A stretch of DNA of 64,000 nt from Filimonas lacunae (GTDB lineage Bacteria > Bacteroidota > Bacteroidia > Chitinophagales > Chitinophagaceae). The translations under genes were made by a program, and so were the position numbers. Shown one piece after another: positions 1 to 64,000 of the stretch. The notes under the pieces were generated by a model that saw nothing but the letters and a program-made list of their open reading frames with translations, did not search any database and was not told the DNA's origin. The DNA lies in assembly GCF_002355595.1 (NCBI RefSeq), contig NZ_AP017422.1:2170001-2234000 (forward strand). Reading direction: 5' to 3'. The first letter of the stretch is position 1; each line of letters opens with the position of its first letter.

Positions 1-46
1 TACCCCGGAAAATACCCGCGTAGTTTTTACCCGTAAACAAATTATA

Positions 47-74
47 AAAGCCTCACTATATCTGTGGGGCTTTT
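47..74 (+). terminator. Rho-independent terminator-like hairpin
   Basis: A 10-bp stem (47-56 with 64-73, one G-U pair) around a 7-nt loop is followed by a short T run on the plus strand. It probably ends a transcript that enters from the left of the window. No gene for it is visible here. Confidence 0.6.
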
Positions 75-132
75 TAATATCTCTACAGCACAATAGCAAT
101 GGCTATCCGGGACTATCACTTTACATCAACCA

Positions 133-164
133 AAAGCCGTCTCCTACAATCAGGAGACGGCTTT
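133..164. terminator. Bidirectional terminator hairpin
   Basis: A perfect 13-bp inverted repeat (133-145 with 152-164) with a 6-nt loop is flanked by A-rich and T-rich sequence. It lies 22 bp beyond the stop of the minus-strand gene ending at 186 and is probably that gene's terminator. Confidence 0.8.
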
Positions 165-185
165 CTTATTTCAAACAGGGCCAGG

Positions 186-3100
186 TTATTTATAAATGGT
201 GGTGCCAATAGGCGTTGCTGGTTCAGCTGTTAATCCTTTCTTTTTAATGTTAAGTGTGTACCGGCAGGTGGCACATAATTTATCACCGCAGTAAGCTGCA
301 TAGGTAATGTAATAAGTGCCTGCCTGTGTAAACGTATAAGGTATGCCGCTACCGGTGAGTGTTTGTATAAAATTACCGCCAGGGCCGGTGATGCGTAGCA
401 CTATCTTTTTAGTGCAATCGGGCGAAGCGCACTGGAAGGTGGAATTGAACACATAGCTGGTATTTACATACAGGGTATAGGTTTCGTTACAGGTAATCTG
501 CATACTGTTAGCCAGTGATGGAACGATGATAGCTTTGCTGGCTTGTGATAACGATATATCCGGGTTGGGGATAGGGGTGGCAATTGTTTTCCACGATATA
601 CTGTTGCCGGTAAAATGGCTTTCTTTACAGCAATCAACCGAATCGGTGCCGCCGGTACCGGGTGTGGTATTGGTGCTTACACAAATAACGGTATCGCAGG
701 TATTACAATCTTTATCCTTAAACGTAACACGGAAACAGATAGCATTGATGCGTAAGCGGCAGCATTCCGGAACAGTAGGCACAGGCAGTGTTAAAAGTAC
801 AGGTATCTGATAGCTGCCGGCAGGCGCCTGGGTGCCCAGTTTCCAAACAAGTTCTTCCAGGCATTGATTGCCAGATGCGTTAGGAGGAAGTGTGGCATTG
901 GCATAGTTGTCCCAAACCAAACCGCCTATCGTTTGCGTGCTGCTTTGCGGAAACAGGCAACCGCGGCCTATTACAGGCGTGTTGCAGTTGCTGCATCCTT
1001 TACTTTCCCAGGTGTAATTGATGTCCGCTACGCTAATCCGTAATTCCTGCAGGGCTTTGCTGGTAGTAACCTGTATGGTAGCTTGCTGTACCTGGTGGGT
1101 GGTGTCTGCCTGCAACTGACCCAGCGAAGCAGAAACACTTTTCAATACTTCTTTACAAGGTGTACAAGGTGGTGGAGGTACTTCCTGCTGCTGTACGGTT
1201 AAACATACATTGTTGCTTTCCACCGGGTTCATGACAGAGGTGCTGTTGTTGTTGGCAACAAGATCGCATATCATACCAATAGTGTTACAGGCTTGCTGTC
1301 CGGGTGTGGCATTGGTTGGCACTGTTACAGGAAAAGTAAAGGTGTAACTGCCGCCTGCCGGAATAGGATTGGTAAGGCTTATTTTAATACTATTCGGCTG
1401 AAAGCTTCCGGAGAAACTACCGGTATTGGCACAGGAAGTAGCTACAGTGGGCCATCCGGTAGCTATATTGGATACAGAGGAATAAGTGACGGTAGCACCC
1501 GGTATGGTCAATGCTGCTGTTGGAAACAGGGAAAACTGGCTATTGCGCGGCGTGCAGGTCATAATAGTGGCATCCCCCACAAACGGCATCCTGTCAATCA
1601 ATACAATATTCCCGATAGGGGTATTACCGGTGTTCTTTACGGTAATCTGGTAAATGGCAGTGCTGCCTGGGTAGCCATTACCTGTGGAACTGAAAGTGGC
1701 GTCCAGGTTGCCTTTTACCGCTTTTTCCACCTCTGCACGGGGCAGGGCGCAAATGTTAATGACATAGGGGCAGCCAAGATTGCCGCTACTATAATTAGTG
1801 CCTGTAACATTATAGTTCATATTGTAACTGCCATATGGTGCATTGCTGTTTACGGTTGCCTTAAAGCAAATGTCGTAAGTGGCATTACCTGTTGGAATAG
1901 TAGGCAGGTTCCATTTGGCATTGGTGCTGCTTTGATAAACAGGGTTGCTGCTAAAGCCCGTAAAGGTTTCAGAGCCGGGCAGGAAGGTGAGGAAGGCAGG
2001 CAGGTTATATTGCAGCGCCCCGCTGTTCAGCGCAGTTTCCCCGGTATTCATAAAACGCAGGCAGATGTTAACGGTATCGCCGGGATTAAAACATCCGGTA
2101 AGGGCAGATTGTGAGATACAGTTAATGTTAGGCTTTAACACATACACAGCTGTATCGTGTATGGTGCCTGTTCCGGGTGTGCAATTGTAACATACCTGGC
2201 TAAGATTGCTGGTGTTACAGTCAAAGGTTAAATTAGAAATAAAGGTATAGGTGCTTTGATTAGGAACACCGGAGCAGGAGTTGCTAAGGTCGTAAAAGGT
2301 ATAGAAGTAAGCGGTATGCCCTGGCAACAGGTTGTTGATAGCTATGGTTGCTTTAGTTACATATAGTGGTGGCGTGTTGTTAGAGCTGCCAGGTAACAGC
2401 GGGTAAGTAGTGGATGGCGAATTACTACAATCGTAATAGGTTACATTGGCGGTAACACCAGCCGATTGCGTAGTGCTGGAAAAATATACGGAATTGACTT
2501 TAACAGCTGGATAGGTATTAGTGAGTTGAAGGTTAAGCGGCGTGTTGCCGTTATTAGTTATGGTGTTGTAAAGATACCCTGAATTGCTAACGGCAGATAA
2601 TTGCGCGCTGGGGTTAGAAGCTACTACTACAGGCAATGTGTAACTGGCCGATGGCAGGGTGTATATAGTGGAATTGGTTACGCCGCAATTGGTGCCTTTT
2701 AATACGGCAGAGCTGGTAATTACGGTGCCTGCCGGGGTGCTACAGGGTATTTTAACTGTATAGTAATACACATAACTGCCGGTATAAAAGCTGGAAATAA
2801 CAGGTGTTATAGTATTGCCGCTGATAGTAGCGTTGCTGGCGCTTACCAGTGTGCCTATAGAGGGGTTTACTACAAAAGAAGGGTTGTTAATTTGAAAGCA
2901 GCTGCTGCCATATACAATAATGCGGAAAGTAACTTCATAACTGCTTTGTATGAAACTGAAAAAAGTGTGTTGTCCGGTCCAGGTGTTATTTACAATAGAA
3001 GATATGCCTGCCGGAGGGGCATTGGCCAAAACGGTGCTGGAAGGTGCATTTATACTGCCATTGATAGCGCTGTTGATAGCTGTGCCGGTGCAGGTTTGCG

Positions 3101-3452
3101 GACACAGGAAGCTAAAGCACATCATAATAACACCTGTTTGGTTATTGCCGGATGCGGCCGGAAAGGTATAGGTAATGGTTTGTGTAGTGGCATTAACACT
3201 GTTGCTTACGTAAGGGTAAGGAAAAGACGCACTGCCACAAAAGGATACTATAGTGGGGTTATAGGTGATAACCACTTCAATATTACCCGTGATATTACTA
3301 TAGTTGTAGTTGGCAAATACCTGGAAGCTACTGCCGGTAGCATAAGGCTGCGTGCCTTGCGGGGTAAGGGTTAACCCTACCTGTTGTGCATGTACTGCAC
3401 CTGCACTGCAAAGAACAAAGCAGGTGAGTAGTATGGTGATAAACTTTTTCAT
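186..3452 (-). CDS. Large secreted DUF11-type repeat protein with cysteine-rich C-terminal module
   Basis: About 1088 residues. The chosen start gives a clean signal peptide (MKKFITILLT..., cleavage after AVHA near residue 22) and begins 11 bp after the stop of the upstream gene at 3464. The longer frame starting at 3509 would overlap that gene. The body is rich in Ser, Thr, Asn and Gly with beta-sandwich character. A segment near residue 600 (VKNTGNTPIGNIVLIDRMP) matches the DUF11/conserved-repeat style of cell-surface proteins. Residues about 760-930 are cysteine-rich and resemble the C-terminus of the neighbouring 714-residue protein (CC...C.R.TF...DC.TC...VC). I see no type IX secretion sorting domain at the C-terminus. 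It is probably co-transcribed with the gene at 3464-5608. Function is unknown; a surface or exported structural role is inferred. Confidence 0.85.
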   Translation of the reverse strand: MKKFITILLTCFVLCSAGAVHAQQVGLTLTPQGTQPYATGSSFQVFANYNYSNITGNIEVVITYNPTIVSFCGSASFPYPYVSNSVNATTQTITYTFPAASGNNQTGVIMMCFSFLCPQTCTGTAINSAINGSINAPSSTVLANAPPAGISSIVNNTWTGQHTFFSFIQSSYEVTFRIIVYGSSCFQINNPSFVVNPSIGTLVSASNATISGNTITPVISSFYTGSYVYYYTVKIPCSTPAGTVITSSAVLKGTNCGVTNSTIYTLPSASYTLPVVVASNPSAQLSAVSNSGYLYNTITNNGNTPLNLQLTNTYPAVKVNSVYFSSTTQSAGVTANVTYYDCSNSPSTTYPLLPGSSNNTPPLYVTKATIAINNLLPGHTAYFYTFYDLSNSCSGVPNQSTYTFISNLTFDCNTSNLSQVCYNCTPGTGTIHDTAVYVLKPNINCISQSALTGCFNPGDTVNICLRFMNTGETALNSGALQYNLPAFLTFLPGSETFTGFSSNPVYQSSTNAKWNLPTIPTGNATYDICFKATVNSNAPYGSYNMNYNVTGTNYSSGNLGCPYVINICALPRAEVEKAVKGNLDATFSSTGNGYPGSTAIYQITVKNTGNTPIGNIVLIDRMPFVGDATIMTCTPRNSQFSLFPTAALTIPGATVTYSSVSNIATGWPTVATSCANTGSFSGSFQPNSIKISLTNPIPAGGSYTFTFPVTVPTNATPGQQACNTIGMICDLVANNNSTSVMNPVESNNVCLTVQQQEVPPPPCTPCKEVLKSVSASLGQLQADTTHQVQQATIQVTTSKALQELRISVADINYTWESKGCSNCNTPVIGRGCLFPQSSTQTIGGLVWDNYANATLPPNASGNQCLEELVWKLGTQAPAGSYQIPVLLTLPVPTVPECCRLRINAICFRVTFKDKDCNTCDTVICVSTNTTPGTGGTDSVDCCKESHFTGNSISWKTIATPIPNPDISLSQASKAIIVPSLANSMQITCNETYTLYVNTSYVFNSTFQCASPDCTKKIVLRITGPGGNFIQTLTGSGIPYTFTQAGTYYITYAAYCGDKLCATCRYTLNIKKKGLTAEPATPIGTTIYK

Positions 3453-3463
3453 CTGATCTGTTT

Positions 3464-5608
3464 TTATTGGTGAGTTCCGCGCTGCGCAGTTTGGAGAATA
3501 GAATAGCAAACCAGCCTTTCGCAGGTTTTACAATCCCTGTTGGTGAAAGTGTACCTGATACAGCATCTTATTTTCCGGGTACAGCATTCTAAAGAAGCCA
3601 GTCCGGGCAGGCCTAATTGCATTTGCAGTTGAAGATTGCCCTGGTTGTTGCTGGTCCAGCGTATTAATTTGGCAGGGAAGGTATGTGTGCTGTTGCCCGC
3701 CGTAGCAGTAATAGCGCTACCACCGTTCCATTGTGCCTGCTGGTTGCCGGTAAAATGATACACCACCGCTTCATTTGCTGCGCAATTGCGGCAGGCAGGG
3801 TCTATATCAGATTCTTCTATGTACACCAGTTGAGCGGTTACGGCAGTGATATTATGGGGCGTTATAGAAAACTGTTGCTGCACCTGTATGTTGCCACTGT
3901 TTTGCGTCACGTTTTTAGTGCCTTCGGTAATATTCATGTTTTGCGGATCATCGCAATAGGTGCATATACAACAGGGAAGTGAAATGGTGTCGGCACAAGG
4001 TATATGAGCCGGAACGTTGAGGGTAGGGCATTGATACGAAAAATCATAAAACACCCGCAGTTGTTTGTTACACATGTCGCCCGTTACATCAAAGCTGAAT
4101 GAAGTGGGCGAGGTGGTGGTTACATTCACCGCACTGCCGGGTTGCAGGTTAATAGGGGTAACGCTGGTGCTGGTAGTGGTTTCTATAAAAGTAGGGTCAA
4201 AGGTGAGCACACCGCTGGTAACACCGGCGGCATTGGGTAATATTTGTGCATGGCCAAATACACGAATAGTATCACCACCCAAACAGCGTGTGCTATCCAG
4301 TTGAAACAGGTGATCTACCGTGCAATTATTCTGTATGTTAAACTGGGCCATATTGCTTTGGCCATTGTTTTCATATACAGGAACGGTGGAGGCTGTAAAC
4401 TGTAACAGGTTAGAGCCGGCTTTGGCGCCTGCTACGCCTGGTTTGTAGTAAGCGGTCAGTTGTGCTTCGTAAAGGCTAAGGCCGGTAGAATCTACCTGTA
4501 ATAGCTTCCCGGCCACAATGCCATTCCAGTGCGGGCCGTATTCCTGCTGCACTACAGCTGTTCTTCTTCCATCACGTATACGCCATATAACCAGGCGGTA
4601 ACTACTTTGTGGAAAGCTGGAAGGAATATAATGGATATATAAATTCTGTTGATGCAGGCTGGCGGTAATGTTGCCGTTAGGAGTTACTATTACCGGTGCA
4701 GTTGCTTTTATAGAGGATTGACTGCTGTCTGTACGGGAGGAAGGGGTAGAAGCGGATGGTGTTGTAAGCCGGGCAGGCGCAAATCCATTTTCAGGAATGG
4801 GTTTGAGGGCATTGGCTTTATTGCCCGGTAAACTAAAAGCGATTCCTGTTTGCAGGTTCCAGGCAGTAAAGGCGGTAGATATGTTGCGTGAAACGGCTTT
4901 GCCTTCGAGGTATTGACCTGCCGTGTATTGATTGTTTCTTGCTTCGCCATAAGGTTGCAACACTTCGCTGTTACTGTTGATGGTTGGTCCTGCCATATAG
5001 CTGATGCCCGCCTGTATTGAGAGTAGTTGTGTAAGTGCCACGCCCAGCTGTAAACGGGGCACTACTACCAGGCCGTTGGCCTGGAGCGCATCCGTTGTAA
5101 GAAAGGTAACTTGTTGTTTACGGTCACTGCCGTTCAGCGACAGGGAATCGCTAAGGCTGTTGCCTTTACGCGTTAGTTGCATGTACCCTGCACTAATGCC
5201 GGGTGCAATACTCAACCTGCCAATGTTCCAGCGTAGCTGTGGCCCGGCGGTAAAAGAATACAGGTGTCCGCCATCCAAACCGCCAGGGGCAGTAGCCTGG
5301 ATAGTTCCGTTTTGTAATTGGTATTGCGAACGTACAAAGTCGGTTGCTGTACCGGAGGATAAACCGGAGTAGCTGCCCTGCAGGGCAATGTCGAGATGTT
5401 TAAAAAGTGGAACGGTCAATTCTCCGCCCAGCTGCCAGCCTTTATCCAGGAAGGCGCTGTTATTCAGTTGTTTGTTGGCCGTTTGCCAGGCACCCGCAAG
5501 GCCGGTGAATGTAATGCCTTTATTGGGCATCCAGGCCGGTAAAGAAGGCTGCTGGCCGTAAACACACCGGCAAAGCAGTAGTAATAATAGCGCAATGTTG
5601 TGTTTCAT
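3464..5608 (-). CDS. Outer-membrane beta-barrel protein with cysteine-rich C-terminal module
   Basis: 714 residues with a signal peptide (MKHNIALLLLLLCRCVYG). Residues about 25-260 have the alternating amphipathic strands of a Bacteroidota outer-membrane barrel (for example LDIALQGSYSG and RLSIAPGISAGYM). A Ser/Pro-rich linker follows. Residues about 430-714 contain many CC and CxxC pairs and end with ECCTRKIRCCIRYTF and DCKTCERLVC. This ending parallels the next gene downstream (186-3452), so the two probably form an operon and may interact or derive from a shared module. Function is unknown. The barrel-plus-cysteine-module architecture is what is seen; surface display or disulfide cross-linking is inference. 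Confidence 0.8.
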   Translation of the reverse strand: MKHNIALLLLLLCRCVYGQQPSLPAWMPNKGITFTGLAGAWQTANKQLNNSAFLDKGWQLGGELTVPLFKHLDIALQGSYSGLSSGTATDFVRSQYQLQNGTIQATAPGGLDGGHLYSFTAGPQLRWNIGRLSIAPGISAGYMQLTRKGNSLSDSLSLNGSDRKQQVTFLTTDALQANGLVVVPRLQLGVALTQLLSIQAGISYMAGPTINSNSEVLQPYGEARNNQYTAGQYLEGKAVSRNISTAFTAWNLQTGIAFSLPGNKANALKPIPENGFAPARLTTPSASTPSSRTDSSQSSIKATAPVIVTPNGNITASLHQQNLYIHYIPSSFPQSSYRLVIWRIRDGRRTAVVQQEYGPHWNGIVAGKLLQVDSTGLSLYEAQLTAYYKPGVAGAKAGSNLLQFTASTVPVYENNGQSNMAQFNIQNNCTVDHLFQLDSTRCLGGDTIRVFGHAQILPNAAGVTSGVLTFDPTFIETTTSTSVTPINLQPGSAVNVTTTSPTSFSFDVTGDMCNKQLRVFYDFSYQCPTLNVPAHIPCADTISLPCCICTYCDDPQNMNITEGTKNVTQNSGNIQVQQQFSITPHNITAVTAQLVYIEESDIDPACRNCAANEAVVYHFTGNQQAQWNGGSAITATAGNSTHTFPAKLIRWTSNNQGNLQLQMQLGLPGLASLECCTRKIRCCIRYTFTNRDCKTCERLVCYSILQTAQRGTHQ

Positions 5609-5707
5609 ATAGCTTGTTTTATGAGACTATATCAACACGTGCTTGCTTTTGTTACCCCCCTCTTTTATGCTTTTTCTTTGTTCTGCCCGATTTTTAATGG
5701 GCTGGTT

Positions 5708-7405
5708 TTAGGGATACATACGGTTTATCTGGGTGTATCCACCTGTGAAATTGGGTCTGGCAATATTGGTAACCAGGAATTTGTATTCACGTCCATCGTC
5801 AGTGGTGAAAACAAAATAACTCTTAAATACGCCGTTATCGTTTCGCTTAAAATCTATGCTAAACCGTTGATTTTTTCCATATGGCGTTAACCTGTCCTCA
5901 GAAAAGGCTTTGCTATCGTCCGCTACCTGTCCTTCCAACAGAAACATCCTTATTTTTTCATGTTGCCAATGCTCCAATACCAGGCTTATTGTTAACCAGT
6001 CTGGTTTATACCGGCTTGTCATCACTCTAAGAGGGGATAACAACGGCCCATTGGTATTGTGAACTGATTCTATGATATGCTTCTTGGCCGGATCGGAAAG
6101 AGGAATACCCTTTTTCCACTCTTCAAAACTGGACAAGCAGTTTTCAAAAGCCTGCTTATTTACTATAATGTTTTTATACTCACCTGCGCTGTCAAACTCA
6201 TTTGGTTTGTAAGCATGAAACAGTATGCTATCAGGCCCTATTGTTATTACTTTATAAAAAGAATAAGCATCATAATCCTGTTCCTGTAAAGGTTGCACAT
6301 ACAGGTAACAACTGGTATCAAACAGCTTTAACTCTTGTTGAATACCAGCATATTTCAGTTTTTTTATTTGTTCTGCATTAATAGCAATTTCCTGTTTATA
6401 CAATATCGCCACCAGTTTTTTGCCTGCAGCAATCCCAACTACCATTATTGCCACTACCATCAGTAGCCATATATAGGAACGTTTATCTTTTTTATGTTTT
6501 ACAACCTTGCTTTTACTCCAATGATCATGCAGGCCATTATCTAAAACAGTAATGAAATTACCAGGCATAAACCGGGCAATGGTTCGTATACAAGCTTGCA
6601 AAAACGAAATGTTTCCCCCTTTTTGTTGTAGAACATAAGCATCGGTGATGATTTTTCCGGGTGTGATAGCAAAAGCATATTCAAAAAACAGGTAATAGAG
6701 TATTCTCAAACCAGTGAAAAACACAAATGGGATGACTTGCTTATAGTTATAAAACATGGAAAGCGCCTGATAAGCAGATGGCTCCTTGTAATAGAAGTAG
6801 TAAAGGGGTACCATAAAGGCATCTCTGAAAAATACCAGGTTGAAAGATGTTAGCATAAAACAGATAACAAATACATCTATCACCATGTGTATTATTCTAT
6901 CTATAGTTGTAGCTGCCATCACTGTATCAGCCGGTTGTTGTATGGTATGGGAGGTATTCCATGAACGTATAGCTTGTAAAGCTTTATAGCTGAACCATAC
7001 CCACATACACCTTCCTACAAGTACCCCTACAGCAATGGGCCATGTAACTAGCATCGCTTTGCCAAACGCCAGTGTTATTACAAGGATGTTGAGTATTGCA
7101 TTTATCAATACAACTGCAAAAGCCATCTGTAGCAGCCTGGTTTCTTTTGTTGACGTAAACCAATAAGTCAGCCAGCCCATCAGCAACAATAACAGGTAAA
7201 TAACGCTGGTAACGTAGTGGTCGTACTTGTGTTCGCTTTTAAAGTTTTCTGTGAACCATTGGATAGAATAGCCTGGACTAATAGGGCTGATCATGGCTGT
7301 AATCACTTTAAGGTTATGATATCCTTCCAGCATATCTGTAGCGTATGCCATTACAAAGCCAATGATTACGGCAGCAGTTAGTAACAATACTTTTCCAGGT
7401 TTCAA
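5708..7405 (-). CDS. RDD-family membrane protein with C-terminal soluble domain
   Basis: 565 residues. The N-terminal ~150 residues hold several hydrophobic helices. Residues about 165-300 show RDD-family features: an Arg-Asp pair at the start of a helix (TTIDRIIHMVIDVFVICF) and a later segment FAITPGKIITDAYVLQQKGG, typical of the loop before the last RDD helix. Another helix lies near residue 325, followed by a ~230-residue non-membrane domain I do not recognise. RDD proteins are poorly characterised integral membrane proteins, some linked to ion transport. It is co-directional with the gene at 3464-5608 after a 99-bp gap, so operon membership is uncertain. Confidence 0.7.
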   Translation of the reverse strand: MKPGKVLLLTAAVIIGFVMAYATDMLEGYHNLKVITAMISPISPGYSIQWFTENFKSEHKYDHYVTSVIYLLLLLMGWLTYWFTSTKETRLLQMAFAVVLINAILNILVITLAFGKAMLVTWPIAVGVLVGRCMWVWFSYKALQAIRSWNTSHTIQQPADTVMAATTIDRIIHMVIDVFVICFMLTSFNLVFFRDAFMVPLYYFYYKEPSAYQALSMFYNYKQVIPFVFFTGLRILYYLFFEYAFAITPGKIITDAYVLQQKGGNISFLQACIRTIARFMPGNFITVLDNGLHDHWSKSKVVKHKKDKRSYIWLLMVVAIMVVGIAAGKKLVAILYKQEIAINAEQIKKLKYAGIQQELKLFDTSCYLYVQPLQEQDYDAYSFYKVITIGPDSILFHAYKPNEFDSAGEYKNIIVNKQAFENCLSSFEEWKKGIPLSDPAKKHIIESVHNTNGPLLSPLRVMTSRYKPDWLTISLVLEHWQHEKIRMFLLEGQVADDSKAFSEDRLTPYGKNQRFSIDFKRNDNGVFKSYFVFTTDDGREYKFLVTNIARPNFTGGYTQINRMYP

Positions 7406-7495
7406 GGAGTTGGTTTTAGGTTGGCATGCAAGGTAGGGGTAAGTGATAAAAAGAGTAGAGCAGGAAGTATTAATTGGTTGTTATAAAAAATAAAA

Positions 7496-7520
7496 CCCCG
7501 GACTTTGTAGTAGTCCGGGG
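7496..7520 (-). terminator. Terminator of the PAP2 gene
   Basis: A perfect 9-bp stem CCCCGGACT/AGTCCGGGG with a 7-nt loop is followed, on the minus strand, by a U-rich run. It lies 16 bp past the stop at 7536. Confidence 0.85.
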
Positions 7521-7535
7521 CTGTATCAACATATT

Positions 7536-8156
7536 TTATTGTTCTTTAAAAACAAGAGGTGCCAAACGCCGGTTAAACACTTTTGCCAGCTGGTAGCCAA
7601 TAAAGCTACCTAGTATAGCACCACCAATAATATCCAGTGGATAGTGAACGCCTATATATACCTGCCCGTAGCTAACTGTTGCCGCCCAAAAAAACAGGAG
7701 GTATCCCCATTTGCCAAACCAGGGGCGCATGGTAAAGTAGATAAAACAGGCTACGCCAAAATGGTTGGTGGCATGTGAAGAGGTAAAACTGCCACTTCCG
7801 GGGCAGCGGCCCAGCAGCAAACGCACATAATCGCGCAAAAATACATCGTTGCAGGGGCGGGGGCGGTTAATCCAGTTTTTAAGCAGGGTGCTGCTTACCT
7901 GGTCGGTCACCGCTACGGTTACAATCACCCCAACAATCCACGGCCAGCTTTTCCAGCCAAAATTGTACAATACCAGCAAAAGAAGAAACAGGTACAAAGG
8001 AAACCAGGTGTTGGAATCGCGCCACCAGGGAAAAATATTGTCAAGGAAAGCACTCGTCCACTCATTGTTGATTTTGAGAAACAACCAGGTATCTCCCAGG
8101 TTTAAATAGGCCAATAATTTTATCCAAAAACTGATGCCGGCTTCTAACAATATCAT
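7536..8156 (-). CDS. PAP2-family membrane phosphatase
   Basis: 206 residues with about five hydrophobic helices. The three PAP2/acid-phosphatase motifs are visible in order: KNWINRPRP, GSFTSSHATNHFG and YIGVHYPLDIIGG. They hold the phosphate-binding Arg and the two catalytic His. The family removes phosphate from lipid phosphates such as undecaprenyl-, phosphatidylglycerol- or lipid A-phosphates at the membrane. The substrate cannot be told from sequence. It is divergent from the LtaS-type gene, another envelope enzyme. A TAAGTTTG -7 element lies about 55 bp upstream on the minus strand. Confidence 0.9.
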   Translation of the reverse strand: MILLEAGISFWIKLLAYLNLGDTWLFLKINNEWTSAFLDNIFPWWRDSNTWFPLYLFLLLLVLYNFGWKSWPWIVGVIVTVAVTDQVSSTLLKNWINRPRPCNDVFLRDYVRLLLGRCPGSGSFTSSHATNHFGVACFIYFTMRPWFGKWGYLLFFWAATVSYGQVYIGVHYPLDIIGGAILGSFIGYQLAKVFNRRLAPLVFKEQ

Positions 8157-8211
8157 GAGCTAAAGGTAAGAGGTTGTCATTTATCTTGTTATTTTTCAAG
8201 GCTGTCGTTAA

Positions 8212-8219
8212 CAAACTTA
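8212..8219 (-). promoter_or_regulatory. -7 element TAAGTTTG for the PAP2 gene
   Basis: On the minus strand this reads TAAGTTTG, an exact match to the Bacteroidota -7 consensus TAnnTTTG, about 55 bp before the PAP2 start codon. No convincing -33 partner was found. Confidence 0.5.
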
Positions 8220-8265
8220 TTGCATTTTTGGGCAATTTGCCTGAAACAAGGGAGACGTTAACAGG

Positions 8266-8293
8266 TTGGAAGACTGGCAATTCCGTACATTTG
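8266..8293 (+). promoter_or_regulatory. Promoter TTG-N17-TACATTTG directly abutting the start codon
   Basis: TTG at 8266-8268, a 17-nt spacer and TACATTTG at 8286-8293 fit the Bacteroidota -33/-7 consensus. The ATG at 8300 lies only 6 nt after the -7 box, so the predicted transcript would have almost no 5' leader. This also argues for the start at 8300 over the longer frame beginning at 8174. Confidence 0.7.
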
Positions 8294-8299
8294 CGCGGC

Positions 8300-10309
8300 A
8301 TGGAAAATCTTAAAATACCCCGGTATATCCGTTGGATCGGAAATACGGGCATATTCTTTTTGTTACTAATGACATTGGCGCGTATTGTTTTGGTGTATGT
8401 ATTCAGAACACCTTCTCAAAAAGATACGGAGCTGATTGATGCTTATCTCATGGGCATGCGTTACGATTTGCGCATTGTGTCCATAGGCTGCCTGGTATTG
8501 TTTTTAATCGGGTCAATTCCCCCGTTACACCCCCTGCGCAAAAAATGGGGCAAGCGCATCGCCTTCTGGCTATGGGGCGTTTTTGCTACCATTTTAGCCG
8601 TTTTCTATATTGTAGATTTTGGCAACTATGCCTACCTGTCGCAACGTTTAAGTGCTACCTTGCTTAACTATGCAGAGGATACCAATATTTCCCTGAAAAT
8701 GGCCTGGCAAACCTACCATCTTGGTTGGACCATCCTGGGCCTTGTTCTTATTATAATAGTATTGCTGGCTTTTGTAAGGGTGTTGTATAACCGTGCATTA
8801 CAACAGCCAGGTCCATATAAAGCCAAACGTAGCGTAGCCTGGGGCATTTTGTTTTTCCTGTTACTGGGTTTAGGCATCTTTGGCCGTATAGGACAGTATC
8901 CATTGCGCTGGAGCGATGCCTTTGCTTTACGCGGGGGCGATTTTGCCGCTAACGTGGCATTAAACCCATTCCAAAGCTTTTTTAGCACGCTTAACTTCCG
9001 TCATGCCACCTTCGATGCCAAAAAAGTAAAGGCAGGGTATAGCTGGATGAGCAGCTATTTAGGGGTAGATAAACCAGATAGCAACACGCTCAATTATCAA
9101 CGTACCGAGCATGCCGATAGCCTGTTAACAGGTAAACCTAACGTGGTGCTGGTGATATGCGAATCGTTTAGCCTGTATAAAAGTTCTATGTCGGGCAATC
9201 CGTTAAATACCACACCTTTCTTCAACGGCCTTTGCCAGCAGGGTGTGTTTTTTAACCATTGTTTTACGCCTACTTATGGTACTGCTAAAGGAGTGTGGGC
9301 TACCATTACCGGTGTGCCCGATGTGCAGCTGTTTAAAACTGCCAGCCGTAACCCGGCAGCAGTAGATCAGCACAGCATCATGAACGACTTTAATGGTTAC
9401 GAGAAGTTTTACTTTTTAGGCGGTAGCGCCAGCTGGGCCAACCTGCGTGGGTTGCTTACCAACAACCTGCCCGAGCTGCATTTGTACGAGCAGGATGACT
9501 ATGAAGCTAAGAAAGTGGATGTATGGGGTATCAGCGATAAAAACCTGTTCCTCGAAGCCAATAAAGTGCTGAAACAACAGCAGAAGCCATTCTTTGCTAT
9601 TGTACAAACAGCCGATAATCACCGTCCTTATACTATTCCGGCAGAAGACATGCAGGAGTTTAAAAAGGAATCGGTGCCTTTAGATTCCCTGAAAAAATAT
9701 GGATTTGGCAGTGTGGATGAATACAATGCCTTCCGTTATACCGATTTCAGCTACCGTAAGTTTATAGAAGCTGCACAGAAAGAGCCTTATTTCAGAAACA
9801 CCATTTTCGTGTTTATTGGCGATCATGGTATTCCCGGCGATGCTTCGGCTATATTACCCAAAGCGTTTACCGACCAGGGGCTTACATTTGAAAATGTGCC
9901 TTTGTTGTTTTATGCTCCGGCCTTGATAAAACCCGAAACACATAGTTCTATTGCTTCACAGATTGATGTAATGCCTACTATTGCGGGACTGTGTAATATC
10001 AGTTATACCAACACGGCACAAGGACGTAACCTGCTGGACAGGCAACGACTGGCTACAGATTCAGGCCGCAGTAACTGTGCCTTTATCATTGATACCGAGA
10101 AGAAGCGCCTGGGCATTGTGAAGGGGGATTACTTTTACAGCTATGGTATGGATAACAGCAGCCCTGAACAGATCAGCAATATCCGTAACAACGATAATGC
10201 CCCTATAGCCGATTCCATTCGCAAACAATACCGCATGATGACGGATGCGTTTTACGAAACCTCCCGTTATTTGTTACTGAACAATAAAAAGCTGGAAAAC
10301 AGGAAGTAG
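8300..10309 (+). CDS. LtaS-type (alkaline phosphatase/sulfatase superfamily) phosphoglycerol transferase-like membrane protein
   Basis: 669 residues from the chosen start MENLKIPRYI. Five hydrophobic helices fill residues about 10-200, then an extracytoplasmic sulfatase-fold domain. Visible motifs are VVLVICESFS (first metal ligand), TPTYGTAKGVWATITG (candidate Thr nucleophile) and FIGDHGIPG (metal-binding Asp/His). This matches LtaS/MdoB/EptA-like enzymes that transfer phosphoglycerol or related groups to envelope polymers or act as sulfatases. Gram-negative homologues are generally linked to periplasmic glucan or lipid modification; the substrate here is unknown. The longer reading from 8174 overlaps the promoter and is rejected. 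Confidence 0.85.
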   Translation: MENLKIPRYIRWIGNTGIFFLLLMTLARIVLVYVFRTPSQKDTELIDAYLMGMRYDLRIVSIGCLVLFLIGSIPPLHPLRKKWGKRIAFWLWGVFATILAVFYIVDFGNYAYLSQRLSATLLNYAEDTNISLKMAWQTYHLGWTILGLVLIIIVLLAFVRVLYNRALQQPGPYKAKRSVAWGILFFLLLGLGIFGRIGQYPLRWSDAFALRGGDFAANVALNPFQSFFSTLNFRHATFDAKKVKAGYSWMSSYLGVDKPDSNTLNYQRTEHADSLLTGKPNVVLVICESFSLYKSSMSGNPLNTTPFFNGLCQQGVFFNHCFTPTYGTAKGVWATITGVPDVQLFKTASRNPAAVDQHSIMNDFNGYEKFYFLGGSASWANLRGLLTNNLPELHLYEQDDYEAKKVDVWGISDKNLFLEANKVLKQQQKPFFAIVQTADNHRPYTIPAEDMQEFKKESVPLDSLKKYGFGSVDEYNAFRYTDFSYRKFIEAAQKEPYFRNTIFVFIGDHGIPGDASAILPKAFTDQGLTFENVPLLFYAPALIKPETHSSIASQIDVMPTIAGLCNISYTNTAQGRNLLDRQRLATDSGRSNCAFIIDTEKKRLGIVKGDYFYSYGMDNSSPEQISNIRNNDNAPIADSIRKQYRMMTDAFYETSRYLLLNNKKLENRK

Positions 10310-10330
10310 TCTATTCACTTCTGCTTTCAG

Positions 10331-10379
10331 CCCGCAACAAAAAAGCCTTACTTTATCGGTAAGGCTTTTTTGTTGCGGG
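10331..10379. terminator. Strong bidirectional terminator
   Basis: A perfect 21-bp inverted repeat (10331-10351 with 10359-10379) with a 7-nt loop contains A6 and T6 tracts, so it can terminate in both directions. It sits between the convergent LtaS-type and methyltransferase genes. Confidence 0.9.
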
Positions 10380-10395
10380 TATATAACACCAGGGG

Positions 10396-11142
10396 TTATT
10401 TCTTCGCTTTGGTAGCAGTAATAATCATCCGCGGCGATTTACGCACATCGTAATGTCCCAGCTGGTAGTCGCCAAACACTTCCTGTACCTGCATGCCCTG
10501 GTAGGCCAGCATATCGGTAAAGTCGCCCAGCGAAAACTTGGCTACTTTTTCTGTATACAGGTGCTTGAGCAAATGACCATTCTGTTCTATCTGTATCTGT
10601 TTAAAGAAGTGGTCAGTATCCTGCCAGCGGGATATATGAAATATCGTGTCTTCAATTTTCTTGTTCTCTATTTTCACCAGGTGGTCTTCTGTGTAATGCA
10701 CGTTCAGGTAGTCAATTACAAAAGTGCCATTGGCGTTCAGGCTTTGTGCAATAGTGCGAAAAGCGGCATCATGCTCGCGCCTGGTTCTGAAATAGCCAAA
10801 ACTGGTGAAGAAGTTAAAGGCAAAATCAAAATAGTTGATCCACGAAGGCTGGCGCATATCGTGCTGATAAAAGTGCAGATGTTCGTCTTCACTTTCTTTG
10901 GCCACTTCTATGCTATCGCCCGAAATGTCAATTCCGGTAACATCAAAGCCCATTTCTGCCAATATTTTGCTGTGTCTGCCCCTGCCACAGGCCACATCCA
11001 GCATTTTACTGCCGGGGGCTGGTTGCACATGGGCTATCAGCTTTTTTATAAAATCCAGGGCTTCATTATCATTCCTGTTATTATATAACAGGTGATAATA
11101 AGGCGAACTAAACCATTCTTTGTACCATCCTTTCATCGGCAT
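10396..11142 (-). CDS. Class I SAM-dependent methyltransferase
   Basis: 248 residues. The glycine-rich SAM-binding motif I is MLDVACGRGRHSKILAEMG near residues 43-61, followed by the acidic strand DVTGIDISGDSIEVA and YQHDMRQP. The domain length and order fit small-molecule methyltransferases of the Methyltransf_25/11 group. The substrate is unknown. Two in-frame Met codons (11142 and 11136) are both plausible. The gene is divergent from glmM and shares a short promoter region with it. Confidence 0.85.
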   Translation of the reverse strand: MPMKGWYKEWFSSPYYHLLYNNRNDNEALDFIKKLIAHVQPAPGSKMLDVACGRGRHSKILAEMGFDVTGIDISGDSIEVAKESEDEHLHFYQHDMRQPSWINYFDFAFNFFTSFGYFRTRREHDAAFRTIAQSLNANGTFVIDYLNVHYTEDHLVKIENKKIEDTIFHISRWQDTDHFFKQIQIEQNGHLLKHLYTEKVAKFSLGDFTDMLAYQGMQVQEVFGDYQLGHYDVRKSPRMIITATKAKK

Positions 11143-11162
11143 AAACAGAGCTTATTATTGTG

Positions 11163-11200
11163 CAAATGTATTAACCCTGCCACAAAATACGCTAAGTTTG
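11163..11200. promoter_or_regulatory. Divergent -7 elements for the methyltransferase and glmM
   Basis: CAAATGTA at 11163-11170 reads TACATTTG on the minus strand (methyltransferase). TAAGTTTG at 11193-11200 faces glmM, 20 bp before its ATG. Both match TAnnTTTG exactly. The two promoters are only 22 bp apart, so a factor binding between them could affect both. Confidence 0.6.
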
Positions 11201-11220
11201 CCGGCACGAAACTTTAAAAT

Positions 11221-12603
11221 ATGTCGCTTATTAAAAGCATTTCAGGTATCAGGGGTACTATTGGCGGAAGACCAGGGGAAACGTTGAGTCCGCTGGATGT
11301 GGTAAAGTTTACAGCAGCTTATGGCACCTGGTTGTTACAGCAGCAACCCGATAACAAAAAAGTGGTGATAGGACGTGATGGAAGAATAAGCGGTGCATTA
11401 ATTCAACGCCTGGTGATTAGTACGTTAAATGCCCTGGGTATTGACGTGGTAGATCTGGATTTAAGCACTACACCTACCGTAGAAATGGCGGTGAAGTTTG
11501 AAAAGGCGGCAGGCGGCATTATTTTAACAGCCAGCCATAACCCGCAGGACTGGAACGCGCTGAAACTGCTGAACAGTGAAGGTGAATTTATCAGCGCTGC
11601 TGATGGCGCTACACTGCTGGAAATTGCAGCCAGCGACAACTATACATTTGCACCGGTAGATAAACTGGGTAGCTATACCGTTAATACTACAGCGTTAGAC
11701 AAGCATATTGAAGCAGTGATCAATTACCCGCTGGTAGATGTGGCAGCTATTAAAAAAGGCAAGTTTAAAATAGTAGTAGATGCTATTAACAGCACCGGGG
11801 CTATTGCAGTACCTGCTTTATTAAAGGCATTGGGCGTGAAAGATGTGGTGGTACTGAATGAAGAAATCAACGGCAAATTTGCCCACAACCCCGAGCCGTT
11901 GCCACAACACCTTACACAATTATGTAACGAGGTGGATAAACAACAGGCGCACCTGGGCATTGCGGTAGACCCTGATGTAGACCGTTTGTGTTTTGTTTGT
12001 GAAGATGGCAGCCTGTTTGGCGAAGAATATACACTGGTAGCGGTGGCCGATTATGTGCTGCAGCATAAAAAAGGCGCATCGGTAAGTAATATGTCCAGCA
12101 CCCGTGCGTTGCAGGATGTAGCAAAAATCCATGGCACCGAATATTTTCCCAGTGCAGTAGGAGAGGTGAACGTGGTAACCAAAATGAAACAGGTACATGC
12201 AGTGATTGGCGGCGAGGGTAATGGCGGCATTATTGTACCTGATTTGCATTATGGCAGAGACGCGTTAATAGGTATTGCCCTGTTTTTAACACAACTGGCG
12301 CACAGCAAAAAAAGCGTTCGTCAGCTGCGTAACAGCTATCCCGATTACTTTATGAGTAAGAATAAGATAGAGCTGGAAAATGGAGTAGACGTTAACAATG
12401 TGTTCACAAAAATACAAGACAAGTACAAAAACAACCCTATAAACAAGGAAGACGGCCTGAAGATTGAATTTGACAATGATTGGGTACATTTGCGTACAAG
12501 TAATACAGAGCCCATTATCCGGATTTATGCGGAAAGTAGCTTTGAAACTACCGCTGACAACATTGCCCGACGCCTGATGCAGGATATCAGGGAAAGCATG
12601 TAA
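11221..12603 (+). CDS. glmM: Phosphoglucosamine mutase / phosphohexomutase
   Basis: 460 residues, normal length for the family. It interconverts glucosamine-6-phosphate and glucosamine-1-phosphate for UDP-GlcNAc, peptidoglycan and LPS synthesis. Visible: N-terminal SGIRGTIGG, active-site phosphoserine loop TASHNP (Ser105), Mg-binding DPDVDR (Asp250, Asp252, Asp254), sugar-binding GGEGNGG and the C-terminal phosphate-binding RTSNTEPIIRIYAES. Bacteroidota homologues are annotated as phosphoglucosamine mutase, but phosphomannomutase activity is a real alternative. The cysteine desulfurase starts 42 bp downstream. Confidence 0.9.
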   Translation: MSLIKSISGIRGTIGGRPGETLSPLDVVKFTAAYGTWLLQQQPDNKKVVIGRDGRISGALIQRLVISTLNALGIDVVDLDLSTTPTVEMAVKFEKAAGGIILTASHNPQDWNALKLLNSEGEFISAADGATLLEIAASDNYTFAPVDKLGSYTVNTTALDKHIEAVINYPLVDVAAIKKGKFKIVVDAINSTGAIAVPALLKALGVKDVVVLNEEINGKFAHNPEPLPQHLTQLCNEVDKQQAHLGIAVDPDVDRLCFVCEDGSLFGEEYTLVAVADYVLQHKKGASVSNMSSTRALQDVAKIHGTEYFPSAVGEVNVVTKMKQVHAVIGGEGNGGIIVPDLHYGRDALIGIALFLTQLAHSKKSVRQLRNSYPDYFMSKNKIELENGVDVNNVFTKIQDKYKNNPINKEDGLKIEFDNDWVHLRTSNTEPIIRIYAESSFETTADNIARRLMQDIRESM

Positions 12604-12645
12604 TTACCTAGTCTTTTGTTAAAGAACAGAAATACAAACGAGTAC

Positions 12646-13773
12646 ATGAACAGAATTTATTTGGACAATGCAGCTACTACAACGCTCGACCCCGTTGTGC
12701 TGGATGCAATGATGCCGTATCTTACCACCAATTTCGGCAACCCATCCTCTATTTACAGCTATGGCCGCGAAAGCCGTCTGGCTATTGAGAATGCCCGTAA
12801 AACAGTTGCAAAAATCCTGAACGCCCACCCTGCAGAAATCTTTTTTACCAGCGGAGGCACAGAAAGCAGCAACACGGCTATTACCGCTTCCGTGCGCGAT
12901 CTGGGATGCAAACACATCATCAGCTCGCCCATTGAGCACCACGCCACTTTACACACGGTGGAGCATTTAAAGCATGCCGGTGAAGCCACTTTAAGCTATG
13001 TAAACATTTTGCCCGATGGCCATATTGATATGGAACATCTGGAGCAGTTACTGGCCGACAGTTCGGTGAAAACCCTGGTTACGCTGATGCATGCCAACAA
13101 CGAAATTGGTAACATGATTGACATTCATGCAGTAGGGGAGCTTTGCAAAAAGTACGATGCTATTTTTCATAGCGATACCGTACAAACAGTAGGGCACTTC
13201 CCGTTCGATCTGCGTAACACTTATGTGCATTTCATCAACGGTGCCGGCCATAAATTTCATGGTCCTAAAGGCGTAGGCATGTTGTACATCAACGAGAATG
13301 TAAAGATCAATCCATTTATACAAGGCGGTTCGCAAGAGCGCAACATGCGTGCAGGTACCGAAAACCTGTATGGTATTGTTGGTTTTGCCAAAGCATTGCA
13401 ACTGGCTACCGATAACCACGAAGCAGACAGCAATTACATCAGAGGCTTGAAATATTACATGTTTGAAGAGCTGAAAAAAGTAATTCCTGATGTTTCCTGT
13501 AATGGTGATGCTATGGGACGCAGCAACTACACTGTATTAAACGTAAGCTTCCCTAAAACAGAGAAAAGCGAGATGATCCTGTTTAACCTGGACATCAACA
13601 ATATCTGTGCTTCAGGCGGTAGCGCCTGTACCAGTGGTGCAGATGCAGGAAGCCACGTAATCAGGGCTTTTGCAGGTAATCCCAACCGTATGGCAGTGCG
13701 TTTCTCTTTCAGTAAGAACAATACCAAAGAAGAAATAGATCTGGCAGTAGCCAAGATCAAAGAACTGATTTAA
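12646..13773 (+). CDS. Cysteine desulfurase (NifS/IscS class V aminotransferase)
   Basis: 375 residues from MNRIYLDNAATT, the family's standard N-terminus. The frame extends upstream only by a TTG at 12616. PLP-binding Lys203 lies in GAGHKFHGPKG, and the catalytic Cys328 lies in SGGSACTSG, the long flexible loop of group I (IscS/NifS) enzymes. It removes sulfur from cysteine as persulfide for Fe-S cluster, thio-tRNA or cofactor synthesis. It sits between glmM and ispD (15-bp gap to ispD), so the three are probably co-transcribed. No iscU or suf genes are nearby, so I leave the symbol blank. Confidence 0.93.
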   Translation: MNRIYLDNAATTTLDPVVLDAMMPYLTTNFGNPSSIYSYGRESRLAIENARKTVAKILNAHPAEIFFTSGGTESSNTAITASVRDLGCKHIISSPIEHHATLHTVEHLKHAGEATLSYVNILPDGHIDMEHLEQLLADSSVKTLVTLMHANNEIGNMIDIHAVGELCKKYDAIFHSDTVQTVGHFPFDLRNTYVHFINGAGHKFHGPKGVGMLYINENVKINPFIQGGSQERNMRAGTENLYGIVGFAKALQLATDNHEADSNYIRGLKYYMFEELKKVIPDVSCNGDAMGRSNYTVLNVSFPKTEKSEMILFNLDINNICASGGSACTSGADAGSHVIRAFAGNPNRMAVRFSFSKNNTKEEIDLAVAKIKELI

Positions 13774-13788
13774 TACTCACCAGCGCCT

Positions 13789-14493
13789 ATGAAAAAAATA
13801 GCCGTCATAGTAGCAGGAGGTAACGGCACCCGTATGGGCAGTGTTACTCCCAAGCAGTTCCTCCTGTTGCATGACAAACCTGTGTTATGGCATACGCTTG
13901 CAGCTTTTTTGCAGTCATACCCCGATATGGAAGTGGTGCTGGTACTTCCGGAAGCGCATATACCTATAGGACAGGAAATTACCACTCAGTTACTTTCTGT
14001 TATTCCTGATGCTGCACAACGTGTGCGCATTACTGCCGGTGGCGAAACCCGCTACCAATCCGTTCAAAAAGGCTTACAGCAGGTACAGCAACCGGCTGTA
14101 ATATTTGTGCATGATGGCGTGCGGTGCATGGTGTCAAAAGCCCTGATACAACGCTGTTACGAGCAGGCAATTGAAAAAGGCAGCGCCATACCTGTGGTAA
14201 CGGCAACCGACAGCATTCGCCTGCTGGATACACTACCGGCAAACGGCCAGATGGGAGCCAGTGCAGTTGCCGATCGCGCCCGTGTTTGCATTGTGCAAAC
14301 CCCACAAACATTTATAAGTTCCATTCTTTTACCCGCATTTGAGCAGCCCTATAACGATGCTTTTACCGATGAAGCTACTGTGGCCGAAGCTGCCGGGCAT
14401 ACAGTGCACCTGGTAGAAGGCGATTATGCCAATATTAAAATTACCCGCCCGGTAGATCTGCTGATGGCAGAGAAGCTGCTGGCAGGGGAGTAG
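13789..14493 (+). CDS. ispD: 2-C-methyl-D-erythritol 4-phosphate cytidylyltransferase
   Basis: 234 residues, normal for the family. IspD activates MEP with CTP in the non-mevalonate isoprenoid pathway. The nucleotide-binding N-terminus AVIVAGGNGTRMG...PKQF, the middle VFVHDGVRC, the QTPQTF segment and the C-terminal DEATVAEAAGH...EGDYANIKIT are all characteristic. It starts 15 bp after the cysteine desulfurase and ends before a strong terminator. Confidence 0.95.
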   Translation: MKKIAVIVAGGNGTRMGSVTPKQFLLLHDKPVLWHTLAAFLQSYPDMEVVLVLPEAHIPIGQEITTQLLSVIPDAAQRVRITAGGETRYQSVQKGLQQVQQPAVIFVHDGVRCMVSKALIQRCYEQAIEKGSAIPVVTATDSIRLLDTLPANGQMGASAVADRARVCIVQTPQTFISSILLPAFEQPYNDAFTDEATVAEAAGHTVHLVEGDYANIKITRPVDLLMAEKLLAGE

Positions 14494-14537
14494 AATTTCT
14501 ATCTGCCAACGAACAAAGCATTTATGTGTAAAGCATA

Positions 14538-14569
14538 AAAAAAGCTTCACCGGAAAGTGAAGCTTTTTT
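14538..14569. terminator. Bidirectional terminator
   Basis: A perfect 13-bp inverted repeat (14538-14550 with 14557-14569) carries A6/T6 ends and a 6-nt loop. It lies between the convergent ispD and Gfo/Idh/MocA genes. Confidence 0.9.
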
Positions 14570-14585
14570 ATAAAGTAGATAGATA

Positions 14586-15560
14586 CTAGCTCTGATTGCC
14601 ACTACCTATTCTGTCCAGTATTTTATGCGCTACTTCCATAGCCAGGTATCCATCCAGTTCTGTTACCAGGGTTGGCTTATTGTGCAAAATGGAGTTTGCA
14701 AAAGCTTCCAGCTCGTCTTTAATAGCATTGCCAGGTGTAACAGCCGGGTTGGAAATAGCAATGGTTTTGGTGCCATTGTTGGTTTCCAGGTCAAAGGTAA
14801 ATACGCTTTCATCATCCCCTTCCTGTTTCAGGCGTATGATTTCCGTGTTCTTTTCCAAAAAGTCGATGCCAATGTAGGCGTCTTTCTGAAAAAGGCGCAT
14901 TTTACGCATCTTTTTCATACTAATGCGGCTGCTGGTTAAGTTAGCCACACATCCGTTATTGAATTCAATGCGCACGTTGGCAATATCCGGTGTATCTGTC
15001 ATTACAGATACACCGCTTGCCGAGATATTTTTTACATCGCTTTTTACCAGGCTAAGGATAATGTCGATGTCATGAATCATTAAATCCAGTATCACGCTTA
15101 CCTCTGTGCCGCGCGGGTTAAACTGTGCCAGCCTGTGCACCTCTATAAACATAGGGTTTAGCGGCATGTTCTGTATAGCACGGTACGCCGGGTTAAAGCG
15201 CTCCACATGTCCTACCTGCATTTTAATATTGGCTTCCTTGGTCATCTCCAGCAACTGGCGCGCTTCGTCCATGGTATAGGCAAGCGGCTTTTCCACAAAC
15301 ACGTGTTTGCCTTTGCGTATAGCCATTTCGCACAGTTTAAAATGGTGGTTGGTAGGGGCTACAATATCAGCAGCATCTACCTGTGCCATCAATTCTTCTG
15401 CACTGGCAAAACGTTTCAAACCATATTTTTCCACCACCTCAGCCGCTGTAACATCGTTGGGATCGAAAAAGCCTACCAACTCTATGTTCGACAGCTCTTT
15501 CCAGCTGTTCAGGTGAAACTTTCCTAAGTGACCTACTCCAAAAACGCCAACTTTTAGCAT
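14586..15560 (-). CDS. Gfo/Idh/MocA-family NAD(P)-dependent oxidoreductase
   Basis: 324 residues. The N-terminal Rossmann motif GVFGVGHLGKFHLNSW and the family signature FVEKPLAYTMDEA are clear. The C-terminal alpha/beta substrate domain contains IHDIDIILSLV, holding the conserved His region. Members oxidise or reduce sugars, inositols, UDP-sugars or biliverdin-like substrates; the substrate is not predictable here. It follows gcvP by 25 bp on the same strand, so it is probably in the gcvP transcript, although no metabolic link is obvious. Confidence 0.88.
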   Translation of the reverse strand: MLKVGVFGVGHLGKFHLNSWKELSNIELVGFFDPNDVTAAEVVEKYGLKRFASAEELMAQVDAADIVAPTNHHFKLCEMAIRKGKHVFVEKPLAYTMDEARQLLEMTKEANIKMQVGHVERFNPAYRAIQNMPLNPMFIEVHRLAQFNPRGTEVSVILDLMIHDIDIILSLVKSDVKNISASGVSVMTDTPDIANVRIEFNNGCVANLTSSRISMKKMRKMRLFQKDAYIGIDFLEKNTEIIRLKQEGDDESVFTFDLETNNGTKTIAISNPAVTPGNAIKDELEAFANSILHNKPTLVTELDGYLAMEVAHKILDRIGSGNQS

Positions 15561-15585
15561 GACAGGTTTGCGATTGTTTTAAAAA

Positions 15586-18471
15586 CTACGACATGTATGA
15601 TTCAATAGGCTCACAGGTACAAATCAGGTTCCTGTCGCCATGAGTATTGTTAATTCTTGACACGCTAGGCCAGAACTTGTTCTGCGTTACATAATATAAC
15701 GGGAACGCAGCCTGCTGGCGGGTGTAAGCATTGGTCCACTCATCTGCACAAATAATAGCCTGTGTATGCGGTGCATTTTTCAAGGCATTGTTCACTTTGT
15801 CTGATGAGCCGTTTTCAATGGCTTTGATCTCTTCGTAAATGCTGATCATAGCATCACAGAAGCGGTCCAGTTCACCTTTGTCTTCGCTTTCTGTAGGCTC
15901 AATCATAATAGTGCCTGGTACAGGGAAACTAAGGGTAGGCGCGTGGAAACCAAAGTCCATTAAACGTTTGGCTACGTCTTCTGCTTCAACACCGGAAGTG
16001 GTTTTGAACGGACGCAGATCTACAATAAACTCGTGGGCACAAGTGCCGTTAGAGCCACTGTATAATATTTTATAGAAGCTTTCCAGGCGTGCCTTCATGT
16101 AGTTGGCATTAAGGATAGCATATTCCGTTGCTCTTTTCACACCGGTTTTACCCAGCATTTTAATATAAGCATAGCTGATTAACAGGATAGAAGCGCTACC
16201 AAATGCTGCTGCACTTACAGCGTTGCCTTTGTTGCTGCTGCTCCACTCGCCGGTTAATAAAGTAGTGTGTGAAGGCAGGTAAGGAGCTAAGTGTGCTTTT
16301 ACACAAATAGGGCCCATGCCAGGACCGCCACCACCGTGCGGTATAGCGAAGGTTTTGTGAAGGTTCAGGTGGCAAACGTCAGCGCCAATGTTACCAGGTG
16401 AGGTTAAACCAACCTGTGCGTTCATATTAGCACCGTCCATGTAAACCTGACCACCATATTGGTGAATGGTAGCACAAATTTCTATGATGGTTTCTTCAAA
16501 CACACCGTGTGTAGAAGGGTAAGTAACCATTAAACCACCCAGGGTATCTTTATATTGTTCTGCTTTCGCTTTCAGATCGGCTACATCAATGTGTCCATCT
16601 TCGTCGCTTTTCACCACTACTACTTTCATACCGGCCATTACAGCGCTGGCAGGGTTAGTGCCGTGTGCCGAAATAGGAATCAGTACTACGTTGCGGTGTG
16701 CATTACCATTGGCTTTATGGAAGTCCATAATGGTTAACAAACCAGCGTATTCTCCTTGCGCACCACTGTTTGGTTGCAGGCTGCACGCGTCAAAACCGGT
16801 GATCTCGCTCAGGTATTTACCCAGCTCTTCAATAATCTGGCCGTAACCCTTTGCCTGATCGGCAGGAACAAACGGGTGCATTTGACCAAACTCAGGCCAG
16901 CTAACAGGAATCATTTCTGTAGCAGCGTTCAGCTTCATGGTACAGCTACCCAGGCTAATCATGCTGGTATTTAAGCTCAGATCTTTATTTTCCAGTTGTT
17001 TCAGGTAACGCATCATCTGGCTTTCGCTGTGGTGCGTGTTGAATACCGGGTGGGTAAGATAAGCCGAGCTGCGTTTAGCAAAGGCAGGTATGTTGAATAA
17101 TTCGTATTCATCTTCAAAACCGATGGTGGCTTCGTCCAGGCCTTTTGCTTCCGCAAAAATGTAAACGATGTCCAGTACATTGGTTTGGGTAGTGGTTTCG
17201 TCCAGTGCAATACCAATGGTTCCATCCGCAAAGTAGTGGAAGTTGGTCTGATGTTTTTCGGCAATTGGGCGAATTACCGCTGCGTCTGCTTCAATTTTCA
17301 GGGTATCGAAATATTGGGTGTTTACGTTGGTAAAACCTAATTCGGCTAAAGCAACGCTTAACGTTTGCGCCAGTAGAGAAACACGGCTGGCGATGGTTTT
17401 TAAACCTTGCGCACCGTGGTATACAGCATACATAGCAGCCATGTTGGCCAGCAATGCCTGTGCAGTACAAATATTAGAAGTAGCTTTTTCGCGTTTAATG
17501 TGTTGCTCGCGTGTTTGCAGCGCCATACGTAAAGCACGGTTGCCTTTGGCATCGATGCTCACACCAATGATACGGCCGGGGATGTTACGCTTAAATTCAT
17601 CTTTTGTAGAGAAGAAAGCAGCGTGTGGTCCACCGTAACCCATTGGAACACCAAAGCGTTGTGCATTACCTACCGCCACATCAGCACCCAGTTCGCCAGG
17701 GCTGGTTAACAGGGTTAATGCCAGCAGGTCGGTAGCCATGGCTACATAACCACCTACGTTGTGTACGTTGGCAATAAAACCACGGTAATCTTCTACGCTA
17801 CCGTTAGCGTTAGGATATTGTAACATGGCACCGAAATAGGTGTCGTCCAGCAATATCTCTTTATAATTACCAAATACCAGCTCTATGTTAATAGGAGTAG
17901 CGCGGGTAACCAATACGTCTTTTGTTTGTGTGAAGATGGCGTTGTCAACAAAGAATTTAGGTTTGCTGATAACATCGCCTTTGTTTACGTGGTGAAACAG
18001 CATGGCCATTGCTTCGGCAGCGGCAGTAGCTTCATCCAGCAGGGAAGCATTGGCTATTTCCAAACCGGTAAGGTCGCTTACCATAGTCTGGTAGTTCAAC
18101 AGGCTTTCCAAACGGCCTTGTGAAATTTCGGCCTGGTAGGGAGTATACTGGGTATACCATCCTGGGTTTTCAAACACATTACGCAGAATTACGCTGGGCG
18201 TAATGGTGTTGTAATAACCCTGGCCTATGTATGTTTTAAATAATTTATTCTTAGCTGCCGTCTGCTTTAACTCTTGTAAGTATTCAAACTCACCTATGCC
18301 TTCCGGCAAATCCAGTGGTTGCTTCAGGCGAATAGCTGCCGGAACTGTTTTTTCTATTAATTCCTCCACAGAGCTTACACCAATGGTTTTAAGCATGGCT
18401 TGCGTATCCGCTTCATTTACACCAATATGTCTGTTCTGGAATTCTGACGATTGTGCAGTAAATAAGTTCAT
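15586..18471 (-). CDS. gcvP: Glycine dehydrogenase (decarboxylating), P-protein
   Basis: 961 residues, full length for the fused P-protein. It decarboxylates glycine and passes aminomethyl to the H-protein in the glycine cleavage system. Two homologous halves are present: the N-terminal half has FIGQGYYNT and GVPMGYGGPHAAFF, and the C-terminal half holds the PLP lysine (about Lys706) in NLHKTFAIPHGGGGPG. The other gcv genes are not in the window. No glycine-riboswitch-like leader is visible; the start is only about 38 bp from a -7 box. Confidence 0.96.
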   Translation of the reverse strand: MNLFTAQSSEFQNRHIGVNEADTQAMLKTIGVSSVEELIEKTVPAAIRLKQPLDLPEGIGEFEYLQELKQTAAKNKLFKTYIGQGYYNTITPSVILRNVFENPGWYTQYTPYQAEISQGRLESLLNYQTMVSDLTGLEIANASLLDEATAAAEAMAMLFHHVNKGDVISKPKFFVDNAIFTQTKDVLVTRATPINIELVFGNYKEILLDDTYFGAMLQYPNANGSVEDYRGFIANVHNVGGYVAMATDLLALTLLTSPGELGADVAVGNAQRFGVPMGYGGPHAAFFSTKDEFKRNIPGRIIGVSIDAKGNRALRMALQTREQHIKREKATSNICTAQALLANMAAMYAVYHGAQGLKTIASRVSLLAQTLSVALAELGFTNVNTQYFDTLKIEADAAVIRPIAEKHQTNFHYFADGTIGIALDETTTQTNVLDIVYIFAEAKGLDEATIGFEDEYELFNIPAFAKRSSAYLTHPVFNTHHSESQMMRYLKQLENKDLSLNTSMISLGSCTMKLNAATEMIPVSWPEFGQMHPFVPADQAKGYGQIIEELGKYLSEITGFDACSLQPNSGAQGEYAGLLTIMDFHKANGNAHRNVVLIPISAHGTNPASAVMAGMKVVVVKSDEDGHIDVADLKAKAEQYKDTLGGLMVTYPSTHGVFEETIIEICATIHQYGGQVYMDGANMNAQVGLTSPGNIGADVCHLNLHKTFAIPHGGGGPGMGPICVKAHLAPYLPSHTTLLTGEWSSSNKGNAVSAAAFGSASILLISYAYIKMLGKTGVKRATEYAILNANYMKARLESFYKILYSGSNGTCAHEFIVDLRPFKTTSGVEAEDVAKRLMDFGFHAPTLSFPVPGTIMIEPTESEDKGELDRFCDAMISIYEEIKAIENGSSDKVNNALKNAPHTQAIICADEWTNAYTRQQAAFPLYYVTQNKFWPSVSRINNTHGDRNLICTCEPIESYMS

Positions 18472-18508
18472 AAATTAAATGAGGTTGACCATTTTTAAAA
18501 AGGATGCG

Positions 18509-18516
18509 CAAAGGTA
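18509..18516 (-). promoter_or_regulatory. -7 element TACCTTTG for gcvP
   Basis: On the minus strand this reads TACCTTTG, an exact TAnnTTTG match 37 bp before the gcvP ATG. I see no clear -33 element. The remaining 240 bp up to the usp promoter is A+T-rich and holds a 6-bp inverted repeat, ATGCTG/CAGCAT, at 18604-18620. Confidence 0.5.
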
Positions 18517-18721
18517 CGAGCAATACGGGACTTTTTAGCAGTCGAAAAAAAACTAAATAATTGTAGTTAAAATCACGTGTTCTTTTATTTTTCTACAAGT
18601 AATATGCTGTTATTCAGCATTTTGTCTTGCAAAAAACGGCATCTGTTGTGTTTTTTGTAAAACCTGACCTTATTCTATCATTCCTATAGGCTTACAGGGC
18701 TGTGCATAATCATTGGGGTGG

Positions 18722-18765
18722 CTGACAGCTGTCAGTGTTTGCATTTTTGGGGTGTTCTAGTTTTG
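18722..18765 (+). promoter_or_regulatory. TGAC-N4-GTCA operator plus -33/-7 promoter of the universal stress gene
   Basis: A perfect 14-bp palindrome CTGACAGCTGTCAG occupies 18722-18735. TTTG at 18738-18741, a 16-nt spacer and TAGTTTTG at 18758-18765 form a good Bacteroidota promoter. The palindrome centre (18728.5) is 36.5 bp upstream of the last G of the -7 box, i.e. near -41, where class II Crp/Fnr activators bind. The same arrangement recurs at 19676-19718, and partly at 59151-59193. Confidence 0.75.
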
Positions 18766-18804
18766 TTTTTGCACGTATTATTTACTCACCCTGAATTTTA
18801 AAAA

Positions 18805-19626
18805 ATGATGAATACCATACTGGTAGCCACTGATTTTTCCGCTGCCTCTGTCAATGCCGCTGAATATGCTGCCGAAATGGCCTTAGTAGTAAAGAAAGAC
18901 CTGCTGCTGTTGCATATATACAGCCTGAATGTATCGTGGAACCAGATTCCGCTTACCACCGACAATACCAATATGAGCGAAGATGCCGATACGGCCCTTA
19001 ACCGGTTAAGAAACAGCCTGCACGAAAGAACCGGCCATAAGCTTACCATTGGCACCGAAGTGCGCACCGGGGTGTTTTTTACCGAGCTGGAAGCTTCCTG
19101 CGACCGTGTAAAACCCTATACCGTGGTAATGGGCAGCCAGGGCACCACCGCTGCCGAACGCTTTTTATTTGGCGGGCATACGGTGCATGCCATGCAAAAC
19201 CTGCAATGGCCGCTGGTAACCGTGCCGCCCGATGCCCGCTTTTTATATGTAAGAAGAATAGGGCTGGCCTGCGATTTTAACAATGTGGCAGATATTACCC
19301 CGGCACCTGCTATAACGGCGCTGGTAAAAGATTTTAACGCCGCCCTGCATATACTTAATGTGGGTAAAGAAACGGAGCTGGCTTCTGATATAGTTCGGGA
19401 ATCGGAGGTGCTGGAATCGTTGTTAGGAGAAGTAAAGCCACAGTATCATTTTATTGCGCATAACGATACCAACCAGGCGTTGATGGACTTTGTAGAAAAC
19501 TACCATATTCATTTGCTGCTGGTGCTGCCCCGCGAGCGAGATTTTGCCGATAAGCTGTTACACAAAAGCCATACACGCGAACTGGTGTTAAAAAGTAATG
19601 TGCCTGTTATGGCTCTGCATAAGTGA
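18805..19626 (+). CDS. Universal stress protein with two tandem Usp domains
   Basis: 273 residues. Two Usp folds are visible: residues 1-145 open with MMNTILVATDFSAASVNAAEYAAEMA and carry the nucleotide-loop-like VMGSQGTTAAERFLFGGHTVHAM. Residues about 150-273 are a more divergent copy ending in KSNVPVMALHK. Tandem Usp proteins are common in Bacteroidota and are often induced by oxygen limitation or stationary phase. A Crp/Fnr-type operator and strong promoter lie directly upstream, and the locus continues with a baeRF-type gene and a Crp/Fnr-type response regulator. Start 18808 (the second Met) is equally possible. Confidence 0.88.
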   Translation: MMNTILVATDFSAASVNAAEYAAEMALVVKKDLLLLHIYSLNVSWNQIPLTTDNTNMSEDADTALNRLRNSLHERTGHKLTIGTEVRTGVFFTELEASCDRVKPYTVVMGSQGTTAAERFLFGGHTVHAMQNLQWPLVTVPPDARFLYVRRIGLACDFNNVADITPAPAITALVKDFNAALHILNVGKETELASDIVRESEVLESLLGEVKPQYHFIAHNDTNQALMDFVENYHIHLLLVLPRERDFADKLLHKSHTRELVLKSNVPVMALHK

Positions 19627-19675
19627 TTGTGCAACATAACGAAGCTCATCTTATGAGCAGAATCAAAAACGGGGA

Positions 19676-19718
19676 TGACGATGGTCAGTGTTCAGGTGAT
19701 GGCAGCAGAATACTTTTG
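19676..19718 (+). promoter_or_regulatory. TGAC-N4-GTCA operator plus -7 box of the baeRF gene
   Basis: TGAC-GATG-GTCA at 19676-19687 is followed by TACTTTTG at 19711-19718. The operator centre (19681.5) is 36.5 bp upstream of the last G of the -7 box, identical to the usp promoter. No -33 TTG is present, as expected for an activator-dependent promoter. The start codon lies 17 bp downstream. Confidence 0.75.
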
Positions 19719-19735
19719 AACTTTAAAATAGCTTT

Positions 19736-20836
19736 ATGATGCCTGATATGATCTATGAAGAAAAAGACGGGTTGGAAGGAGTAAGTGAGGTACCGGGAGT
19801 AAGTATAATAATGCCCTTTGAGCCTAAAATGGCCATCAGGGAAGAATTGGAGCAAAAAATTCAGGCAGTATTCACTAAAGTTGAACACGAATTGCTTGCC
19901 GAGTATCCCGAAAAGTATAGCACTGCCTTAACCAACCGGTTACGGGAAGTGTTAAAGCAACTGGATTACTCCACTTTTAAGCAAAGCATTGCCGTTTTTG
20001 TATCGCCGGTTTTTGACAAAGTATATTACCTCGATATTCCTGTACAGGAAAAGGTGGTAATTGACGAGAACTTTGAAATCCGCGACCTGGTAGCCAGTAA
20101 AAAGGAAACCACCAAATTCCTGGTGTTGTTGTTGAACAGCGAGAGCAGCCGCATTTTCTTAGGCAGCGCTTCGCAGTTTGTGCGCATTGCGCACCATACG
20201 CCTGCACACATGATGGCGCATGAAAACAACCGCCCCGAACTAGTAACGCACCTGGAAGACAACGAAAGCGGCAGGGAAAAAATGCTGGAGAAGTTTTTAC
20301 AGTATGTGGATAAGCGATTGGGTGTGATATTAAAGGTATATAATCTGCCTTTGTTTGTGGTGGGCACAGACCGCACCATCGGGCATTTTACCAAAAAAAC
20401 GCATTACAAAGAGCGTATTATCAGCTATGTGCATCATAACTATGAAAACGCAACCGATGTGGCTATACAGGAAGCAATTGCACCTAATGTAGCCAATTGG
20501 AAAAAAGTAAAAGAACGTGATTTGTTAAACCGGATAGATGCTGCCATGGGCGCTAAAAAGCTGGCTGTGGGCATTGAAGAGGTTTGGAAAGAAGCTACCC
20601 ACAAAAGAGGACAATTGCTGGTAGTAGAAAAGAAATACAGACATACAGAGGCGGCATCAGAAACAGGCACTACCTTTTTTCGCAGACCGGAAAACACCAC
20701 AGCCGCGCCATTTTATATTAAAGATGCGGTAGATGATGTGATAGAACAGGTGCTGGAAAGCGGCGGTGATGTTGAATTTGTGGAGGATGGCGTATTAACA
20801 GGCTACAAACAGATAGCGTTAATACAATACTATTAA
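19736..20836 (+). CDS. baeRF-family (bacterial archaeo-eukaryotic release factor-like) protein
   Basis: 366 residues. The N-terminal region (VSIIMPFEPKMAIREELEQK), the middle FLVLLLNSESSRIFLG strand set and the C-terminal KLAVGIEEVWKEATHKRGQLLVVEKKY resemble the eRF1-like domain 2/3 arrangement of the baeRF families. These families are thought to act at ribosomes, in termination or stalled-ribosome handling, but are little studied. I recognise the family from overall layout, not from a single diagnostic motif. It has its own Crp/Fnr-like operator and precedes a coiled-coil gene by 11 bp. Confidence 0.6.
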   Translation: MMPDMIYEEKDGLEGVSEVPGVSIIMPFEPKMAIREELEQKIQAVFTKVEHELLAEYPEKYSTALTNRLREVLKQLDYSTFKQSIAVFVSPVFDKVYYLDIPVQEKVVIDENFEIRDLVASKKETTKFLVLLLNSESSRIFLGSASQFVRIAHHTPAHMMAHENNRPELVTHLEDNESGREKMLEKFLQYVDKRLGVILKVYNLPLFVVGTDRTIGHFTKKTHYKERIISYVHHNYENATDVAIQEAIAPNVANWKKVKERDLLNRIDAAMGAKKLAVGIEEVWKEATHKRGQLLVVEKKYRHTEAASETGTTFFRRPENTTAAPFYIKDAVDDVIEQVLESGGDVEFVEDGVLTGYKQIALIQYY

Positions 20837-20847
20837 ACCAAACAGGT

Positions 20848-21225
20848 ATGGGGTCTTTGTTATCTATTGATGTTGACCAGCTGCAACAGGAGAGTGACAG
20901 GTGGAAGAAAAAGCTGGAGCTTTTATTACTGGAAAATGCTGTATTGAAAAACAGGCTTGCCGAGGTGGTTAATGCCAGTCATGCTACTGTGCCCTTTTTA
21001 GAAACAGCGGAGGAATACCAGAACCGTTTTATGCAAAAGGATGATATTATTAACCTGATGCGTCAGGATATTACTGAATTTGATAAACTGCTTGCACAAA
21101 GCCTGCATCACAATAAAGATATGATGCGGGCTATTGTTCAGCGGCAAAGAAGATTGCGTAAAGAACTATCGTTACTGGAAAGCACCTTCAAAAACCTGAA
21201 AGGGCAGTTTAACCAGCTGCTTTAA
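20848..21225 (+). CDS. Small coiled-coil protein
   Basis: 125 residues, predominantly charged helix with heptad-like Leu/Ile spacing, for example QLQQESDRWKKKLELLLLEN near the start and QRRLRKELSLLESTFKNLKG near the end. No signal peptide or membrane segment. It begins 11 bp after the baeRF gene and is probably co-transcribed and induced with it. Its stop codon overlaps the stop of the convergent response-regulator gene by 4 bp, with no terminator between them. Function unknown; an adaptor role for the baeRF protein is inference. Confidence 0.75.
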   Translation: MGSLLSIDVDQLQQESDRWKKKLELLLLENAVLKNRLAEVVNASHATVPFLETAEEYQNRFMQKDDIINLMRQDITEFDKLLAQSLHHNKDMMRAIVQRQRRLRKELSLLESTFKNLKGQFNQLL

Positions 21226-22262
21226 TTCAGCAGGCTTTCCAGTTTCTTTTCATTCAGTATAATAATATTACCGTCTTTAATATCTATCAGCTTTTCATTT
21301 TTAAAATCGCCCAGGGTTCTTATCATCGACTCCGTGGCGGTTCCGGCAATACTGGCCAGGTTTTCACGGCCTATATCTATAGTGGTATTGTATTTTTTAT
21401 GCAGGGTAATTAAAGCGTCTGCCACTTTTTTGCGTAACGAATTATAGGCCAGCTTTAACAAGCGTTCTTCCTGCTCGGTAATGTTTTTAGCCAGCATGGT
21501 AATAAACTTACGGGCTATGTTCTGGTTATTATTCATCAGGTCTTCAAAATCTTCCTTCGGTATAATAGCCAGTTCGGTATCTTCAATCGCTTTGGCCATC
21601 TCTTTATACACAGTGCCTTCCAGCAGGGCTATATGGCCCAGAAACTCACCCTCGTTGTATAAGCCCACCACCAGTTCTTTACCATCTTCATTACACTTAT
21701 AGGTAATAACCTTACCCTTTTTAATATAAAACAGGCGGGCAGGGCGGTTGCCTTCTGAATAAATAATTTGTTTTTTCTTATAGGTGTTTACGTTTCTATC
21801 GGCGGTAAAGGATTCCAGCGAATCGTTGCCGGTAGAAATGCGCATTAGCTTATCCAGCCCCGGAAGGTCGGGCGTAAACTCCTGCTTCATAGCTTCTACT
21901 TTCTTCAGCCTGCTTTCAATGGCAGTAAGCAGCTCTGTTTCCATAAAAGGCTTGGTTAAATAATCATCGGCGCCCAGCTCCATACCCCGGCGTATATCGG
22001 CCCGCTCTGCCTTGGCAGATAGAAAGATAAACGGGGTGTTTTGAATGGCGGGGTTTTTATGTAAAAGATGCAACACGCCATAGCCATCCAGCACCGGCAT
22101 CATAATATCGCAGATAATTAAATCAGGCTTTTCTTCTAAAGCAACTTCCACACCTATTTTACCATTCTCGGCAGTAAACACCTTGTAGTTGGCCAGTTCC
22201 AGAATTTCAGCTGTATTCTCGCGTATGTTCTGGTTGTCTTCTATCAATAAAATCTTCTTCAT
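21222..22262 (-). CDS. Response regulator: REC domain fused to a Crp/Fnr-type cNMP-binding and HTH effector
   Basis: 346 residues from MKKILLIEDN; the Met 3 codons further upstream is less likely. REC domain: acidic pocket E8/D9, phospho-acceptor Asp52 (DLIICDIMMP), Ser82 in FLSAK, Lys104 (YLTKP). Residues about 145-260 are a cyclic-nucleotide-binding-like jelly roll (IIYSEGNRPARLFYIKKGK, YNEGEFLGHIALLEG). Residues about 270-346 are a Crp-type winged helix (ENLASIAGTATESMIRTLGDF). The kinase gene lies directly upstream, 17 bp away. This protein is the best local candidate to bind the TGAC-N4-GTCA sites at the usp, baeRF and respiratory promoters. Confidence 0.93.
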   Translation of the reverse strand: MKKILLIEDNQNIRENTAEILELANYKVFTAENGKIGVEVALEEKPDLIICDIMMPVLDGYGVLHLLHKNPAIQNTPFIFLSAKAERADIRRGMELGADDYLTKPFMETELLTAIESRLKKVEAMKQEFTPDLPGLDKLMRISTGNDSLESFTADRNVNTYKKKQIIYSEGNRPARLFYIKKGKVITYKCNEDGKELVVGLYNEGEFLGHIALLEGTVYKEMAKAIEDTELAIIPKEDFEDLMNNNQNIARKFITMLAKNITEQEERLLKLAYNSLRKKVADALITLHKKYNTTIDIGRENLASIAGTATESMIRTLGDFKNEKLIDIKDGNIIILNEKKLESLLN

Positions 22263-22279
22263 ATGAAACACTGTAAACT

Positions 22280-23497
22280 TTAGAATGTAAAAACAAGGGT
22301 AAAGGTAGTACCGTGGTCAACAATACTGTTGCAACTGATAACACCATTCATCAATTCGGCATACTTGGCCACAATATGTAGCCCCAGGCCGGTACCATCT
22401 ATATTGCTGGCGTTGGATGCGCGAAAAAAGCGTTCGAACAAATGGGCCTGGTCTTCTTTGGAAATACCAATGCCCTGATCCTGCACCGATAATATAAACT
22501 GCTTGTCGGTTAACGTGCTGTTGATGGCAATAGTAGCATTTTCCGGCGAAAACTTAATAGCGTTACTCAGCAGGTTTACCACTATATGTTTCAAAAGTGT
22601 AGGGTCCATTACCAGCGTTTCAGCACCTTCGTGTGCATAGGTAATTTGCTGCCCGGGCTTTTGTATGGTTTTTAACTCTTCTATAATGCCATTGATCAGG
22701 CGGGTGATGGTAAAGGTGGTAGGCTTTACCGCTATTTTACCTTCTTCAATTTTGCCTACCGATAAAAAGTCGTTCAATATCTCTGTAAGGCCATTCACCG
22801 AGCTTACAATACGCTCGGTATGTTTCTGGCGTTTCGACTGCTCTTCGGTGGTAGTATACTTTTGCAGCAGGATAGTAGAAGAAAGGATGGTGCTGAGTGG
22901 GGTACGAAACTCGTGCGAAGCCAGCGATACAAAACGCGACTTTAATTCGTTCAGTTCTTTTTCTTTGTTCAGCGACTTGGCCAGTTCTTCTGTTGATTCT
23001 TCCAGCTTGGTCATGGTCTCTTTCAACTCAAACGTGCGCTGTTCCACTTTATCTTCCAGCTCATCATTCAGCCTGCGTATCTCTTCCTCTGCTTTTTTAC
23101 GAATGGTAATGTTGTTGATAAAGGCTATGACCAGGTTATTGTCGTCGTTCCGGTAATGGCAAAGACTCACTTCTACCGGAAACTCCGAGCCATCTTTACG
23201 CACACCGTACAGGTCCATACCCAGCCCCATAGGGCGGTTTTGCATATGGTTGCTGAAAGCTTCACGGTGGTGTACGTGTTTATGATGATAGCGGGAGGGA
23301 ATCAGTATTTCAATCTTCCGGCCATTCAGCTCACCATCATCATAGCCAAACAGGGCTTGCGTAAACGGGTTGGCCAGCACAATTTCTCCACGGTCGTTGG
23401 TAATAAGTATACCCACCGAAGCGTGTAAGAAAATGGCATCCACCAATTGCTTTTCGTTGCTGAACATCCCTAAGTTTAGTGGCTGTGTTGGCTGCAT
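22280..23497 (-). CDS. PAS-domain sensor histidine kinase with FixL-like PAS
   Basis: 405 residues, no membrane segments, so cytoplasmic. The PAS domain covers residues about 15-135. Its segment LIPSRYHHKHVHH followed by GVRKDGSEFPVEVSL parallels the heme PAS of FixL, with His74 aligning by eye to the FixL heme-ligand His. Many non-heme PAS domains share this motif. A coiled coil spans about 135-185. HisKA has phospho-acceptor His195 (SLASHEFRTP), and HATPase_c has N and G boxes (HIVVNLLSNAIKFS, DQGIGI, GTGLGLHIVAKY). It lies upstream of, and is co-transcribed with, the REC-Crp regulator. The signal may be oxygen or redox; that is inference. Confidence 0.92.
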   Translation of the reverse strand: MQPTQPLNLGMFSNEKQLVDAIFLHASVGILITNDRGEIVLANPFTQALFGYDDGELNGRKIEILIPSRYHHKHVHHREAFSNHMQNRPMGLGMDLYGVRKDGSEFPVEVSLCHYRNDDNNLVIAFINNITIRKKAEEEIRRLNDELEDKVEQRTFELKETMTKLEESTEELAKSLNKEKELNELKSRFVSLASHEFRTPLSTILSSTILLQKYTTTEEQSKRQKHTERIVSSVNGLTEILNDFLSVGKIEEGKIAVKPTTFTITRLINGIIEELKTIQKPGQQITYAHEGAETLVMDPTLLKHIVVNLLSNAIKFSPENATIAINSTLTDKQFILSVQDQGIGISKEDQAHLFERFFRASNASNIDGTGLGLHIVAKYAELMNGVISCNSIVDHGTTFTLVFTF

Positions 23498-23533
23498 ATG
23501 TGTGATTAAACGATGGTAACTACTGATTTGGGA

Positions 23534-23541
23534 GCAAAGTT
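23534..23541 (-). promoter_or_regulatory. -7 element TAACTTTG for the two-component operon
   Basis: On the minus strand this is TAACTTTG, an exact consensus match 36 bp before the kinase ATG. No TGAC-N4-GTCA site lies at the -41 position, so the regulator probably does not activate its own operon through that site. Confidence 0.5.
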
Positions 23542-23628
23542 AGCATTATAATAAAAAAATATGCGTACAGTTGTGGTAAATGGTGCCTTGTTTTGTTGTG
23601 CGGCGTTCATATATCGGGTCGAAAACGA

Positions 23629-23636
23629 TATTTTTG
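23629..23636 (+). promoter_or_regulatory. -7 element TATTTTTG for the YkgJ-type gene
   Basis: An exact TAnnTTTG match, 28 bp before the ATG at 23665. No clear -33 element. Confidence 0.45.
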
Positions 23637-23664
23637 CCGCAATCAGGTGTAATCTGCATAGTGT

Positions 23665-24147
23665 ATGAGTGATGTAAACATGGATAACTGGCAAAAAAAA
23701 TCGGCCGATCATGCCAAGCTGTATAAGCAGTGGTTGCAGCGTGCCGATAAAAACAAAGTGTTAAAACAATTGCCCGCTTTACATGAAGAAGCTTTTGAAC
23801 ATGTAGATTGCCTAACCTGCGCAGCTTGTTGTAAAAACTACTCGCCCCGGTTTAAAACGCCTGATATCAAAAGAATAAGCAAGCATTTACGCATGCGCGA
23901 AAGCGACTTTATTGATAAATACCTGAACCTGGATAGTGATGGAGATTATGTGGTGAAAAAATCGCCCTGTGCCTTTTTAGGGGACGATAACTTTTGCAGT
24001 ATTTATGAAGTGCGTCCTTCCGACTGCGCCCGCTTTCCTTATACCGATGAAGATGTGTTGCTGAAAAGGCAGCAGATCACGCTGAAAAATGCAACGTTTT
24101 GCCCGGCAGTACATTACGTGCTGGAGAAACTTGTTCAGCCAAAATAA
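23665..24147 (+). CDS. YkgJ-family cysteine-cluster protein
   Basis: 160 residues. The family pattern of eight cysteines is present: CLTCAACCKNY near residues 52-62, then SPCAFLGDDNFCSIYEVRPSDCARFP, plus a late ATFCPAV. YkgJ proteins are presumed to bind Zn or an Fe-S cluster; no reaction is established. It is divergent from the sensor-kinase operon. If it binds an Fe-S cluster it would fit the redox theme of the locus, but that is inference. Confidence 0.85.
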   Translation: MSDVNMDNWQKKSADHAKLYKQWLQRADKNKVLKQLPALHEEAFEHVDCLTCAACCKNYSPRFKTPDIKRISKHLRMRESDFIDKYLNLDSDGDYVVKKSPCAFLGDDNFCSIYEVRPSDCARFPYTDEDVLLKRQQITLKNATFCPAVHYVLEKLVQPK

Positions 24148-24156
24148 CTATATTTG
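24131..24156 (+). promoter_or_regulatory. Promoter TTG-N15-TATATTTG for the antiporter gene
   Basis: TTG at 24131-24133 overlaps the end of the YkgJ-type gene. TATATTTG at 24149-24156 matches the -7 consensus and lies 69 bp before the antiporter ATG. Confidence 0.45.
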
Positions 24157-24225
24157 TTTGAATAGTCTAACTATACCCCGGTTGTTATTATAAAGCATGG
24201 TGTATGTTTAAAAGAAGAGTAGCTT

Positions 24226-26478
24226 ATGACGCATTTGCCAAAATTGATAGAAGATCTGGCTTTGATACTGATGGCAGGCGCCGTAACAACGTTGTTGTTC
24301 CGGAGACTAAAACAGCCGTTGGTGTTGGGGTATATTATCGCGGGCCTGCTGGTGGGGCCACACATTGCCATTGTTCCTACGGTAATTGATACAGAGAACA
24401 TCAATGTTCTTGCCGAAATAGGGGTTATTTTCCTGTTGTTTAGTTTGGGTTTGGAGTTTAGTTTTAAAAAGCTGGTGCGCGTAGGAGGGGCCAGTTCTAT
24501 TACTGCTGTAGTAGAAGTGTTGGGTATGCTGGGCATTGGCTATGCTGCCGGCCGCATACTGGGCTGGTCGCAAATGGACAGTATTTTTCTCGGGGGCATT
24601 TTATCTATTTCCTCTACCACTATTATCATACGGGCATTTGAAGAGCTGGGTGTAAAAAGCCAGAATTTTGCCGGGCTGGTTTTTGGTGTGCTGATAGTAG
24701 AAGACCTGGTGGCTATTTTACTGCTGGTGTTATTAAGTACTATGGCCGTTAGTCGTCAGTTTGCCGGTAACGAAATGTTATTTTCGGTGCTGAAACTGGT
24801 GTTCTTCCTGTCGCTATGGTTTATTGCAGGTATATTCCTTATTCCCACCTTCCTGAAAAGAGCCCGCAAGTTATTGAGCGAAGAAACCCTGCTGATATTA
24901 TCACTGGGCCTTTGCCTGGGTATGGTGGTGCTGGCAACCAAGGTGGGCTTTTCGCCTGCGCTGGGTGCGTTTGTAATGGGCTCTATACTGGCCGAAACTA
25001 CCAAGGCCGAAAAGATTACACACCTGGTTAAGCCGGTGAAAGATCTGTTTGCAGCGGTGTTCTTTGTTTCCGTGGGTATATTAATTGATCCCAAAGCTAT
25101 TATACAACATGGTGGCCCGGTTATTTTAATTACCCTGTTAACCATATTTGGTAAGTTCTTTTCAAGCACGGTAGGTGCGGTGTTATCTGGTCAGCCTTTA
25201 AAGCAGAGTATACAAGCGGGTATGAGCCTTGCGCAAATAGGCGAATTCTCCTTTATCATTGCTACACTGGGTTTAACACTAAAGGTAACCAGCGATTTCC
25301 TGTATCCTATAGCGGTGGCTGTTTCTGCCATTACTACTTTTACCACGCCCTACCTCATACGTGCTTCCGAACCGTTTTATCATTTCCTCGATCGCAAGCT
25401 GCCCAGGAAGTTTATTGATGCGTTGAATAAATATTCTTCCGGTACACAGGACATCCAGGCCGAAAGCGATTGGAAAATTGTGATACGTTCTTATGTGGGT
25501 ATCATTCTTACCAACATGGTAATATCAGTAGCTATCATACTATTGTTTTCTACCTTCCTTACACCGTGGGTACGCGAAAAATTCAATTACAGCCTTACAG
25601 CTGATATTATTATACTGCTGATTACGTTTGCTGCCAGTGCGCCCTTTACCTGGGCAATGATGGCCAAAAAGCCGGAAACCATGGCGTATACCAACCTGTG
25701 GCTGGATAAAAAGTATAACCGTGGCCCGCTGGTGATTATTGAAATTATCCGTAACCTGCTGGCGGTATTTATGGTAGGCTTTCTGGTAGATACTATCTTC
25801 TCTGGTATCATCGCCATATTGGTTGCTATCCCGGTAATGATCATTGTATTGTACATCTTCTCCAAAAAAATGCAGCTATACTATGGCCGTATTGAAAAGC
25901 GCTTCCTGCGCAACCTCAATGCCCGTGAATCGCGCGAAATTGAAGAAGACAACAGCAGAACCTCCCTGTCGCCATGGGATGCGCATTTGGCCAGCTTTGA
26001 AATCAGTCCGTATGCAGGTTACGTGGGTGTAAGCCTGTTAAACCTGGCCTGGCGCGAACGCTTTGGGGTAAACCTGGCTTATATTGAACGTGGCGGTAAA
26101 ATGATATATGCACCCAGCAGGGACGAAAAGCTTTTCCCTTACGATAGAATAGGGGTGATTGGTACGGATGAGCAGTTGATTCAATTACGTCCGTTACTGG
26201 AAGATCATGCCAATGAAATTACCTATGCCGAAGGCGATAACAGGGAAAACATTGTGTTGCAGAAACTGCTGGTAGATGAGCATACCAAGCTGAAAGGACA
26301 AAGCATCCGCGGGTCGGGCATCCGCGAAAAAACCAATGGTCTTGTGGTGGGTATCGAACGCAATGGCAAACGTTTACTCAACCCTACTTCAGATTCTGTG
26401 TTTGAATGGGATGATGTTATCTGGATTGTGGGTGACAGAAGAAAAATTCAGAAGTTATATGTAAAAGGAGGAGAATAA
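24226..26478 (+). CDS. Kef-type monovalent cation:proton antiporter (CPA2) with TrkA-C domain
   Basis: 750 residues. Residues 1-390 form the 12-13 helix Na_H_Exchanger core (GYIIAGLLVGPH, LFSLGLEFSFKKL, VEDLVAILLL, SLAQIGEFSFIIA). Residues about 415-560 add more hydrophobic helices, unlike classical KefB/C. The C-terminus (about 585-750) contains TrkA-C/RCK-like segments such as LKGQSIRGSGIREKTNGLVVGIERNGK. I see no Rossmann RCK-N glycine motif. The family exchanges K+ or Na+ for H+ in pH and osmotic control. The ion is not predictable. Confidence 0.9.
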   Translation: MTHLPKLIEDLALILMAGAVTTLLFRRLKQPLVLGYIIAGLLVGPHIAIVPTVIDTENINVLAEIGVIFLLFSLGLEFSFKKLVRVGGASSITAVVEVLGMLGIGYAAGRILGWSQMDSIFLGGILSISSTTIIIRAFEELGVKSQNFAGLVFGVLIVEDLVAILLLVLLSTMAVSRQFAGNEMLFSVLKLVFFLSLWFIAGIFLIPTFLKRARKLLSEETLLILSLGLCLGMVVLATKVGFSPALGAFVMGSILAETTKAEKITHLVKPVKDLFAAVFFVSVGILIDPKAIIQHGGPVILITLLTIFGKFFSSTVGAVLSGQPLKQSIQAGMSLAQIGEFSFIIATLGLTLKVTSDFLYPIAVAVSAITTFTTPYLIRASEPFYHFLDRKLPRKFIDALNKYSSGTQDIQAESDWKIVIRSYVGIILTNMVISVAIILLFSTFLTPWVREKFNYSLTADIIILLITFAASAPFTWAMMAKKPETMAYTNLWLDKKYNRGPLVIIEIIRNLLAVFMVGFLVDTIFSGIIAILVAIPVMIIVLYIFSKKMQLYYGRIEKRFLRNLNARESREIEEDNSRTSLSPWDAHLASFEISPYAGYVGVSLLNLAWRERFGVNLAYIERGGKMIYAPSRDEKLFPYDRIGVIGTDEQLIQLRPLLEDHANEITYAEGDNRENIVLQKLLVDEHTKLKGQSIRGSGIREKTNGLVVGIERNGKRLLNPTSDSVFEWDDVIWIVGDRRKIQKLYVKGGE

Positions 26479-26515
26479 CCTTCTTACTGATAAATAAATG
26501 GTCTCCTGGCTATGG

Positions 26516-26553
26516 AAGCGCCCCGTAAAGTTATTTGCTTTTCCGGGGCGCTT
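26516..26553 (+). terminator. Terminator of the antiporter gene
   Basis: A 10-bp GC-rich stem AAGCGCCCCG/CGGGGCGCTT with an 18-nt loop, followed by seven T. It lies 38 bp after the stop. Confidence 0.85.
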
Positions 26554-26613
26554 TTTTTAGCACCATGGGGCAAATAGGTCAACGCTACCTTCCTGCGGTT
26601 TATGTGGTCCGTA

Positions 26614-26636
26614 TTCACCCTTTTGATAAGGGTGAA
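26614..26636. promoter_or_regulatory. Inverted repeat upstream of the Gln-type GH92 gene
   Basis: TTCACCCTT-TTGAT-AAGGGTGAA is a perfect 9-bp inverted repeat 90 bp before the GH92 start. A second one, GGCTTA-N5-TAAGCC, lies at 26659-26675. Neither has a U-tract, so operator sites or leader structure are more likely than terminators. No exact -7 box was found here. Confidence 0.4.
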
Positions 26637-26726
26637 CTGTCTCATTAAGGTAACAATGGGCTTAGACTATAAGCCTTACTTTCGTTATCAAAAGCAAATT
26701 CCCCTTATCTCTTATACCACCATTCT

Positions 26727-28805
26727 ATGAAAAAGTATTGGTATTTACTGGCGCTGTTACCATCTGGCCTGCTGGCGCAAAGCAAAACAGCAAAGCCGGT
26801 GAGCGCAGCCCCTGCCAGCCTGGTAAACGTTTTTTTAGGCTCTTCGGGCGATCACGGACAACTATCTCCTGCTGCATCTTATCCCTTTAGCATGATGAGC
26901 ATAGGCCCGCAAACCTATCCCAACACCCACACCGGATACGAGCATAACGCGGTGCAGTTCCTTGGTTTTACCCACAACCGCATGGAAGGGGTAGGCTGCA
27001 TGGGCAGTGGTGGCAACCTGCTGGTAAAACCCTTTTTGGGCAAGCAACCGGCAGATGATAAACTAGTAAAAGCAAAAGAGCAGGCCAGCCCCGGCTATTA
27101 CAGCGTGGCCTTTGCCAACAAGGTACAAGCCGAGTTTACGGTTCAGCAAAAGCAAGGCAGGCACCATTACCGTTTTCCGGCGGGAGATAAGGGCTTGGTT
27201 TTTAACCTGGCGCACCACCTGGCCAACCGTTTTGTGGCCGAAACACATACTATAGAAGGCAATGCCTTACAGGGGTGGATAGAAACAGGCACCACCTGCA
27301 ATGCAGGCATATATCGTGTATATTACTACCTGGTAGCCGATAAGTCATTAACCTGGAAAGAAGGGGATAATCACACATTAACCGCTATGGTTTCCCCCGA
27401 AGTAACAGAGCTGAATATATCGGTTGGTTTTTCATCGGTCAATACGGACTATGCCAAAGCGGCTATTACCAGCGAAAGCTTTGCACAATGCCAACAAGCC
27501 AGTGTTAAAGAATGGAACAAAGTATTAGGCCGCATACAGGTTACAGGTGATAATGAGAAGGAAGCACTGTTTTACTCTTTGCTATACCGCACGGTGCAAT
27601 CGCCTTACAATATATCCGAACCAGATGGCACCTACCGCGGCAACGATGGCAGTCTGCAACGTTCTACCGATACCATGTACAACGGCTGGGCTATCTGGGA
27701 TAACTACCGCACGCAGCTGCCTTTGCTGTCGCTCACTTATCCTGAAAAATACCGCGGTATGATCAATTCTATTGCCGGATTATACCAATACGGTAAGCAA
27801 GACTATGCCACCGATCACGAGCCTTCCAACACCGTACGTACCGAGCATGCCGTGGTGGTATTGCTGGATGCCTGCCGCAAAGGCTACCCGGTGGCATGGG
27901 AGGGTATTATCGATTCCCTGATAAGGGAAGTGGATTCGCTGGATTATTCCCATCCCGATAAAGCTTTGGAATCGAGCTACGATACCTGGGCCTTATCACA
28001 AATACTGGCCTTACAACATAAAACGGAACTGAGCGAAAAGTATAAACAAAAGGCTTTACAATACCGTGATTACTGGACCCGCGAGTTTAAGGATCTTACG
28101 CGTAATGATGTAGACCGCATGCAGGCACGTGGCATGTACCAGGGCACTATATGGCAATACCGTTGGTTTGTACCTTTTGACGTAAAAGGCCTGCAAAGCC
28201 TGATGGGTGGCGAAGATGCCTATATAGCCCAGCTGGATCGTTTTTTTGAAAACGATTATTACAACCACGCCAACGAACCGGATATACAGGCCCCCTATAT
28301 GTACAACGCTTCTGCACAGCCGTGGAAATCGCAGTACTATATTCATAAGTATGCCGCAGATACCGTGGTACAGTATTACTTTAATGATAACAGCCGTGGC
28401 ATAGATCCTTTTGTAGATAGGATTTATAAAAACGTCCCCAACACCTATATCAGAACCATGGATGATGATGCGGGTGCTATGTCGGCCTGGTATGTACTGG
28501 CTGCCAGTGGTCTTTCTCCTGCCTGTGTAGGCTGGCCGGTGTATTACCTGAGTGTACCATTGTTTCCCACTGTAACACTAGGTTTGCCCGGTAATAAGGC
28601 TTTTGCTGTGCAGGTAAAAAACTTTGCCGCTGGTAACAAATACATCCAGGCTATAGAATGGAACGGAAAAGCTATTCATCGTAACTGGTTAACACAGGAT
28701 GAGATAATGGCAGGAGGGAAGCTGGTGATCACGGCTTCGGATAAGCCGGATACGGGTGTTATTACGGATAAATGGATTTCAACGATAGACGCTGCGGGTA
28801 AGTGA
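26727..28805 (+). CDS. GH92-family glycosidase with Gln at the catalytic-acid position
   Basis: 692 residues with a signal peptide (MKKYWYLLALLPSGLLAQ). It shows the GH92 layout: an N-terminal beta-sandwich (VNVFLGSSGDHGQLSPAASYPF, FLGFTHNRMEGVGC) and an (alpha/alpha)6 domain (YNGWAIWDNYRTQLPLL, YYNHANEPDIQAPYMYN). The catalytic-base region is TMDDDAGAMSAWYV. In most GH92 mannosidases the acid Glu lies in an EGxxWQY motif; here it is YQGTIWQY, with Gln472. GH92 enzymes that hydrolyse mannose-1-phospho-6-mannose are known to have this substitution, because phosphate is a good leaving group. So either a phosphodiester-uncapping specificity or loss of activity is possible. No susC/susD genes are adjacent. 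Confidence 0.88.
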   Translation: MKKYWYLLALLPSGLLAQSKTAKPVSAAPASLVNVFLGSSGDHGQLSPAASYPFSMMSIGPQTYPNTHTGYEHNAVQFLGFTHNRMEGVGCMGSGGNLLVKPFLGKQPADDKLVKAKEQASPGYYSVAFANKVQAEFTVQQKQGRHHYRFPAGDKGLVFNLAHHLANRFVAETHTIEGNALQGWIETGTTCNAGIYRVYYYLVADKSLTWKEGDNHTLTAMVSPEVTELNISVGFSSVNTDYAKAAITSESFAQCQQASVKEWNKVLGRIQVTGDNEKEALFYSLLYRTVQSPYNISEPDGTYRGNDGSLQRSTDTMYNGWAIWDNYRTQLPLLSLTYPEKYRGMINSIAGLYQYGKQDYATDHEPSNTVRTEHAVVVLLDACRKGYPVAWEGIIDSLIREVDSLDYSHPDKALESSYDTWALSQILALQHKTELSEKYKQKALQYRDYWTREFKDLTRNDVDRMQARGMYQGTIWQYRWFVPFDVKGLQSLMGGEDAYIAQLDRFFENDYYNHANEPDIQAPYMYNASAQPWKSQYYIHKYAADTVVQYYFNDNSRGIDPFVDRIYKNVPNTYIRTMDDDAGAMSAWYVLAASGLSPACVGWPVYYLSVPLFPTVTLGLPGNKAFAVQVKNFAAGNKYIQAIEWNGKAIHRNWLTQDEIMAGGKLVITASDKPDTGVITDKWISTIDAAGK

Positions 28806-28844
28806 TAGTGCGGTGTTTGGCGGATGTATAAGTAATGTTAAATA

Positions 28845-28874
28845 CAAAGGTGTCTCGTGGGTGAGACACCTTTG
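28845..28874 (+). terminator. Terminator-like hairpin after the GH92 gene
   Basis: A perfect 12-bp stem CAAAGGTGTCTC/GAGACACCTTTG with a 6-nt loop lies 40 bp after the stop. The following T-tract is interrupted (tttgttgt). Confidence 0.75.
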
Positions 28875-29512
28875 TTGTATAAGGGGTACTTCAACAAGAA
28901 GTTATCTGCCATTGAATGTAATGAGGGTAGGTTAATAAGCAGGTTTACTGCCTGAATTATATGAAGAAATAATTTATCTATTCCTGAATAAGGAGTAATT
29001 CAGGAGAACTTTTATATTTGTGTAATAGCCGGGAGATCTTCCCTTTTTAGATCATTAGAACGTGGTTTTTACTTGGCTGTCTTTTTTATATTTCTGTAGC
29101 TTCAATATACATTTCCTTTATGCAGATAAAAAAAATACCATAAGCTCGATGATGTAGGTGTTGTTATTGGCAGAGTAAAGTAAAGAACAGTACAGGAAAT
29201 TCAACGTGATATTCAGGAAACCCTTGATTTTATAAAACCCCGTTTTAAACCTTCAGTTAAGTATAGGAGGGTAAAAGAGTTAAATAGCCGAAATCGTTCT
29301 TAGAAAGCTCTTTTTCCTATAGATTCCCACCTTTTTACTGCTATTTAGTTTGAATAATTATAGCGATGTTACAGCGACCTTATAGCGTGCTTATAGTGAC
29401 CTTATAGCGACACGTGTATAGGATTCCACCGTAGTTCATATATGCTAAAGGCATGCAATAGGCTATGTAAAGCCTATCCAGACTCATTGGAAGGAGAGGT
29501 GGCTAAATCGGG
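28875..29512. other. Gene-poor intergenic stretch with possible coding remnant
   Basis: About 640 bp, A+T-rich, no convincing gene. One 38-codon open stretch at 29187-29303 on the plus strand (beginning TVQEIQRDIQETLDFIKPRF) reads like protein but has no start codon. An upstream fragment LDDVGVVIGRVK lies in another frame. This may be a decayed gene. The stretch also contains the 11-bp tandem repeat at 29359-29413. Confidence 0.4.
29359..29413. repeat. Five imperfect 11-bp tandem repeats, consensus TATAGCGACCT
   Basis: Units begin at 29359, 29370, 29381, 29392 and 29403 and all keep the TA-AG-G skeleton. The 11-bp period is about one helical turn. The array is non-coding and lies about 170 bp beyond the 3' end of the HEPN gene. 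Confidence 0.7.
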
Positions 29513-29520
29513 TAAAAAAG

Positions 29521-29546
29521 GCCACCTCATTAATGAATGAGATGGC
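29521..29546 (-). terminator. Terminator of the nucleotidyltransferase-HEPN gene
   Basis: An 11-bp stem (29521-29531 with 29536-29546, one wobble pair) with a 4-nt loop. On the minus strand it is followed by six U. It lies 35 bp past the stop at 29581. Confidence 0.75.
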
Positions 29547-29580
29547 TCTTTTTATAAAGTATGGGTTATGTAATGTATTG

Positions 29581-30468
29581 CTAAATGGAGTCAATAGAAG
29601 CTATCATTTCTATACATAAAGGCCCGGCAATGTCCTGCAATTTCTGAATACGTTCAATAAGCAAGCTCAGCTGCTCTGCTGTTATTACATAATCTTTTTT
29701 ATATCTCGCATCTATATAAGCGCGTTTTAATAAATCAAACAGGCGTTCTTCTTCTGCCGTATTTTCTGGAAAAACACCAGCCAACTCTTCTGAAAAACGT
29801 TTAGTATAGCGTTTAAGTTTATCAAGGTTATGCGTTTTAGGCTTATAACCAGTAAACACCAATACCACAGCATTATAGGTGCGTTCAGCAGCTTGATGTA
29901 AGTTAAACACGCCTTCTTTCAAATCTCCATCCTGCCAATAAAAACGTGCACCCTTCAAAAACCTCTGACCACTCAAATACCATTGATCATAATAATCCTG
30001 CGCAATCACCTTCGCTTCTGCCGGGCTTAGCGGCTTTCGTTCTGCAAGGGAAGTACGGCCGCTATTATACAGCATAATACCTTCCTGTTCTATATCCGTA
30101 AAAAAGTATTGCCCTTCCCGTAGCATCTTATTTACAAAATCTATATCATGTACAATGGTGGTTACAGGTGTTTGGTAGCGGCAGCTGTTTTCTATTACGT
30201 CTTGTATTTCGTAGTCTTTACGGTTTTCGCCGCTTTTGGTTATTACCAGTATGTCGTAATCGCTGATATATTCGTATACAATACCGTCTTCTACATATTT
30301 ATGTTCTACCCAGCGGCCTGTGGCGTGGCTGCCAAATAGTATTATCATTTCTGGTTGTACAGCTTCTACAATAATACTTGCAATCTTTTGTAACTGTTCC
30401 TGTTTATAGGCCGGTAAGTGGGCTAAAGAGGTGTTCATCAATGCCTGTTTAGTAGGTAAATCTATCAT
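29581..30468 (-). CDS. Fused nucleotidyltransferase (MNT-like) and HEPN domain protein
   Basis: 295 residues. The N-terminal half contains the polymerase-beta-type nucleotidyltransferase signature: GSHATGRW (about residues 46-53), then SDYDILVIT with the two metal-binding Asp. The C-terminal half (about 150-290) is a helical HEPN domain (AERTYNAVVLVFTGYKPKTHNLDKLKRY) with Arg and His resembling the R-x(n)-H RNase motif. As separate genes, MNT and HEPN form toxin-antitoxin pairs in which the MNT modifies the toxin; single-chain fusions occur in Bacteroidota. Whether this is a self-inhibited toxin or a nucleotide-transfer enzyme is open. It is flanked by gene-poor DNA on both sides. Confidence 0.85.
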   Translation of the reverse strand: MIDLPTKQALMNTSLAHLPAYKQEQLQKIASIIVEAVQPEMIILFGSHATGRWVEHKYVEDGIVYEYISDYDILVITKSGENRKDYEIQDVIENSCRYQTPVTTIVHDIDFVNKMLREGQYFFTDIEQEGIMLYNSGRTSLAERKPLSPAEAKVIAQDYYDQWYLSGQRFLKGARFYWQDGDLKEGVFNLHQAAERTYNAVVLVFTGYKPKTHNLDKLKRYTKRFSEELAGVFPENTAEEERLFDLLKRAYIDARYKKDYVITAEQLSLLIERIQKLQDIAGPLCIEMIASIDSI

Positions 30469-30940
30469 TTGTTTGTTAGATTAAATGGTTCAAAAAGGAA
30501 AATTGGTGGCAATAGCAGTAAAAGGCCGTTTTGTGGGGGCTAAAACGGTAGACACTAATGCCCGCACGGCAGCAATCTTTTACCGGGGGATTATTTGCTT
30601 TTGGTTGTGTTTGCTTCATGGATGAATATTTTTTTCGATATAAGACCTACACTCGTCACCATCGAAATTGTATTCTTCTGCAAACAGGAATCAATGCTTA
30701 CGAAAATAACACACCATTGAAAAGTGTGCAATTAAAATTTACTTGTTTCTGGTACTAACGGACTGGGTTGAATGTTTGGGCGAAACTATGCTACAGTTGC
30801 TGTAAGCCTGTTTACTGATGAGGTATTATATCTGTATAATGATTAGTAGTATTATTAAATATATAGAAGCATGAGTAGGAATAAGCACCCCCATTGGTAA
30901 CCTGGCTGAGTGATACGTTGGTTTTGATGAGTGAGCGTGT
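30469..30940. other. Intergenic stretch without recognised genes
   Basis: About 470 bp, A+T-rich. Short open frames exist (for example 66 codons at 30558-30758 on the plus strand) but have unnatural composition and no start context. No exact promoter pair or hairpin stands out. This may be decayed accessory DNA. Confidence 0.4.
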
Positions 30941-31363
30941 TTACAAACCTATTGGTAAGACCTTTTTATTTGCCGGAAGGGTCATCTGGGTAAGTAAAAC
31001 TACTACAGAGAAGAATTTTACGGCTTCCTCATGAAAGAAGGAAGTAGCATGGAGGAGTTTTACGACTTCCTCATCGGGTGGGGAAGTAGTTAGGAGCAGT
31101 TTTTCCACTTCCTCATTAAATGGGGAAGTAGTAGGGAAGAGAATTACAGTTTCCCCACCGCGTGAGGAAGTGGTAGGGAGCAGTTTTTCTACTTCCTCAT
31201 TAGACGGGGAAGTAGCTTGGATGAGTTTTACAGCTTCCCCGTTAGGCGGGGAAGTTAGATGGGACATTTTTACTACTTCCTCATTAAGTGAGGAAGTAAC
31301 AGGAAGGAATTTTACTATTTCCTCGTTGGTTGGGGAAGTAGTATGGATTCTTTTTTTACCCAA
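30941..31363 (-). CDS. Possible 14-residue-repeat peptide gene encoded by the palindromic array
   Basis: 140 codons, open through all eight 42-bp units, giving tandem 14-residue repeats of the type TTSPxNEEVVKLLx. No signal peptide and no known domain. The start (MGKKRIHTTSP) has no clear promoter, and the last ~25 residues leave the repeat. The frame may be open only because the repeat unit happens to lack stops: the plus strand is also open across part of the array with a similar peptide. I treat it as unproven. Confidence 0.25.
   Translation of the reverse strand: MGKKRIHTTSPTNEEIVKFLPVTSSLNEEVVKMSHLTSPPNGEAVKLIQATSPSNEEVEKLLPTTSSRGGETVILFPTTSPFNEEVEKLLLTTSPPDEEVVKLLHATSFFHEEAVKFFSVVVLLTQMTLPANKKVLPIGL
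31015..31350. repeat. Eight 42-bp tandem repeats, each containing a palindrome
   Basis: Units start every 42 bp from 31015 (31015, 31057, 31099, 31141, 31183, 31225, 31267, 31309). Most carry an ACTTCCTCA...TGAGGAAGT-type dyad; the unit-7 dyad is a perfect 10-bp stem (31274-31283 with 31289-31298). The sequence between dyads is partly conserved too, so it is not a CRISPR. Because of the dyad, both strands encode TSSLxEEV-like peptides in frame. Units differ by several bases, so the array is not a recent expansion. Confidence 0.9.
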
Positions 31364-31469
31364 TAATTGTTCTTTAGTTAAGCTATATTACATAATTCAT
31401 ATTGCAGAATACTTTATCTATTAGGATTTGTATTGGGAAATGACAAAACAAGTATCTTGATTATCGAAG

Positions 31470-31787
31470 ATGAGACAACCTTTCGATAAAAAATCAGTTG
31501 CCTGTAAAACAGGTAATGCCTCTCCAAAAATAAAGGGGGCAGCTGCTAGTGTTATGCGTAGCAAAGTTGTTTCTAAGCCGAAAAACTCGGCTAACAATAT
31601 TCATTATGTGCTTCCTTTGGGTAATGGCTGGGTGATAAAATCAGCTCAATCAGCTAAGTTTACCGCAATAACGGATTCCAGGGCTGAGGCTATCTCTATT
31701 GGTCGAATGATGGCCCAAACAGACCATTCGCAATTGGTGGTTCATGGTAAAAATGGAGTAGTTCAAATTAGAGAGAGCTATATATAA
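31470..31787 (+). CDS. DUF2188-domain protein
   Basis: 105 residues. A basic N-terminal 45 residues precede a DUF2188 module: IHYVLPLGNGWVIKSAQSAK, then ITDSRAEAISIGRMMAQ and SQLVVHGKNGVVQIRESY, the HGxxGxI...Y ending typical of the family. Function of the family is unknown. The protein is small and soluble. Neighbouring DNA is accessory-like (palindromic array upstream, MFS transporter convergent). Confidence 0.82.
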   Translation: MRQPFDKKSVACKTGNASPKIKGAAASVMRSKVVSKPKNSANNIHYVLPLGNGWVIKSAQSAKFTAITDSRAEAISIGRMMAQTDHSQLVVHGKNGVVQIRESYI

Positions 31788-31810
31788 GATTTATTAAAAT
31801 AACATATTTT

Positions 31811-31855
31811 CTACAAAAAAGGCACCTCGTGTATAGCGAAGTGCCTTTTTTGTAG
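31811..31855. terminator. Bidirectional terminator
   Basis: CTACAAAAAAGGCAC pairs with GTGCCTTTTTTGTAG (31811-31825 with 31841-31855), extended inward by TCG/CGA. A6/T6 tracts serve both strands. It lies between the convergent DUF2188 and MFS genes. Confidence 0.9.
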
Positions 31856-31871
31856 TATCTCTGGTGAAAAT

Positions 31872-33140
31872 CTAATATTCCATCTTCTTCAAAGCCGGTG
31901 CTTTAAACCAGGTCACCGCCACTACCAGCAAGGTCATACAACCTCCAAACACCACAGAAGCAGGCGCACCCATTAAACGGGCGGTTAAGCCACTTTCAAA
32001 CTGCCCTAATTCGTTACTGGAGTTAATGAACATAGAGTTTACGCTCATGACCCTGCCGCGCATGTTGTCCGGTGTTTTTAACTGGGTGATAGTGCCGCGT
32101 ATTACTACACTGATGCCGTCCAGCATACCGCTTAACATCAATACTGCAAATGAAATCCAGTATAAGCGGGAAATGCCAAATATGATAATACATATACCAA
32201 AGCCGGCTACGGCGAATAACAGTTTATAGCCTTGTTTCTTACGCATAGGGAAGAGAGTAAGTAATAACACGCAGCAGATAGCGCCTATATCCGATGCAGC
32301 ATTCAACATGCCAAAACCTTCGGGTCCTACTTTTAATATATCGCGTGCATACACCGGCACCATGGCTACTGCGCCACCAAATAACACGGCAAACATATCC
32401 AGCGATACAGCGCCTAACAGCTCTTTGGTTTTAAACACAAAGCTTAAACCTTCTTTCACGCTGTCCCAGGTTCTTTTTTCTCCTTTATTGGCAATAGGTG
32501 GTTTTACATGTAAGCGAAAGGCGCAGCTGATAGATACTACCAGCATACAGGCTATGGTGGCAAGCGTGCCGGTGTTGCCCAGCAGCGCTATTAAAAAGCC
32601 GCCGGCTGCGTGACCGCTGATGCTGCCGCTCATATAAGTTGCCTGGTTCCAGGTGGTGGCATTGGGCAGGTCTTCCCGCGGTACTATACTGGCCAGCATT
32701 ACGTTGTACACCGGGCCGGTAAAGGCACGTACTATGCCGGTGCCGAATATGGTAATGTAAATGCAAATAGCTATCCAGTGATTGCTGAGGTTGCTGGCGG
32801 TAAAGCGGCTGGATAGGGTTAACAATATCAGCACAGCTACAATGTATAAGCCAATGCCGCGTAACAATAGTTTCCGTTTTTCGCTGATGTCAATAACGTG
32901 TCCGGCGTATAGTGCCAGGGAAATAGCGGGGATAATTTCTGATAAGCCTATCATCCCGATTGCGAGGGGATCGTTGGTAAGGTTGTACACCCACCAGCCC
33001 AGCATGGTGGCCAGCATTCTCATGCTCATGGTAAACAGAAAGCGGCTGGCCAGCAGGTTTCTGAATTCGGTAATCTTAATTGCTGCGAATCTGTCGATTG
33101 TCTTTGCTGTCGGGTCTTGTTTTGTCGAGTCACTTGCCAT
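31872..33140 (-). CDS. MFS transporter of the EntS-like (MFS_3) type
   Basis: 422 residues with about 12 hydrophobic helices. Visible segments include RFLFTMSMRMLATMLGWWVY at the first helix, LALYAGHVIDISEKRKLLL (the MFS loop 2-3 motif region) and MRGRVMSVNSMFINSSNELG in the C-terminal half, typical of the enterobactin-exporter-like MFS_3 group. The substrate is unknown; efflux is likely. It starts 18 bp after the deoxynucleoside kinase gene and probably belongs to a folK-dnk-MFS transcript. Confidence 0.88.
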   Translation of the reverse strand: MASDSTKQDPTAKTIDRFAAIKITEFRNLLASRFLFTMSMRMLATMLGWWVYNLTNDPLAIGMIGLSEIIPAISLALYAGHVIDISEKRKLLLRGIGLYIVAVLILLTLSSRFTASNLSNHWIAICIYITIFGTGIVRAFTGPVYNVMLASIVPREDLPNATTWNQATYMSGSISGHAAGGFLIALLGNTGTLATIACMLVVSISCAFRLHVKPPIANKGEKRTWDSVKEGLSFVFKTKELLGAVSLDMFAVLFGGAVAMVPVYARDILKVGPEGFGMLNAASDIGAICCVLLLTLFPMRKKQGYKLLFAVAGFGICIIIFGISRLYWISFAVLMLSGMLDGISVVIRGTITQLKTPDNMRGRVMSVNSMFINSSNELGQFESGLTARLMGAPASVVFGGCMTLLVVAVTWFKAPALKKMEY

Positions 33141-33158
33141 ATCACATCTGCTTTAATT

Positions 33159-33791
33159 CTAGGGCAGCGAAATAAAGTGCTGTCCTTCATCATAGTCTCT
33201 TTCCAGCGCGTCCAATATCACCTGTACATGTTGTTCGTTGTCCAGGAAGTCGGCATTAGAAGCGTCTACAATGATGGTTTTGATCTTATGTTGTTTAATG
33301 TAGTTTGTATAAGTTTCCTGGATGTTAAACAGGTATTCATCGGGAATATGCTGCTCGTATCCGCGGTTGCGCTTTTTAATATTGGCTTGCAGTCGGGTAA
33401 CGGGAGAGTGCAGGTAAATGAGTATATCCGGAAAAATCAATTGCTGGTGAATAATATCAAACAGTTTCTGATACAGCCTGAATTCTTCTTCGGGCAGGTT
33501 TACCTTGGCAAATAACAGGCATTTGGTAAACAGGTAATCCGAAATGGTTACTGTTTGAAACAGGTCGTTAGTATGCAGCATGTCTTTCAGCTGCTTAAAA
33601 CGTTCTGCCATAAAAAACAGCTCCAGCGGAAAAGCGTATTGTTTGGGATTTTCGTAAAAGCGGGGCAAAAAGGGGTTATCCGCAAATTCTTCCAGTATAA
33701 GTCTGGCGTTGAGCTTTTTGGATAAGAGGTGCGCTAATGTGGTTTTTCCGGCGCCGATATTCCCTTCAATCGTAATAAAGTGATACTTCAT
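33159..33791 (-). CDS. Deoxynucleoside kinase
   Basis: 210 residues from MKYHFITIEGN, the usual N-terminus; an alternative Met lies 7 codons upstream. P-loop GNIGAGKTTL, LEEFADNPFLPRFYENP and the DRS/ERY-like region ISDYLFTKCL are characteristic of the dNK family, which phosphorylates salvage deoxynucleosides. The lid segment IKKRNRGYEQ is Arg-rich as expected. It is encoded 23 bp after folK on the same strand. The base specificity is not predictable. Confidence 0.88.
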   Translation of the reverse strand: MKYHFITIEGNIGAGKTTLAHLLSKKLNARLILEEFADNPFLPRFYENPKQYAFPLELFFMAERFKQLKDMLHTNDLFQTVTISDYLFTKCLLFAKVNLPEEEFRLYQKLFDIIHQQLIFPDILIYLHSPVTRLQANIKKRNRGYEQHIPDEYLFNIQETYTNYIKQHKIKTIIVDASNADFLDNEQHVQVILDALERDYDEGQHFISLP

Positions 33792-33814
33792 TATGTGGTA
33801 ATGTCCGCTCAAAA

Positions 33815-34318
33815 TTAAGGCAGCGGAGGTTTTGCTCCGGAAATTTTATGCACATCCAGCGTATCAGGGCAATTTTTCAACAGAGTGGTGATGGTTTCGT
33901 GTAGCTGTGGATGCACATATTGCGGTGCTATTTCGGCCAGGGGCAACAATGCAAAACGGCGTTGTGGTAAATGAGGGTGTGGTACTGTTATTAATTCGCT
34001 TTGTATCACTTCTTCATTATAAAGCAATACATCTATGTCAATAGTACGTGGTCCCATTTTAATGGTTCTTTCCCTGCCCAGGCTCGTTTCAATGTCCAGC
34101 AGCTGTTGCATCAGTACAGGAGCGGCGAAAGAAGTGTGTAGTAACAAGGCCTGGTTATAGAAGGAAGGTTGATCTTCCACACCCCAGGCAGCGGTTTCAT
34201 AAATGGAGGATTGCTGCACTACAACACCGCATTTTTCCTGTATCTGAGAAACTGCCCTGGAAAGGTATGCCGTACGATCGCCTAAATTACCGCCTATCAG
34301 CAGGTATGCTCTATTCAT
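33815..34318 (-). CDS. folK: 2-amino-4-hydroxy-6-hydroxymethyldihydropteridine pyrophosphokinase
   Basis: 167 residues from MNRAYLLIGGNLGDR; the frame extends 8 codons upstream, but this is the family N-terminus. HPPK transfers pyrophosphate from ATP to the pterin in folate synthesis. Seen: GGNLGDR, IYETAAWGVEDQPSFYNQ, and GPRTIDIDVLLYN with the metal-binding DxD, then PHPHLPQRRFALLPLAE. It is first in the minus-strand folK-dnk-MFS group and divergent from sppA across 64 bp. Confidence 0.95.
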   Translation of the reverse strand: MNRAYLLIGGNLGDRTAYLSRAVSQIQEKCGVVVQQSSIYETAAWGVEDQPSFYNQALLLHTSFAAPVLMQQLLDIETSLGRERTIKMGPRTIDIDVLLYNEEVIQSELITVPHPHLPQRRFALLPLAEIAPQYVHPQLHETITTLLKNCPDTLDVHKISGAKPPLP

Positions 34319-34382
34319 AAATAACAGGATGATGGGGGCCAAATATCTTTATTTTTACACTATTGCACAGGAGATTTTAACT

Positions 34383-36140
34383 ATGAAAGGATTTTTTAAA
34401 ACATTTTTAGCAGTGTTTGTAGCACTGGTAGTATTTGCGTTGGTATTTCTTTTTGTGGGCATCGTGCTTATTGGCCGTGCATCCAGTGAAGAGAAACCGG
34501 TGGTAGGCAAAAACGCCGTTCTATATCTCGATTTGTCGGTAGATTATGCCGATCAGTCGAAGGATAATACCGTTAACTCTATTGTGAGTGATGAGCCTAG
34601 TGTATTACCCGGACTGAGTGATGTGGTGCAGATGATTGACTATGCAAAGGGCGATTCTTCTATAAAAGGCATATTTATACGTGCGGTACACAACAGCAAC
34701 AGCTTTGCTGCCAGTGAAGAGTTGCGCAGGGCGCTGAAAGAGTTTAAATCCAGCAGAAAGTTCATTATCGCCTATGGCGATGCCATTAGCCAGGGGGCTT
34801 ACGGCGTTGCTTCGATAGCTGATAAAATATATTGTAACCCTAAGGGTGGGGTAGAATGGAGAGGATATGCCAACAGCCTGGCCTTTTTTAAAGGCGCATT
34901 GGATAAGCTGGAATTGCAGCCGGAAGTATTTTATGCCGGCAAGTTTAAAAGTGCTACAGAGCCTTTTCGTTATACACAAATGAGCGATGCCAACCGTTTG
35001 CAAACCACTGTTTGGGTAAACGATTTATACAGCCGCCTGTTACTGAATGTTGCAGAATCCCGTGGCATAGACACTGCCACTTTACATAAACTGGCTGCTG
35101 ATAATGCGGTACAATCGGCCAACGATGCACTGGCGCATCATTTGGTAGATGGATTAAAGTATGATGATGAGGTGAAGGCAGAGCTGTTTGAAAGAATGGG
35201 TGCTAAAGAAGTAGAGAAAGTAAACTTTGTTAGCATTGGCAAATATTATAAAGCTGTGGATTTTTCCAATACCGATGGGGAGAAAATAGCGGTTATTTAC
35301 GCTTCGGGCGATATTGTAAGCGGTAAAGGCAGTGACGAACAGATTGGTAGTGATAAGTTCAAAAACCTGATTCGCAAGGCACGTTTAGATAAAAACGTCA
35401 AGGCTATTGTACTGCGTGTAAATTCTCCGGGAGGGGATGCACTGGCCAGTGAGGTTATCTGGCGTGAGGTGTCGCTGGCACGTAAAGTAAAGCCTACTGT
35501 AGTTAGTATGGGCGATCTGGCGGCTTCCGGTGGTTATTATATCTCCTGCAACGGCGATTCTATTTTTGCCGATGCCTCTACCATCACCGGTTCTATCGGT
35601 GTGTTCAGCCTTACCTTCAACGTATCTTCTTTCTTTAAAAATAAACTGGGCACCACCTTCGATGGCGTAAAAACCACTCCTTCTGCCGATATGCAATTTG
35701 GCATGCGCCCGCTTACAGAACAGGAGCGTTCCCTGTTACAAAGCGATGTGGATACCGTTTATCAAACCTTTATTTCCCGCGTAGCTGAAGGCCGTAAAAA
35801 GCCCGTGGCATATATTGATAGCATTGCACAGGGTAGGGTATGGACCGGCCAGCGTGCAGTATCTATAGGCCTGGTAGATAAAATAGGCAACCTGCAGGAT
35901 GCAATTGCCTGTGCGGCCAGAATGGCAAAAGTAAAAGAGTACTACATTAAAGAATATCCCGAGCGTAAATCGTTTTGGGAGCAGTTGACGAGTGGCTCAG
36001 CCGAAAAGACCATCAAAACCAAAATGATTTCGGAAGAGATTGGCGAAGATGGTTATAAACTGATGCAGCACATCAAAGCCATTAAATCGTGGGATAATAT
36101 ACCACAGGCCCGTTTGCCTTTTGACTATACATCAAATTAA
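34383..36140 (+). CDS. sppA: Signal peptide peptidase SppA, long (67K-type) form
   Basis: 585 residues from MKGFFKTFLAVFVALVVFAL, which gives the expected N-terminal membrane anchor; the longer frame from 34329 would approach folK's start. Two S49 protease domains are present. The nucleophile Ser382 lies in GDLAASGGYYISCN. The N-terminal domain should supply the general-base Lys (AYGVASIADKIYCNP region). It degrades cleaved signal peptides in the membrane. The ABC-2 permease gene follows after 40 bp. Confidence 0.93.
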   Translation: MKGFFKTFLAVFVALVVFALVFLFVGIVLIGRASSEEKPVVGKNAVLYLDLSVDYADQSKDNTVNSIVSDEPSVLPGLSDVVQMIDYAKGDSSIKGIFIRAVHNSNSFAASEELRRALKEFKSSRKFIIAYGDAISQGAYGVASIADKIYCNPKGGVEWRGYANSLAFFKGALDKLELQPEVFYAGKFKSATEPFRYTQMSDANRLQTTVWVNDLYSRLLLNVAESRGIDTATLHKLAADNAVQSANDALAHHLVDGLKYDDEVKAELFERMGAKEVEKVNFVSIGKYYKAVDFSNTDGEKIAVIYASGDIVSGKGSDEQIGSDKFKNLIRKARLDKNVKAIVLRVNSPGGDALASEVIWREVSLARKVKPTVVSMGDLAASGGYYISCNGDSIFADASTITGSIGVFSLTFNVSSFFKNKLGTTFDGVKTTPSADMQFGMRPLTEQERSLLQSDVDTVYQTFISRVAEGRKKPVAYIDSIAQGRVWTGQRAVSIGLVDKIGNLQDAIACAARMAKVKEYYIKEYPERKSFWEQLTSGSAEKTIKTKMISEEIGEDGYKLMQHIKAIKSWDNIPQARLPFDYTSN

Positions 36141-36144
36141 TCCC

Positions 36145-36152
36145 TAGCTTTG
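36145..36152 (+). promoter_or_regulatory. -7 element TAGCTTTG before the ABC-2 permease
   Basis: An exact TAnnTTTG match 28 bp before the ATG at 36181, just after the sppA stop. A TTG lies 21 bp further upstream, inside sppA. CTAGCTTT is repeated inverted just before the start codon. Confidence 0.45.
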
Positions 36153-36180
36153 CGCTCTCATTTTTAGAATAAAAGCTAGT

Positions 36181-37335
36181 ATGTCGGGCAATAAATACAA
36201 TCAGTTGAAGGCAATGTTTGCCATTACCAGGGCCGGTTTGCAGTCTATTATGCGCAGTCCTTCCACGGTAATGTTCAGTATAGGTTTCCCGATGGTGTTT
36301 ATACTGGTGTTTGGTTTTATGGGTGGCGGAAGCGGTGTTTCGTTTAAAATAGCGTTCGACCCGGCCTGCGATACTAACAACGCGGTATATCATATTATAC
36401 AAAACACGCCGGGCATTAAAACCGTTACCAAAAGCGGTAAAGAGTTGCAGGAAGACCTGGAAAAAGGCCGTATTGTGGCGGTGCTGAATATTCAGAAGAA
36501 TGGGAAGCTGGCTTCCGCTGCAGATAGCATGGCTTTTTTGAATGGGAACAAAGGCGCTGACTACAACATACAACTGAAAAGTTCCGAGGCGGTAAACCCG
36601 CAAACCCTGGCTACTTTTCAAAACATTTTTCTGGCAGGTATCATCAACAAGCTTAATAAAGGTACTTATCCTAACGTGCCTACTGTGGCAGATATAAGCC
36701 CTGATGTACAAAAGGTACCGGGCCGCATTTACCGCACTATCGACTTTATATTGCCTGGTCAGCTGGGCTTTTCGTTAATGAGTGCATCGGTGTTTGGGGT
36801 GGCATTCCTGTTTTTTAGCTTACGCCAGCAACTGGTGTTAAAGCGCTTTTTCGCTACACCTATCACCCGTCCGTATATTATCCTGGGCGAAGCATTGAGC
36901 CGTGTGATATTCCAGATGATCACTGCCGTGGTAATTGTGGTAATAGGTACGTTTGCCTTTCACTTTACCTTGGTAAAAGGTTTTGAAACCTTTCTGGAAA
37001 TTATGTTCCTGAGCTTTCTGGCGCTGATTGTGTTTATGGGTTACGGTTTTATAGTAAGTGGCCTGGCCAAAACAGAAAGCACCATTCCTATGATGGCGAA
37101 TATATTTACCCTGCCCCAGTTTTTACTGGCAGGCACCTTCTTTTCAATTGATGCTTTTCCGGCGTGGCTACAGCCACTTTGCCGCATATTACCGCTTACA
37201 CATTTTAATGAAGCCATGCGCAATATTGCCTTTGAAGGGGCCAACCTTATCAGCTGCTGGCAAAACATTGGCGTAATGTTGATATGGGGTGTAATTGCCT
37301 ATGCCGCTGCGGTAAAAGTTTTTAAATGGGAATAA
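36181..37335 (+). CDS. ABC-2-type transporter permease
   Basis: 384 residues. One hydrophobic helix lies near residues 27-45 (STVMFSIGFPMVFILVFGFM), a ~170-residue extracytoplasmic domain follows, then five or six helices from about residue 195 (LSLRQQLVLKRFFATPITRP, FLALIVFMGYGFIVSGLAK). This is the ABC2_membrane_3/YhgE-like layout used in lipid, polysaccharide or drug export. No ATP-binding subunit gene is adjacent, so the partner must be elsewhere. The SRPBCC-domain gene follows after 9 bp. Confidence 0.85.
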   Translation: MSGNKYNQLKAMFAITRAGLQSIMRSPSTVMFSIGFPMVFILVFGFMGGGSGVSFKIAFDPACDTNNAVYHIIQNTPGIKTVTKSGKELQEDLEKGRIVAVLNIQKNGKLASAADSMAFLNGNKGADYNIQLKSSEAVNPQTLATFQNIFLAGIINKLNKGTYPNVPTVADISPDVQKVPGRIYRTIDFILPGQLGFSLMSASVFGVAFLFFSLRQQLVLKRFFATPITRPYIILGEALSRVIFQMITAVVIVVIGTFAFHFTLVKGFETFLEIMFLSFLALIVFMGYGFIVSGLAKTESTIPMMANIFTLPQFLLAGTFFSIDAFPAWLQPLCRILPLTHFNEAMRNIAFEGANLISCWQNIGVMLIWGVIAYAAAVKVFKWE

Positions 37336-37344
37336 TCGAATAGT

Positions 37345-37854
37345 ATGAAAATTATTAAGCTGGGGTTAATTAGTGTAGTAGTGTTATTTATCATAGCTAC
37401 CTTAATTGGCCTGTTACTGCCTTCTACTGTAACCGTTTCTAAAGCTATTGACATTCAGCAATCGCCTGATAGTGTAATGGGCTACCTGAGTGATTTGAAG
37501 CGTTGGCCTGAATGGATTGAAGGCGTAAAAAGCAATGGATTTGCTGTTACCACTACGGCTACTACCGGGGTAGGCGCTAAAGCCACTGTAAATAAGAATA
37601 TCATTACCATTACCAGCGTGCAAAAAGACAAAGTGCTTACCTTATGGGAAGGCAGCAATGGCTTTAACCAGGATGCGGTAATGGAAGTGTATACCAATGA
37701 AACCCGCTCTATGACTACCATGCACTGGTCGTTCACCCAAAAAATAGGCTGGTATCCCTGGCAAAGGCTGGGTTCTTTTATGAACGAAAAGATATTAGGC
37801 CCGGTAATGGAAATGAGCCTTTCCAACTTAAAAAAGGTAGTAGAGCAGCAGTAA
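37345..37854 (+). CDS. SRPBCC-superfamily (polyketide cyclase/dehydrase-like) protein with membrane anchor
   Basis: 169 residues. An N-terminal hydrophobic helix (LISVVVLFIIATLIGLLLP) anchors a START-like domain, which begins VSKAIDIQQSPDSVMGYLSD and has LKRWPEWIEGV. These are typical of SRPBCC ligand-binding folds. Function is not assigned. It lies 9 bp after the ABC-2 permease gene and is probably co-transcribed. It ends 2 bp from the stop of the convergent bioA with no terminator between. Confidence 0.8.
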   Translation: MKIIKLGLISVVVLFIIATLIGLLLPSTVTVSKAIDIQQSPDSVMGYLSDLKRWPEWIEGVKSNGFAVTTTATTGVGAKATVNKNIITITSVQKDKVLTLWEGSNGFNQDAVMEVYTNETRSMTTMHWSFTQKIGWYPWQRLGSFMNEKILGPVMEMSLSNLKKVVEQQ

Positions 37855-37856
37855 CC

Positions 37857-39128
37857 TTATTCGGTTACTGCATTAATCACCTCTAATAAAGTGGTATATA
37901 CCTTGTCCAGCTGTGCTGATGTAATGCAGTAGGGCGGCATAATATATACCGTATTGCCCAATGGACGCAGATACACACCGGCCTGCATACATTGCTGTGT
38001 AATGGTATGGCTGATGTTGTTGAGGTATTCATCTTTGCCCTTATCTACTTCAAAGGCCAGTATAGTGCCCAGTGTGCGTATATTTTTTACCTGAGCAAAA
38101 GCCAGCAGGGTAGAAGCAAATAGTTTGTTGCGGTTACTGATCCATTCCACTTTGGCCATACTGTTTTCTTTCTCCAGCAATTCCAGGCTGGCTACAGCAG
38201 TAGTGCAGGCAAGCGGATTGGCGGTAAAGGAGTGGCCGTGGAAAAAGGTTTTGAGTTTATCGTCCTGTACAAAAGCATCGTAAATGCGTTGTACGCAGGC
38301 GGTAACGCCTAACGCCATGGTGCCGCCTGTTAAGCCTTTGCTCAGGCAAATAATATCGGGCTGGTAAGTAAGATATTCGCTGGCAAACAGTTTCCCGGTG
38401 CGTCCAAACCCCGTCATCACCTCATCGGCAATGCAGATAATGCCATATTGCTGCACGGCTTGCAGCAGTTGATTCATGGCGCTGGCTTCGTAAAACTGCA
38501 TGCCACCTGCGCCTTGCACCAATGGCTCGTAAATAAAGGCGGCTATGTGTGGGTGCTGCTGTTGCAGGATGGCTAATGTTGCCGGCAGGTTGTTGGAAGT
38601 AGGGGTATCTATAAAAATAACTTCAAACAGCAAATCGTGAAAGGCCATGGTAAACACGCCCCGGTCGCTCACACTCATAGCGCCAAACGTATCTCCATGA
38701 TAGGAATTCCTGAACGCCAGTATTTTTTTACGTTGGGGCTGTTGCTGGTTCCACCAGTATTGCAGACTCATTTTCAGGGCTACTTCGGTAGAGGTAGAGC
38801 CATTATCGCTGTAAAAAATACGCGCAAAGCTGCCGGGCAGCAGGGGCAGTAGTTTTTCAGCCAGGGTAACGGCGGGCTCGTGCGTAAAACCGGCAAAAAT
38901 CACCTGTTCCAGCGTAAGCGCCTGCTGGTAAAGCTTTTCGGCAATATAGGGATGGGCATGTCCGTGAAGGGTTACCCACCAGCTGCTGATGGCGTCAATG
39001 TAAGCGTGGCCGTTCTCGTCATACAAAAGCGTTTCTTTGCCTTTTACAATGGCCACAGGGGCAGCCATATTCTTTTGAGGGGTAAAAGGATGCCAGATGT
39101 ACTTTTTGTCTTTTTCTACCAGGTTCAT
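37857..39128 (-). CDS. bioA: Adenosylmethionine-8-amino-7-oxononanoate aminotransferase
   Basis: 423 residues, full length. It converts KAPA to DAPA with SAM as amino donor in biotin synthesis. Seen: N-terminal KYIWHPFTPQKNM, the SSWWVTLHGHAHP signature, YSDNGSTSTEVALKMS, AFRNSYHGDTFGAMSVSD, CIADEVMTGFGRTGKLFA and the PLP Lys in LSKGLTGG. No other bio genes are in the window. A TACATTTG box ends only 4 nt before the ATG, so the message may be leaderless. Confidence 0.95.
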   Translation of the reverse strand: MNLVEKDKKYIWHPFTPQKNMAAPVAIVKGKETLLYDENGHAYIDAISSWWVTLHGHAHPYIAEKLYQQALTLEQVIFAGFTHEPAVTLAEKLLPLLPGSFARIFYSDNGSTSTEVALKMSLQYWWNQQQPQRKKILAFRNSYHGDTFGAMSVSDRGVFTMAFHDLLFEVIFIDTPTSNNLPATLAILQQQHPHIAAFIYEPLVQGAGGMQFYEASAMNQLLQAVQQYGIICIADEVMTGFGRTGKLFASEYLTYQPDIICLSKGLTGGTMALGVTACVQRIYDAFVQDDKLKTFFHGHSFTANPLACTTAVASLELLEKENSMAKVEWISNRNKLFASTLLAFAQVKNIRTLGTILAFEVDKGKDEYLNNISHTITQQCMQAGVYLRPLGNTVYIMPPYCITSAQLDKVYTTLLEVINAVTE

Positions 39129-39132
39129 GCGG

Positions 39133-39140
39133 CAAATGTA
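39133..39140 (-). promoter_or_regulatory. -7 element TACATTTG abutting the bioA start
   Basis: On the minus strand this is TACATTTG, an exact consensus match whose last G lies 4 nt before the bioA ATG (39128). Transcription would begin at or next to the start codon. No -33 element was found. Confidence 0.5.
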
Positions 39141-39218
39141 AGCGGCTGGCTCTTGTAAAAAAATTATGTGCGAAGTGCAACGGTTTGAAAAAAGCCGTTG
39201 TCAGGAGGTATAAGTGAT

Positions 39219-39773
39219 ATGACAGACGACCGGCAGTTAATAAAATCCTGTTTGGCAGGAAATGCTAACGCGCAGCATCAGCTTTACCAGCAGTATGCTT
39301 CGGTAATGCTGGGTGTGTGTTACCGGTATACCAAATCGATGGAGGATGCGCAGGATGTGTTGCAGGAAGGGTTTATTAACGTGTTTAAAAACCTGGCGCA
39401 GTTTAAAATGGAAGGCGAGCTGGGGGCCTGGATACGGAGGATTATGGTAAATGCCGCGCTCAACTACCTGAAACGTAAAAAGCGGTACCAGTATGATATG
39501 TTGTTGCCCGAAGAGCATTTGCACCCGGTTTCGGACGATGATCCGATTATTCAGCTGAACGCCAAAGATGTAGCTATGTTAATCCGGCAATTACCGGCCG
39601 GTTATCAAACAATATTCAACCTGCACGCTGTAGAAGGATACCCACATGTGGAAATAGCACAAATGATGGGTATTACGGAAAGCACTTCCCGTACACAATA
39701 CATGCGTGCCCGTAAATTACTGATTGACTGGTTAACCAAACCAGGGGTTAAAAAACTGAACCATGCAGGATGA
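39219..39773 (+). CDS. ECF-type RNA polymerase sigma factor
   Basis: 184 residues from MTDDRQLIKSCLAGN, preceded by AGGAGG 10 nt upstream, which is unusually good for this phylum and decides the start against TTG at 39198. Sigma region 2 is ASVMLGVCYRYTKSMEDAQDVLQEGFINV; region 4 is LPAGYQTIFNLHAVEGYPHVEIAQMMGITESTSRTQYMRARK. Its stop overlaps the next gene by 11 bp, so translation is probably coupled and the downstream product is likely its anti-sigma factor. Confidence 0.93.
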   Translation: MTDDRQLIKSCLAGNANAQHQLYQQYASVMLGVCYRYTKSMEDAQDVLQEGFINVFKNLAQFKMEGELGAWIRRIMVNAALNYLKRKKRYQYDMLLPEEHLHPVSDDDPIIQLNAKDVAMLIRQLPAGYQTIFNLHAVEGYPHVEIAQMMGITESTSRTQYMRARKLLIDWLTKPGVKKLNHAG

Positions 39774-41205
39774 TAGTTCATTAGAGAAGAATATGCAGCA
39801 ACTAATGAGCGGGCTTGAATTTGAGCCGGATGCTGCAGTATGGGAAAATATTCAACGGGAATTGCACCCGGAGAAAAAACGCAGGGTAGCAGTATGGTGG
39901 TGGCTGGCCGGGGTAGTACTATTGTTGCTTTTCTGGGGAGGAAGGTTTTGGCAACAAACAGGAACTAAGCGGCCGGCCCAGCCTGCTGTTGCAGTAACGC
40001 AGCAGCCAGCGCCGGAAAATGTTGCAGGCACACAGCTGCCACAACAGGCGGGTGGTAGCGAAACCACTACCGAAGCAAACAAGGCTTCTGCAACCATTAT
40101 TTCCAACACAAAAGAACCTGCATCAGCCCAACCAGGCAACACGGTGTTAGCTGGAGGCGCAGCGGGTGTCATTTCTGGTAAAACAGCAAAAACAGGCAGT
40201 AGTGAGAAAGTAATATCCGATAAAGTACACCAACAGCCAAGGCATTGGGCCGGAAAGAAGGACGCTAAAGCATTGAGAATCATCTGTGAAGATTTTGTAC
40301 AGCCATCTGATGCTAACTCCTTTACACCGGTTTTAGCAGGTAGCGGGCAGCAAAGCCCGGCTGTAACAGGTAAAAGTGAAACGGTGTTGTATACAGTGGG
40401 AGATAGCGTGGAAATAACAGCAAATAACCGTGCAGGAGAAGAAAAAAACACCCCTGCAAACTACCCCGATCCGTTTACACCGGTAACAGGTATTGTGGCT
40501 CCACCGCAAGTGGCTTCACCTAAAAAACAGTGGAATGTGTATCCATTAATAGCTATAGGCGGAGGTACACTAACCGGCGGTGTGAAACAAAGTTCTTATT
40601 ATTCTTATCTGGTTCCTTCCCCTGACGAAACTAATAGAAATACTTTTAATTCCAGCGTAGGCACGGGTGGTGGTGGCGCTAGTGGTTTAACAAGTGCTGA
40701 ACTGTATACCAGTTCCACTAAAGTTGGCCCATCTTTTAAAGTAGGGTTTGCTGTGGAAAGAGAACTATGGCGCAAATGGAAGCTGCAAACCGGTTTACAA
40801 TTGCAATACCTGTCGTACCAGGTGAATTTGTTGTACGACTACCAGCGTCCTGTGGGGATGTCGGTAGGCAAACAGGATTACCATCTCCGTTATACCATGT
40901 ATTATGCTGGTGTTCCTACCTTATTGCAATACCAGGCAACGAACGGGTGGGGTATTTCCGGTGGTGTGATTCATAATCTGGCTATATCTGCAAAAGAAGG
41001 AGATAACAGTTATTCTAATACTATACGGAGGTATGTGCCTGCGGGATATTTATCACTGGATATATCTGCCGGTAAAATAGCGCAGCAACAACTCATCGTC
41101 AGCCCGTTTGTGCAATACGGCTTACAGGGTGCATTTAAAGGTAATGTAACCGATAAAAAAGTATTACAGGCAGGTGTACAGGTGGTGTGGCATGTAAAGC
41201 AATAA
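39763..41205 (+). CDS. Anti-sigma-like protein fused to an outer-membrane-type beta-barrel domain
   Basis: 480 residues. Residues 1-45 are a short cytoplasmic segment, 46-63 one membrane helix (WWWLAGVVLLLLFWGGRFW). Residues 65-240 are a Pro/Ala/Thr-rich periplasmic linker, and 245-480 resemble a PorT-like outer-membrane barrel (KLQTGLQLQYLSYQVNLLYDY, QLIVSPFVQYGLQGAFKG). It overlaps the sigma gene by 11 bp. A protein predicted to sit in the inner membrane yet end in an outer-membrane-type barrel is topologically odd; such fusions recur in Bacteroidota. Anti-sigma function is inferred from position. Confidence 0.75.
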   Translation: MQDDSSLEKNMQQLMSGLEFEPDAAVWENIQRELHPEKKRRVAVWWWLAGVVLLLLFWGGRFWQQTGTKRPAQPAVAVTQQPAPENVAGTQLPQQAGGSETTTEANKASATIISNTKEPASAQPGNTVLAGGAAGVISGKTAKTGSSEKVISDKVHQQPRHWAGKKDAKALRIICEDFVQPSDANSFTPVLAGSGQQSPAVTGKSETVLYTVGDSVEITANNRAGEEKNTPANYPDPFTPVTGIVAPPQVASPKKQWNVYPLIAIGGGTLTGGVKQSSYYSYLVPSPDETNRNTFNSSVGTGGGGASGLTSAELYTSSTKVGPSFKVGFAVERELWRKWKLQTGLQLQYLSYQVNLLYDYQRPVGMSVGKQDYHLRYTMYYAGVPTLLQYQATNGWGISGGVIHNLAISAKEGDNSYSNTIRRYVPAGYLSLDISAGKIAQQQLIVSPFVQYGLQGAFKGNVTDKKVLQAGVQVVWHVKQ

Positions 41206-41227
41206 GCCTATAAAGCAGGCGGGTTCA

Positions 41228-42190
41228 TTACTGTTCTTCCTTAGTGGGGAGTGGTGTACCATTGTATTGCAAAAACTGCAGGTTGCGCTGTATGCCTTTA
41301 AACTTACTGCGCTTTAAAGGGGAGTTTTTAAAGATGGTGCGAAAGCTTTCTTCCGTAAGGGCTTCCCAGTCCTGTGTTTTCAGGTTCAACACCTCCGGTA
41401 TAGGTGCAAATGCGGGCTCTGAGCCTGCTTTACTAAAGCGGTTCCAGGGGCACACATCCTGGCAGGTGTCACAACCAAACATCCAGTCGTCAAACCGTCC
41501 CTGCATTTCATCGGGTATCAGCATGTCTTTCAGCTCAATGGTAAAATAGCTGATGCACTTACTGCCATCAACCTGCTTATTGGGTAAAATAGCATCAGTA
41601 GGGCAGGCGTCGATACATTTGGTGCAGGTGCCGCAAAAGTCTTTGGCAAAAGGATCGTCATATTCCAATTCCAGGTCGATAATAAGCGTGGCTATAAAAA
41701 AGAACGAACCGTTTTGTTTGGAAATGAGGTTGCCGTTCTTGCCAATCCACCCTGCCCCGGTCAGTTGTGCCCAGCTGCGTTCCAGCACAGGAGCGCTATC
41801 CACAAAACCACGGCCTTCCACGGCGCCAATATTCAGTCGTATGCGTGCCAGCAGGTCGTTTAGTTTGGGGCGTATTACTTCGTGATAATCTTCGCCGTAG
41901 GCATATTTGGCAATACGTGGCGCATCTGTAACCTGCTGTTCGGGCGGGTAATAGTTCATGAGCAGGGTAATAACCGATTTGGCACCGGGTACCAGCCGGG
42001 TTGGATCTACCCGCAGCTCAAAATTCTTTTCCATGTAATGCATACTGCCGTGCATGCCCTTGTTTAGCCAGCTTTCCAGCCGGCGGGCATCTTCGTCCAG
42101 CATACGTGCACGGGCAATGCCACAGTAACTAAACCCCAGCTGCTGTGCCCATTCCTTAATAAGGTGTGTATGGTGTGTTACCTGTAACAT
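41228..42190 (-). CDS. queG: Epoxyqueuosine reductase
   Basis: 320 residues from [14 protein letters not shown]; 31 extra upstream codons are rejected because they run through the promoter. QueG reduces epoxyqueuosine to queuosine in tRNA using cobalamin and two [4Fe-4S] clusters. Cluster motifs [16 protein letters not shown] and [11 protein letters not shown] are intact, and the N-terminal B12-binding part ([31 protein letters not shown]) is present. Clusters are oxygen-sensitive in the family. The protein is cytoplasmic. Confidence 0.95.
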
Positions 42191-42201
42191 GTAATATCTG
42201 G

Positions 42202-42209
42202 CAAAAATA
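42202..42209 (-). promoter_or_regulatory. -7 element TATTTTTG for queG
   Basis: On the minus strand this is TATTTTTG, 11 nt before the chosen queG ATG. It supports the shorter start for queG. Confidence 0.5.
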
Positions 42210-42305
42210 ACCCGTAAACCAGAAAAAGAATAATTGCACCTTTGCAGGCGCAAAAACAGATAGATAAACAAGTTCAGACGCATTTTAGTAAAGAAAGAAC
42301 AGGCA

Positions 42306-42710
42306 ATGGAATACCAATTGAAAGTGAACCAGGGAATAGCGCCGTTTTATTTAGGCGAAAGCATTGACAGTTACCTGGAAACGTATGATTGTGAATGTGT
42401 TGAGGAAGACGATGATGAAGATTGTGAAATTTATGTTTTCTTCCACTCAGAGATAAAGGTGAACGTTAACACCACCACGCGCCTGATTGAAGGTGTGCAG
42501 TGTGGCAGGTATTGTTACATGGAAAAGGAAGATGTGATAGGCATGAACATTCATCGTTTTTTAGAAAGGAAATGGTTGGAAGGAGAGTATATAGTAGAAA
42601 CCATGTACATGGATGAAGATGACAAAATTGACAACCTGTACGATTTTGATTGTGGGGTAATGATTTGGGTAAACCAGTTAGATACTATTGAAACCGTGTT
42701 TGTATGTTAA
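42306..42710 (+). CDS. Small acidic, cysteine-containing protein of unknown function
   Basis: 134 residues, strongly acidic: a run near residues 35-42 ([11 protein letters not shown]) is followed by strand-rich sequence. Seven cysteines lie at scattered positions, one at the very C-terminus. No signal peptide or membrane segment. I do not recognise a family. Size, acidity and isolated position resemble immunity-type proteins of polymorphic toxin systems, but no toxin gene is near. It is divergent from queG. Confidence 0.7.
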
Positions 42711-42819
42711 TCACAGGTGGCGTATCAGCACCACCTGTGGTTGCAGGTATTAGCGACCTTCTATGTGTTGAATGGCACGTTCCGGCAATTCATCCCTGCC
42801 AGCCGTTCATACAATAAAA

Positions 42820-42848
42820 AAGCCCGGATGCAGTAGCTATCCGGGCTT
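42820..42848 (-). terminator. Terminator of ychF (bidirectional)
   Basis: AAGCCCGGAT/ATCCGGGCTT, a perfect 10-bp stem with a 9-nt loop, with A-run on the left for minus-strand termination. It lies between the acidic-protein gene and ychF, which are convergent. Confidence 0.88.
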
Positions 42849-42869
42849 ATACAATATGCTTGTATAGCA

Positions 42870-43973
42870 TTATACGTTAAAGCGGAAGTGCATTACATCA
42901 CCATCCTGTACAATGTACTCTTTACCTTCAATTCTTAATTTACCATTATCGCGACAAGCTGATTCACTGCCATACTTAACAAAGTCGTTATAGGCAATTA
43001 CTTCCGCCTTGATAAAGCCTTTTTCAAAATCGGTGTGAATTACACTTGCGGCCTGTGGTGCTTTCCATCCTTTGTGAATGGTCCAGGCACGCACTTCCTG
43101 AACGCCGGCAGTGAAGTAAGTATCCAGGTTTAACAGTTTGTAAGCGCTGCGTATTAAGCGGTGCAGGGCAGGCTCTGTCATTTTATACTCATCCATAAAC
43201 ATCGCCTTGTCATCTTCTGTTTCCAGTTCTGCAATCTGCGCCTCTATAGAGTTGTTCATAATAATTACTTCTGCGCCCTCGTCTTTTACATTGGCAATAA
43301 GCGCTTCGGAGTATTTGTTGCCGGTGTGCATAGAAGCTTCGTCAACGTTAGCTACATATAAAACCGGTTTTTCTGTTAATAAACACAGGTCTTCAATAGC
43401 CAGTTTTTCTTCTTTGCTTAAGCCCAGGCCGCGAATACTTTTACCTTTTTCCAGATGTTCTTTACAGCGGGTTAATACCTCAAACTCCGCTTTTGCTTTG
43501 GCATCAGAGCCTACACGGGCTTGCTTCTCTACCTTCTGCATTTTCTTTTCCACGCTTTCCAGGTCTTTCAGCTGCAGCTCGGTGTCAATGATCTCTTTAT
43601 CGCTAACGGGGTTAATGGCACCTTCTTCACGCAGTACGTTCTCATCTTCAAAACAACGTATTACATGTATAATGGCATCCACCTCGCGTATGTTACCTAA
43701 GAATTTGTTGCCTAAGCCTTCCCCTTTACTGGCGCCTTTTACCAGGCCGGCAATATCTACTATTTCCAGCTGTGTGGGCACAATACGGTTGGGATTTACC
43801 AGCTCGGCCAGTTTTTTCATGCGCTCGTCAGGCACATCTACCAATCCCACGTTAGGATCGATAGTACAGAAACGGTAATTACTTGCCTGTGCTTTGGCGC
43901 TGATACTTACAGCGTTGAACAGGGTTGATTTTCCTACGTTGGGCAAACCTACAATACCTACTTGTAAAGCCAT
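42870..43973 (-). CDS. ychF: Redox-regulated ribosome-binding ATPase/GTPase YchF (Obg family)
   Basis: 367 residues, full length. G1 GLPNVGKSTLFN; G3 DIAGLVKGASKGEGLGN; the G4 position is NVDE in place of NKxD, as is usual for YchF, which prefers ATP. Middle coiled coil and C-terminal TGS domain (EVRAWTIHKGWKAPQAASVIH, MHFRFNV) are complete. It binds ribosomes and is implicated in oxidative-stress control. It has a TACTTTTG box 21 bp upstream. Confidence 0.96.
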   Translation of the reverse strand: MALQVGIVGLPNVGKSTLFNAVSISAKAQASNYRFCTIDPNVGLVDVPDERMKKLAELVNPNRIVPTQLEIVDIAGLVKGASKGEGLGNKFLGNIREVDAIIHVIRCFEDENVLREEGAINPVSDKEIIDTELQLKDLESVEKKMQKVEKQARVGSDAKAKAEFEVLTRCKEHLEKGKSIRGLGLSKEEKLAIEDLCLLTEKPVLYVANVDEASMHTGNKYSEALIANVKDEGAEVIIMNNSIEAQIAELETEDDKAMFMDEYKMTEPALHRLIRSAYKLLNLDTYFTAGVQEVRAWTIHKGWKAPQAASVIHTDFEKGFIKAEVIAYNDFVKYGSESACRDNGKLRIEGKEYIVQDGDVMHFRFNV

Positions 43974-43994
43974 GATAGTTCAAAATTTCGGCTG

Positions 43995-44002
43995 CAAAAG
44001 TA
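43995..44002 (-). promoter_or_regulatory. -7 element TACTTTTG for ychF
   Basis: On the minus strand an exact TAnnTTTG match, 21 nt before the ychF start codon. Confidence 0.5.
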
Positions 44003-44066
44003 CGGTTTGATTGTTAAAAGGCTATAATCAATTATTTTTAGTCGTTTTAAAACCAACAATTAGCGC

Positions 44067-45392
44067 ATGGGCTTACTTGATTTTAGCAAAATTCTTTATT
44101 CTGTAGTGGCTGTTTTGGGCGGAATTGCACTGATAAGAGGGGCGGTACGTCATAAAAACGGGGCGCTGGGTATAGTTTGGATGCTGTTTTTTTATGTAGC
44201 CCTGGTGATCGGCCTTTTTAAATTCACCTTTTTACAGGACGTAGATATTTTCCGCAAACTGGTAGACGGGGTGTTCGATAGCGCTAAAATCTCTATTATG
44301 GACGTGGCGCTGCCGCTGGCAGGTACCATGGTGTTTTTTCTGGGGTTGATGAGCATTGCCGAAAAAGCGGGGGCCGTAAACTGGCTGGCCCGCATGCTAA
44401 ACCCGTTTATGACCCGTTTGTTTCCGGAAGTGCCTGATAACCATCCGGCTATGGGGCAAATGGTGATGAATTTCAGTGCTAACATGCTGGGGCTGGACAA
44501 TGCCGCTACTCCCTTTGGTCTGAAAGCCATGGAAAGTCTTCAAAGCCTGAATAAAGACAAGGAAACCGCCAGCAATGCACAAATTATGTTTGTGATTTTG
44601 CACACCAGCGGGCTGGTATTGATTCCTTTATCTATTATATCTTACCGCTTAGCTTCCCATTCTGCCAACCCAGCCAGCGTATTTATACCCTGTGTGCTGG
44701 GTACGGTTATTACTACTTTGGCTGCCATTGTAATTATTGGCATACGCCAGCGCATTAAGTGGGATTGGGTGTTGGTTTGCTGGATGCTGGGTATTGCTGC
44801 TGCCGTGGCCCTGCTGTCTATTACGGTGGGCATGATGAGCGCAGAAAACAAAGGTGTATTTAGTAAGGTAGCCGGCAATTTAATTTTGCTGCTGCTGATT
44901 GTAATTATTATATCGGGCGGGGTTTGGAAGAAAGTGAATGTGTTCGACGCCTTTATAGAGGGCGCGAAAGGCGGGTTTGACGTGGTGCTGAAAATTATTC
45001 CTTACCTGGTGGCCTTGCTGGTGGGTATTCGTGTGTTTAGGGAAAGCGGCGCTTTAGCCTATATTACCGACGGCCTGAGTTTTATCATAGGATACACCGG
45101 CGTAAACACCGATTTTGTGCCGGCATTACCTACGGCCATTATGAAACCGTTTAGCGGGGGAGGAGCCCGTGGGCTGATGATTGATACCATGACGGTTTAC
45201 GGCCCCGATTCGTTTGTGGGGCAGCTGGCTTGTGTGTTTCATGGCTCGGCCGACAGCACTTTTTACATCGTGGCGGTGTATTTTGGTAGCGTAGGTATTA
45301 AAAAAGTACGATATGCCATTTCAATGGGTTTATTGGCGGAATTAATAGGAGTTATAGCGGCAATATTCATCGCTTACATATTTTTCCATTAA
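44067..45392 (+). CDS. SpmA-SpmB-like fused nucleoside-recognition (Gate) membrane protein
   Basis: 441 residues with about ten hydrophobic helices. The N-terminal half matches spore maturation protein A (MVMNFSANMLGLDNAATPFGLKAM), and the C-terminal half SpmB (FDVVLKIIPYLVALLVGIRVF, PTAIMKPFSGGGARG, GQLACVFHGSADSTFYIVAVYFG). In sporulating Firmicutes these are two genes; here they are one chain in a non-sporulating lineage. Gate-domain proteins are presumed transporters; the substrate is unknown. Confidence 0.9.
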   Translation: MGLLDFSKILYSVVAVLGGIALIRGAVRHKNGALGIVWMLFFYVALVIGLFKFTFLQDVDIFRKLVDGVFDSAKISIMDVALPLAGTMVFFLGLMSIAEKAGAVNWLARMLNPFMTRLFPEVPDNHPAMGQMVMNFSANMLGLDNAATPFGLKAMESLQSLNKDKETASNAQIMFVILHTSGLVLIPLSIISYRLASHSANPASVFIPCVLGTVITTLAAIVIIGIRQRIKWDWVLVCWMLGIAAAVALLSITVGMMSAENKGVFSKVAGNLILLLLIVIIISGGVWKKVNVFDAFIEGAKGGFDVVLKIIPYLVALLVGIRVFRESGALAYITDGLSFIIGYTGVNTDFVPALPTAIMKPFSGGGARGLMIDTMTVYGPDSFVGQLACVFHGSADSTFYIVAVYFGSVGIKKVRYAISMGLLAELIGVIAAIFIAYIFFH

Positions 45393-45448
45393 AAAAAATG
45401 GTAAAATCCGTACTATTGTAGTATAGTCCCCTTAAAAAATCATAATCT

Positions 45449-47764
45449 ATGGGCTTTAATTTGTCAGGCCTGTTAATAAAAGGCAACCCCGATAAGATCA
45501 TGGAAGACTTTGCACGTCTTTCCGGTTACCAGTTTGTTAACAGACAGGAAACCTACCTGGAAAAGGCCATGTATAACCACCATGACCATGAAAGCATTCA
45601 TTTATTCGGCACCGGACAGGGTGTAGTGCTGTTTTGCAGCGATCGTTTTAAAGACGACCATATCATGGTTCCGTTGAGTAACGGCAGAGAGCTGGTGTTA
45701 TTTGCGCTGAATGAAATTTCCGAAACTTATTATTTTGAAAAGTATACCAATGCCCAGTTGCAGTGGCAGGATGGTTGTGTGTCGGAAAACGGTTTTCGCC
45801 GTTTAGGATCGCAACTGCCTATTCAGCAGGGTACGGATATGATATTCCAGGTATTTGGTCCTTTAAGTAAAGAATATGTGGGTATAGATGTTATCCGTGC
45901 CGATCCGTCTTATAAAGCATGGCGTTTTATGGCTAAAAAGATAGGTGGCCCGGCAACACCGGAACCCGTTGCCGCAGAACCGGCAGTGGTTTCTGCGCCT
46001 GCCCCGGTGGCAGCGCCTGCGCCAGTTGTTTCACAGCCGGAGCCGGTAATTGCAGCAGCACCTGCACCGGTAACACCTGTGCCGGCAGGCCCGGTGGAAG
46101 CACCGGCTTATTCAGCTTCATCTTACACAGCTCCGGCCAGTGATAATACTTATTCAGGTTCGGCTTATGCACCAGCTGCATCAGCTCCCATAACGCCGCC
46201 ACCTGCGCCGGTAGAAACGCCTGCATATCATACTGCTGCTTCGTCAGCGCCTTCTTATGCATCGCCAGCTGTTGACAATACTTATGCAGGTTCAGCTTAC
46301 GCACCAGCAGCTTCGTCTGCTCCTGTAGCACCTGCTGCTGTAACGCCTGCACCGGCAGCCCCGGTGGAAACGCCATCTTATACAGCTCCTGCTACAGATC
46401 ATGCTTATTCAGGTTCGGCTTATGCGCCAGCTGCATCAGCTCCCGTAATGCCGCCTGCACCGGTAGCTCCTGTAGAAACTCCGTCTTATACAACGCCGGC
46501 TTACACAGCTCCGGCTACTGAAAATACTTATTCGGGTTCGGCTTATGCACCGTCTTATTCCGCGCCGGCAGCTGATAATGCATATGCTCCTTCTGGTTAT
46601 GCGTCTGCAACGCCAGCTTCGGAAGCGGTTTCCACGTATAACGATACTTATAAACCGGCGGCGGTATCCACCCCGGTTGCAGAACCAGCATCATCATCTG
46701 CATTTGACTCGCCCTATGCACCTGCTTCTTCGCAGTCGCCTGTGAGTGCTTATGCATCTGCAAATAAAGAAGCGGAATCGTCTTACGCGCCTTCTTATGC
46801 TGCTTCATCAGTGGCAGATAGCGCATATACGCCTTCCGGCTATACTCCGTCTACACCGGCTCCAGAGCCAGCACCATCGTATAGTGATTCTTCTTCTTAT
46901 AGTTCTTCTTATGCGCCTTCTCCGGCGTCTGCATTTGATTCTCCGTACGCGCCTGCTTCATCACAGCCGTCTGCGGGTTCTTCCTATGCACCAGCAAGCA
47001 AAGAAGCAGAATCTTCCTATGCATCCTCTTATGCTTCACCAGCAGCAGATAATGCATATGCTCCCTCTTCTTATGCTCCATCCGCGCCGGCATCAGAATC
47101 TGCTTCGTCGTCTTATAGCTCATCAGGTTCCTCTTCTTATAGTTCTTCTTATGCGCCATCTGCTCCGGTAGCAGAGGATGCGCCTGCACCGCCACCCCCC
47201 AAACCAAGCAAAGCCGATCTGGCTAAGTTTCCAGGGCTGGCCAAGCAGTTTGTGGAAGGAATGTTTGCACATAAAGAGGAAGGGCAAATACTGCACAAAA
47301 ACGGTGTTTGGTTGTATTCTTTTGAAACCTGGTTACGTGAACAGGAAGTAAGCAGCCAGCATATAGCCTTATACTGTAAGGTGATGCAGAAAGCTACCGG
47401 TGGCAAACCATATGCCTGGATTAAAACCCAAACCAAAACACAACGCCAGTTAAAACTGATTCTTTCCCTGGTTTTATGTGTGGCGGCAGGTGTTGGATTG
47501 GCTTTGGGTATGATTAACCTGTTGCAGGGCATGAAAATGTCTGTATTAAAGCCTATATGGCCTGCTGTTGCTATTGGCGTGTTTTCGTTAGGCCTGGTAT
47601 TTCTGGTGCGTTGGTTAATTGTAATGCAACTGCCTATTACCACCTTTAAAGTAAACGATAAAGACGAGGTAAAGGAAGAAGTGGTATTGAAAAAGCTGAA
47701 CAAAGCCACTAAAGAAGAAGCCCAGGAAGAAACCGAAGCTTATGTAGAAGAAAGTGAAGATTAA
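45449..47764 (+). CDS. Membrane protein with long Pro/Ala/Ser/Tyr-rich repeat region
   Basis: 771 residues in three parts. Residues 1-170 are a folded domain I do not recognise (LSGYQFVNRQETYLEKAMYN, LFGTGQGVVLFCSDRF). Residues about 175-585 are low-complexity repeats built from SYTAPATDNxYSGSAYAPAAS and SYAPSxAS-type units. Residues 586-771 have a short helical domain (KFPGLAKQFVEGMF), two membrane helices (LILSLVLCVAAGVGLALGMI, IWPAVAIGVFSLGLVFLV) and an acidic tail. No signal peptide. The Tyr-spaced disordered stretch suggests a flexible scaffold. The codon pattern also leaves long open frames on other strands, which are shadows. Confidence 0.8.
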   Translation: MGFNLSGLLIKGNPDKIMEDFARLSGYQFVNRQETYLEKAMYNHHDHESIHLFGTGQGVVLFCSDRFKDDHIMVPLSNGRELVLFALNEISETYYFEKYTNAQLQWQDGCVSENGFRRLGSQLPIQQGTDMIFQVFGPLSKEYVGIDVIRADPSYKAWRFMAKKIGGPATPEPVAAEPAVVSAPAPVAAPAPVVSQPEPVIAAAPAPVTPVPAGPVEAPAYSASSYTAPASDNTYSGSAYAPAASAPITPPPAPVETPAYHTAASSAPSYASPAVDNTYAGSAYAPAASSAPVAPAAVTPAPAAPVETPSYTAPATDHAYSGSAYAPAASAPVMPPAPVAPVETPSYTTPAYTAPATENTYSGSAYAPSYSAPAADNAYAPSGYASATPASEAVSTYNDTYKPAAVSTPVAEPASSSAFDSPYAPASSQSPVSAYASANKEAESSYAPSYAASSVADSAYTPSGYTPSTPAPEPAPSYSDSSSYSSSYAPSPASAFDSPYAPASSQPSAGSSYAPASKEAESSYASSYASPAADNAYAPSSYAPSAPASESASSSYSSSGSSSYSSSYAPSAPVAEDAPAPPPPKPSKADLAKFPGLAKQFVEGMFAHKEEGQILHKNGVWLYSFETWLREQEVSSQHIALYCKVMQKATGGKPYAWIKTQTKTQRQLKLILSLVLCVAAGVGLALGMINLLQGMKMSVLKPIWPAVAIGVFSLGLVFLVRWLIVMQLPITTFKVNDKDEVKEEVVLKKLNKATKEEAQEETEAYVEESED
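45955..47190 (+). repeat. Degenerate coding repeats of the 771-residue protein
   Basis: Imperfect repeats encode YAPAASAPV, APVETPSYTAP and SSYAPS units. Units vary in length, so slippage is possible but the frame is kept throughout. The repetition explains the unusual open frames on the opposite strand in this interval. Confidence 0.75.
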
Positions 47765-47792
47765 TCAGATAAGATCTGAATAGAAATAAACG

Positions 47793-47822
47793 CAACGCCG
47801 CCCGAGCAATCGGGCGGCGTTG
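47793..47822 (+). terminator. Terminator after the repeat-protein gene
   Basis: A perfect 13-bp stem CAACGCCGCCCGA/TCGGGCGGCGTTG with loop GCAA, followed by a T/G run. The core is the same as in the hairpin at 48151-48180. Confidence 0.88.
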
Positions 47823-47912
47823 TTGTTTTGTTGATGAAATAATTTATATATGTTCATGTCAGAACCGGGCTTGTCTGAATAAAATGAACAGCTTATGCGT
47901 TGTTTTATCGAA

Positions 47913-47920
47913 TACCTTTG
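47913..47920 (+). promoter_or_regulatory. -7 element TACCTTTG for the 53-residue gene
   Basis: An exact TAnnTTTG match 47 bp before the small gene's ATG, downstream of a terminator. This gives the small gene its own transcript. Confidence 0.5.
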
Positions 47921-47967
47921 CTAATCTTATTGGGATTAATAATTGAAACTTTAGTAAATTTCAAATA

Positions 47968-48129
47968 ATGACAGACAAGCTTAAAGATTTGATTGAGTAT
48001 GCAAAAACTCTAGGAATCAACTTGAAGTATGATCCTTCTTTGGATAAGTATTCAGGTAAACCAATGTTTCCGGAGCAGGTTAAGGCTGCAAACGAAATGG
48101 TATCAAGGCTGAAAATTACGCATAAGTAA
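47968..48129 (+). CDS. Small protein of 53 residues, unknown function
   Basis: Starts MTDKLKDLIEYAKTLGINLK and ends VSRLKITHK. It is a soluble, Lys-rich peptide with two predicted amphipathic helices around a YDPSLDKYSGKPMFP loop. Support for its reality: its own -7 box upstream, a terminator 21 bp after its stop, and protein-like composition. Codon use is more A+T-rich than its neighbours, which could mean recent acquisition. I do not recognise a family. Confidence 0.6.
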   Translation: MTDKLKDLIEYAKTLGINLKYDPSLDKYSGKPMFPEQVKAANEMVSRLKITHK

Positions 48130-48150
48130 CCATCTTGTTGTTAAGATATT

Positions 48151-48180
48151 CAAAGCCGCCCGAGCAATCGGGCGGCTTTG
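48151..48180 (+). terminator. Terminator of the 53-residue gene
   Basis: A perfect 13-bp stem CAAAGCCGCCCGA/TCGGGCGGCTTTG with loop GCAA. The inner stem-loop GCCGCCCGA-GCAA-TCGGGCGGC is identical to the terminator 358 bp upstream. Confidence 0.88.
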
Positions 48181-48260
48181 TTGTTGATAGTTGGTGCCAT
48201 TTGAAATGTGTTAACAGGTACCAGGTTACTAAACGGGTATTTTCGGGGCTGTAAACGACA

Positions 48261-50558
48261 ATGCTTATGTGTAAAAATTATGTGGTTGCCCTCGGTTTGC
48301 TGCTTTGCGTTGCCAAAAGCAATGCACAAAACAATGCAGGCGGCAATTATGCACAATATGTAAATCCTTTTATAGGCACAGGCGCTATTGACAAAAACAG
48401 CCTGTCGGGCAGCAATTTTCCTGGGGCATGCACGCCTTTTGGGTTAGTGCAGCTAAGTCCGGATACCCGCGAAAATCCCGATGATCCTGCCAGCGGATAC
48501 GATTACAACGACGATAGCATTGTAGGCTTTAGCCATACCCATTTAAGCGGTACGGGTGTTGCCGATTTGTTCGATTTTCTATTTATGCCCTATACAGGTA
48601 ATGTAGTATGGAATGCGGCACCCACTAAAAGCGACAGTGGTTACCGTTCTTCCTTTTCGCATAGCCAGGAACAGGCAAAGCCGGGTTATTACAGCGTGCA
48701 GCTGTTAAGCCACCAGGTAAAGGCCGAACTCACTGCCACGGCGCATTGTGGCTTGCATCGTTATTCCTTTCCGGCAGGCAAGCCGGCGCATGTTATCATT
48801 GATCTTGACCATTCCCTCAATAAAAAGCGGCCTTACTGGGTGTGTAAGGTTATTACAGCACATATAGCGGTGGTGAACGATCATACTATTGAAGGATACC
48901 GCATTATCACGGGTTGGAGCCGTTTACGTAAAGTGTATTTCCGGGCAGAGTTTTCACAGCCCTTTGCATCGCGCCTGCTGAAAGAGGGAGGACATGTTAT
49001 AGAAAACGGTGAGGTGGCTAATGGAGGTACTGTAAAAGCAGTGCTCAATTTTACAGCTGGCAGCACACCGGTGTTGGTAAAGGTGGGCGTTTCGGCTGTA
49101 AGTGCCGAAGGTGCGCGCAATAACCTGGCAGCAGAAGTAACCGGCTTCGATTTTGATGGCATAGCCGCACAGGCATGGAGCAACTGGAACAAAGAACTGT
49201 CGGTAATAGCAACAGAAGGATCAGAAGAACAGAAAACGATTTTTTATACAGGTTTATACCATGCCTTTACACAACCCAACAACATAGCCGATGCCGATAG
49301 CAGCTATACCGGCACTGATTATACGGTGCGTAAAGCCGCTGATGGCACGCACTACAGCACGTTTAGTTTGTGGGATACCTATCGTGCTGCCCATCCTTTA
49401 TATACACTGGTGCAGCAGCAACGCACAGCAGGTTTTATCAATGCGATGTTACGGCAATACGAAACCTATGGCTATTTACCTATATGGCAGTTATGGGGTG
49501 ATGAAAACTATTGCATGATAGGCAACCATGCCATTCCTGTTATTGTGGATGCTTACCGGAAAGGTATTGCAGGAGTAGACTATCAGAAGGCATATGAAGC
49601 CATAAAAGCTTCTTCTTTACGCAGTCATCCCGGCTCGCCTTTTAACCTGTTAGAGCAGTACCATTATTTCCCGGAAGATAAGCAGTCACAATCCGTGTCT
49701 ATTACATTGGAAATAGCGTATGACGATTGGTGTGTAGCACAAATGGCGCAGCAGATGGGCCACACTGCAGACTATACCTACTTTACGAAAAGAAGCATGT
49801 ATTACCGCAACCTGTACGATCAGCAAACGGGCTTTTTCCGTGGTAAAAACAGTAATGGGGAATGGTTACCTTTTAACCCGCTGGCTTATGGCGGCAATGG
49901 CGGTTCGCCTTTTACAGAGGGCAATGGCTGGCAATATTTCTGGTATGTGCCACAGGATGTGCCGGGACTGATAAACCTGGTAGGTGGGGAGAAGGCTTTC
50001 CAAAACAAGCTGGATACCTTTTTTACCCTCACTGCCAAGCCGGAAGATGTAAATGGTAATGCTTCTGGCTTTATAGGCCAGTATGCACATGGCAATGAAC
50101 CCAGCCATCATGTAATATACCTGTATAACTATGCCGGCCAGCCGTGGAAAGCGCAGCAATATGCGGCAGAGGTAATGCAGCAGCAATACAACAACAAGGC
50201 TAACGGGTATTCGGGCAATGAAGACTGCGGACAAATGAGTGCCTGGTATATATTCAGTGCTATGGGCTTTTACCCGGTAAACCCGGCCAGTAGTGTTTAC
50301 GCCATAGGCTCGCCCCAATTAAAAAAAGCGGTGATACATAATGCCAATGGTAAACCATTTACTATGCTAGCACCTGCCGCCGGGGGCAACAATATCTATA
50401 TTCAGCAGGTGCTGCTCAATGGCAAGCCCTATGCTAAAACCTATATTACTCATGCAGATATTACCAGTGGGGCCACAATAGAGTTTGTAATGGGCATCAA
50501 ACCCAATAAAAAATGGGGCACTGGGGCAGATAGCCGTCCGCCTGCCAGTACGCAATAA
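48261..50558 (+). CDS. GH92-family alpha-mannosidase (canonical)
   Basis: 765 residues with a signal peptide (CKNYVVALGLLLCVAKSNAQ); a second Met 2 codons in is equally good. Beta-sandwich start QYVNPFIGTGAI...FPGACTPFGLVQLSPD and FSHTHLSGTGVADLFDFLFMP. The catalytic-acid motif TEGNGWQYFWYVP has Glu553 intact; HGNEPSHHVIYLYNYAGQPW follows, and the base region is GNEDCGQMSAWYIFSAMGFYPV. GH92 are Ca-dependent, inverting exo-alpha-mannosidases. It contrasts with the Gln-type paralogue at 26727. No SusC/D pair is adjacent, so it is not in a typical polysaccharide-utilisation locus. Confidence 0.95.
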   Translation: MLMCKNYVVALGLLLCVAKSNAQNNAGGNYAQYVNPFIGTGAIDKNSLSGSNFPGACTPFGLVQLSPDTRENPDDPASGYDYNDDSIVGFSHTHLSGTGVADLFDFLFMPYTGNVVWNAAPTKSDSGYRSSFSHSQEQAKPGYYSVQLLSHQVKAELTATAHCGLHRYSFPAGKPAHVIIDLDHSLNKKRPYWVCKVITAHIAVVNDHTIEGYRIITGWSRLRKVYFRAEFSQPFASRLLKEGGHVIENGEVANGGTVKAVLNFTAGSTPVLVKVGVSAVSAEGARNNLAAEVTGFDFDGIAAQAWSNWNKELSVIATEGSEEQKTIFYTGLYHAFTQPNNIADADSSYTGTDYTVRKAADGTHYSTFSLWDTYRAAHPLYTLVQQQRTAGFINAMLRQYETYGYLPIWQLWGDENYCMIGNHAIPVIVDAYRKGIAGVDYQKAYEAIKASSLRSHPGSPFNLLEQYHYFPEDKQSQSVSITLEIAYDDWCVAQMAQQMGHTADYTYFTKRSMYYRNLYDQQTGFFRGKNSNGEWLPFNPLAYGGNGGSPFTEGNGWQYFWYVPQDVPGLINLVGGEKAFQNKLDTFFTLTAKPEDVNGNASGFIGQYAHGNEPSHHVIYLYNYAGQPWKAQQYAAEVMQQQYNNKANGYSGNEDCGQMSAWYIFSAMGFYPVNPASSVYAIGSPQLKKAVIHNANGKPFTMLAPAAGGNNIYIQQVLLNGKPYAKTYITHADITSGATIEFVMGIKPNKKWGTGADSRPPASTQ

Positions 50559-50618
50559 AACAGCTCCCACAAGCGGCAGGTGGGCACATAATTTGTATTT
50601 CTATGGGAAAATGTAACC

Positions 50619-50813
50619 ATGGAAAAACGCATATTGGGTATTATTCTTTCCCTGTTAGGAGTATTAGGGCTTATCCTGGCAGCTGTTCAGTTTATGAATA
50701 CTACAGGAGGTACCAGAAGCATTAAGTCCATTTTTATCTATGGCATACTGGGAGCCATATTCTTTTTTTCAGGTATCAGCCTTATTAAAAATACGAGGGA
50801 TAATCCCTCCTGA
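50619..50813 (+). CDS. Small two-helix membrane protein
   Basis: 64 residues: MEKRILGIILSLLGVLGLIL forms one membrane helix, a short GGTRSIKSI loop follows, then a second helix (IFIYGILGAIFFFSGISLI), ending with a charged tail. It is of a type often seen in Bacteroidota genomes with no assigned function. A terminator hairpin follows 8 bp after the stop, supporting a real gene. Confidence 0.7.
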   Translation: MEKRILGIILSLLGVLGLILAAVQFMNTTGGTRSIKSIFIYGILGAIFFFSGISLIKNTRDNPS

Positions 50814-50821
50814 TAAAACAG

Positions 50822-50853
50822 CAAAGGCCGTTTCTAAAAAGAAGCGGCCTTTG
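50822..50853 (+). terminator. Terminator after the small membrane protein
   Basis: CAAAGGCCG/CGGCCTTTG, a 9-bp stem extended by TTC/GAA with a one-base mismatch, followed by a T-rich run. Confidence 0.8.
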
Positions 50854-50931
50854 TGTTTCTCATCTGTTTATTTCTGTATTTTGGTGTGTAAACTCTAAAC
50901 GGTGTGCTTTAGCACATGCATAAAAATAACT

Positions 50932-51603
50932 ATGGAAACTTACGATCAGCATTATGAAGATTCTTGCCTGTTACGTACCTCTTTCTGGCAGGCAGTGGGT
51001 AAACTGGAAGAAGATGTCATCGCCCACATCATTAACCCGGCCTTTATGGGTGGTCCTATGTGGCCATCGGTACGTCAGGCGTTTATTACCGTACACAGAC
51101 CCGACAGTACTATCCTGGCCAGTGATGGCCTGAGCGATCCATACGATGATATGGACACCAATCCCGACAATGCTCCTTATAATGGTTTTGGGTTGGAAAC
51201 CTATATTGTAACGGAGCCGCTTACCGGGCCTGTACAAAGCACCTGGCAGTTTCAGCTGGTGTACCAGGCAGCGCAGCTCATGGCGGATAATGGCAGTGTA
51301 GCTTCTATGCTGGACAAGCAGCCTTATATCTCTACCGAGTTTTATAATGTAGATGTGCCGGCTGAATTTTTAAATGCAGACGGCAGGGTGGGAGCCATGT
51401 TAGGCATTTCTGATGAAGGTTTGCCTGCGGGAATAGAACTTTCGCTGGAAACTATCAAACTGGTGAATGTAAAACTGTTAACCCAGGCCGAGCTGAAGTA
51501 TGTAATAGATAATGGTCAGGAGGGTAGGATGAAGCTGGCTGCTTTGTTGAAAGAACAGGGCAATGGTGGATTTTCTTCTTTGCAAAGACCTTCTGTAGTA
51601 TAA
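50932..51603 (+). CDS. SUFU-like (suppressor-of-fused) domain protein
   Basis: 223 residues from METYDQHYEDS. The middle (NGFGLETYIVTEP) and the C-terminal segment (IELSLETIKLVNVKLLTQAELKYVIDNGQEGR) resemble bacterial SUFU-domain proteins, recognised by general layout rather than by a unique motif. In bacteria SUFU domains often act as immunity proteins of polymorphic toxins, but no toxin is nearby. The frame extends 10 codons upstream without support. Cytoplasmic, no membrane segments. A DUF4253-like gene lies 1 kb downstream. Confidence 0.55.
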   Translation: METYDQHYEDSCLLRTSFWQAVGKLEEDVIAHIINPAFMGGPMWPSVRQAFITVHRPDSTILASDGLSDPYDDMDTNPDNAPYNGFGLETYIVTEPLTGPVQSTWQFQLVYQAAQLMADNGSVASMLDKQPYISTEFYNVDVPAEFLNADGRVGAMLGISDEGLPAGIELSLETIKLVNVKLLTQAELKYVIDNGQEGRMKLAALLKEQGNGGFSSLQRPSVV

Positions 51604-51632
51604 TTTGCCAACAGGTTACTATGCCTGTTTGC

Positions 51633-51693
51633 ACTAAAAAAACTTCCTTGTTCTTTCGGGCAACTGCCTGGTGGAATGAGGAAGTTTTTTAGT
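51633..51693 (+). terminator. Terminator after the SUFU-like gene
   Basis: ACTAAAAAAACTTCCT pairs with AGGAAGTTTTTTAGT (one-base bulge) around a 30-nt loop. The stem ends 2 nt before an in-frame ATG of the following gene, which argues that this ATG (51695) is not the true start. Confidence 0.7.
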
Positions 51694-51707
51694 TATGCCC
51701 AATGTTG

Positions 51708-51737
51708 TTGTAATATTATACAGCACTTATAATTTTA
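51708..51737 (+). promoter_or_regulatory. Promoter-like TTG-N19-TAATTTTA for endonuclease V
   Basis: TTG at 51708-51710, a 19-nt spacer and TAATTTTA at 51730-51737 (one mismatch to TAnnTTTG). The ATG at 51746 follows 8 nt later. This supports the shorter endonuclease V start. Confidence 0.45.
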
Positions 51738-51745
51738 GACAGGAT

Positions 51746-52249
51746 ATGATTTATGCGTTTGATAGTTATTACTACGATGATAAAGCCAAAACGGTGGGTA
51801 TTGTACTGGACAGCTTTACGGCAGCTTCACCAGCACAGGTGTATACCGAAATAAAAGAAGGGATAGAAGCTTATGAACCAGGTGCGTTTTATAAAAGAGA
51901 ACTTCCCTGTATAGCTAGCCTGTTGCAGCAAATGCCCGCAACATTACCACAGGCTATTATTATTGATGGTTTTGTGGTGCTGGATGATGAAGGCAATAAA
52001 GGACTGGGAGGATATGTATTTGAATTGCTGGAAGGTAAGGTGCCGGTTATTGGTGTGGCTAAAACTGACTATGCAGGATTTGAACAACTGAAGCGAGCCG
52101 TGTTGAGAGGTGAAAGTCAGCGTCCTTTGTTTGTATCAGCATTAGGGATGGACATAGATACAGCAGCTGCGCATATTAAAAGTATGTATGGAGAATTTCG
52201 TATACCACAGGTATTAAAGGAGCTGGATACATTAACAAAGCAAGTGTAA
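51746..52249 (+). CDS. nfi: Endonuclease V, short form
   Basis: 167 residues from MIYAFDSYYYDDKAKTV; 17 more codons upstream (from 51695) run through a terminator and are disfavoured. Endonuclease V cleaves next to deoxyinosine in DNA, or inosine in RNA. Seen: catalytic Asp in AFDSYYYD, the YEPGAFYKRELPC loop, LPQAIIIDGFVVLDDEGNKGLGGYVFE with further metal-binding Asp, and IGVAKTDY. It lacks the N-terminal ~35 residues of the E. coli enzyme but keeps the core, as several Bacteroidota versions do. Confidence 0.85.
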   Translation: MIYAFDSYYYDDKAKTVGIVLDSFTAASPAQVYTEIKEGIEAYEPGAFYKRELPCIASLLQQMPATLPQAIIIDGFVVLDDEGNKGLGGYVFELLEGKVPVIGVAKTDYAGFEQLKRAVLRGESQRPLFVSALGMDIDTAAAHIKSMYGEFRIPQVLKELDTLTKQV

Positions 52250-52605
52250 TGATGAAAAGAAGAGAAGAACTGAGGGAGGGGAAATTACCTCCTTTATTCA
52301 GCGATAGTGACATCCTGTAAATAAGGGGGGTAATCTCTCCGTCAGAAAACTAAAATCGTTTTTTTAAGGGGTTGGTCAAAGTCCGATACCCTAAAGAGTA
52401 AGAAGGGAAGAAAACTACGTATCCGTTTCAAAGATTTTTTTTCAAAAAGTAAATAACTTGTTTCCTTAACATGCTAACAACTGTTGCTTGCACCTTTTTA
52501 TCTAATTTTAGTGCAGCAAACAACAACCCTTTTATAACCTGATGAAGTATTTCAAAACACCATGAAAGAAGTACATAAACCCTGTATAGTATAAACCCTG
52601 CGTAT
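52250..52605 (+). promoter_or_regulatory. Long leader/promoter region before the DUF4253-like lipoprotein gene
   Basis: About 355 bp with no gene. It contains a promoter-like TTG (52484-52486)-N16-TAATTTTA (52503-52510) about 95 bp before the ATG, and G-rich/C-rich tracts near 52273-52340 that could pair. The sequence ATAAACCCTG occurs twice within 40 bp of the start codon. No riboswitch class is recognised. Confidence 0.4.
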
Positions 52606-53286
52606 ATGAATCAACCCTTAACCAAAGCAACATGGCTTGCGGTTGCATGGCTATCACTGGCTGCATGCAATGCCCCTGACAGCAGGAATTCTGATAATCA
52701 AAAAAGTCTGGCAGCTACCACAGGTATAGATGTGGTAGTGATCAGCGAAGCTGAAAAAATAACTCATGCCACCGCTACATTGCTGCATACTAAAAAGCCT
52801 TTGGCCGATACCATACATCATAATGCCCCTATCTATTTACCAGGTATCTCTTTATTGGTAGACGGGGAGAAAAGTGCCGAGCTGATAGATACATTAAACA
52901 GCTGGTTGCAACAGCAACACTGTATGGCTTTTATATCGGAAGACCATTACAGAGGGGATCATAAAAAAAAGATTACCATAGTACGTACTGCTGATAAATA
53001 TGATATTGTACGTATGCAGGAAACTTGTAGTGAGGTGGATAGCTGCTGCACAGATAGCCTTATTGTAAGACTAAAACAACTGGAACTGAAATACACGGTA
53101 GATTTTATTGCCGTAGCCCGCGACTGGATGATAGTACGTCCGCATGGTAATATTACAGACTGGCATGACTATGCACGGGAAACATTAAAAGTATGTCCGT
53201 TGTCGGAAGAAGAGCCGGAAGATATAGAAGCCCTGGCTGTTTCCTTACAAGAGGAGAAAGGCAAGATCACTTTATGGTGGGAGTAA
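52606..53286 (+). CDS. Lipoprotein with C-terminal DUF4253-like domain
   Basis: 226 residues. Lipobox LSLAAC gives lipidated Cys21. Residues about 40-150 are an unassigned alpha/beta region. The C-terminal segment TDWHDYARETLKVCP followed by DIEALAVSLQ and ending ITLWWE resembles DUF4253, whose function is unknown and which has been listed among immunity-like families. A lipid-anchored version is less usual, and the envelope site fits the L,D-transpeptidase-like lipoprotein encoded 64 bp downstream. Confidence 0.65.
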   Translation: MNQPLTKATWLAVAWLSLAACNAPDSRNSDNQKSLAATTGIDVVVISEAEKITHATATLLHTKKPLADTIHHNAPIYLPGISLLVDGEKSAELIDTLNSWLQQQHCMAFISEDHYRGDHKKKITIVRTADKYDIVRMQETCSEVDSCCTDSLIVRLKQLELKYTVDFIAVARDWMIVRPHGNITDWHDYARETLKVCPLSEEEPEDIEALAVSLQEEKGKITLWWE

Positions 53287-53350
53287 AAGAATTTGCCTGC
53301 TGTGTTATGGAAAATGATTGTTACTGCATCCTTTCTTACAAAACTATCTC

Positions 53351-53980
53351 ATGCCTAAATTCCTAAGCGGTATACTTGCCATTGTTATGTTGTGCGGTAT
53401 CTGGTGTGCCTGTACTTCTCATGCGTCTGAAAATAACAAAAAGCTTAAAAAGGAAGCGGCGGGTGTGGGTGTAGAAATTACCCAGCTAAAGCAGCATGCA
53501 AAATCGGTTTCGGACTACATCCGTAAAAACGGATTCAACACCCGTTTTTGTTTCCTGGTGAATATGAGCAAACCTTCGGGCAGTAATCGCTTTTATGTGT
53601 ATAACCTGGAAAAAGATTCTGTGGAAGTGAGTGGCTTGGTAGCGCATGGGCGTTGTAATGAAAACTGGCTCGAAGGAAGAAAGTATTCCAATGTGAATGG
53701 CAGTGGCTGCACCTCGCTGGGTAGGTATAAAATAGGAAAGCCTTATCATGGTCAATGGGGACTGGCTTATAAATTATATGGCCTGGACGCTACAAATAGT
53801 AATGCGTTTAACCGTTATGTAGTACTACACTCTCATACCTGTGTGCCTGCCAATGAAGTGGCCCCGGATGACATTTGCCAAAGCGATGGATGCCCCACAG
53901 TAGCTCCTGCTTTCCTCGCTAAACTGGCTAAAAAGCTGGATGCTTCTTCAAAACCGGTGTTACTGTATATTTATCAGTAA
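53351..53980 (+). CDS. Murein L,D-transpeptidase catalytic domain family protein (YkuD_2-like)
   Basis: 209 residues from MPKFLSGILAIVML; the 11 codons upstream are rejected because they break the signal sequence. The hydrophobic start ends at GIWCACTS, possibly a lipobox. The catalytic domain shows the family pattern: FYVYNLEKDSV, AHGRC, GSGCTSLGRYKIG, YVVLHSHTCV and the Cys-containing SDGCPTV. These proteins are thought to form or trim L,D-crosslinks in peptidoglycan. Confidence 0.88.
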   Translation: MPKFLSGILAIVMLCGIWCACTSHASENNKKLKKEAAGVGVEITQLKQHAKSVSDYIRKNGFNTRFCFLVNMSKPSGSNRFYVYNLEKDSVEVSGLVAHGRCNENWLEGRKYSNVNGSGCTSLGRYKIGKPYHGQWGLAYKLYGLDATNSNAFNRYVVLHSHTCVPANEVAPDDICQSDGCPTVAPAFLAKLAKKLDASSKPVLLYIYQ

Positions 53981-54034
53981 GGCTGAGGGAATTACCGTTG
54001 CTATTTTATTTACAATTTCCGACTTTTGCCGCCC

Positions 54035-54042
54035 TATATTTG
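54035..54042 (+). promoter_or_regulatory. -7 element TATATTTG next to the topB start
   Basis: An exact TAnnTTTG match ending 7 nt before the topB ATG, so the message would be nearly leaderless. No -33 element is clear. Confidence 0.5.
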
Positions 54043-54049
54043 AAAACGT

Positions 54050-56209
54050 ATGAAGGTGTGCATTGCGGAAAAGCCAAGTGTGGCCAAAGATATAGCTGAA
54101 GTTCTCGGCGCTAAACAGCGAAGGGATGGCTATTACGAAGGCAACGACTACCAGGTTACCTGGACGTTCGGGCATTTCTGCACCCTGAAAGAACCGCACG
54201 ATTACTACGATCAATGGAAATTCTGGCGGTTGGAAGACCTGCCGATGATTCCGAATACGTTTGGGATAAAGCTGATTGAAAACGACGGGGTAAAAAAGCA
54301 GTTTAAAGTAATTGAAAACCTGATACAGCAATGCGACGAGGTGATCAACTGCGGGGATGCCGGGCAGGAAGGAGAGTTGATTCAGCGTTGGGTGCTGCAA
54401 AAAGCACGTTGCCAGGTACCGGTAAAAAGGCTCTGGATTTCTTCGCTGACAGAACAGGCTATAAAAGATGGCTTCCAGAAGCTAAAAGACAGTGCTCAAT
54501 ATAATAACCTTTACGCAGCTGCCAGCGGCCGTGCCATTGGCGACTGGCTGCTGGGTATGAACGCCACCCGTTTGTTTACCCGCAAGTTTGCCGCCGGAAC
54601 TAAAACGGTATTGTCTATAGGCCGGGTGCAAACACCCACGCTGGCCATGATTGTGCAGCGCCAGAAAGAAATTAACGCCTTCGTTTCGGAAGAATACTGG
54701 GAATTAAAAACCATTTACCGCGAAACGGAGTTTACCGCTACCATAGACAGGCTTAAGAATATTGAAAAAGCCGAGAAGGGATTGGCTTATCTGAAAGAGC
54801 ATCCTTTTGTAATTACCTCTTTTGAGCGAAAAGAAGGAAAAGAAGGCAACCCGCGCTTGTTCGACTTAACTGGTTTGCAGGTAGAAGCCAACAAAAAATA
54901 CGCCTATACGGCAGACGAAACGCTCAAGTATATTCAAAACCTGTACGAGAAAAAGCTGGTTACTTATCCCAGGGTGGATACTACCTACCTGCCGGATGAT
55001 ATGTACCCGAAAATAGCGGGCATTTTACAGGATATGACCCCATATGCGGCTTTAACGGCGCCTTTGCTGGCAAAGCCCATCCCCAAACTCAAAACAGTTT
55101 TCGACGATAATAAGGTAACGGATCACCATGCTATTATTCCAACGGGAGTATATCCTTCCGGCATTGGCACCGAAGAGAAGCGGGTGTACGATTTAATAGC
55201 CAAGCGTTTTATTGCTGCGTTTTACCCGGAATGTAAAATAAGCAACACAACCGTACTGGGTAAGGTGGGCCAGGTGGAGTTTAAAGCCACTGGTAAGCAA
55301 ATACTGGAACCAGGCTGGAAAGAAGTGTATGCCAACGATGCAGCACCTAAAAAAGAAGGGGAAGAAGAAGAAAAGCTGATTCCGGTGTTTGAAGTAGGCG
55401 AAAGTGGTCCGCATACGCCCCGGGTGCATCACGGCAAAACCAGTCCACCAAAACCTTTCACCGAAGCATCCTTGCTGCGGGCTATGGAAACAGCTGGCAA
55501 GCAGGTGGAAGATGAAGAAATGCGTGAATTATTGAAAGATAACGGTATTGGCCGCCCAAGTACCCGTGCCAATATCATAGAAACCTTATTCCGGCGCAAG
55601 TACATTGAAAAACGTAAGAAAAACCTGTTTGCTACACAAACAGGGATGGACTTAATAGACACTATACAAACCGAGCTGCTCAAGAGTGCCGAGTTAACGG
55701 GACAGTGGGAGCGCAAACTGCGCATGATAGAAAAAGGCGAATATGCCATGGAAACCTTTAAACAGGAGTTGATTGATATGGTGGTGAACCTTACACGTGA
55801 AGTGAAATACAGCGTGCATAAGGTGATATCAGTGGTAGAAGCTGCGCCTGTAAAGGACGAGAAAGAGAAGAAAGAAGCCAAACCTAAAGAAGCTAGGCCC
55901 AAAGAGGTCAAACCTAAAGAGCCGAAAGAACCTAAAAAGCCTGTGGTGCTGGAAGAAATGAACTGCCCTAAGTGTAAAACGCATGCATTGAAGAAAGGGA
56001 ATACAGCTTATGGCTGCGCTAACTTTAGAGAGTGTGGCTTTAAAGTACCTTTTGAGGTGATGGGTAAAAAGCTTTCTGATAAACAGGTGGCTGACCTGGT
56101 GATAAAAGGTAAAACCGGTAAAATTAAAGGGTTACAGGTACCGGGTAAAGAGGGTGAAACCGAAGCTAAGCTGGTGCTGAACAGTGAGTTTGTAATTGTG
56201 GCGGAATAG
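54050..56209 (+). CDS. topB: DNA topoisomerase III
   Basis: 719 residues. N-terminal Toprim domain: AEKPSVAKDIAEVLG and the metal-binding GDAGQEGELI. The active-site Tyr306 lies in LVTYPRVDTTYLP, and the decatenation region GRPSTRANIIETLF is present. The C-terminus has a Lys/Glu/Pro-rich linker and a four-cysteine zinc finger (CPKCKTHALKKGNTAYGCANFRECGF cut across residues ~640-665), then a basic KTGKIKGL motif. It decatenates DNA and resolves recombination intermediates. It appears chromosomal: no plasmid or ICE transfer genes are near. Confidence 0.93.
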   Translation: MKVCIAEKPSVAKDIAEVLGAKQRRDGYYEGNDYQVTWTFGHFCTLKEPHDYYDQWKFWRLEDLPMIPNTFGIKLIENDGVKKQFKVIENLIQQCDEVINCGDAGQEGELIQRWVLQKARCQVPVKRLWISSLTEQAIKDGFQKLKDSAQYNNLYAAASGRAIGDWLLGMNATRLFTRKFAAGTKTVLSIGRVQTPTLAMIVQRQKEINAFVSEEYWELKTIYRETEFTATIDRLKNIEKAEKGLAYLKEHPFVITSFERKEGKEGNPRLFDLTGLQVEANKKYAYTADETLKYIQNLYEKKLVTYPRVDTTYLPDDMYPKIAGILQDMTPYAALTAPLLAKPIPKLKTVFDDNKVTDHHAIIPTGVYPSGIGTEEKRVYDLIAKRFIAAFYPECKISNTTVLGKVGQVEFKATGKQILEPGWKEVYANDAAPKKEGEEEEKLIPVFEVGESGPHTPRVHHGKTSPPKPFTEASLLRAMETAGKQVEDEEMRELLKDNGIGRPSTRANIIETLFRRKYIEKRKKNLFATQTGMDLIDTIQTELLKSAELTGQWERKLRMIEKGEYAMETFKQELIDMVVNLTREVKYSVHKVISVVEAAPVKDEKEKKEAKPKEARPKEVKPKEPKEPKKPVVLEEMNCPKCKTHALKKGNTAYGCANFRECGFKVPFEVMGKKLSDKQVADLVIKGKTGKIKGLQVPGKEGETEAKLVLNSEFVIVAE

Positions 56210-56241
56210 AATAACAGTCCGTATTAGTAAGGAGGAGGGTA

Positions 56242-56532
56242 TCAGGAAATATGTAATAAGCGGAAACATTTGCTTAAAAACCAGGAAGGGAAACTGTATA
56301 AATGCGGGAAACCAGTTGAATCGGCAGCTTTTTTATTGTAAACACTTTGTTGAGCAGGACGTATCTTTTTAGTGATCATCACTCTTTTACTCATTGCACT
56401 GCCCATAGTGGCCGCGGAAAATAATAGTATTAAACAGGTAATGCATAACAGGGTTCTCTTTTGAGAGAAAAGCACCAAACGATGTGCCTGCAAAGCAGCT
56501 AGTTGAGTAAAATGGTAGAATCTGTTAAGCAT
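56242..56532 (-). CDS. Possible small single-helix membrane protein
   Basis: 96 residues from MLNRFYHFTQLAALQ; 20 more codons upstream are possible (to 56592). One hydrophobic helix lies near residues 25-43 (LLCITCLILLFSAATMGSAM), flanked by basic residues. Composition is only moderately protein-like and no family is recognised. Direct repeats at 56668-56700 lie upstream and could be its operator. It may be spurious. Confidence 0.35.
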   Translation of the reverse strand: MLNRFYHFTQLAALQAHRLVLFSQKRTLLCITCLILLFSAATMGSAMSKRVMITKKIRPAQQSVYNKKAADSTGFPHLYSFPSWFLSKCFRLLHIS

Positions 56533-56667
56533 ATATTGGATATTAACTGGTGAATCAACATATTCCCGCAGCACAAAACCTACACTTCGCATTTATATTG
56601 CCAACCAGGTGCCAGTTTGCAACGCTATTATGAGTCAATCAATTAAGTTTTTGTTTGCTAAAACATA

Positions 56668-56700
56668 CTGTACGGTTTTGGTACACTGCTGTACGTTTTT
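56668..56700. promoter_or_regulatory. Phased direct repeats CTGTACGkTTTT
   Basis: CTGTACGGTTTT (56668-56679) and CTGTACGTTTTT (56689-56700) lie 21 bp apart, two helical turns. Between them, TGTAC-N7-GTACA forms an inverted repeat (56669-56685). This looks like an operator. It sits 3' of the SDR gene and 5' of the small minus-strand frame. Confidence 0.4.
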
Positions 56701-56702
56701 AA

Positions 56703-56752
56703 TAAAGTAAGATGCCTGCTGACAAGTCAATGTCAGCAGGCATCTTACTTTA
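56703..56752. terminator. Strong terminator downstream of the SDR gene
   Basis: A perfect 22-bp inverted repeat (56703-56724 with 56731-56752) with a 6-nt loop, 14 bp beyond the SDR stop. Confidence 0.85.
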
Positions 56753-56766
56753 TATACATTTATTTA

Positions 56767-57528
56767 CTACAGGTACATGCCACCCGAAGCTTCCAGGCGC
56801 TGAGCAGTAACCCATTTGGCATCGTCAGAGCAAAGGAAGGCCACCACGCTGCCAATATCGTCCGGTAAACCCACACGGCCTAAAGCGGTTTGAGAAGCTA
56901 TGAAGGCATTTACATCTGAATTATCCCTTACCATGCCACCGCCAAAATCGGTTTCAATAGCACCGGGAGCAACTACGTTTACACGTATACCTCTGGCGCC
57001 CAGCTCTTTGGCCTGGTAGCGGCTGAGTGTTTCAATACCGCCTTTCATGGTGGCATAAGCTGCGTAACCAGGAGTGCTGAAACGGGCTAAACCGGTGCTG
57101 ATGTTTACAATGCCGCCACCATCTGCCAGCAGGGGAAGGGCTTTCTGAGAAACGAAAAAGGCAGCTTTCAGGTGAATATTCACCAGTGAGTCAAACTGTT
57201 CTTCTGTGGTAGTGGCAAAAGATGCGTGAACACCTACGCCCGCATTGTTTACCAGGTAGTGGAAGTTTGCAGAACCAAAAGTGCCGGTTAAGGCATTGCC
57301 CACTTCAGCAAAAAAAGCATCGTAACTTTTGCTGTTGGCCACATCCAGCTGCAGTGCTACTGCTTTTTGCCCCAGTTGTTCAATTTCTTTTACTACGGCT
57401 GCTGCCTCGTCTTTTTTACTGTGATAAGTAAGAATGATGTCCAGTCCTTTGGATGCCAGCGCTAATGCCATGTTTTTACCCAAGCCGCGGCTACCACCTG
57501 TTACCAGTGCAATTTTAGATTGTGCCAT
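56767..57528 (-). CDS. Short-chain dehydrogenase/reductase (SDR)
   Basis: 253 residues, classical SDR length. NAD(P)-binding TGGSRGLGKNMA, NNAG (LVNNAGVGVHAS), catalytic Ser in VNISTGL, YxxxK as YAAYATMKGG and the C-terminal ASGGMYL are present. Substrate unknown; members reduce ketones or aldehydes with NAD(P)H. An AraC-type regulator gene lies 86 bp upstream on the same strand and probably controls it. It has its own TAATTTTG -7 box. Confidence 0.92.
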   Translation of the reverse strand: MAQSKIALVTGGSRGLGKNMALALASKGLDIILTYHSKKDEAAAVVKEIEQLGQKAVALQLDVANSKSYDAFFAEVGNALTGTFGSANFHYLVNNAGVGVHASFATTTEEQFDSLVNIHLKAAFFVSQKALPLLADGGGIVNISTGLARFSTPGYAAYATMKGGIETLSRYQAKELGARGIRVNVVAPGAIETDFGGGMVRDNSDVNAFIASQTALGRVGLPDDIGSVVAFLCSDDAKWVTAQRLEASGGMYL

Positions 57529-57562
57529 GCTATTTTGATTTATTGTTTGCGTTATTGCTATA

Positions 57563-57570
57563 CAAAATTA
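57563..57570 (-). promoter_or_regulatory. -7 element TAATTTTG for the SDR gene
   Basis: On the minus strand an exact TAnnTTTG match 34 nt before the SDR start, inside the 86-bp gap to the AraC-type gene. Confidence 0.5.
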
Positions 57571-57614
57571 GCAGGGGGGATACCAGAAAAAGTATCGCAG
57601 ACTTCAGAATTTAC

Positions 57615-57995
57615 CTAAGCAGCCTGGCGGGTTTTACGGTATTGCAGGGGAGTGATGCCGGTAAGGCCTTTGAAAAATTTAATAAAACTGGCCGGGCTGT
57701 TATAGCCAAACCGGCTGCTGATATCCGCCACCGCAAGGGTAGTGTTGTTCAGCATTTTTTGCGCTTCTTCTATAATACGCTCTTCCATAATCTCACAGGG
57801 CGATTTTCCGGTGGTTAATTTAATAGTGTTGGTAAGGTGGCGGGAATCTATAAAAAGCTGCCTGGCAAAATCGGCCGTAGACAACCTGCGTTCTAACCGG
57901 TTATTTACCAGGTCGTTGATATGTGCTTCGGCCAGTCTTAAAAAATCGGCCGTGATCTCGTCTTTCCGGCTTAGATATTTCTGGGGAACGGACAT
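57615..57995 (-). CDS. Stand-alone AraC-type DNA-binding protein
   Basis: 126 residues from MSVPQKYLSRKDE; 8 further codons upstream are possible. It consists almost only of the double helix-turn-helix domain: first HTH RRLSTADFARQLFIDSRHLTNTIKLTTGKSP, second TTLAVADISSRFGYNSPASFIKFFKGLTGITPLQYR. The usual sensory domain is missing, so it may respond through its level or a partner. It probably regulates itself and the SDR gene. Confidence 0.85.
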   Translation of the reverse strand: MSVPQKYLSRKDEITADFLRLAEAHINDLVNNRLERRLSTADFARQLFIDSRHLTNTIKLTTGKSPCEIMEERIIEEAQKMLNNTTLAVADISSRFGYNSPASFIKFFKGLTGITPLQYRKTRQAA

Positions 57996-58016
57996 GCTTG
58001 TATTGGTTTGTAAACA

Positions 58017-58059
58017 CAAAAGTAGGAATTCTATGGTATGTTGTAGTAGAGTTGCTACA
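58017..58059 (-). promoter_or_regulatory. AraC-gene promoter with inverted repeat
   Basis: TACTTTTG (minus strand, 58017-58024) lies 21 nt before the AraC-type start. TGTAG-N8-CTACA at 58042-58059 overlaps the expected -33 position and could be an operator for autoregulation. Confidence 0.45.
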
Positions 58060-58219
58060 GAGGGGGTGAGGTTTTGTATTATTTGTTATATATAACCACG
58101 GCAATACGAATGCCTGAGTGTAAATGTGAGTAAATGTTCCCGCAAAAGATAAAGGCTCCAACAATTAATAACTATTTTATTTTATTAAATTTATGAGGAA
58201 TTAAGACCCCAACTACGAC

Positions 58220-58633
58220 ATGAAAATATATACATACCCTTCCATATGGAAAACGTTGTTGCGCCTTTGTGTTACAGCGTGGATTACTATTTTTTTAGTT
58301 TGGATAGCGGCTCCGCTGAGTATCATTCCTATTAGCACAGAGTACTTTGTAACATTTGTTGTTGCCGGTATAGCTCTAACGTTTTGTGTACGGGAGTTGT
58401 TTTTAATTAACAAAAAATGGATGGTGGATCATCATTCTGTTCGTCAGGTTTGCCGCTTTCAGCACAAGGAACTCCGGTTAAAAGACATCAAGGGCTACCG
58501 GGTAAGGCAGGATTACATTTACCTGGTTTCTCACAAAGGAAAACATATGCGTATTTCCCGTTACGTGGGTGGTTTTAAAACATTAATGCTGTGGGTGGCT
58601 TCTAATTACAAGGATCTTGATTTTCAATATTGA
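58220..58633 (+). CDS. Small membrane protein with PH-like cytoplasmic tail
   Basis: 137 residues. Two membrane helices (LCVTAWITIFLVWIAAPLSI, YFVTFVVAGIALTFCVREL) precede a ~70-residue soluble part (VDHHSVRQVCRFQHKELRLKD... ISRYVGGFKTLMLWVAS) whose strand pattern resembles bacterial PH-type domains. No enzyme motif is seen. Function unknown. It is transcribed towards the Hpt gene, 89 bp away. Confidence 0.65.
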   Translation: MKIYTYPSIWKTLLRLCVTAWITIFLVWIAAPLSIIPISTEYFVTFVVAGIALTFCVRELFLINKKWMVDHHSVRQVCRFQHKELRLKDIKGYRVRQDYIYLVSHKGKHMRISRYVGGFKTLMLWVASNYKDLDFQY

Positions 58634-58722
58634 AGTATTGTTATGTTTTTAATTTTTAATCTGTTTATAAGGTGGAATTCTACCGCCTTTGTTACATTTA
58701 ACCGCCCGATAAAGCTTTTTTT

Positions 58723-59085
58723 ATGCAATCCGATACAATGAAACTGCCTGCTCATTTTGATGCCACTATTATGTCTGGCCTGATGGTGAACAATAAAGAA
58801 CAATTGAACGAGATGTTTGCCATGATAATAAAAGAACTGAACAAGTCGGTGGCCATATTGGAGACGAATGTGTGCAATAACGAGTTGCAAAATTTGAAAG
58901 CGGAAGGACATAAACTATATGGCACTACATTGATTGCCGGTTTGCCTTGCCTGGGAAGCCTGGCGCAGCAGTTTGAACATTTGCAATATATTTCGGAAAA
59001 AGAAGCTGGCCTTTTAGTGCTGCAAACAAAAGAAGAAGTACAGCTGGTAAATCAATTAATTGGAAACTATATTCAACAAGCCTGA
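58723..59085 (+). CDS. Stand-alone Hpt (histidine phosphotransfer) domain protein
   Basis: 120 residues, all helical. The Hpt phosphorylation motif is LKAEGHKLYGTTLIAGLPCL with His63, followed by LGSLAQQFEHL as in four-helix Hpt bundles. Such proteins relay phosphate between a hybrid kinase and a response regulator. No hybrid kinase or REC-only protein is adjacent; the nearest phospho-signalling genes lie 35 kb away. A second Met (58738) could be the start. Confidence 0.8.
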   Translation: MQSDTMKLPAHFDATIMSGLMVNNKEQLNEMFAMIIKELNKSVAILETNVCNNELQNLKAEGHKLYGTTLIAGLPCLGSLAQQFEHLQYISEKEAGLLVLQTKEEVQLVNQLIGNYIQQA

Positions 59086-59102
59086 AATACATCTTTTTAT
59101 AT

Positions 59103-59193
59103 AATATGACTTTTGTCATATTGCTATCTGTCCAAAGTCATATTTGCTAATGCTTTATGTCATAGAAATGTCATGGTGCGGCTTTTAGTTTTG
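59103..59193 (+). promoter_or_regulatory. Operator array and -7 box of the respiratory operon
   Basis: A perfect 20-bp palindrome TATGAC-N4-GTCATA (core, 59103-59122) has centre 59112.5. GTCAT recurs at 59115, 59137, 59159 and 59170, spaced 22, 22 and 11 bp. The third copy is part of TGCT-N4-GTCA (59151-59162), centred exactly 36.5 bp before the last G of TAGTTTTG (59186-59193), as at usp and baeRF. No -33 TTG is present, so activation by a Crp/Fnr-type protein is likely. Confidence 0.7.
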
Positions 59194-59232
59194 GTGTAGA
59201 AACCAATTCGAAAAAAACTAAAAGTTTACATT

Positions 59233-59979
59233 ATGAAAACCAGGCACAAACCTATCCGGGTTCTTATAGCTGCTTCTTTATTGTGTAGTGGAATTATCTT
59301 TTATACATCTTCCTGTACCCACGACGATGCCGTGTTGCCAGCCAGCAGCACCGGCTCTGAAAGCACAGATCCTACCTATTATGTAACACGCGGTTCTGAT
59401 GTGGTAAAGTTTGCTGCTACTGCTGCTAATGGGGTGTATACATTTGATAAAGTACACTCCAATGTAGGGTGGGAAACACGTTATGCCGCTATAGGAGCCA
59501 AGCTAACCGGTAAATTTAACTGGTTTGGATTCAGTGAATTTAACTTTGATGAAGCTACCCCTTCCAATACTAAGTTCAGGGCATGGGTGCAGTTAAACCA
59601 GGTAAACACCGGCGAAAGTGGCAGGGATGGTGGATGTTTATTAACTGCCTTTAATACCGATGCTGCATCAGACGCAGCCAAAAGTGGTGAACCTGCCAAC
59701 GATTATAACAAAGCGGTGATTCAATCTAAAACTGTTACCTATAATTCAGCAGAGAATGTATACAACGTAGTGTGCGACTTCACTTTCATGGGAATAACCA
59801 AGGAAGTGACTGCCAAACTGGGCTATGCAGGCAAAGGCACTTATACCAATGGTACCAACCTGCTCAGAAGCTTTGATCTGCGCTTTTCTATTTCTCTTAC
59901 CGACCATCCTTTAAAGGCCGATCAGGATCAGGTGAATGACAAAGTGGACATTACCTGTAACGCCAACTTCAAACAATAA
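59233..59979 (+). CDS. YceI-like lipoprotein
   Basis: 248 residues. Signal sequence with lipobox FYTSSC gives a lipidated Cys near residue 28. The YceI/lipocalin-like beta-barrel follows: FDKVHSNVGWETRYAAIGAKLTGKF opens it, and VCDFTFMGITKEVTAKLGY and VDITCNANF are late strands. YceI proteins bind long isoprenoids such as quinones or polyprenols. As first gene of an operon encoding cytochromes c and an NrfD-type quinol subunit, quinone or isoprenoid binding is a plausible but unproven role. Confidence 0.85.
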   Translation: MKTRHKPIRVLIAASLLCSGIIFYTSSCTHDDAVLPASSTGSESTDPTYYVTRGSDVVKFAATAANGVYTFDKVHSNVGWETRYAAIGAKLTGKFNWFGFSEFNFDEATPSNTKFRAWVQLNQVNTGESGRDGGCLLTAFNTDAASDAAKSGEPANDYNKAVIQSKTVTYNSAENVYNVVCDFTFMGITKEVTAKLGYAGKGTYTNGTNLLRSFDLRFSISLTDHPLKADQDQVNDKVDITCNANFKQ

Positions 59980-59990
59980 TTTCTACAGTT

Positions 59991-60401
59991 ATGAAACGTA
60001 CGATACTCACAGTCATGATAATGGCTATGGCTGGCTGCGCCTTGCTAACAGGTTGTTACAAGGATGTAAGAATGGCCGACAGTTCAAGTAGCGACGGCAG
60101 TTCGGGTGGTAGTGATGGAGGTGCAGTGCCTGCCGATTCGGTAACATTTGCGAAATATGTAGTGCCGCTTTTTACCAGCAATTGTGTTACCTGCCACGGC
60201 GGCAATGAAGCGCCCGACCTGCGTGCAGACAATGCTTATAAATCGTTGATCAATGGCAAGTATGTGGTAGCGGGTGATGCCGCCAGCAGCATTCTTTACC
60301 AGAAAGTAAGTTCCGGTTCTATGCCACCCGATGGTCCTATGAAGACCACTGATATTGACAAAATTAAAAACTGGATCAACAACGGGGCATTGAATAATTA
60401 A
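59991..60401 (+). CDS. Monoheme cytochrome c-like lipoprotein
   Basis: 136 residues. Lipobox ALLTGC gives lipidated Cys22; a Ser/Gly-rich linker (SSSSDGSSGGSDGG) follows. Heme c motif CVTCH at 65-69 (SNCVTCHGGNEAPDL); the likely axial Met is in SGSMPPDGP near residue 109. The architecture matches periplasmic membrane-anchored electron carriers. It is 11 bp after the YceI gene and 21 bp before the DUF5777 gene, so clearly within the operon. Confidence 0.9.
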   Translation: MKRTILTVMIMAMAGCALLTGCYKDVRMADSSSSDGSSGGSDGGAVPADSVTFAKYVVPLFTSNCVTCHGGNEAPDLRADNAYKSLINGKYVVAGDAASSILYQKVSSGSMPPDGPMKTTDIDKIKNWINNGALNN

Positions 60402-60422
60402 TCATTTCTACAATTATCAATC

Positions 60423-61349
60423 ATGAAACAATTGAATATATCCGGTGTGCGTATGGTATGTTGCGCATTACTGCTGGTAGGCTACAGTGCTGCTTTGCAG
60501 GCGCAGGACAGCACTGCTGTGGAAGCCGAAGCAGTAAGCCAGCCTGTACTGCCTAAAAAAGGGAAGCCGGTTAAAAATACATTTGAAAGCATCTGGCTTA
60601 TTGATGAGCAAACAGTGGAGGTGCCAGTGGTACGAACATTTGAAATGGATTTTCGTCACCGCTTTGGAACGGTGAACAATGGTTATAAAGATTTTTATGG
60701 GCTGTTTGCTTCTGCCAACATTTCGCTGGGCGCTAACTATGTTCCTATCAAAAATTTACTGGTAGGGGTGGCGTTAACCAAAAGCAATATGACCTGGGAA
60801 GGCTACGCCAAATATGCTTTGCTAAAACAGGTGCGTAATGGCAAAGGGTCACCGGTAAGTGCTACCTGGTATGCTCATATGGCCATAGAAAGCAAGGAGA
60901 GTGCTACCTATGCGCGCTTTTCCGATCGCATGTCGTACTTCAATCAGTTAATCATTGCTCGTAAAATAAGCGAGAAGCTATCTGTACAAGTGGCGCCGGG
61001 CTGGGTACATCATAATGTGGTAGATGGTTATTCCCCTTATGCAGGCAAGTACCTGAAAGAAAAGCCTAATGATCACTTTATGGTAGCGGTGGGTGGCAGG
61101 TTTAAACTGACTGAATCTATGTCGGTGATTGCCAACTACGACCAGCCGCTTACTACAGACAATGTAGGCAATGCACATCCCAATATTTCAGCAGGTCTGG
61201 AGTTGTCTACCAGCGGACACGTATTCCAGTTTTTTGCAGGTAACTACTATTATATCACCCCACAGCGCAACATCGTGTTTAACCAGAACGATTACACCGA
61301 AAGGCAGTTTCTGATTGGTTTCAACATCACCCGTTTGTGGAATTACTAG
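60423..61349 (+). CDS. DUF5777-family outer-membrane beta-barrel protein
   Basis: 308 residues with signal peptide ending AALQAQ. Family features: PVKNTFESIWLIDEQTVEVP, then FEMDFRHRFGTVNNG, YGLFASANISLGANYVPIKNL and a series of ~10 amphipathic strands ending FNITRLWNY, an outer-membrane barrel C-terminus. Function unknown; the family tends to occur with periplasmic electron-transfer genes in Bacteroidota (recalled, not checked). Here it lies between two cytochromes c. Confidence 0.85.
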   Translation: MKQLNISGVRMVCCALLLVGYSAALQAQDSTAVEAEAVSQPVLPKKGKPVKNTFESIWLIDEQTVEVPVVRTFEMDFRHRFGTVNNGYKDFYGLFASANISLGANYVPIKNLLVGVALTKSNMTWEGYAKYALLKQVRNGKGSPVSATWYAHMAIESKESATYARFSDRMSYFNQLIIARKISEKLSVQVAPGWVHHNVVDGYSPYAGKYLKEKPNDHFMVAVGGRFKLTESMSVIANYDQPLTTDNVGNAHPNISAGLELSTSGHVFQFFAGNYYYITPQRNIVFNQNDYTERQFLIGFNITRLWNY

Positions 61350-61382
61350 CGACAGGTTTTTATCATCTAAAAATAAGTTACA

Positions 61383-61784
61383 ATGAAACTCAGCATTTTA
61401 AAAAGCAGCGTCTTATTACTGGCTGTTAGTTGTATAGCTTTTGCTTTTACCGTTGCCGATAACTGGCCGGTACCCGATAAAGCAGCTAAAACACCTAACC
61501 CTGTAAAAGCTACCCCCGAATCTATTGCAGAAGGTAAAGTGTTATGGAGCAAGCATTGCCAGTCATGCCACGGTAAAGCGGGCGAGGGCGATGGTTCTAA
61601 AGCCGCTCAGCTGAAAACATTGCCCCCTTCTTTTGCCAAAGCCGCTTTTCAGCAGCAAAGCGATGGGGCCATCTTCTACAAAACATCTGAAGGGCGAGAT
61701 GATATGCCCTCTTTTAAAAAGAAACTTCCTGAGCAGGAAGATGTTTGGAATCTGGTCAACTACATGCGCACATTTAAAAAATAG
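61383..61784 (+). CDS. Soluble-type cytochrome c
   Basis: 133 residues. A signal or anchor helix (LLLAVSCIAFAFTV) is followed by a class I cytochrome c domain with heme motif CQSCH at 59-63 (HCQSCHGKAGEGDGS) and axial Met in GRDDMPSFKKKLPEQEDVWNLVNYMRT. It is a periplasmic electron shuttle, probably between the NrfD/Fe-S complex and a terminal enzyme. It lies 33 bp after the DUF5777 gene. Confidence 0.92.
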   Translation: MKLSILKSSVLLLAVSCIAFAFTVADNWPVPDKAAKTPNPVKATPESIAEGKVLWSKHCQSCHGKAGEGDGSKAAQLKTLPPSFAKAAFQQQSDGAIFYKTSEGRDDMPSFKKKLPEQEDVWNLVNYMRTFKK

Positions 61785-61868
61785 TTCTTCTTCTGTTCTG
61801 TTTCTGTTTACTAATGTAAACCGGCCTGCCAGTAATGGCGGCCGGTTTATTACTTCAACTTTTGTTTT

Positions 61869-62111
61869 ATGGACGTAGAAAAAGATATACAGGAGCGCCG
61901 GTTTTTTGCTGGCTGGATTATTCTGGCTATTGCAGGATTGTCAGGCATTACCTGGTTTAGAAAAAAACAGGAGCCACCCCTGTCTGAAAAGGTGACCATG
62001 CTTACAGAGGATGGCCGTTTGGTGCAGATTGATTCTACCTTATTGCAAAAAGGTGCAACCAAAAAGGTTACAAACGCCGAACTGCAAACATGGGTAAAGC
62101 ATAAACCCTGA
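61869..62111 (+). CDS. Small membrane-anchored protein of the respiratory operon
   Basis: 80 residues. One membrane helix (FFAGWIILAIAGLSGITWF) is followed by a periplasmic stretch SEKVTMLTEDGRLVQIDSTLL. That stretch resembles GEKVKLLSVNGDVIEVDKAFL in the Fe-S protein encoded next, with the same spacing of Lys-Val, Gly, Asp and Leu. It may be an assembly or docking subunit for the Fe-S/NrfD complex. No known family recognised. Confidence 0.7.
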   Translation: MDVEKDIQERRFFAGWIILAIAGLSGITWFRKKQEPPLSEKVTMLTEDGRLVQIDSTLLQKGATKKVTNAELQTWVKHKP

Positions 62112-62136
62112 TTACTGATGCTACAATTTTTTGATC

Positions 62137-63075
62137 ATGAGCAACTCAACTAATGAACTTACCAGCAGGCGCGCGTTTTTATCCGGCGCTGCTATGGCTG
62201 CCGTGGGCAGCGTGGCGGCTATAGCTTGCAACAGTAATAAACATCCTTTTACGCCGGAAGATGAAAGCGTTGTGCCATCCGGCGAAAAAGTAAAGCTGTT
62301 ATCGGTAAATGGTGATGTGATAGAAGTGGATAAGGCTTTTTTAAAACCAGTGCCTGATATGCCGCCCATCAGCAACGACGAAGCACGGGTGGGCATTGCG
62401 GGCAAAAAGTTTGTAATGGTAATTGATTTAAGCCGTTGTAAAAACCTGAAAAAATGCCAGTCTGCCTGTAATCACATGCACCATATCCAGGACGGACAAA
62501 ACTGGATTAAAGTATATGCTATGGGAGAAGAAGCGGAGCATACAGCGCCCTACTGGCAACCCACCACCTGTATGCATTGTGATGTGCCACCTTGTGTAAA
62601 AGTATGCCCTGTAGATGCCACGTTTAAGCGTCAGGACGGGGTGGTGCTGATAGACAGTGACCGCTGTATAGGTTGCCGCTTTTGCATGGCTGCCTGCCCT
62701 TACAGCACCCGTGTGTTTAACTGGAGCGAACCTGTGTTAACGGAGGATGTAGCCAGCACGCATTATAACTGCGAAACCAGTGTGCCACAGAAAAAAGGCA
62801 CAGTAGGTAAATGTGATTTTTGTGCAGACATGACGCGCAAAGGAGAATTACCACACTGTGTAAGCGCTTGTCCCAACGGCGTGTTCTTCTTTGGTGACAT
62901 TAATGAAGACAGTGTTTCCAATGGTGCCGAAACTTTCCGCTTTAGCGAGCTGATCAGGGATAAAGCCGGTTATCGCCTGCTGGAAGACCTGGGCACGCAT
63001 CCTAACGTGTATTACCTGCCACCGGTAAACAGAAACTTTCCATTTGAGGTGGGTAAGGAAAACGATAAAGGATAA
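62137..63075 (+). CDS. Tat-exported ferredoxin-like subunit with four [4Fe-4S] clusters (DmsB/NrfC/PsrB type)
   Basis: 312 residues from MSNSTNEL; the TTG two codons upstream is rejected. Twin-arginine signal SRRAFLSGAAMAAVGSVAAIAC, possibly also a lipobox. Four Cys groups: CKNLKKCQSACNH, CMHCDVPPCVKVCPVD, CIGCRFCMAACPYS and CDFCADMTRKGELPHCVSACPNG. These place it among DMSO, polysulfide and nitrite reductase Fe-S subunits that carry electrons between an NrfD-type membrane partner and a catalytic subunit. The catalytic subunit gene is not in the window. Confidence 0.94.
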   Translation: MSNSTNELTSRRAFLSGAAMAAVGSVAAIACNSNKHPFTPEDESVVPSGEKVKLLSVNGDVIEVDKAFLKPVPDMPPISNDEARVGIAGKKFVMVIDLSRCKNLKKCQSACNHMHHIQDGQNWIKVYAMGEEAEHTAPYWQPTTCMHCDVPPCVKVCPVDATFKRQDGVVLIDSDRCIGCRFCMAACPYSTRVFNWSEPVLTEDVASTHYNCETSVPQKKGTVGKCDFCADMTRKGELPHCVSACPNGVFFFGDINEDSVSNGAETFRFSELIRDKAGYRLLEDLGTHPNVYYLPPVNRNFPFEVGKENDKG

Positions 63076-63111
63076 GCAGTTTGTGATTGTTCACCTGTAA
63101 AATATACTACT

Positions 63112-64000
63112 GTGGAAAATGAATTAACAGTAACGGAAGAGCAAAAAATTATAGCCGATCTATTGCCCAGGCCATTTGGCAGGGCCGGCAAAATATGGGT
63201 GGCTGCATTAAGTGTAGTTTGCCTGCTGGGGGTGTTTGCCTATTACCGGCAGCTGCGTTATGGGCTGCAGGTAACCGCTATGCGCGATTATGTATCGTGG
63301 GGCTTATACATTTCCAACTTTGTGTTTTTTGTGGCTATAAGCCTGGTGGGATCGTTGATTACAGCCATATTGCGCATAGCCAATGTAACCTGGAGCACCC
63401 CCTTAACCCGTATTGCTGAAATGATAGCTATTGCGGCTATTATGTTCGCGGCCATGATTATTGTAATTGATATGGGCCGGCCCGAAAGGCTGCTGAACGT
63501 ATTTGCCCACGGGCGCATTCAATCGCCCATTATATGGGATGTGGTGGTGATCACTACTTATTTCTTTGTGAGTCTTTTATTGCTATACCTGCCTTTGCTG
63601 CCAGATATACAGATATTGCGCGCGCACCAGGTAGCTGCCGTAAAACCTTTTCAGAAGCTGTATAAGTTCATGGGGGCTTTCTGGAAAAAAACACCCGAAC
63701 AACACCGCATCAGCAGCAAAGCCATCAGCATACTTTGTATCACTATTATACCGGTGGCCTTTTGTATTCACACGGTAACCTCGTGGTTGTTTGCTACTAC
63801 TTTCCGGCCCGGATGGGACAGCACCAACTTTGGCGCTTACTTTATTTCCGGTGCTTTTCTGGCGGGCAGCGGCGCCGTGGTAGTTGCCATGTTTGTGGTA
63901 CGTAAAGCATATCAGCTGGACAAGTATATTACAGATGTACACTTTGACAAAATGGGCCGTATTCTGGTGCTGCTGGCTTTGTTGTATCTATATTTCAATG
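63112..64000 (+). CDS. NrfD/PsrC-type quinol-oxidoreductase membrane subunit (runs off the window)
   Basis: Open for 296 codons to the last base, so the C-terminus is missing. The only nearby in-frame start is GTG at 63112 (VENELTVTEEQ), 36 bp after the Fe-S gene. At least six hydrophobic helices are visible (WVAALSVVCLLGVFAYYRQL, SWGLYISNFVFFVAISLVGS, AAIMFAAMIIVIDMGRPERL). MRDYVSWGLYISNF and DMGRPERLLNVF with a following IQSPIIWD are typical NrfD/PsrC signatures near the quinol site. It should exchange electrons between menaquinone and the Fe-S subunit. Confidence 0.9.
   Translation, partial: MENELTVTEEQKIIADLLPRPFGRAGKIWVAALSVVCLLGVFAYYRQLRYGLQVTAMRDYVSWGLYISNFVFFVAISLVGSLITAILRIANVTWSTPLTRIAEMIAIAAIMFAAMIIVIDMGRPERLLNVFAHGRIQSPIIWDVVVITTYFFVSLLLLYLPLLPDIQILRAHQVAAVKPFQKLYKFMGAFWKKTPEQHRISSKAISILCITIIPVAFCIHTVTSWLFATTFRPGWDSTNFGAYFISGAFLAGSGAVVVAMFVVRKAYQLDKYITDVHFDKMGRILVLLALLYLYFN

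Follow-up and report, generated by a model that had tools for sequence, protein, structure and literature searches.

A predicted 22-bp tandem Crp/Fnr-type operator at a cytochrome operon and a stress locus of Filimonas lacunae

The cytochrome operon, its promoter and the stress locus

The window, by which is meant the whole analysed stretch of 64,000 nucleotides (Filimonas lacunae, contig NZ_AP017422.1, positions 2,170,001 to 2,234,000), carries at its right end an operon that had been described in the original prediction as encoding cytochromes c, an Fe-S protein and an NrfD subunit. All of these are present; the first gene, however, codes for a YceI lipoprotein, and the description is corrected in this respect. 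The genes are arranged in the order YceI, cytochrome c, DUF5777 barrel, cytochrome c, small ORF, Fe-S protein and NrfD:

59233 to 59979, forward strand: YceI-domain lipoprotein, the operon's first gene (PF04264; lipoprotein character read from the sequence)
59991 to 60401, forward strand: cytochrome c (PSCyt1/CBB3 by family search) with a lipoprotein-like signal read from the sequence
60423 to 61349, forward strand: DUF5777 membrane beta barrel (PF19089)
61383 to 61784, forward strand: cytochrome c (PF13442/PF00034)
61869 to 62111, forward strand: small ORF of about 80 amino acids, recognised by eye from the sequence
62131 to 63075, forward strand: DsrO/NrfC-like Fe-S protein (DsrO 180.6 bits, cut-off 200)
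63112 to 64000, forward strand: NrfD subunit, running off the window (end at 64422 according to L100; PF03916 on L100:5113-6423)

The Fe-S gene is listed with a TTG start at 62131, and the in-frame ATG at 62137 is the more likely start. Followed beyond the window, the operon (L100:1234-7318) also encodes a 297-aa protein without Pfam or NCBIfam family. The genes from YceI to NrfD probably form a quinol-to-cytochrome electron pathway, and the module of YceI, cytochrome c, barrel, cytochrome c, Fe-S protein and NrfD may reach the outer membrane; no catalytic reductase subunit was noticed among the operon genes read. In its Fe-S (DsrO/NrfC-like) and NrfD pair with a cytochrome c the operon resembles the DsrMKJOP and NrfABCD quinol modules, from which it differs in that its proteins score below the NCBIfam cut-offs and in that a barrel, a lipoprotein-like cytochrome and YceI are part of the operon.

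Between an Hpt-domain gene (58723-59085) and the YceI lipoprotein gene (59233) there is, within 59103-59193, an array of three Crp/Fnr-type 12-bp sites separated by steps of exactly 22 bp and followed by a promoter element:

59107 to 59118, forward strand: distal site TGACTTTTGTCA, matching TGACN4GTCA at 8/8 bases, centre 59112.5, predicted position -85.5, at a distance of 44 bp from the proximal site
59129 to 59140, forward strand: middle site TGTCCAAAGTCA, 7/8 bases, centre 59134.5, predicted position -63.5
59151 to 59162, forward strand: proximal site TGCTTTATGTCA, 6/8 bases, centre 59156.5, predicted position -41.5 (the class II position)
59158 to 59173, forward strand: 11-bp direct repeat TGTCATAGAAATGTCA, with an extra half-site GTCA at 59170-59173 that pairs with the proximal site
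59186 to 59193, forward strand: -7 promoter element TAGTTTTG (TAnnTTTG), with transcription predicted to start near 59198

The original prediction had noted a half-conserved TGCT-N4-GTCA site at an offset of exactly 36.5 bp and a perfect TGAC-N4-GTCA palindrome 44 bp further upstream. Both are there as described: the first is TGCTTTATGTCA, whose centre lies 36.5 bp from the last base of TAGTTTTG, and the second is TGACTTTTGTCA, centred at 59112.5 as against 59156.5. The middle site TGTCCAAAGTCA, halfway between these two, had been overlooked, so that the inventory of sites was right in its outer members and their offsets and incomplete between them. The proximal site has lost two of the eight consensus bases, and its TGCT left half recurs at the ompW promoter of the same genome and at the locus L252 of a relative. 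In the mapped transcriptome of a flavobacterium (PMC9723704), TAnnTTTG occupies positions -12 to -5, which would place the centres of the three sites at -41.5, -63.5 and -85.5. The proximal site thus lies where the activator of a class II Crp/Fnr promoter is expected, near -41.5, reckoned from a predicted start and a box position taken from a relative.

Some 40 kb away, two promoters of a stress locus show the same site-to-box offset as the cytochrome operon. They precede a universal stress protein gene and a baeRF gene, and genes for a regulator and a kinase follow on the opposite strand:

18701 to 18765, forward strand: tandem operator with its -7 box in front of the universal stress protein gene (1 mismatch), with sites at 18701-18712 and 18723-18734 (TGACAGCTGTCA) and TAGTTTTG at 18758-18765
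18805 to 19626, forward strand: universal stress protein (PF00582)
19654 to 19718, forward strand: tandem operator with its -7 box in front of the baeRF gene (0 mismatches), with sites at 19654-19665 and 19676-19687 (TGACGATGGTCA) and TACTTTTG at 19711-19718
19736 to 20836, forward strand: baeRF_family3 protein, a Balon-like ribosome hibernation factor (PF18845, 90.8 bits; 205.8 bits against the NCBIfam AOC03_06830 family, below the cut-off of 330)
21222 to 22262, reverse strand: regulator with receiver, cNMP-binding and HTH_Crp_2 domains (Pfam) and the recognition helix GTATESMIRTLGDFK
22280 to 23497, reverse strand: PAS histidine kinase (domain search)

A small ORF of about 125 amino acids at 20848-21225 has no Pfam family; its 67% homologue (L178:3068-3448) lies directly behind an operator, as does another ORF of about 125 amino acids without Pfam family (L369:1109-1480).

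Frequency, spacing and conservation of the array

Sites, spacing, conservation, gene content and gene neighbourhood are all read directly from the sequence. Within the window, TGACN4GTCA with at most one mismatch occurs 10 times against 15.0 expected, and the one-site pattern with at most two mismatches has 61 matches in the F. lacunae genome against 114 for the reversed control; neither is in excess, and both are what would be seen if promoter-like words had arisen by chance in an AT-rich gap. Single sites, the proximal one included, therefore prove nothing alone; the full array does, and it stands far above chance. It matches at 21/24 positions, a value reached by none of 20,000 dinucleotide shuffles (best 13) and by none of 20,000 shuffles in which the -7 box was kept (best 15). 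With two mismatches or fewer, the tandem pattern including the -7 box is matched 22 times in the genome and its reversed control not once; when three mismatches are allowed, the counts are 36 and 7. The 22 include the stress-locus promoters (18701 and 19654) and the cytochrome operon (59129). A few of them may be false, as six are not closely followed by an ORF, one of these lying inside a 254-aa ORF, and one match precedes a divIC gene. With the shuffles, the tandem counts and the retention of the element at orthologous operons set against it, an origin of the array by chance is extremely improbable.

The spacing was examined with the pattern TGACN4GTCA-N8..38-TAnnTTTG, the gap being the number of nucleotides between palindrome and -7 box. 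A gap of 23 is found in 5/6 matches in the F. lacunae genome and in 48/111 matches from 59 genomes belonging to the order (own genome included), where 8 matches have gap 22, 9 have gap 24 and every other gap is represented by 0-4. When gaps of 19-27 were searched in a phylum sample of 198 genomes, gap 23 accounted for 13/18 matches in the family and order, 45/62 in the class and 16/38 in the rest of the phylum. The surroundings of the sites differ with the gap: of the gap-23 sites, 35/49 are not within a long ORF and have an ORF start no more than 80 nt away, and 1/49 is inside a long ORF, as against 4/15 and 8/15, respectively, for sites with unrelated gaps, the first ORF after a site being picked by length and possibly wrong where its start is distant.

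The 22-bp step is enriched as well. A partner site (at least 6/8 bases) is located 22 bp upstream at 10/49 gap-23 sites and at no more than three for any other distance between 12 and 69 bp, the next best being 44 bp (3 cases). Palindromes that are not followed by a -7 box at gaps 20-26 also have a partner at 22 bp, in 14/136 cases, and at any other distance in at most two. As this step was first found in 49 gap-23 palindromes that exclude the operon's own promoter, the operon in the window is an independent case. The exact tandem pattern with the -7 box occurs in 46/99 genomes (own included), the control in none of them. Judged by sequence, then, a site followed after 23 nt by TAnnTTTG is a rule in the Bacteroidota.

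Conservation was examined before orthologous operons. DUF5777 was dropped as an operon marker, being too widespread (130/147 genomes, own included); the Fe-S protein, with matches at E up to 1e-40 in 31/147 genomes (own included), served instead. It has no match in two genomes of the same genus, and conservation was therefore examined beyond the genus only. A total of 113 operon loci was assembled, 33 from whole genomes and 80, the best of 586 loci, from named public contigs, with Niastella vici and Flavihumibacter profundi among the relatives that have the operon; the two collections overlap, and upstream regions are unique by their last 200 nt only, so that some relatives may count repeatedly. 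The series YceI, cytochrome c, DUF5777, cytochrome c, Fe-S and NrfD recurs, partly or wholly, in the loci read.

Upstream of YceI there are 35 distinct regions, own included, a set that may hold YceI genes outside the operon. Allowing one mismatch per element, gap 23 accounts for 11 hits and gap 24 for 5, with 4 more spread over the remaining 30 gaps, and site pairs occur at 22 bp only (10). These strict limits are passed by 16/35 regions, the operon's own promoter not among them. The original prediction was to fall if the palindrome was not conserved in relatives; with at most two mismatches in all and gaps of 22-24, the element is found in 23/35 YceI regions, which extends its conservation beyond the genus, and is lacking in 12/35. 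Sets of three gaps that do not overlap 22-24 yield 0-7 of 35. On this count the prediction stands. Upstream of cytB, 102 regions yield 9 hits with a gap of 23, 3 with a gap of 24 and 5 elsewhere; under looser limits, with two overlong regions dropped, it is present in 11/100 and absent from 89/100. Upstream of the internal Fe-S gene, 105 regions contain no element with a gap of 23 and a single one with a gap of 24.

The 11-bp direct repeat of the proximal site is the sole match of TGTCAN6TGTCAN{2,32}TANNTTTG in the F. lacunae genome, and in 59 genomes 8/17 matches of this pattern lie at gap 12 or 13. Besides the window, the loci with a repeat at this spacing are L239, L241, L242, L244, L245, L252 and L253. 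All eight repeats precede cytochrome or respiratory-type genes, as assigned by Pfam for L240 (the YceI gene of the window) and L253 (its gene examined as L183), by tblastn for L241 (cytB), and by likeness to tested relatives for L239, L242, L244, L245 and L252.

The repeat and its distance are similar to a Pho box, and the proximal element could accordingly be a direct repeat of the PhoB/OmpR type (TGTCA-N6-TGTCA, separated from the -7 box by 12 nt) read by another regulator, for example in phosphate starvation. The TGTCA repeat of 11 bp upstream of a promoter (59158-59173) agrees with a PhoB box, as does its recurrence at gap 12 or 13. None of the eight repeats precedes a phosphate-like gene, however; in L239, L242 and L253 the first half of the repeat is at the same time the right half of a perfect TGACN4GTCA, and the upstream partners at 22-bp steps in the window are of the Crp type. 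This makes a Pho-type element very unlikely, and a Crp/Fnr-type proximal site is preferred.

Candidate regulators of the operator

The protein encoded at 21222-22262 possesses PF00027 and PF13545 domains and the helix TATESMIRTL with the E-x-x-x-R motif, which place it in the Crp/Fnr superfamily. It is not an FNR proper, as it (L066) has no cysteine in its first 45 residues and carries a receiver domain instead. Among the best 60 of 324 and the best 60 of 79 matches in solved structures, no chain spans both the receiver and the Crp parts; these matches cover either the receiver part or the Crp part alone.

The F. lacunae genome has nine HTH_Crp_2 matches, among them a second receiver-Crp (gene at genome position 3510044), whose recognition helix is nearly that of 21222-22262, and an FNR-like protein, L062 (gene at 6480842). 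The latter has cysteines at positions 21, 24 and 33 of the ORF as read, the N-terminal cluster of FNR proper, and scores 96.8 bits against NCBIfam Fnr (cut-off 228). Its gene is located about 4.5 kb from ccoNO. The recognition helices GTATESTIRLLSEFK of L062 and GTATESMIRTLGDFK of 21222-22262 are nearly the same, with a common core GTATExxIRxL.

Receiver-Crp genes are found repeatedly beside the operator. Genes of the 21222-22262 type lie inside 8/113 operon loci, and other Crp types in 3/113. A receiver-Crp gene occurs within 10 kb of 8/48 gap-23 sites and of 0/63 sites with other gaps; it also occurs within 10 kb of 14/66 tandem sites where 0.35 would be expected. Non-receiver Crp genes are situated within 10 kb of 8/66 tandem sites (expected 0.22), and the six of these eight proteins that were read all have N-terminal cysteines. 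These proximity counts cover only the Crp genes among the matches listed, with weaker ones missing, and the expectations assume an even spread over rounded genome sizes. Tandem sites are present in 22/39 genomes with a receiver-Crp and in 4/20 without a listed one, groups that differ in genome size; an N-terminal-Cys Crp-type protein is found in three of these four (G032, G046 and G053), the fourth being G014. The corresponding comparison of gap-23 sites (21/39 genomes against 3/20, Fisher p 0.005) carries little weight because of confounding with genome size (mean 4.7 against 3.0 Mb).

On gene neighbourhood, the 21222-22262 receiver-Crp is linked to the operator and is a candidate among at least three Crp-type proteins. 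The main reader could instead be L062 as a direct oxygen sensor, and we consider the chance of this to fall only a little short of even. Such a role would be in keeping with its nearly identical helix, with the cysteine-bearing non-receiver Crp genes beside tandem sites, with the genomes that keep tandem sites without a listed receiver-Crp, and with the 0-mismatch tandem match at the nearby ccoNO; on the other hand, receiver-Crp genes predominate at the operon orthologues and genomes with a receiver-Crp have tandem sites more often, subject to the difference in genome size, and the two proteins may also act together. The operator is apparently common to the receiver-Crp and the FNR-like protein.

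Predicted regulon content and the proposed mechanism

Among the genes that follow gap-23 or tandem sites are ccoNO, with a 0-mismatch tandem match, coproporphyrinogen oxidase, a HemN-like radical SAM protein, several cytochromes c, OmpW, YiaAB, acetyl-CoA transferase, universal stress proteins, a CcoI/FixI-like metal ATPase and an Rrf2 regulator. Pyridoxamine oxidase, formate-tetrahydrofolate ligase (recognised by eye) and divIC, which have no evident tie to oxygen, are found there as well. The genome has a second locus with a kinase and a receiver-Crp (L165, G000:C1:3508000-3524000), in which operators precede a baeRF gene, two universal stress genes and pfkB, and which also holds an alcohol dehydrogenase and a cation ATPase.

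This gene set is probably that of a low-oxygen regulon, the signal being judged from gene names and content only. According to PMC10901736, the mycobacterial Balon homologues Rv2629 and Msmeg1130 respond to or are induced by hypoxia. In Flavobacterium psychrophilum, low oxygen raises the cbb3 oxidase and heme synthesis (PMC9723704), a response that fits the low-oxygen reading. The original prediction had joined the stress locus and the respiratory operon in one regulon; the tandem matches, the conservation before orthologous operons and the neighbourhood of receiver-Crp genes lend this strong support.

We therefore interpret 59103-59193 as an activator-dependent class II promoter with Crp/Fnr sites in 22-bp tandem, belonging to a shared low-oxygen and dormancy regulon, and assign to this reading a probability of about 0.84. 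Binding, activation, cooperation, the oxygen signal and the Crp-type protein that acts here are what we infer. Dimers of the Crp/Fnr superfamily would occupy the three sites in 22-bp steps on one face of the DNA (-85.5, -63.5 and -41.5), and the dimer at -41.5 would, like a class II activator, contact RNA polymerase where it sits on the -7 box TAGTTTTG. The upstream dimers might stabilise the one at -41.5 and compensate for the weak proximal site; help of this kind would explain how that site can be weak. The same operator would drive the universal stress protein and Balon-like genes, the cbb3 oxidase, ompW, pfkB and further genes.

Activation of the class II Crp/Fnr kind is already known, as are FNR regulons. 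The class II CRP and FNR promoters of E. coli have half-sites with a GA-N6-TC core, and their activators a Crp-type E-x-x-x-R helix. The present promoter shares the -41.5 site, this core and this helix with them, and differs in its TAnnTTTG -7 box, its TGAC half-site and its two additional upstream sites, spaced by exactly 22 bp. Typical FNR targets are ccoNO, heme synthesis, cytochromes c, ompW and acetyl-CoA transferase; all of these recur here, with the gene of a Cys-containing FNR near ccoNO, whereas the operator is apparently common to a receiver-Crp and the targets also comprise universal stress and ribosome hibernation genes.

DosR of mycobacteria has a NarL-type output domain and a regulon with stress, hibernation, pfkB and ATPase genes. 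Universal stress proteins and a baeRF/Balon-like gene are found in both receiver-Crp loci of F. lacunae, pfkB and a cation ATPase in L165, and the gene set agrees with the DosR list. The output domain is HTH_Crp_2 and not of the NarL/LuxR type, the operator is different and the phylum is another, so that the system resembles DosR in its working and is not a member of the DosR group. A low-oxygen and dormancy regulon of the Bacteroidota parallel to DosR can nevertheless be imagined, with one operator read both by an Fe-S FNR-like sensor and by a phosphorylation-controlled receiver-Crp; dimers would be stacked at 22 bp, receiver domains would perhaps bridge neighbours, and kinase and oxygen signals would be summed. 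This wider scheme is tentative, and we hold it to be more probably wrong than right.

Among the open-licence literature matches listed (titles and beginnings of abstracts), no description was found of an operator with 22-bp tandem sites at a fixed distance from the Bacteroidota -7 box, apparently common to a receiver-Crp and an FNR-like protein and linking respiration with universal stress and hibernation genes, or of targets of the receiver-Crp class. Promoters of the Bacteroidota differ from the textbook kind, and the action of activators on them is less well known. If the proposed reading is true, a 22-bp tandem 23 nt before TAnnTTTG would be a genome-wide predictor of low-oxygen regulons in the phylum, and stress, ribosome hibernation and respiration would be under one control. 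In three loci (L058, L188 and L404), genes of Rrf2-like regulators, Pfam-tested in L404 only, are divergent from cytochrome c or similar genes, and one pair of tandem sites is common to both divergent genes and used on both strands.
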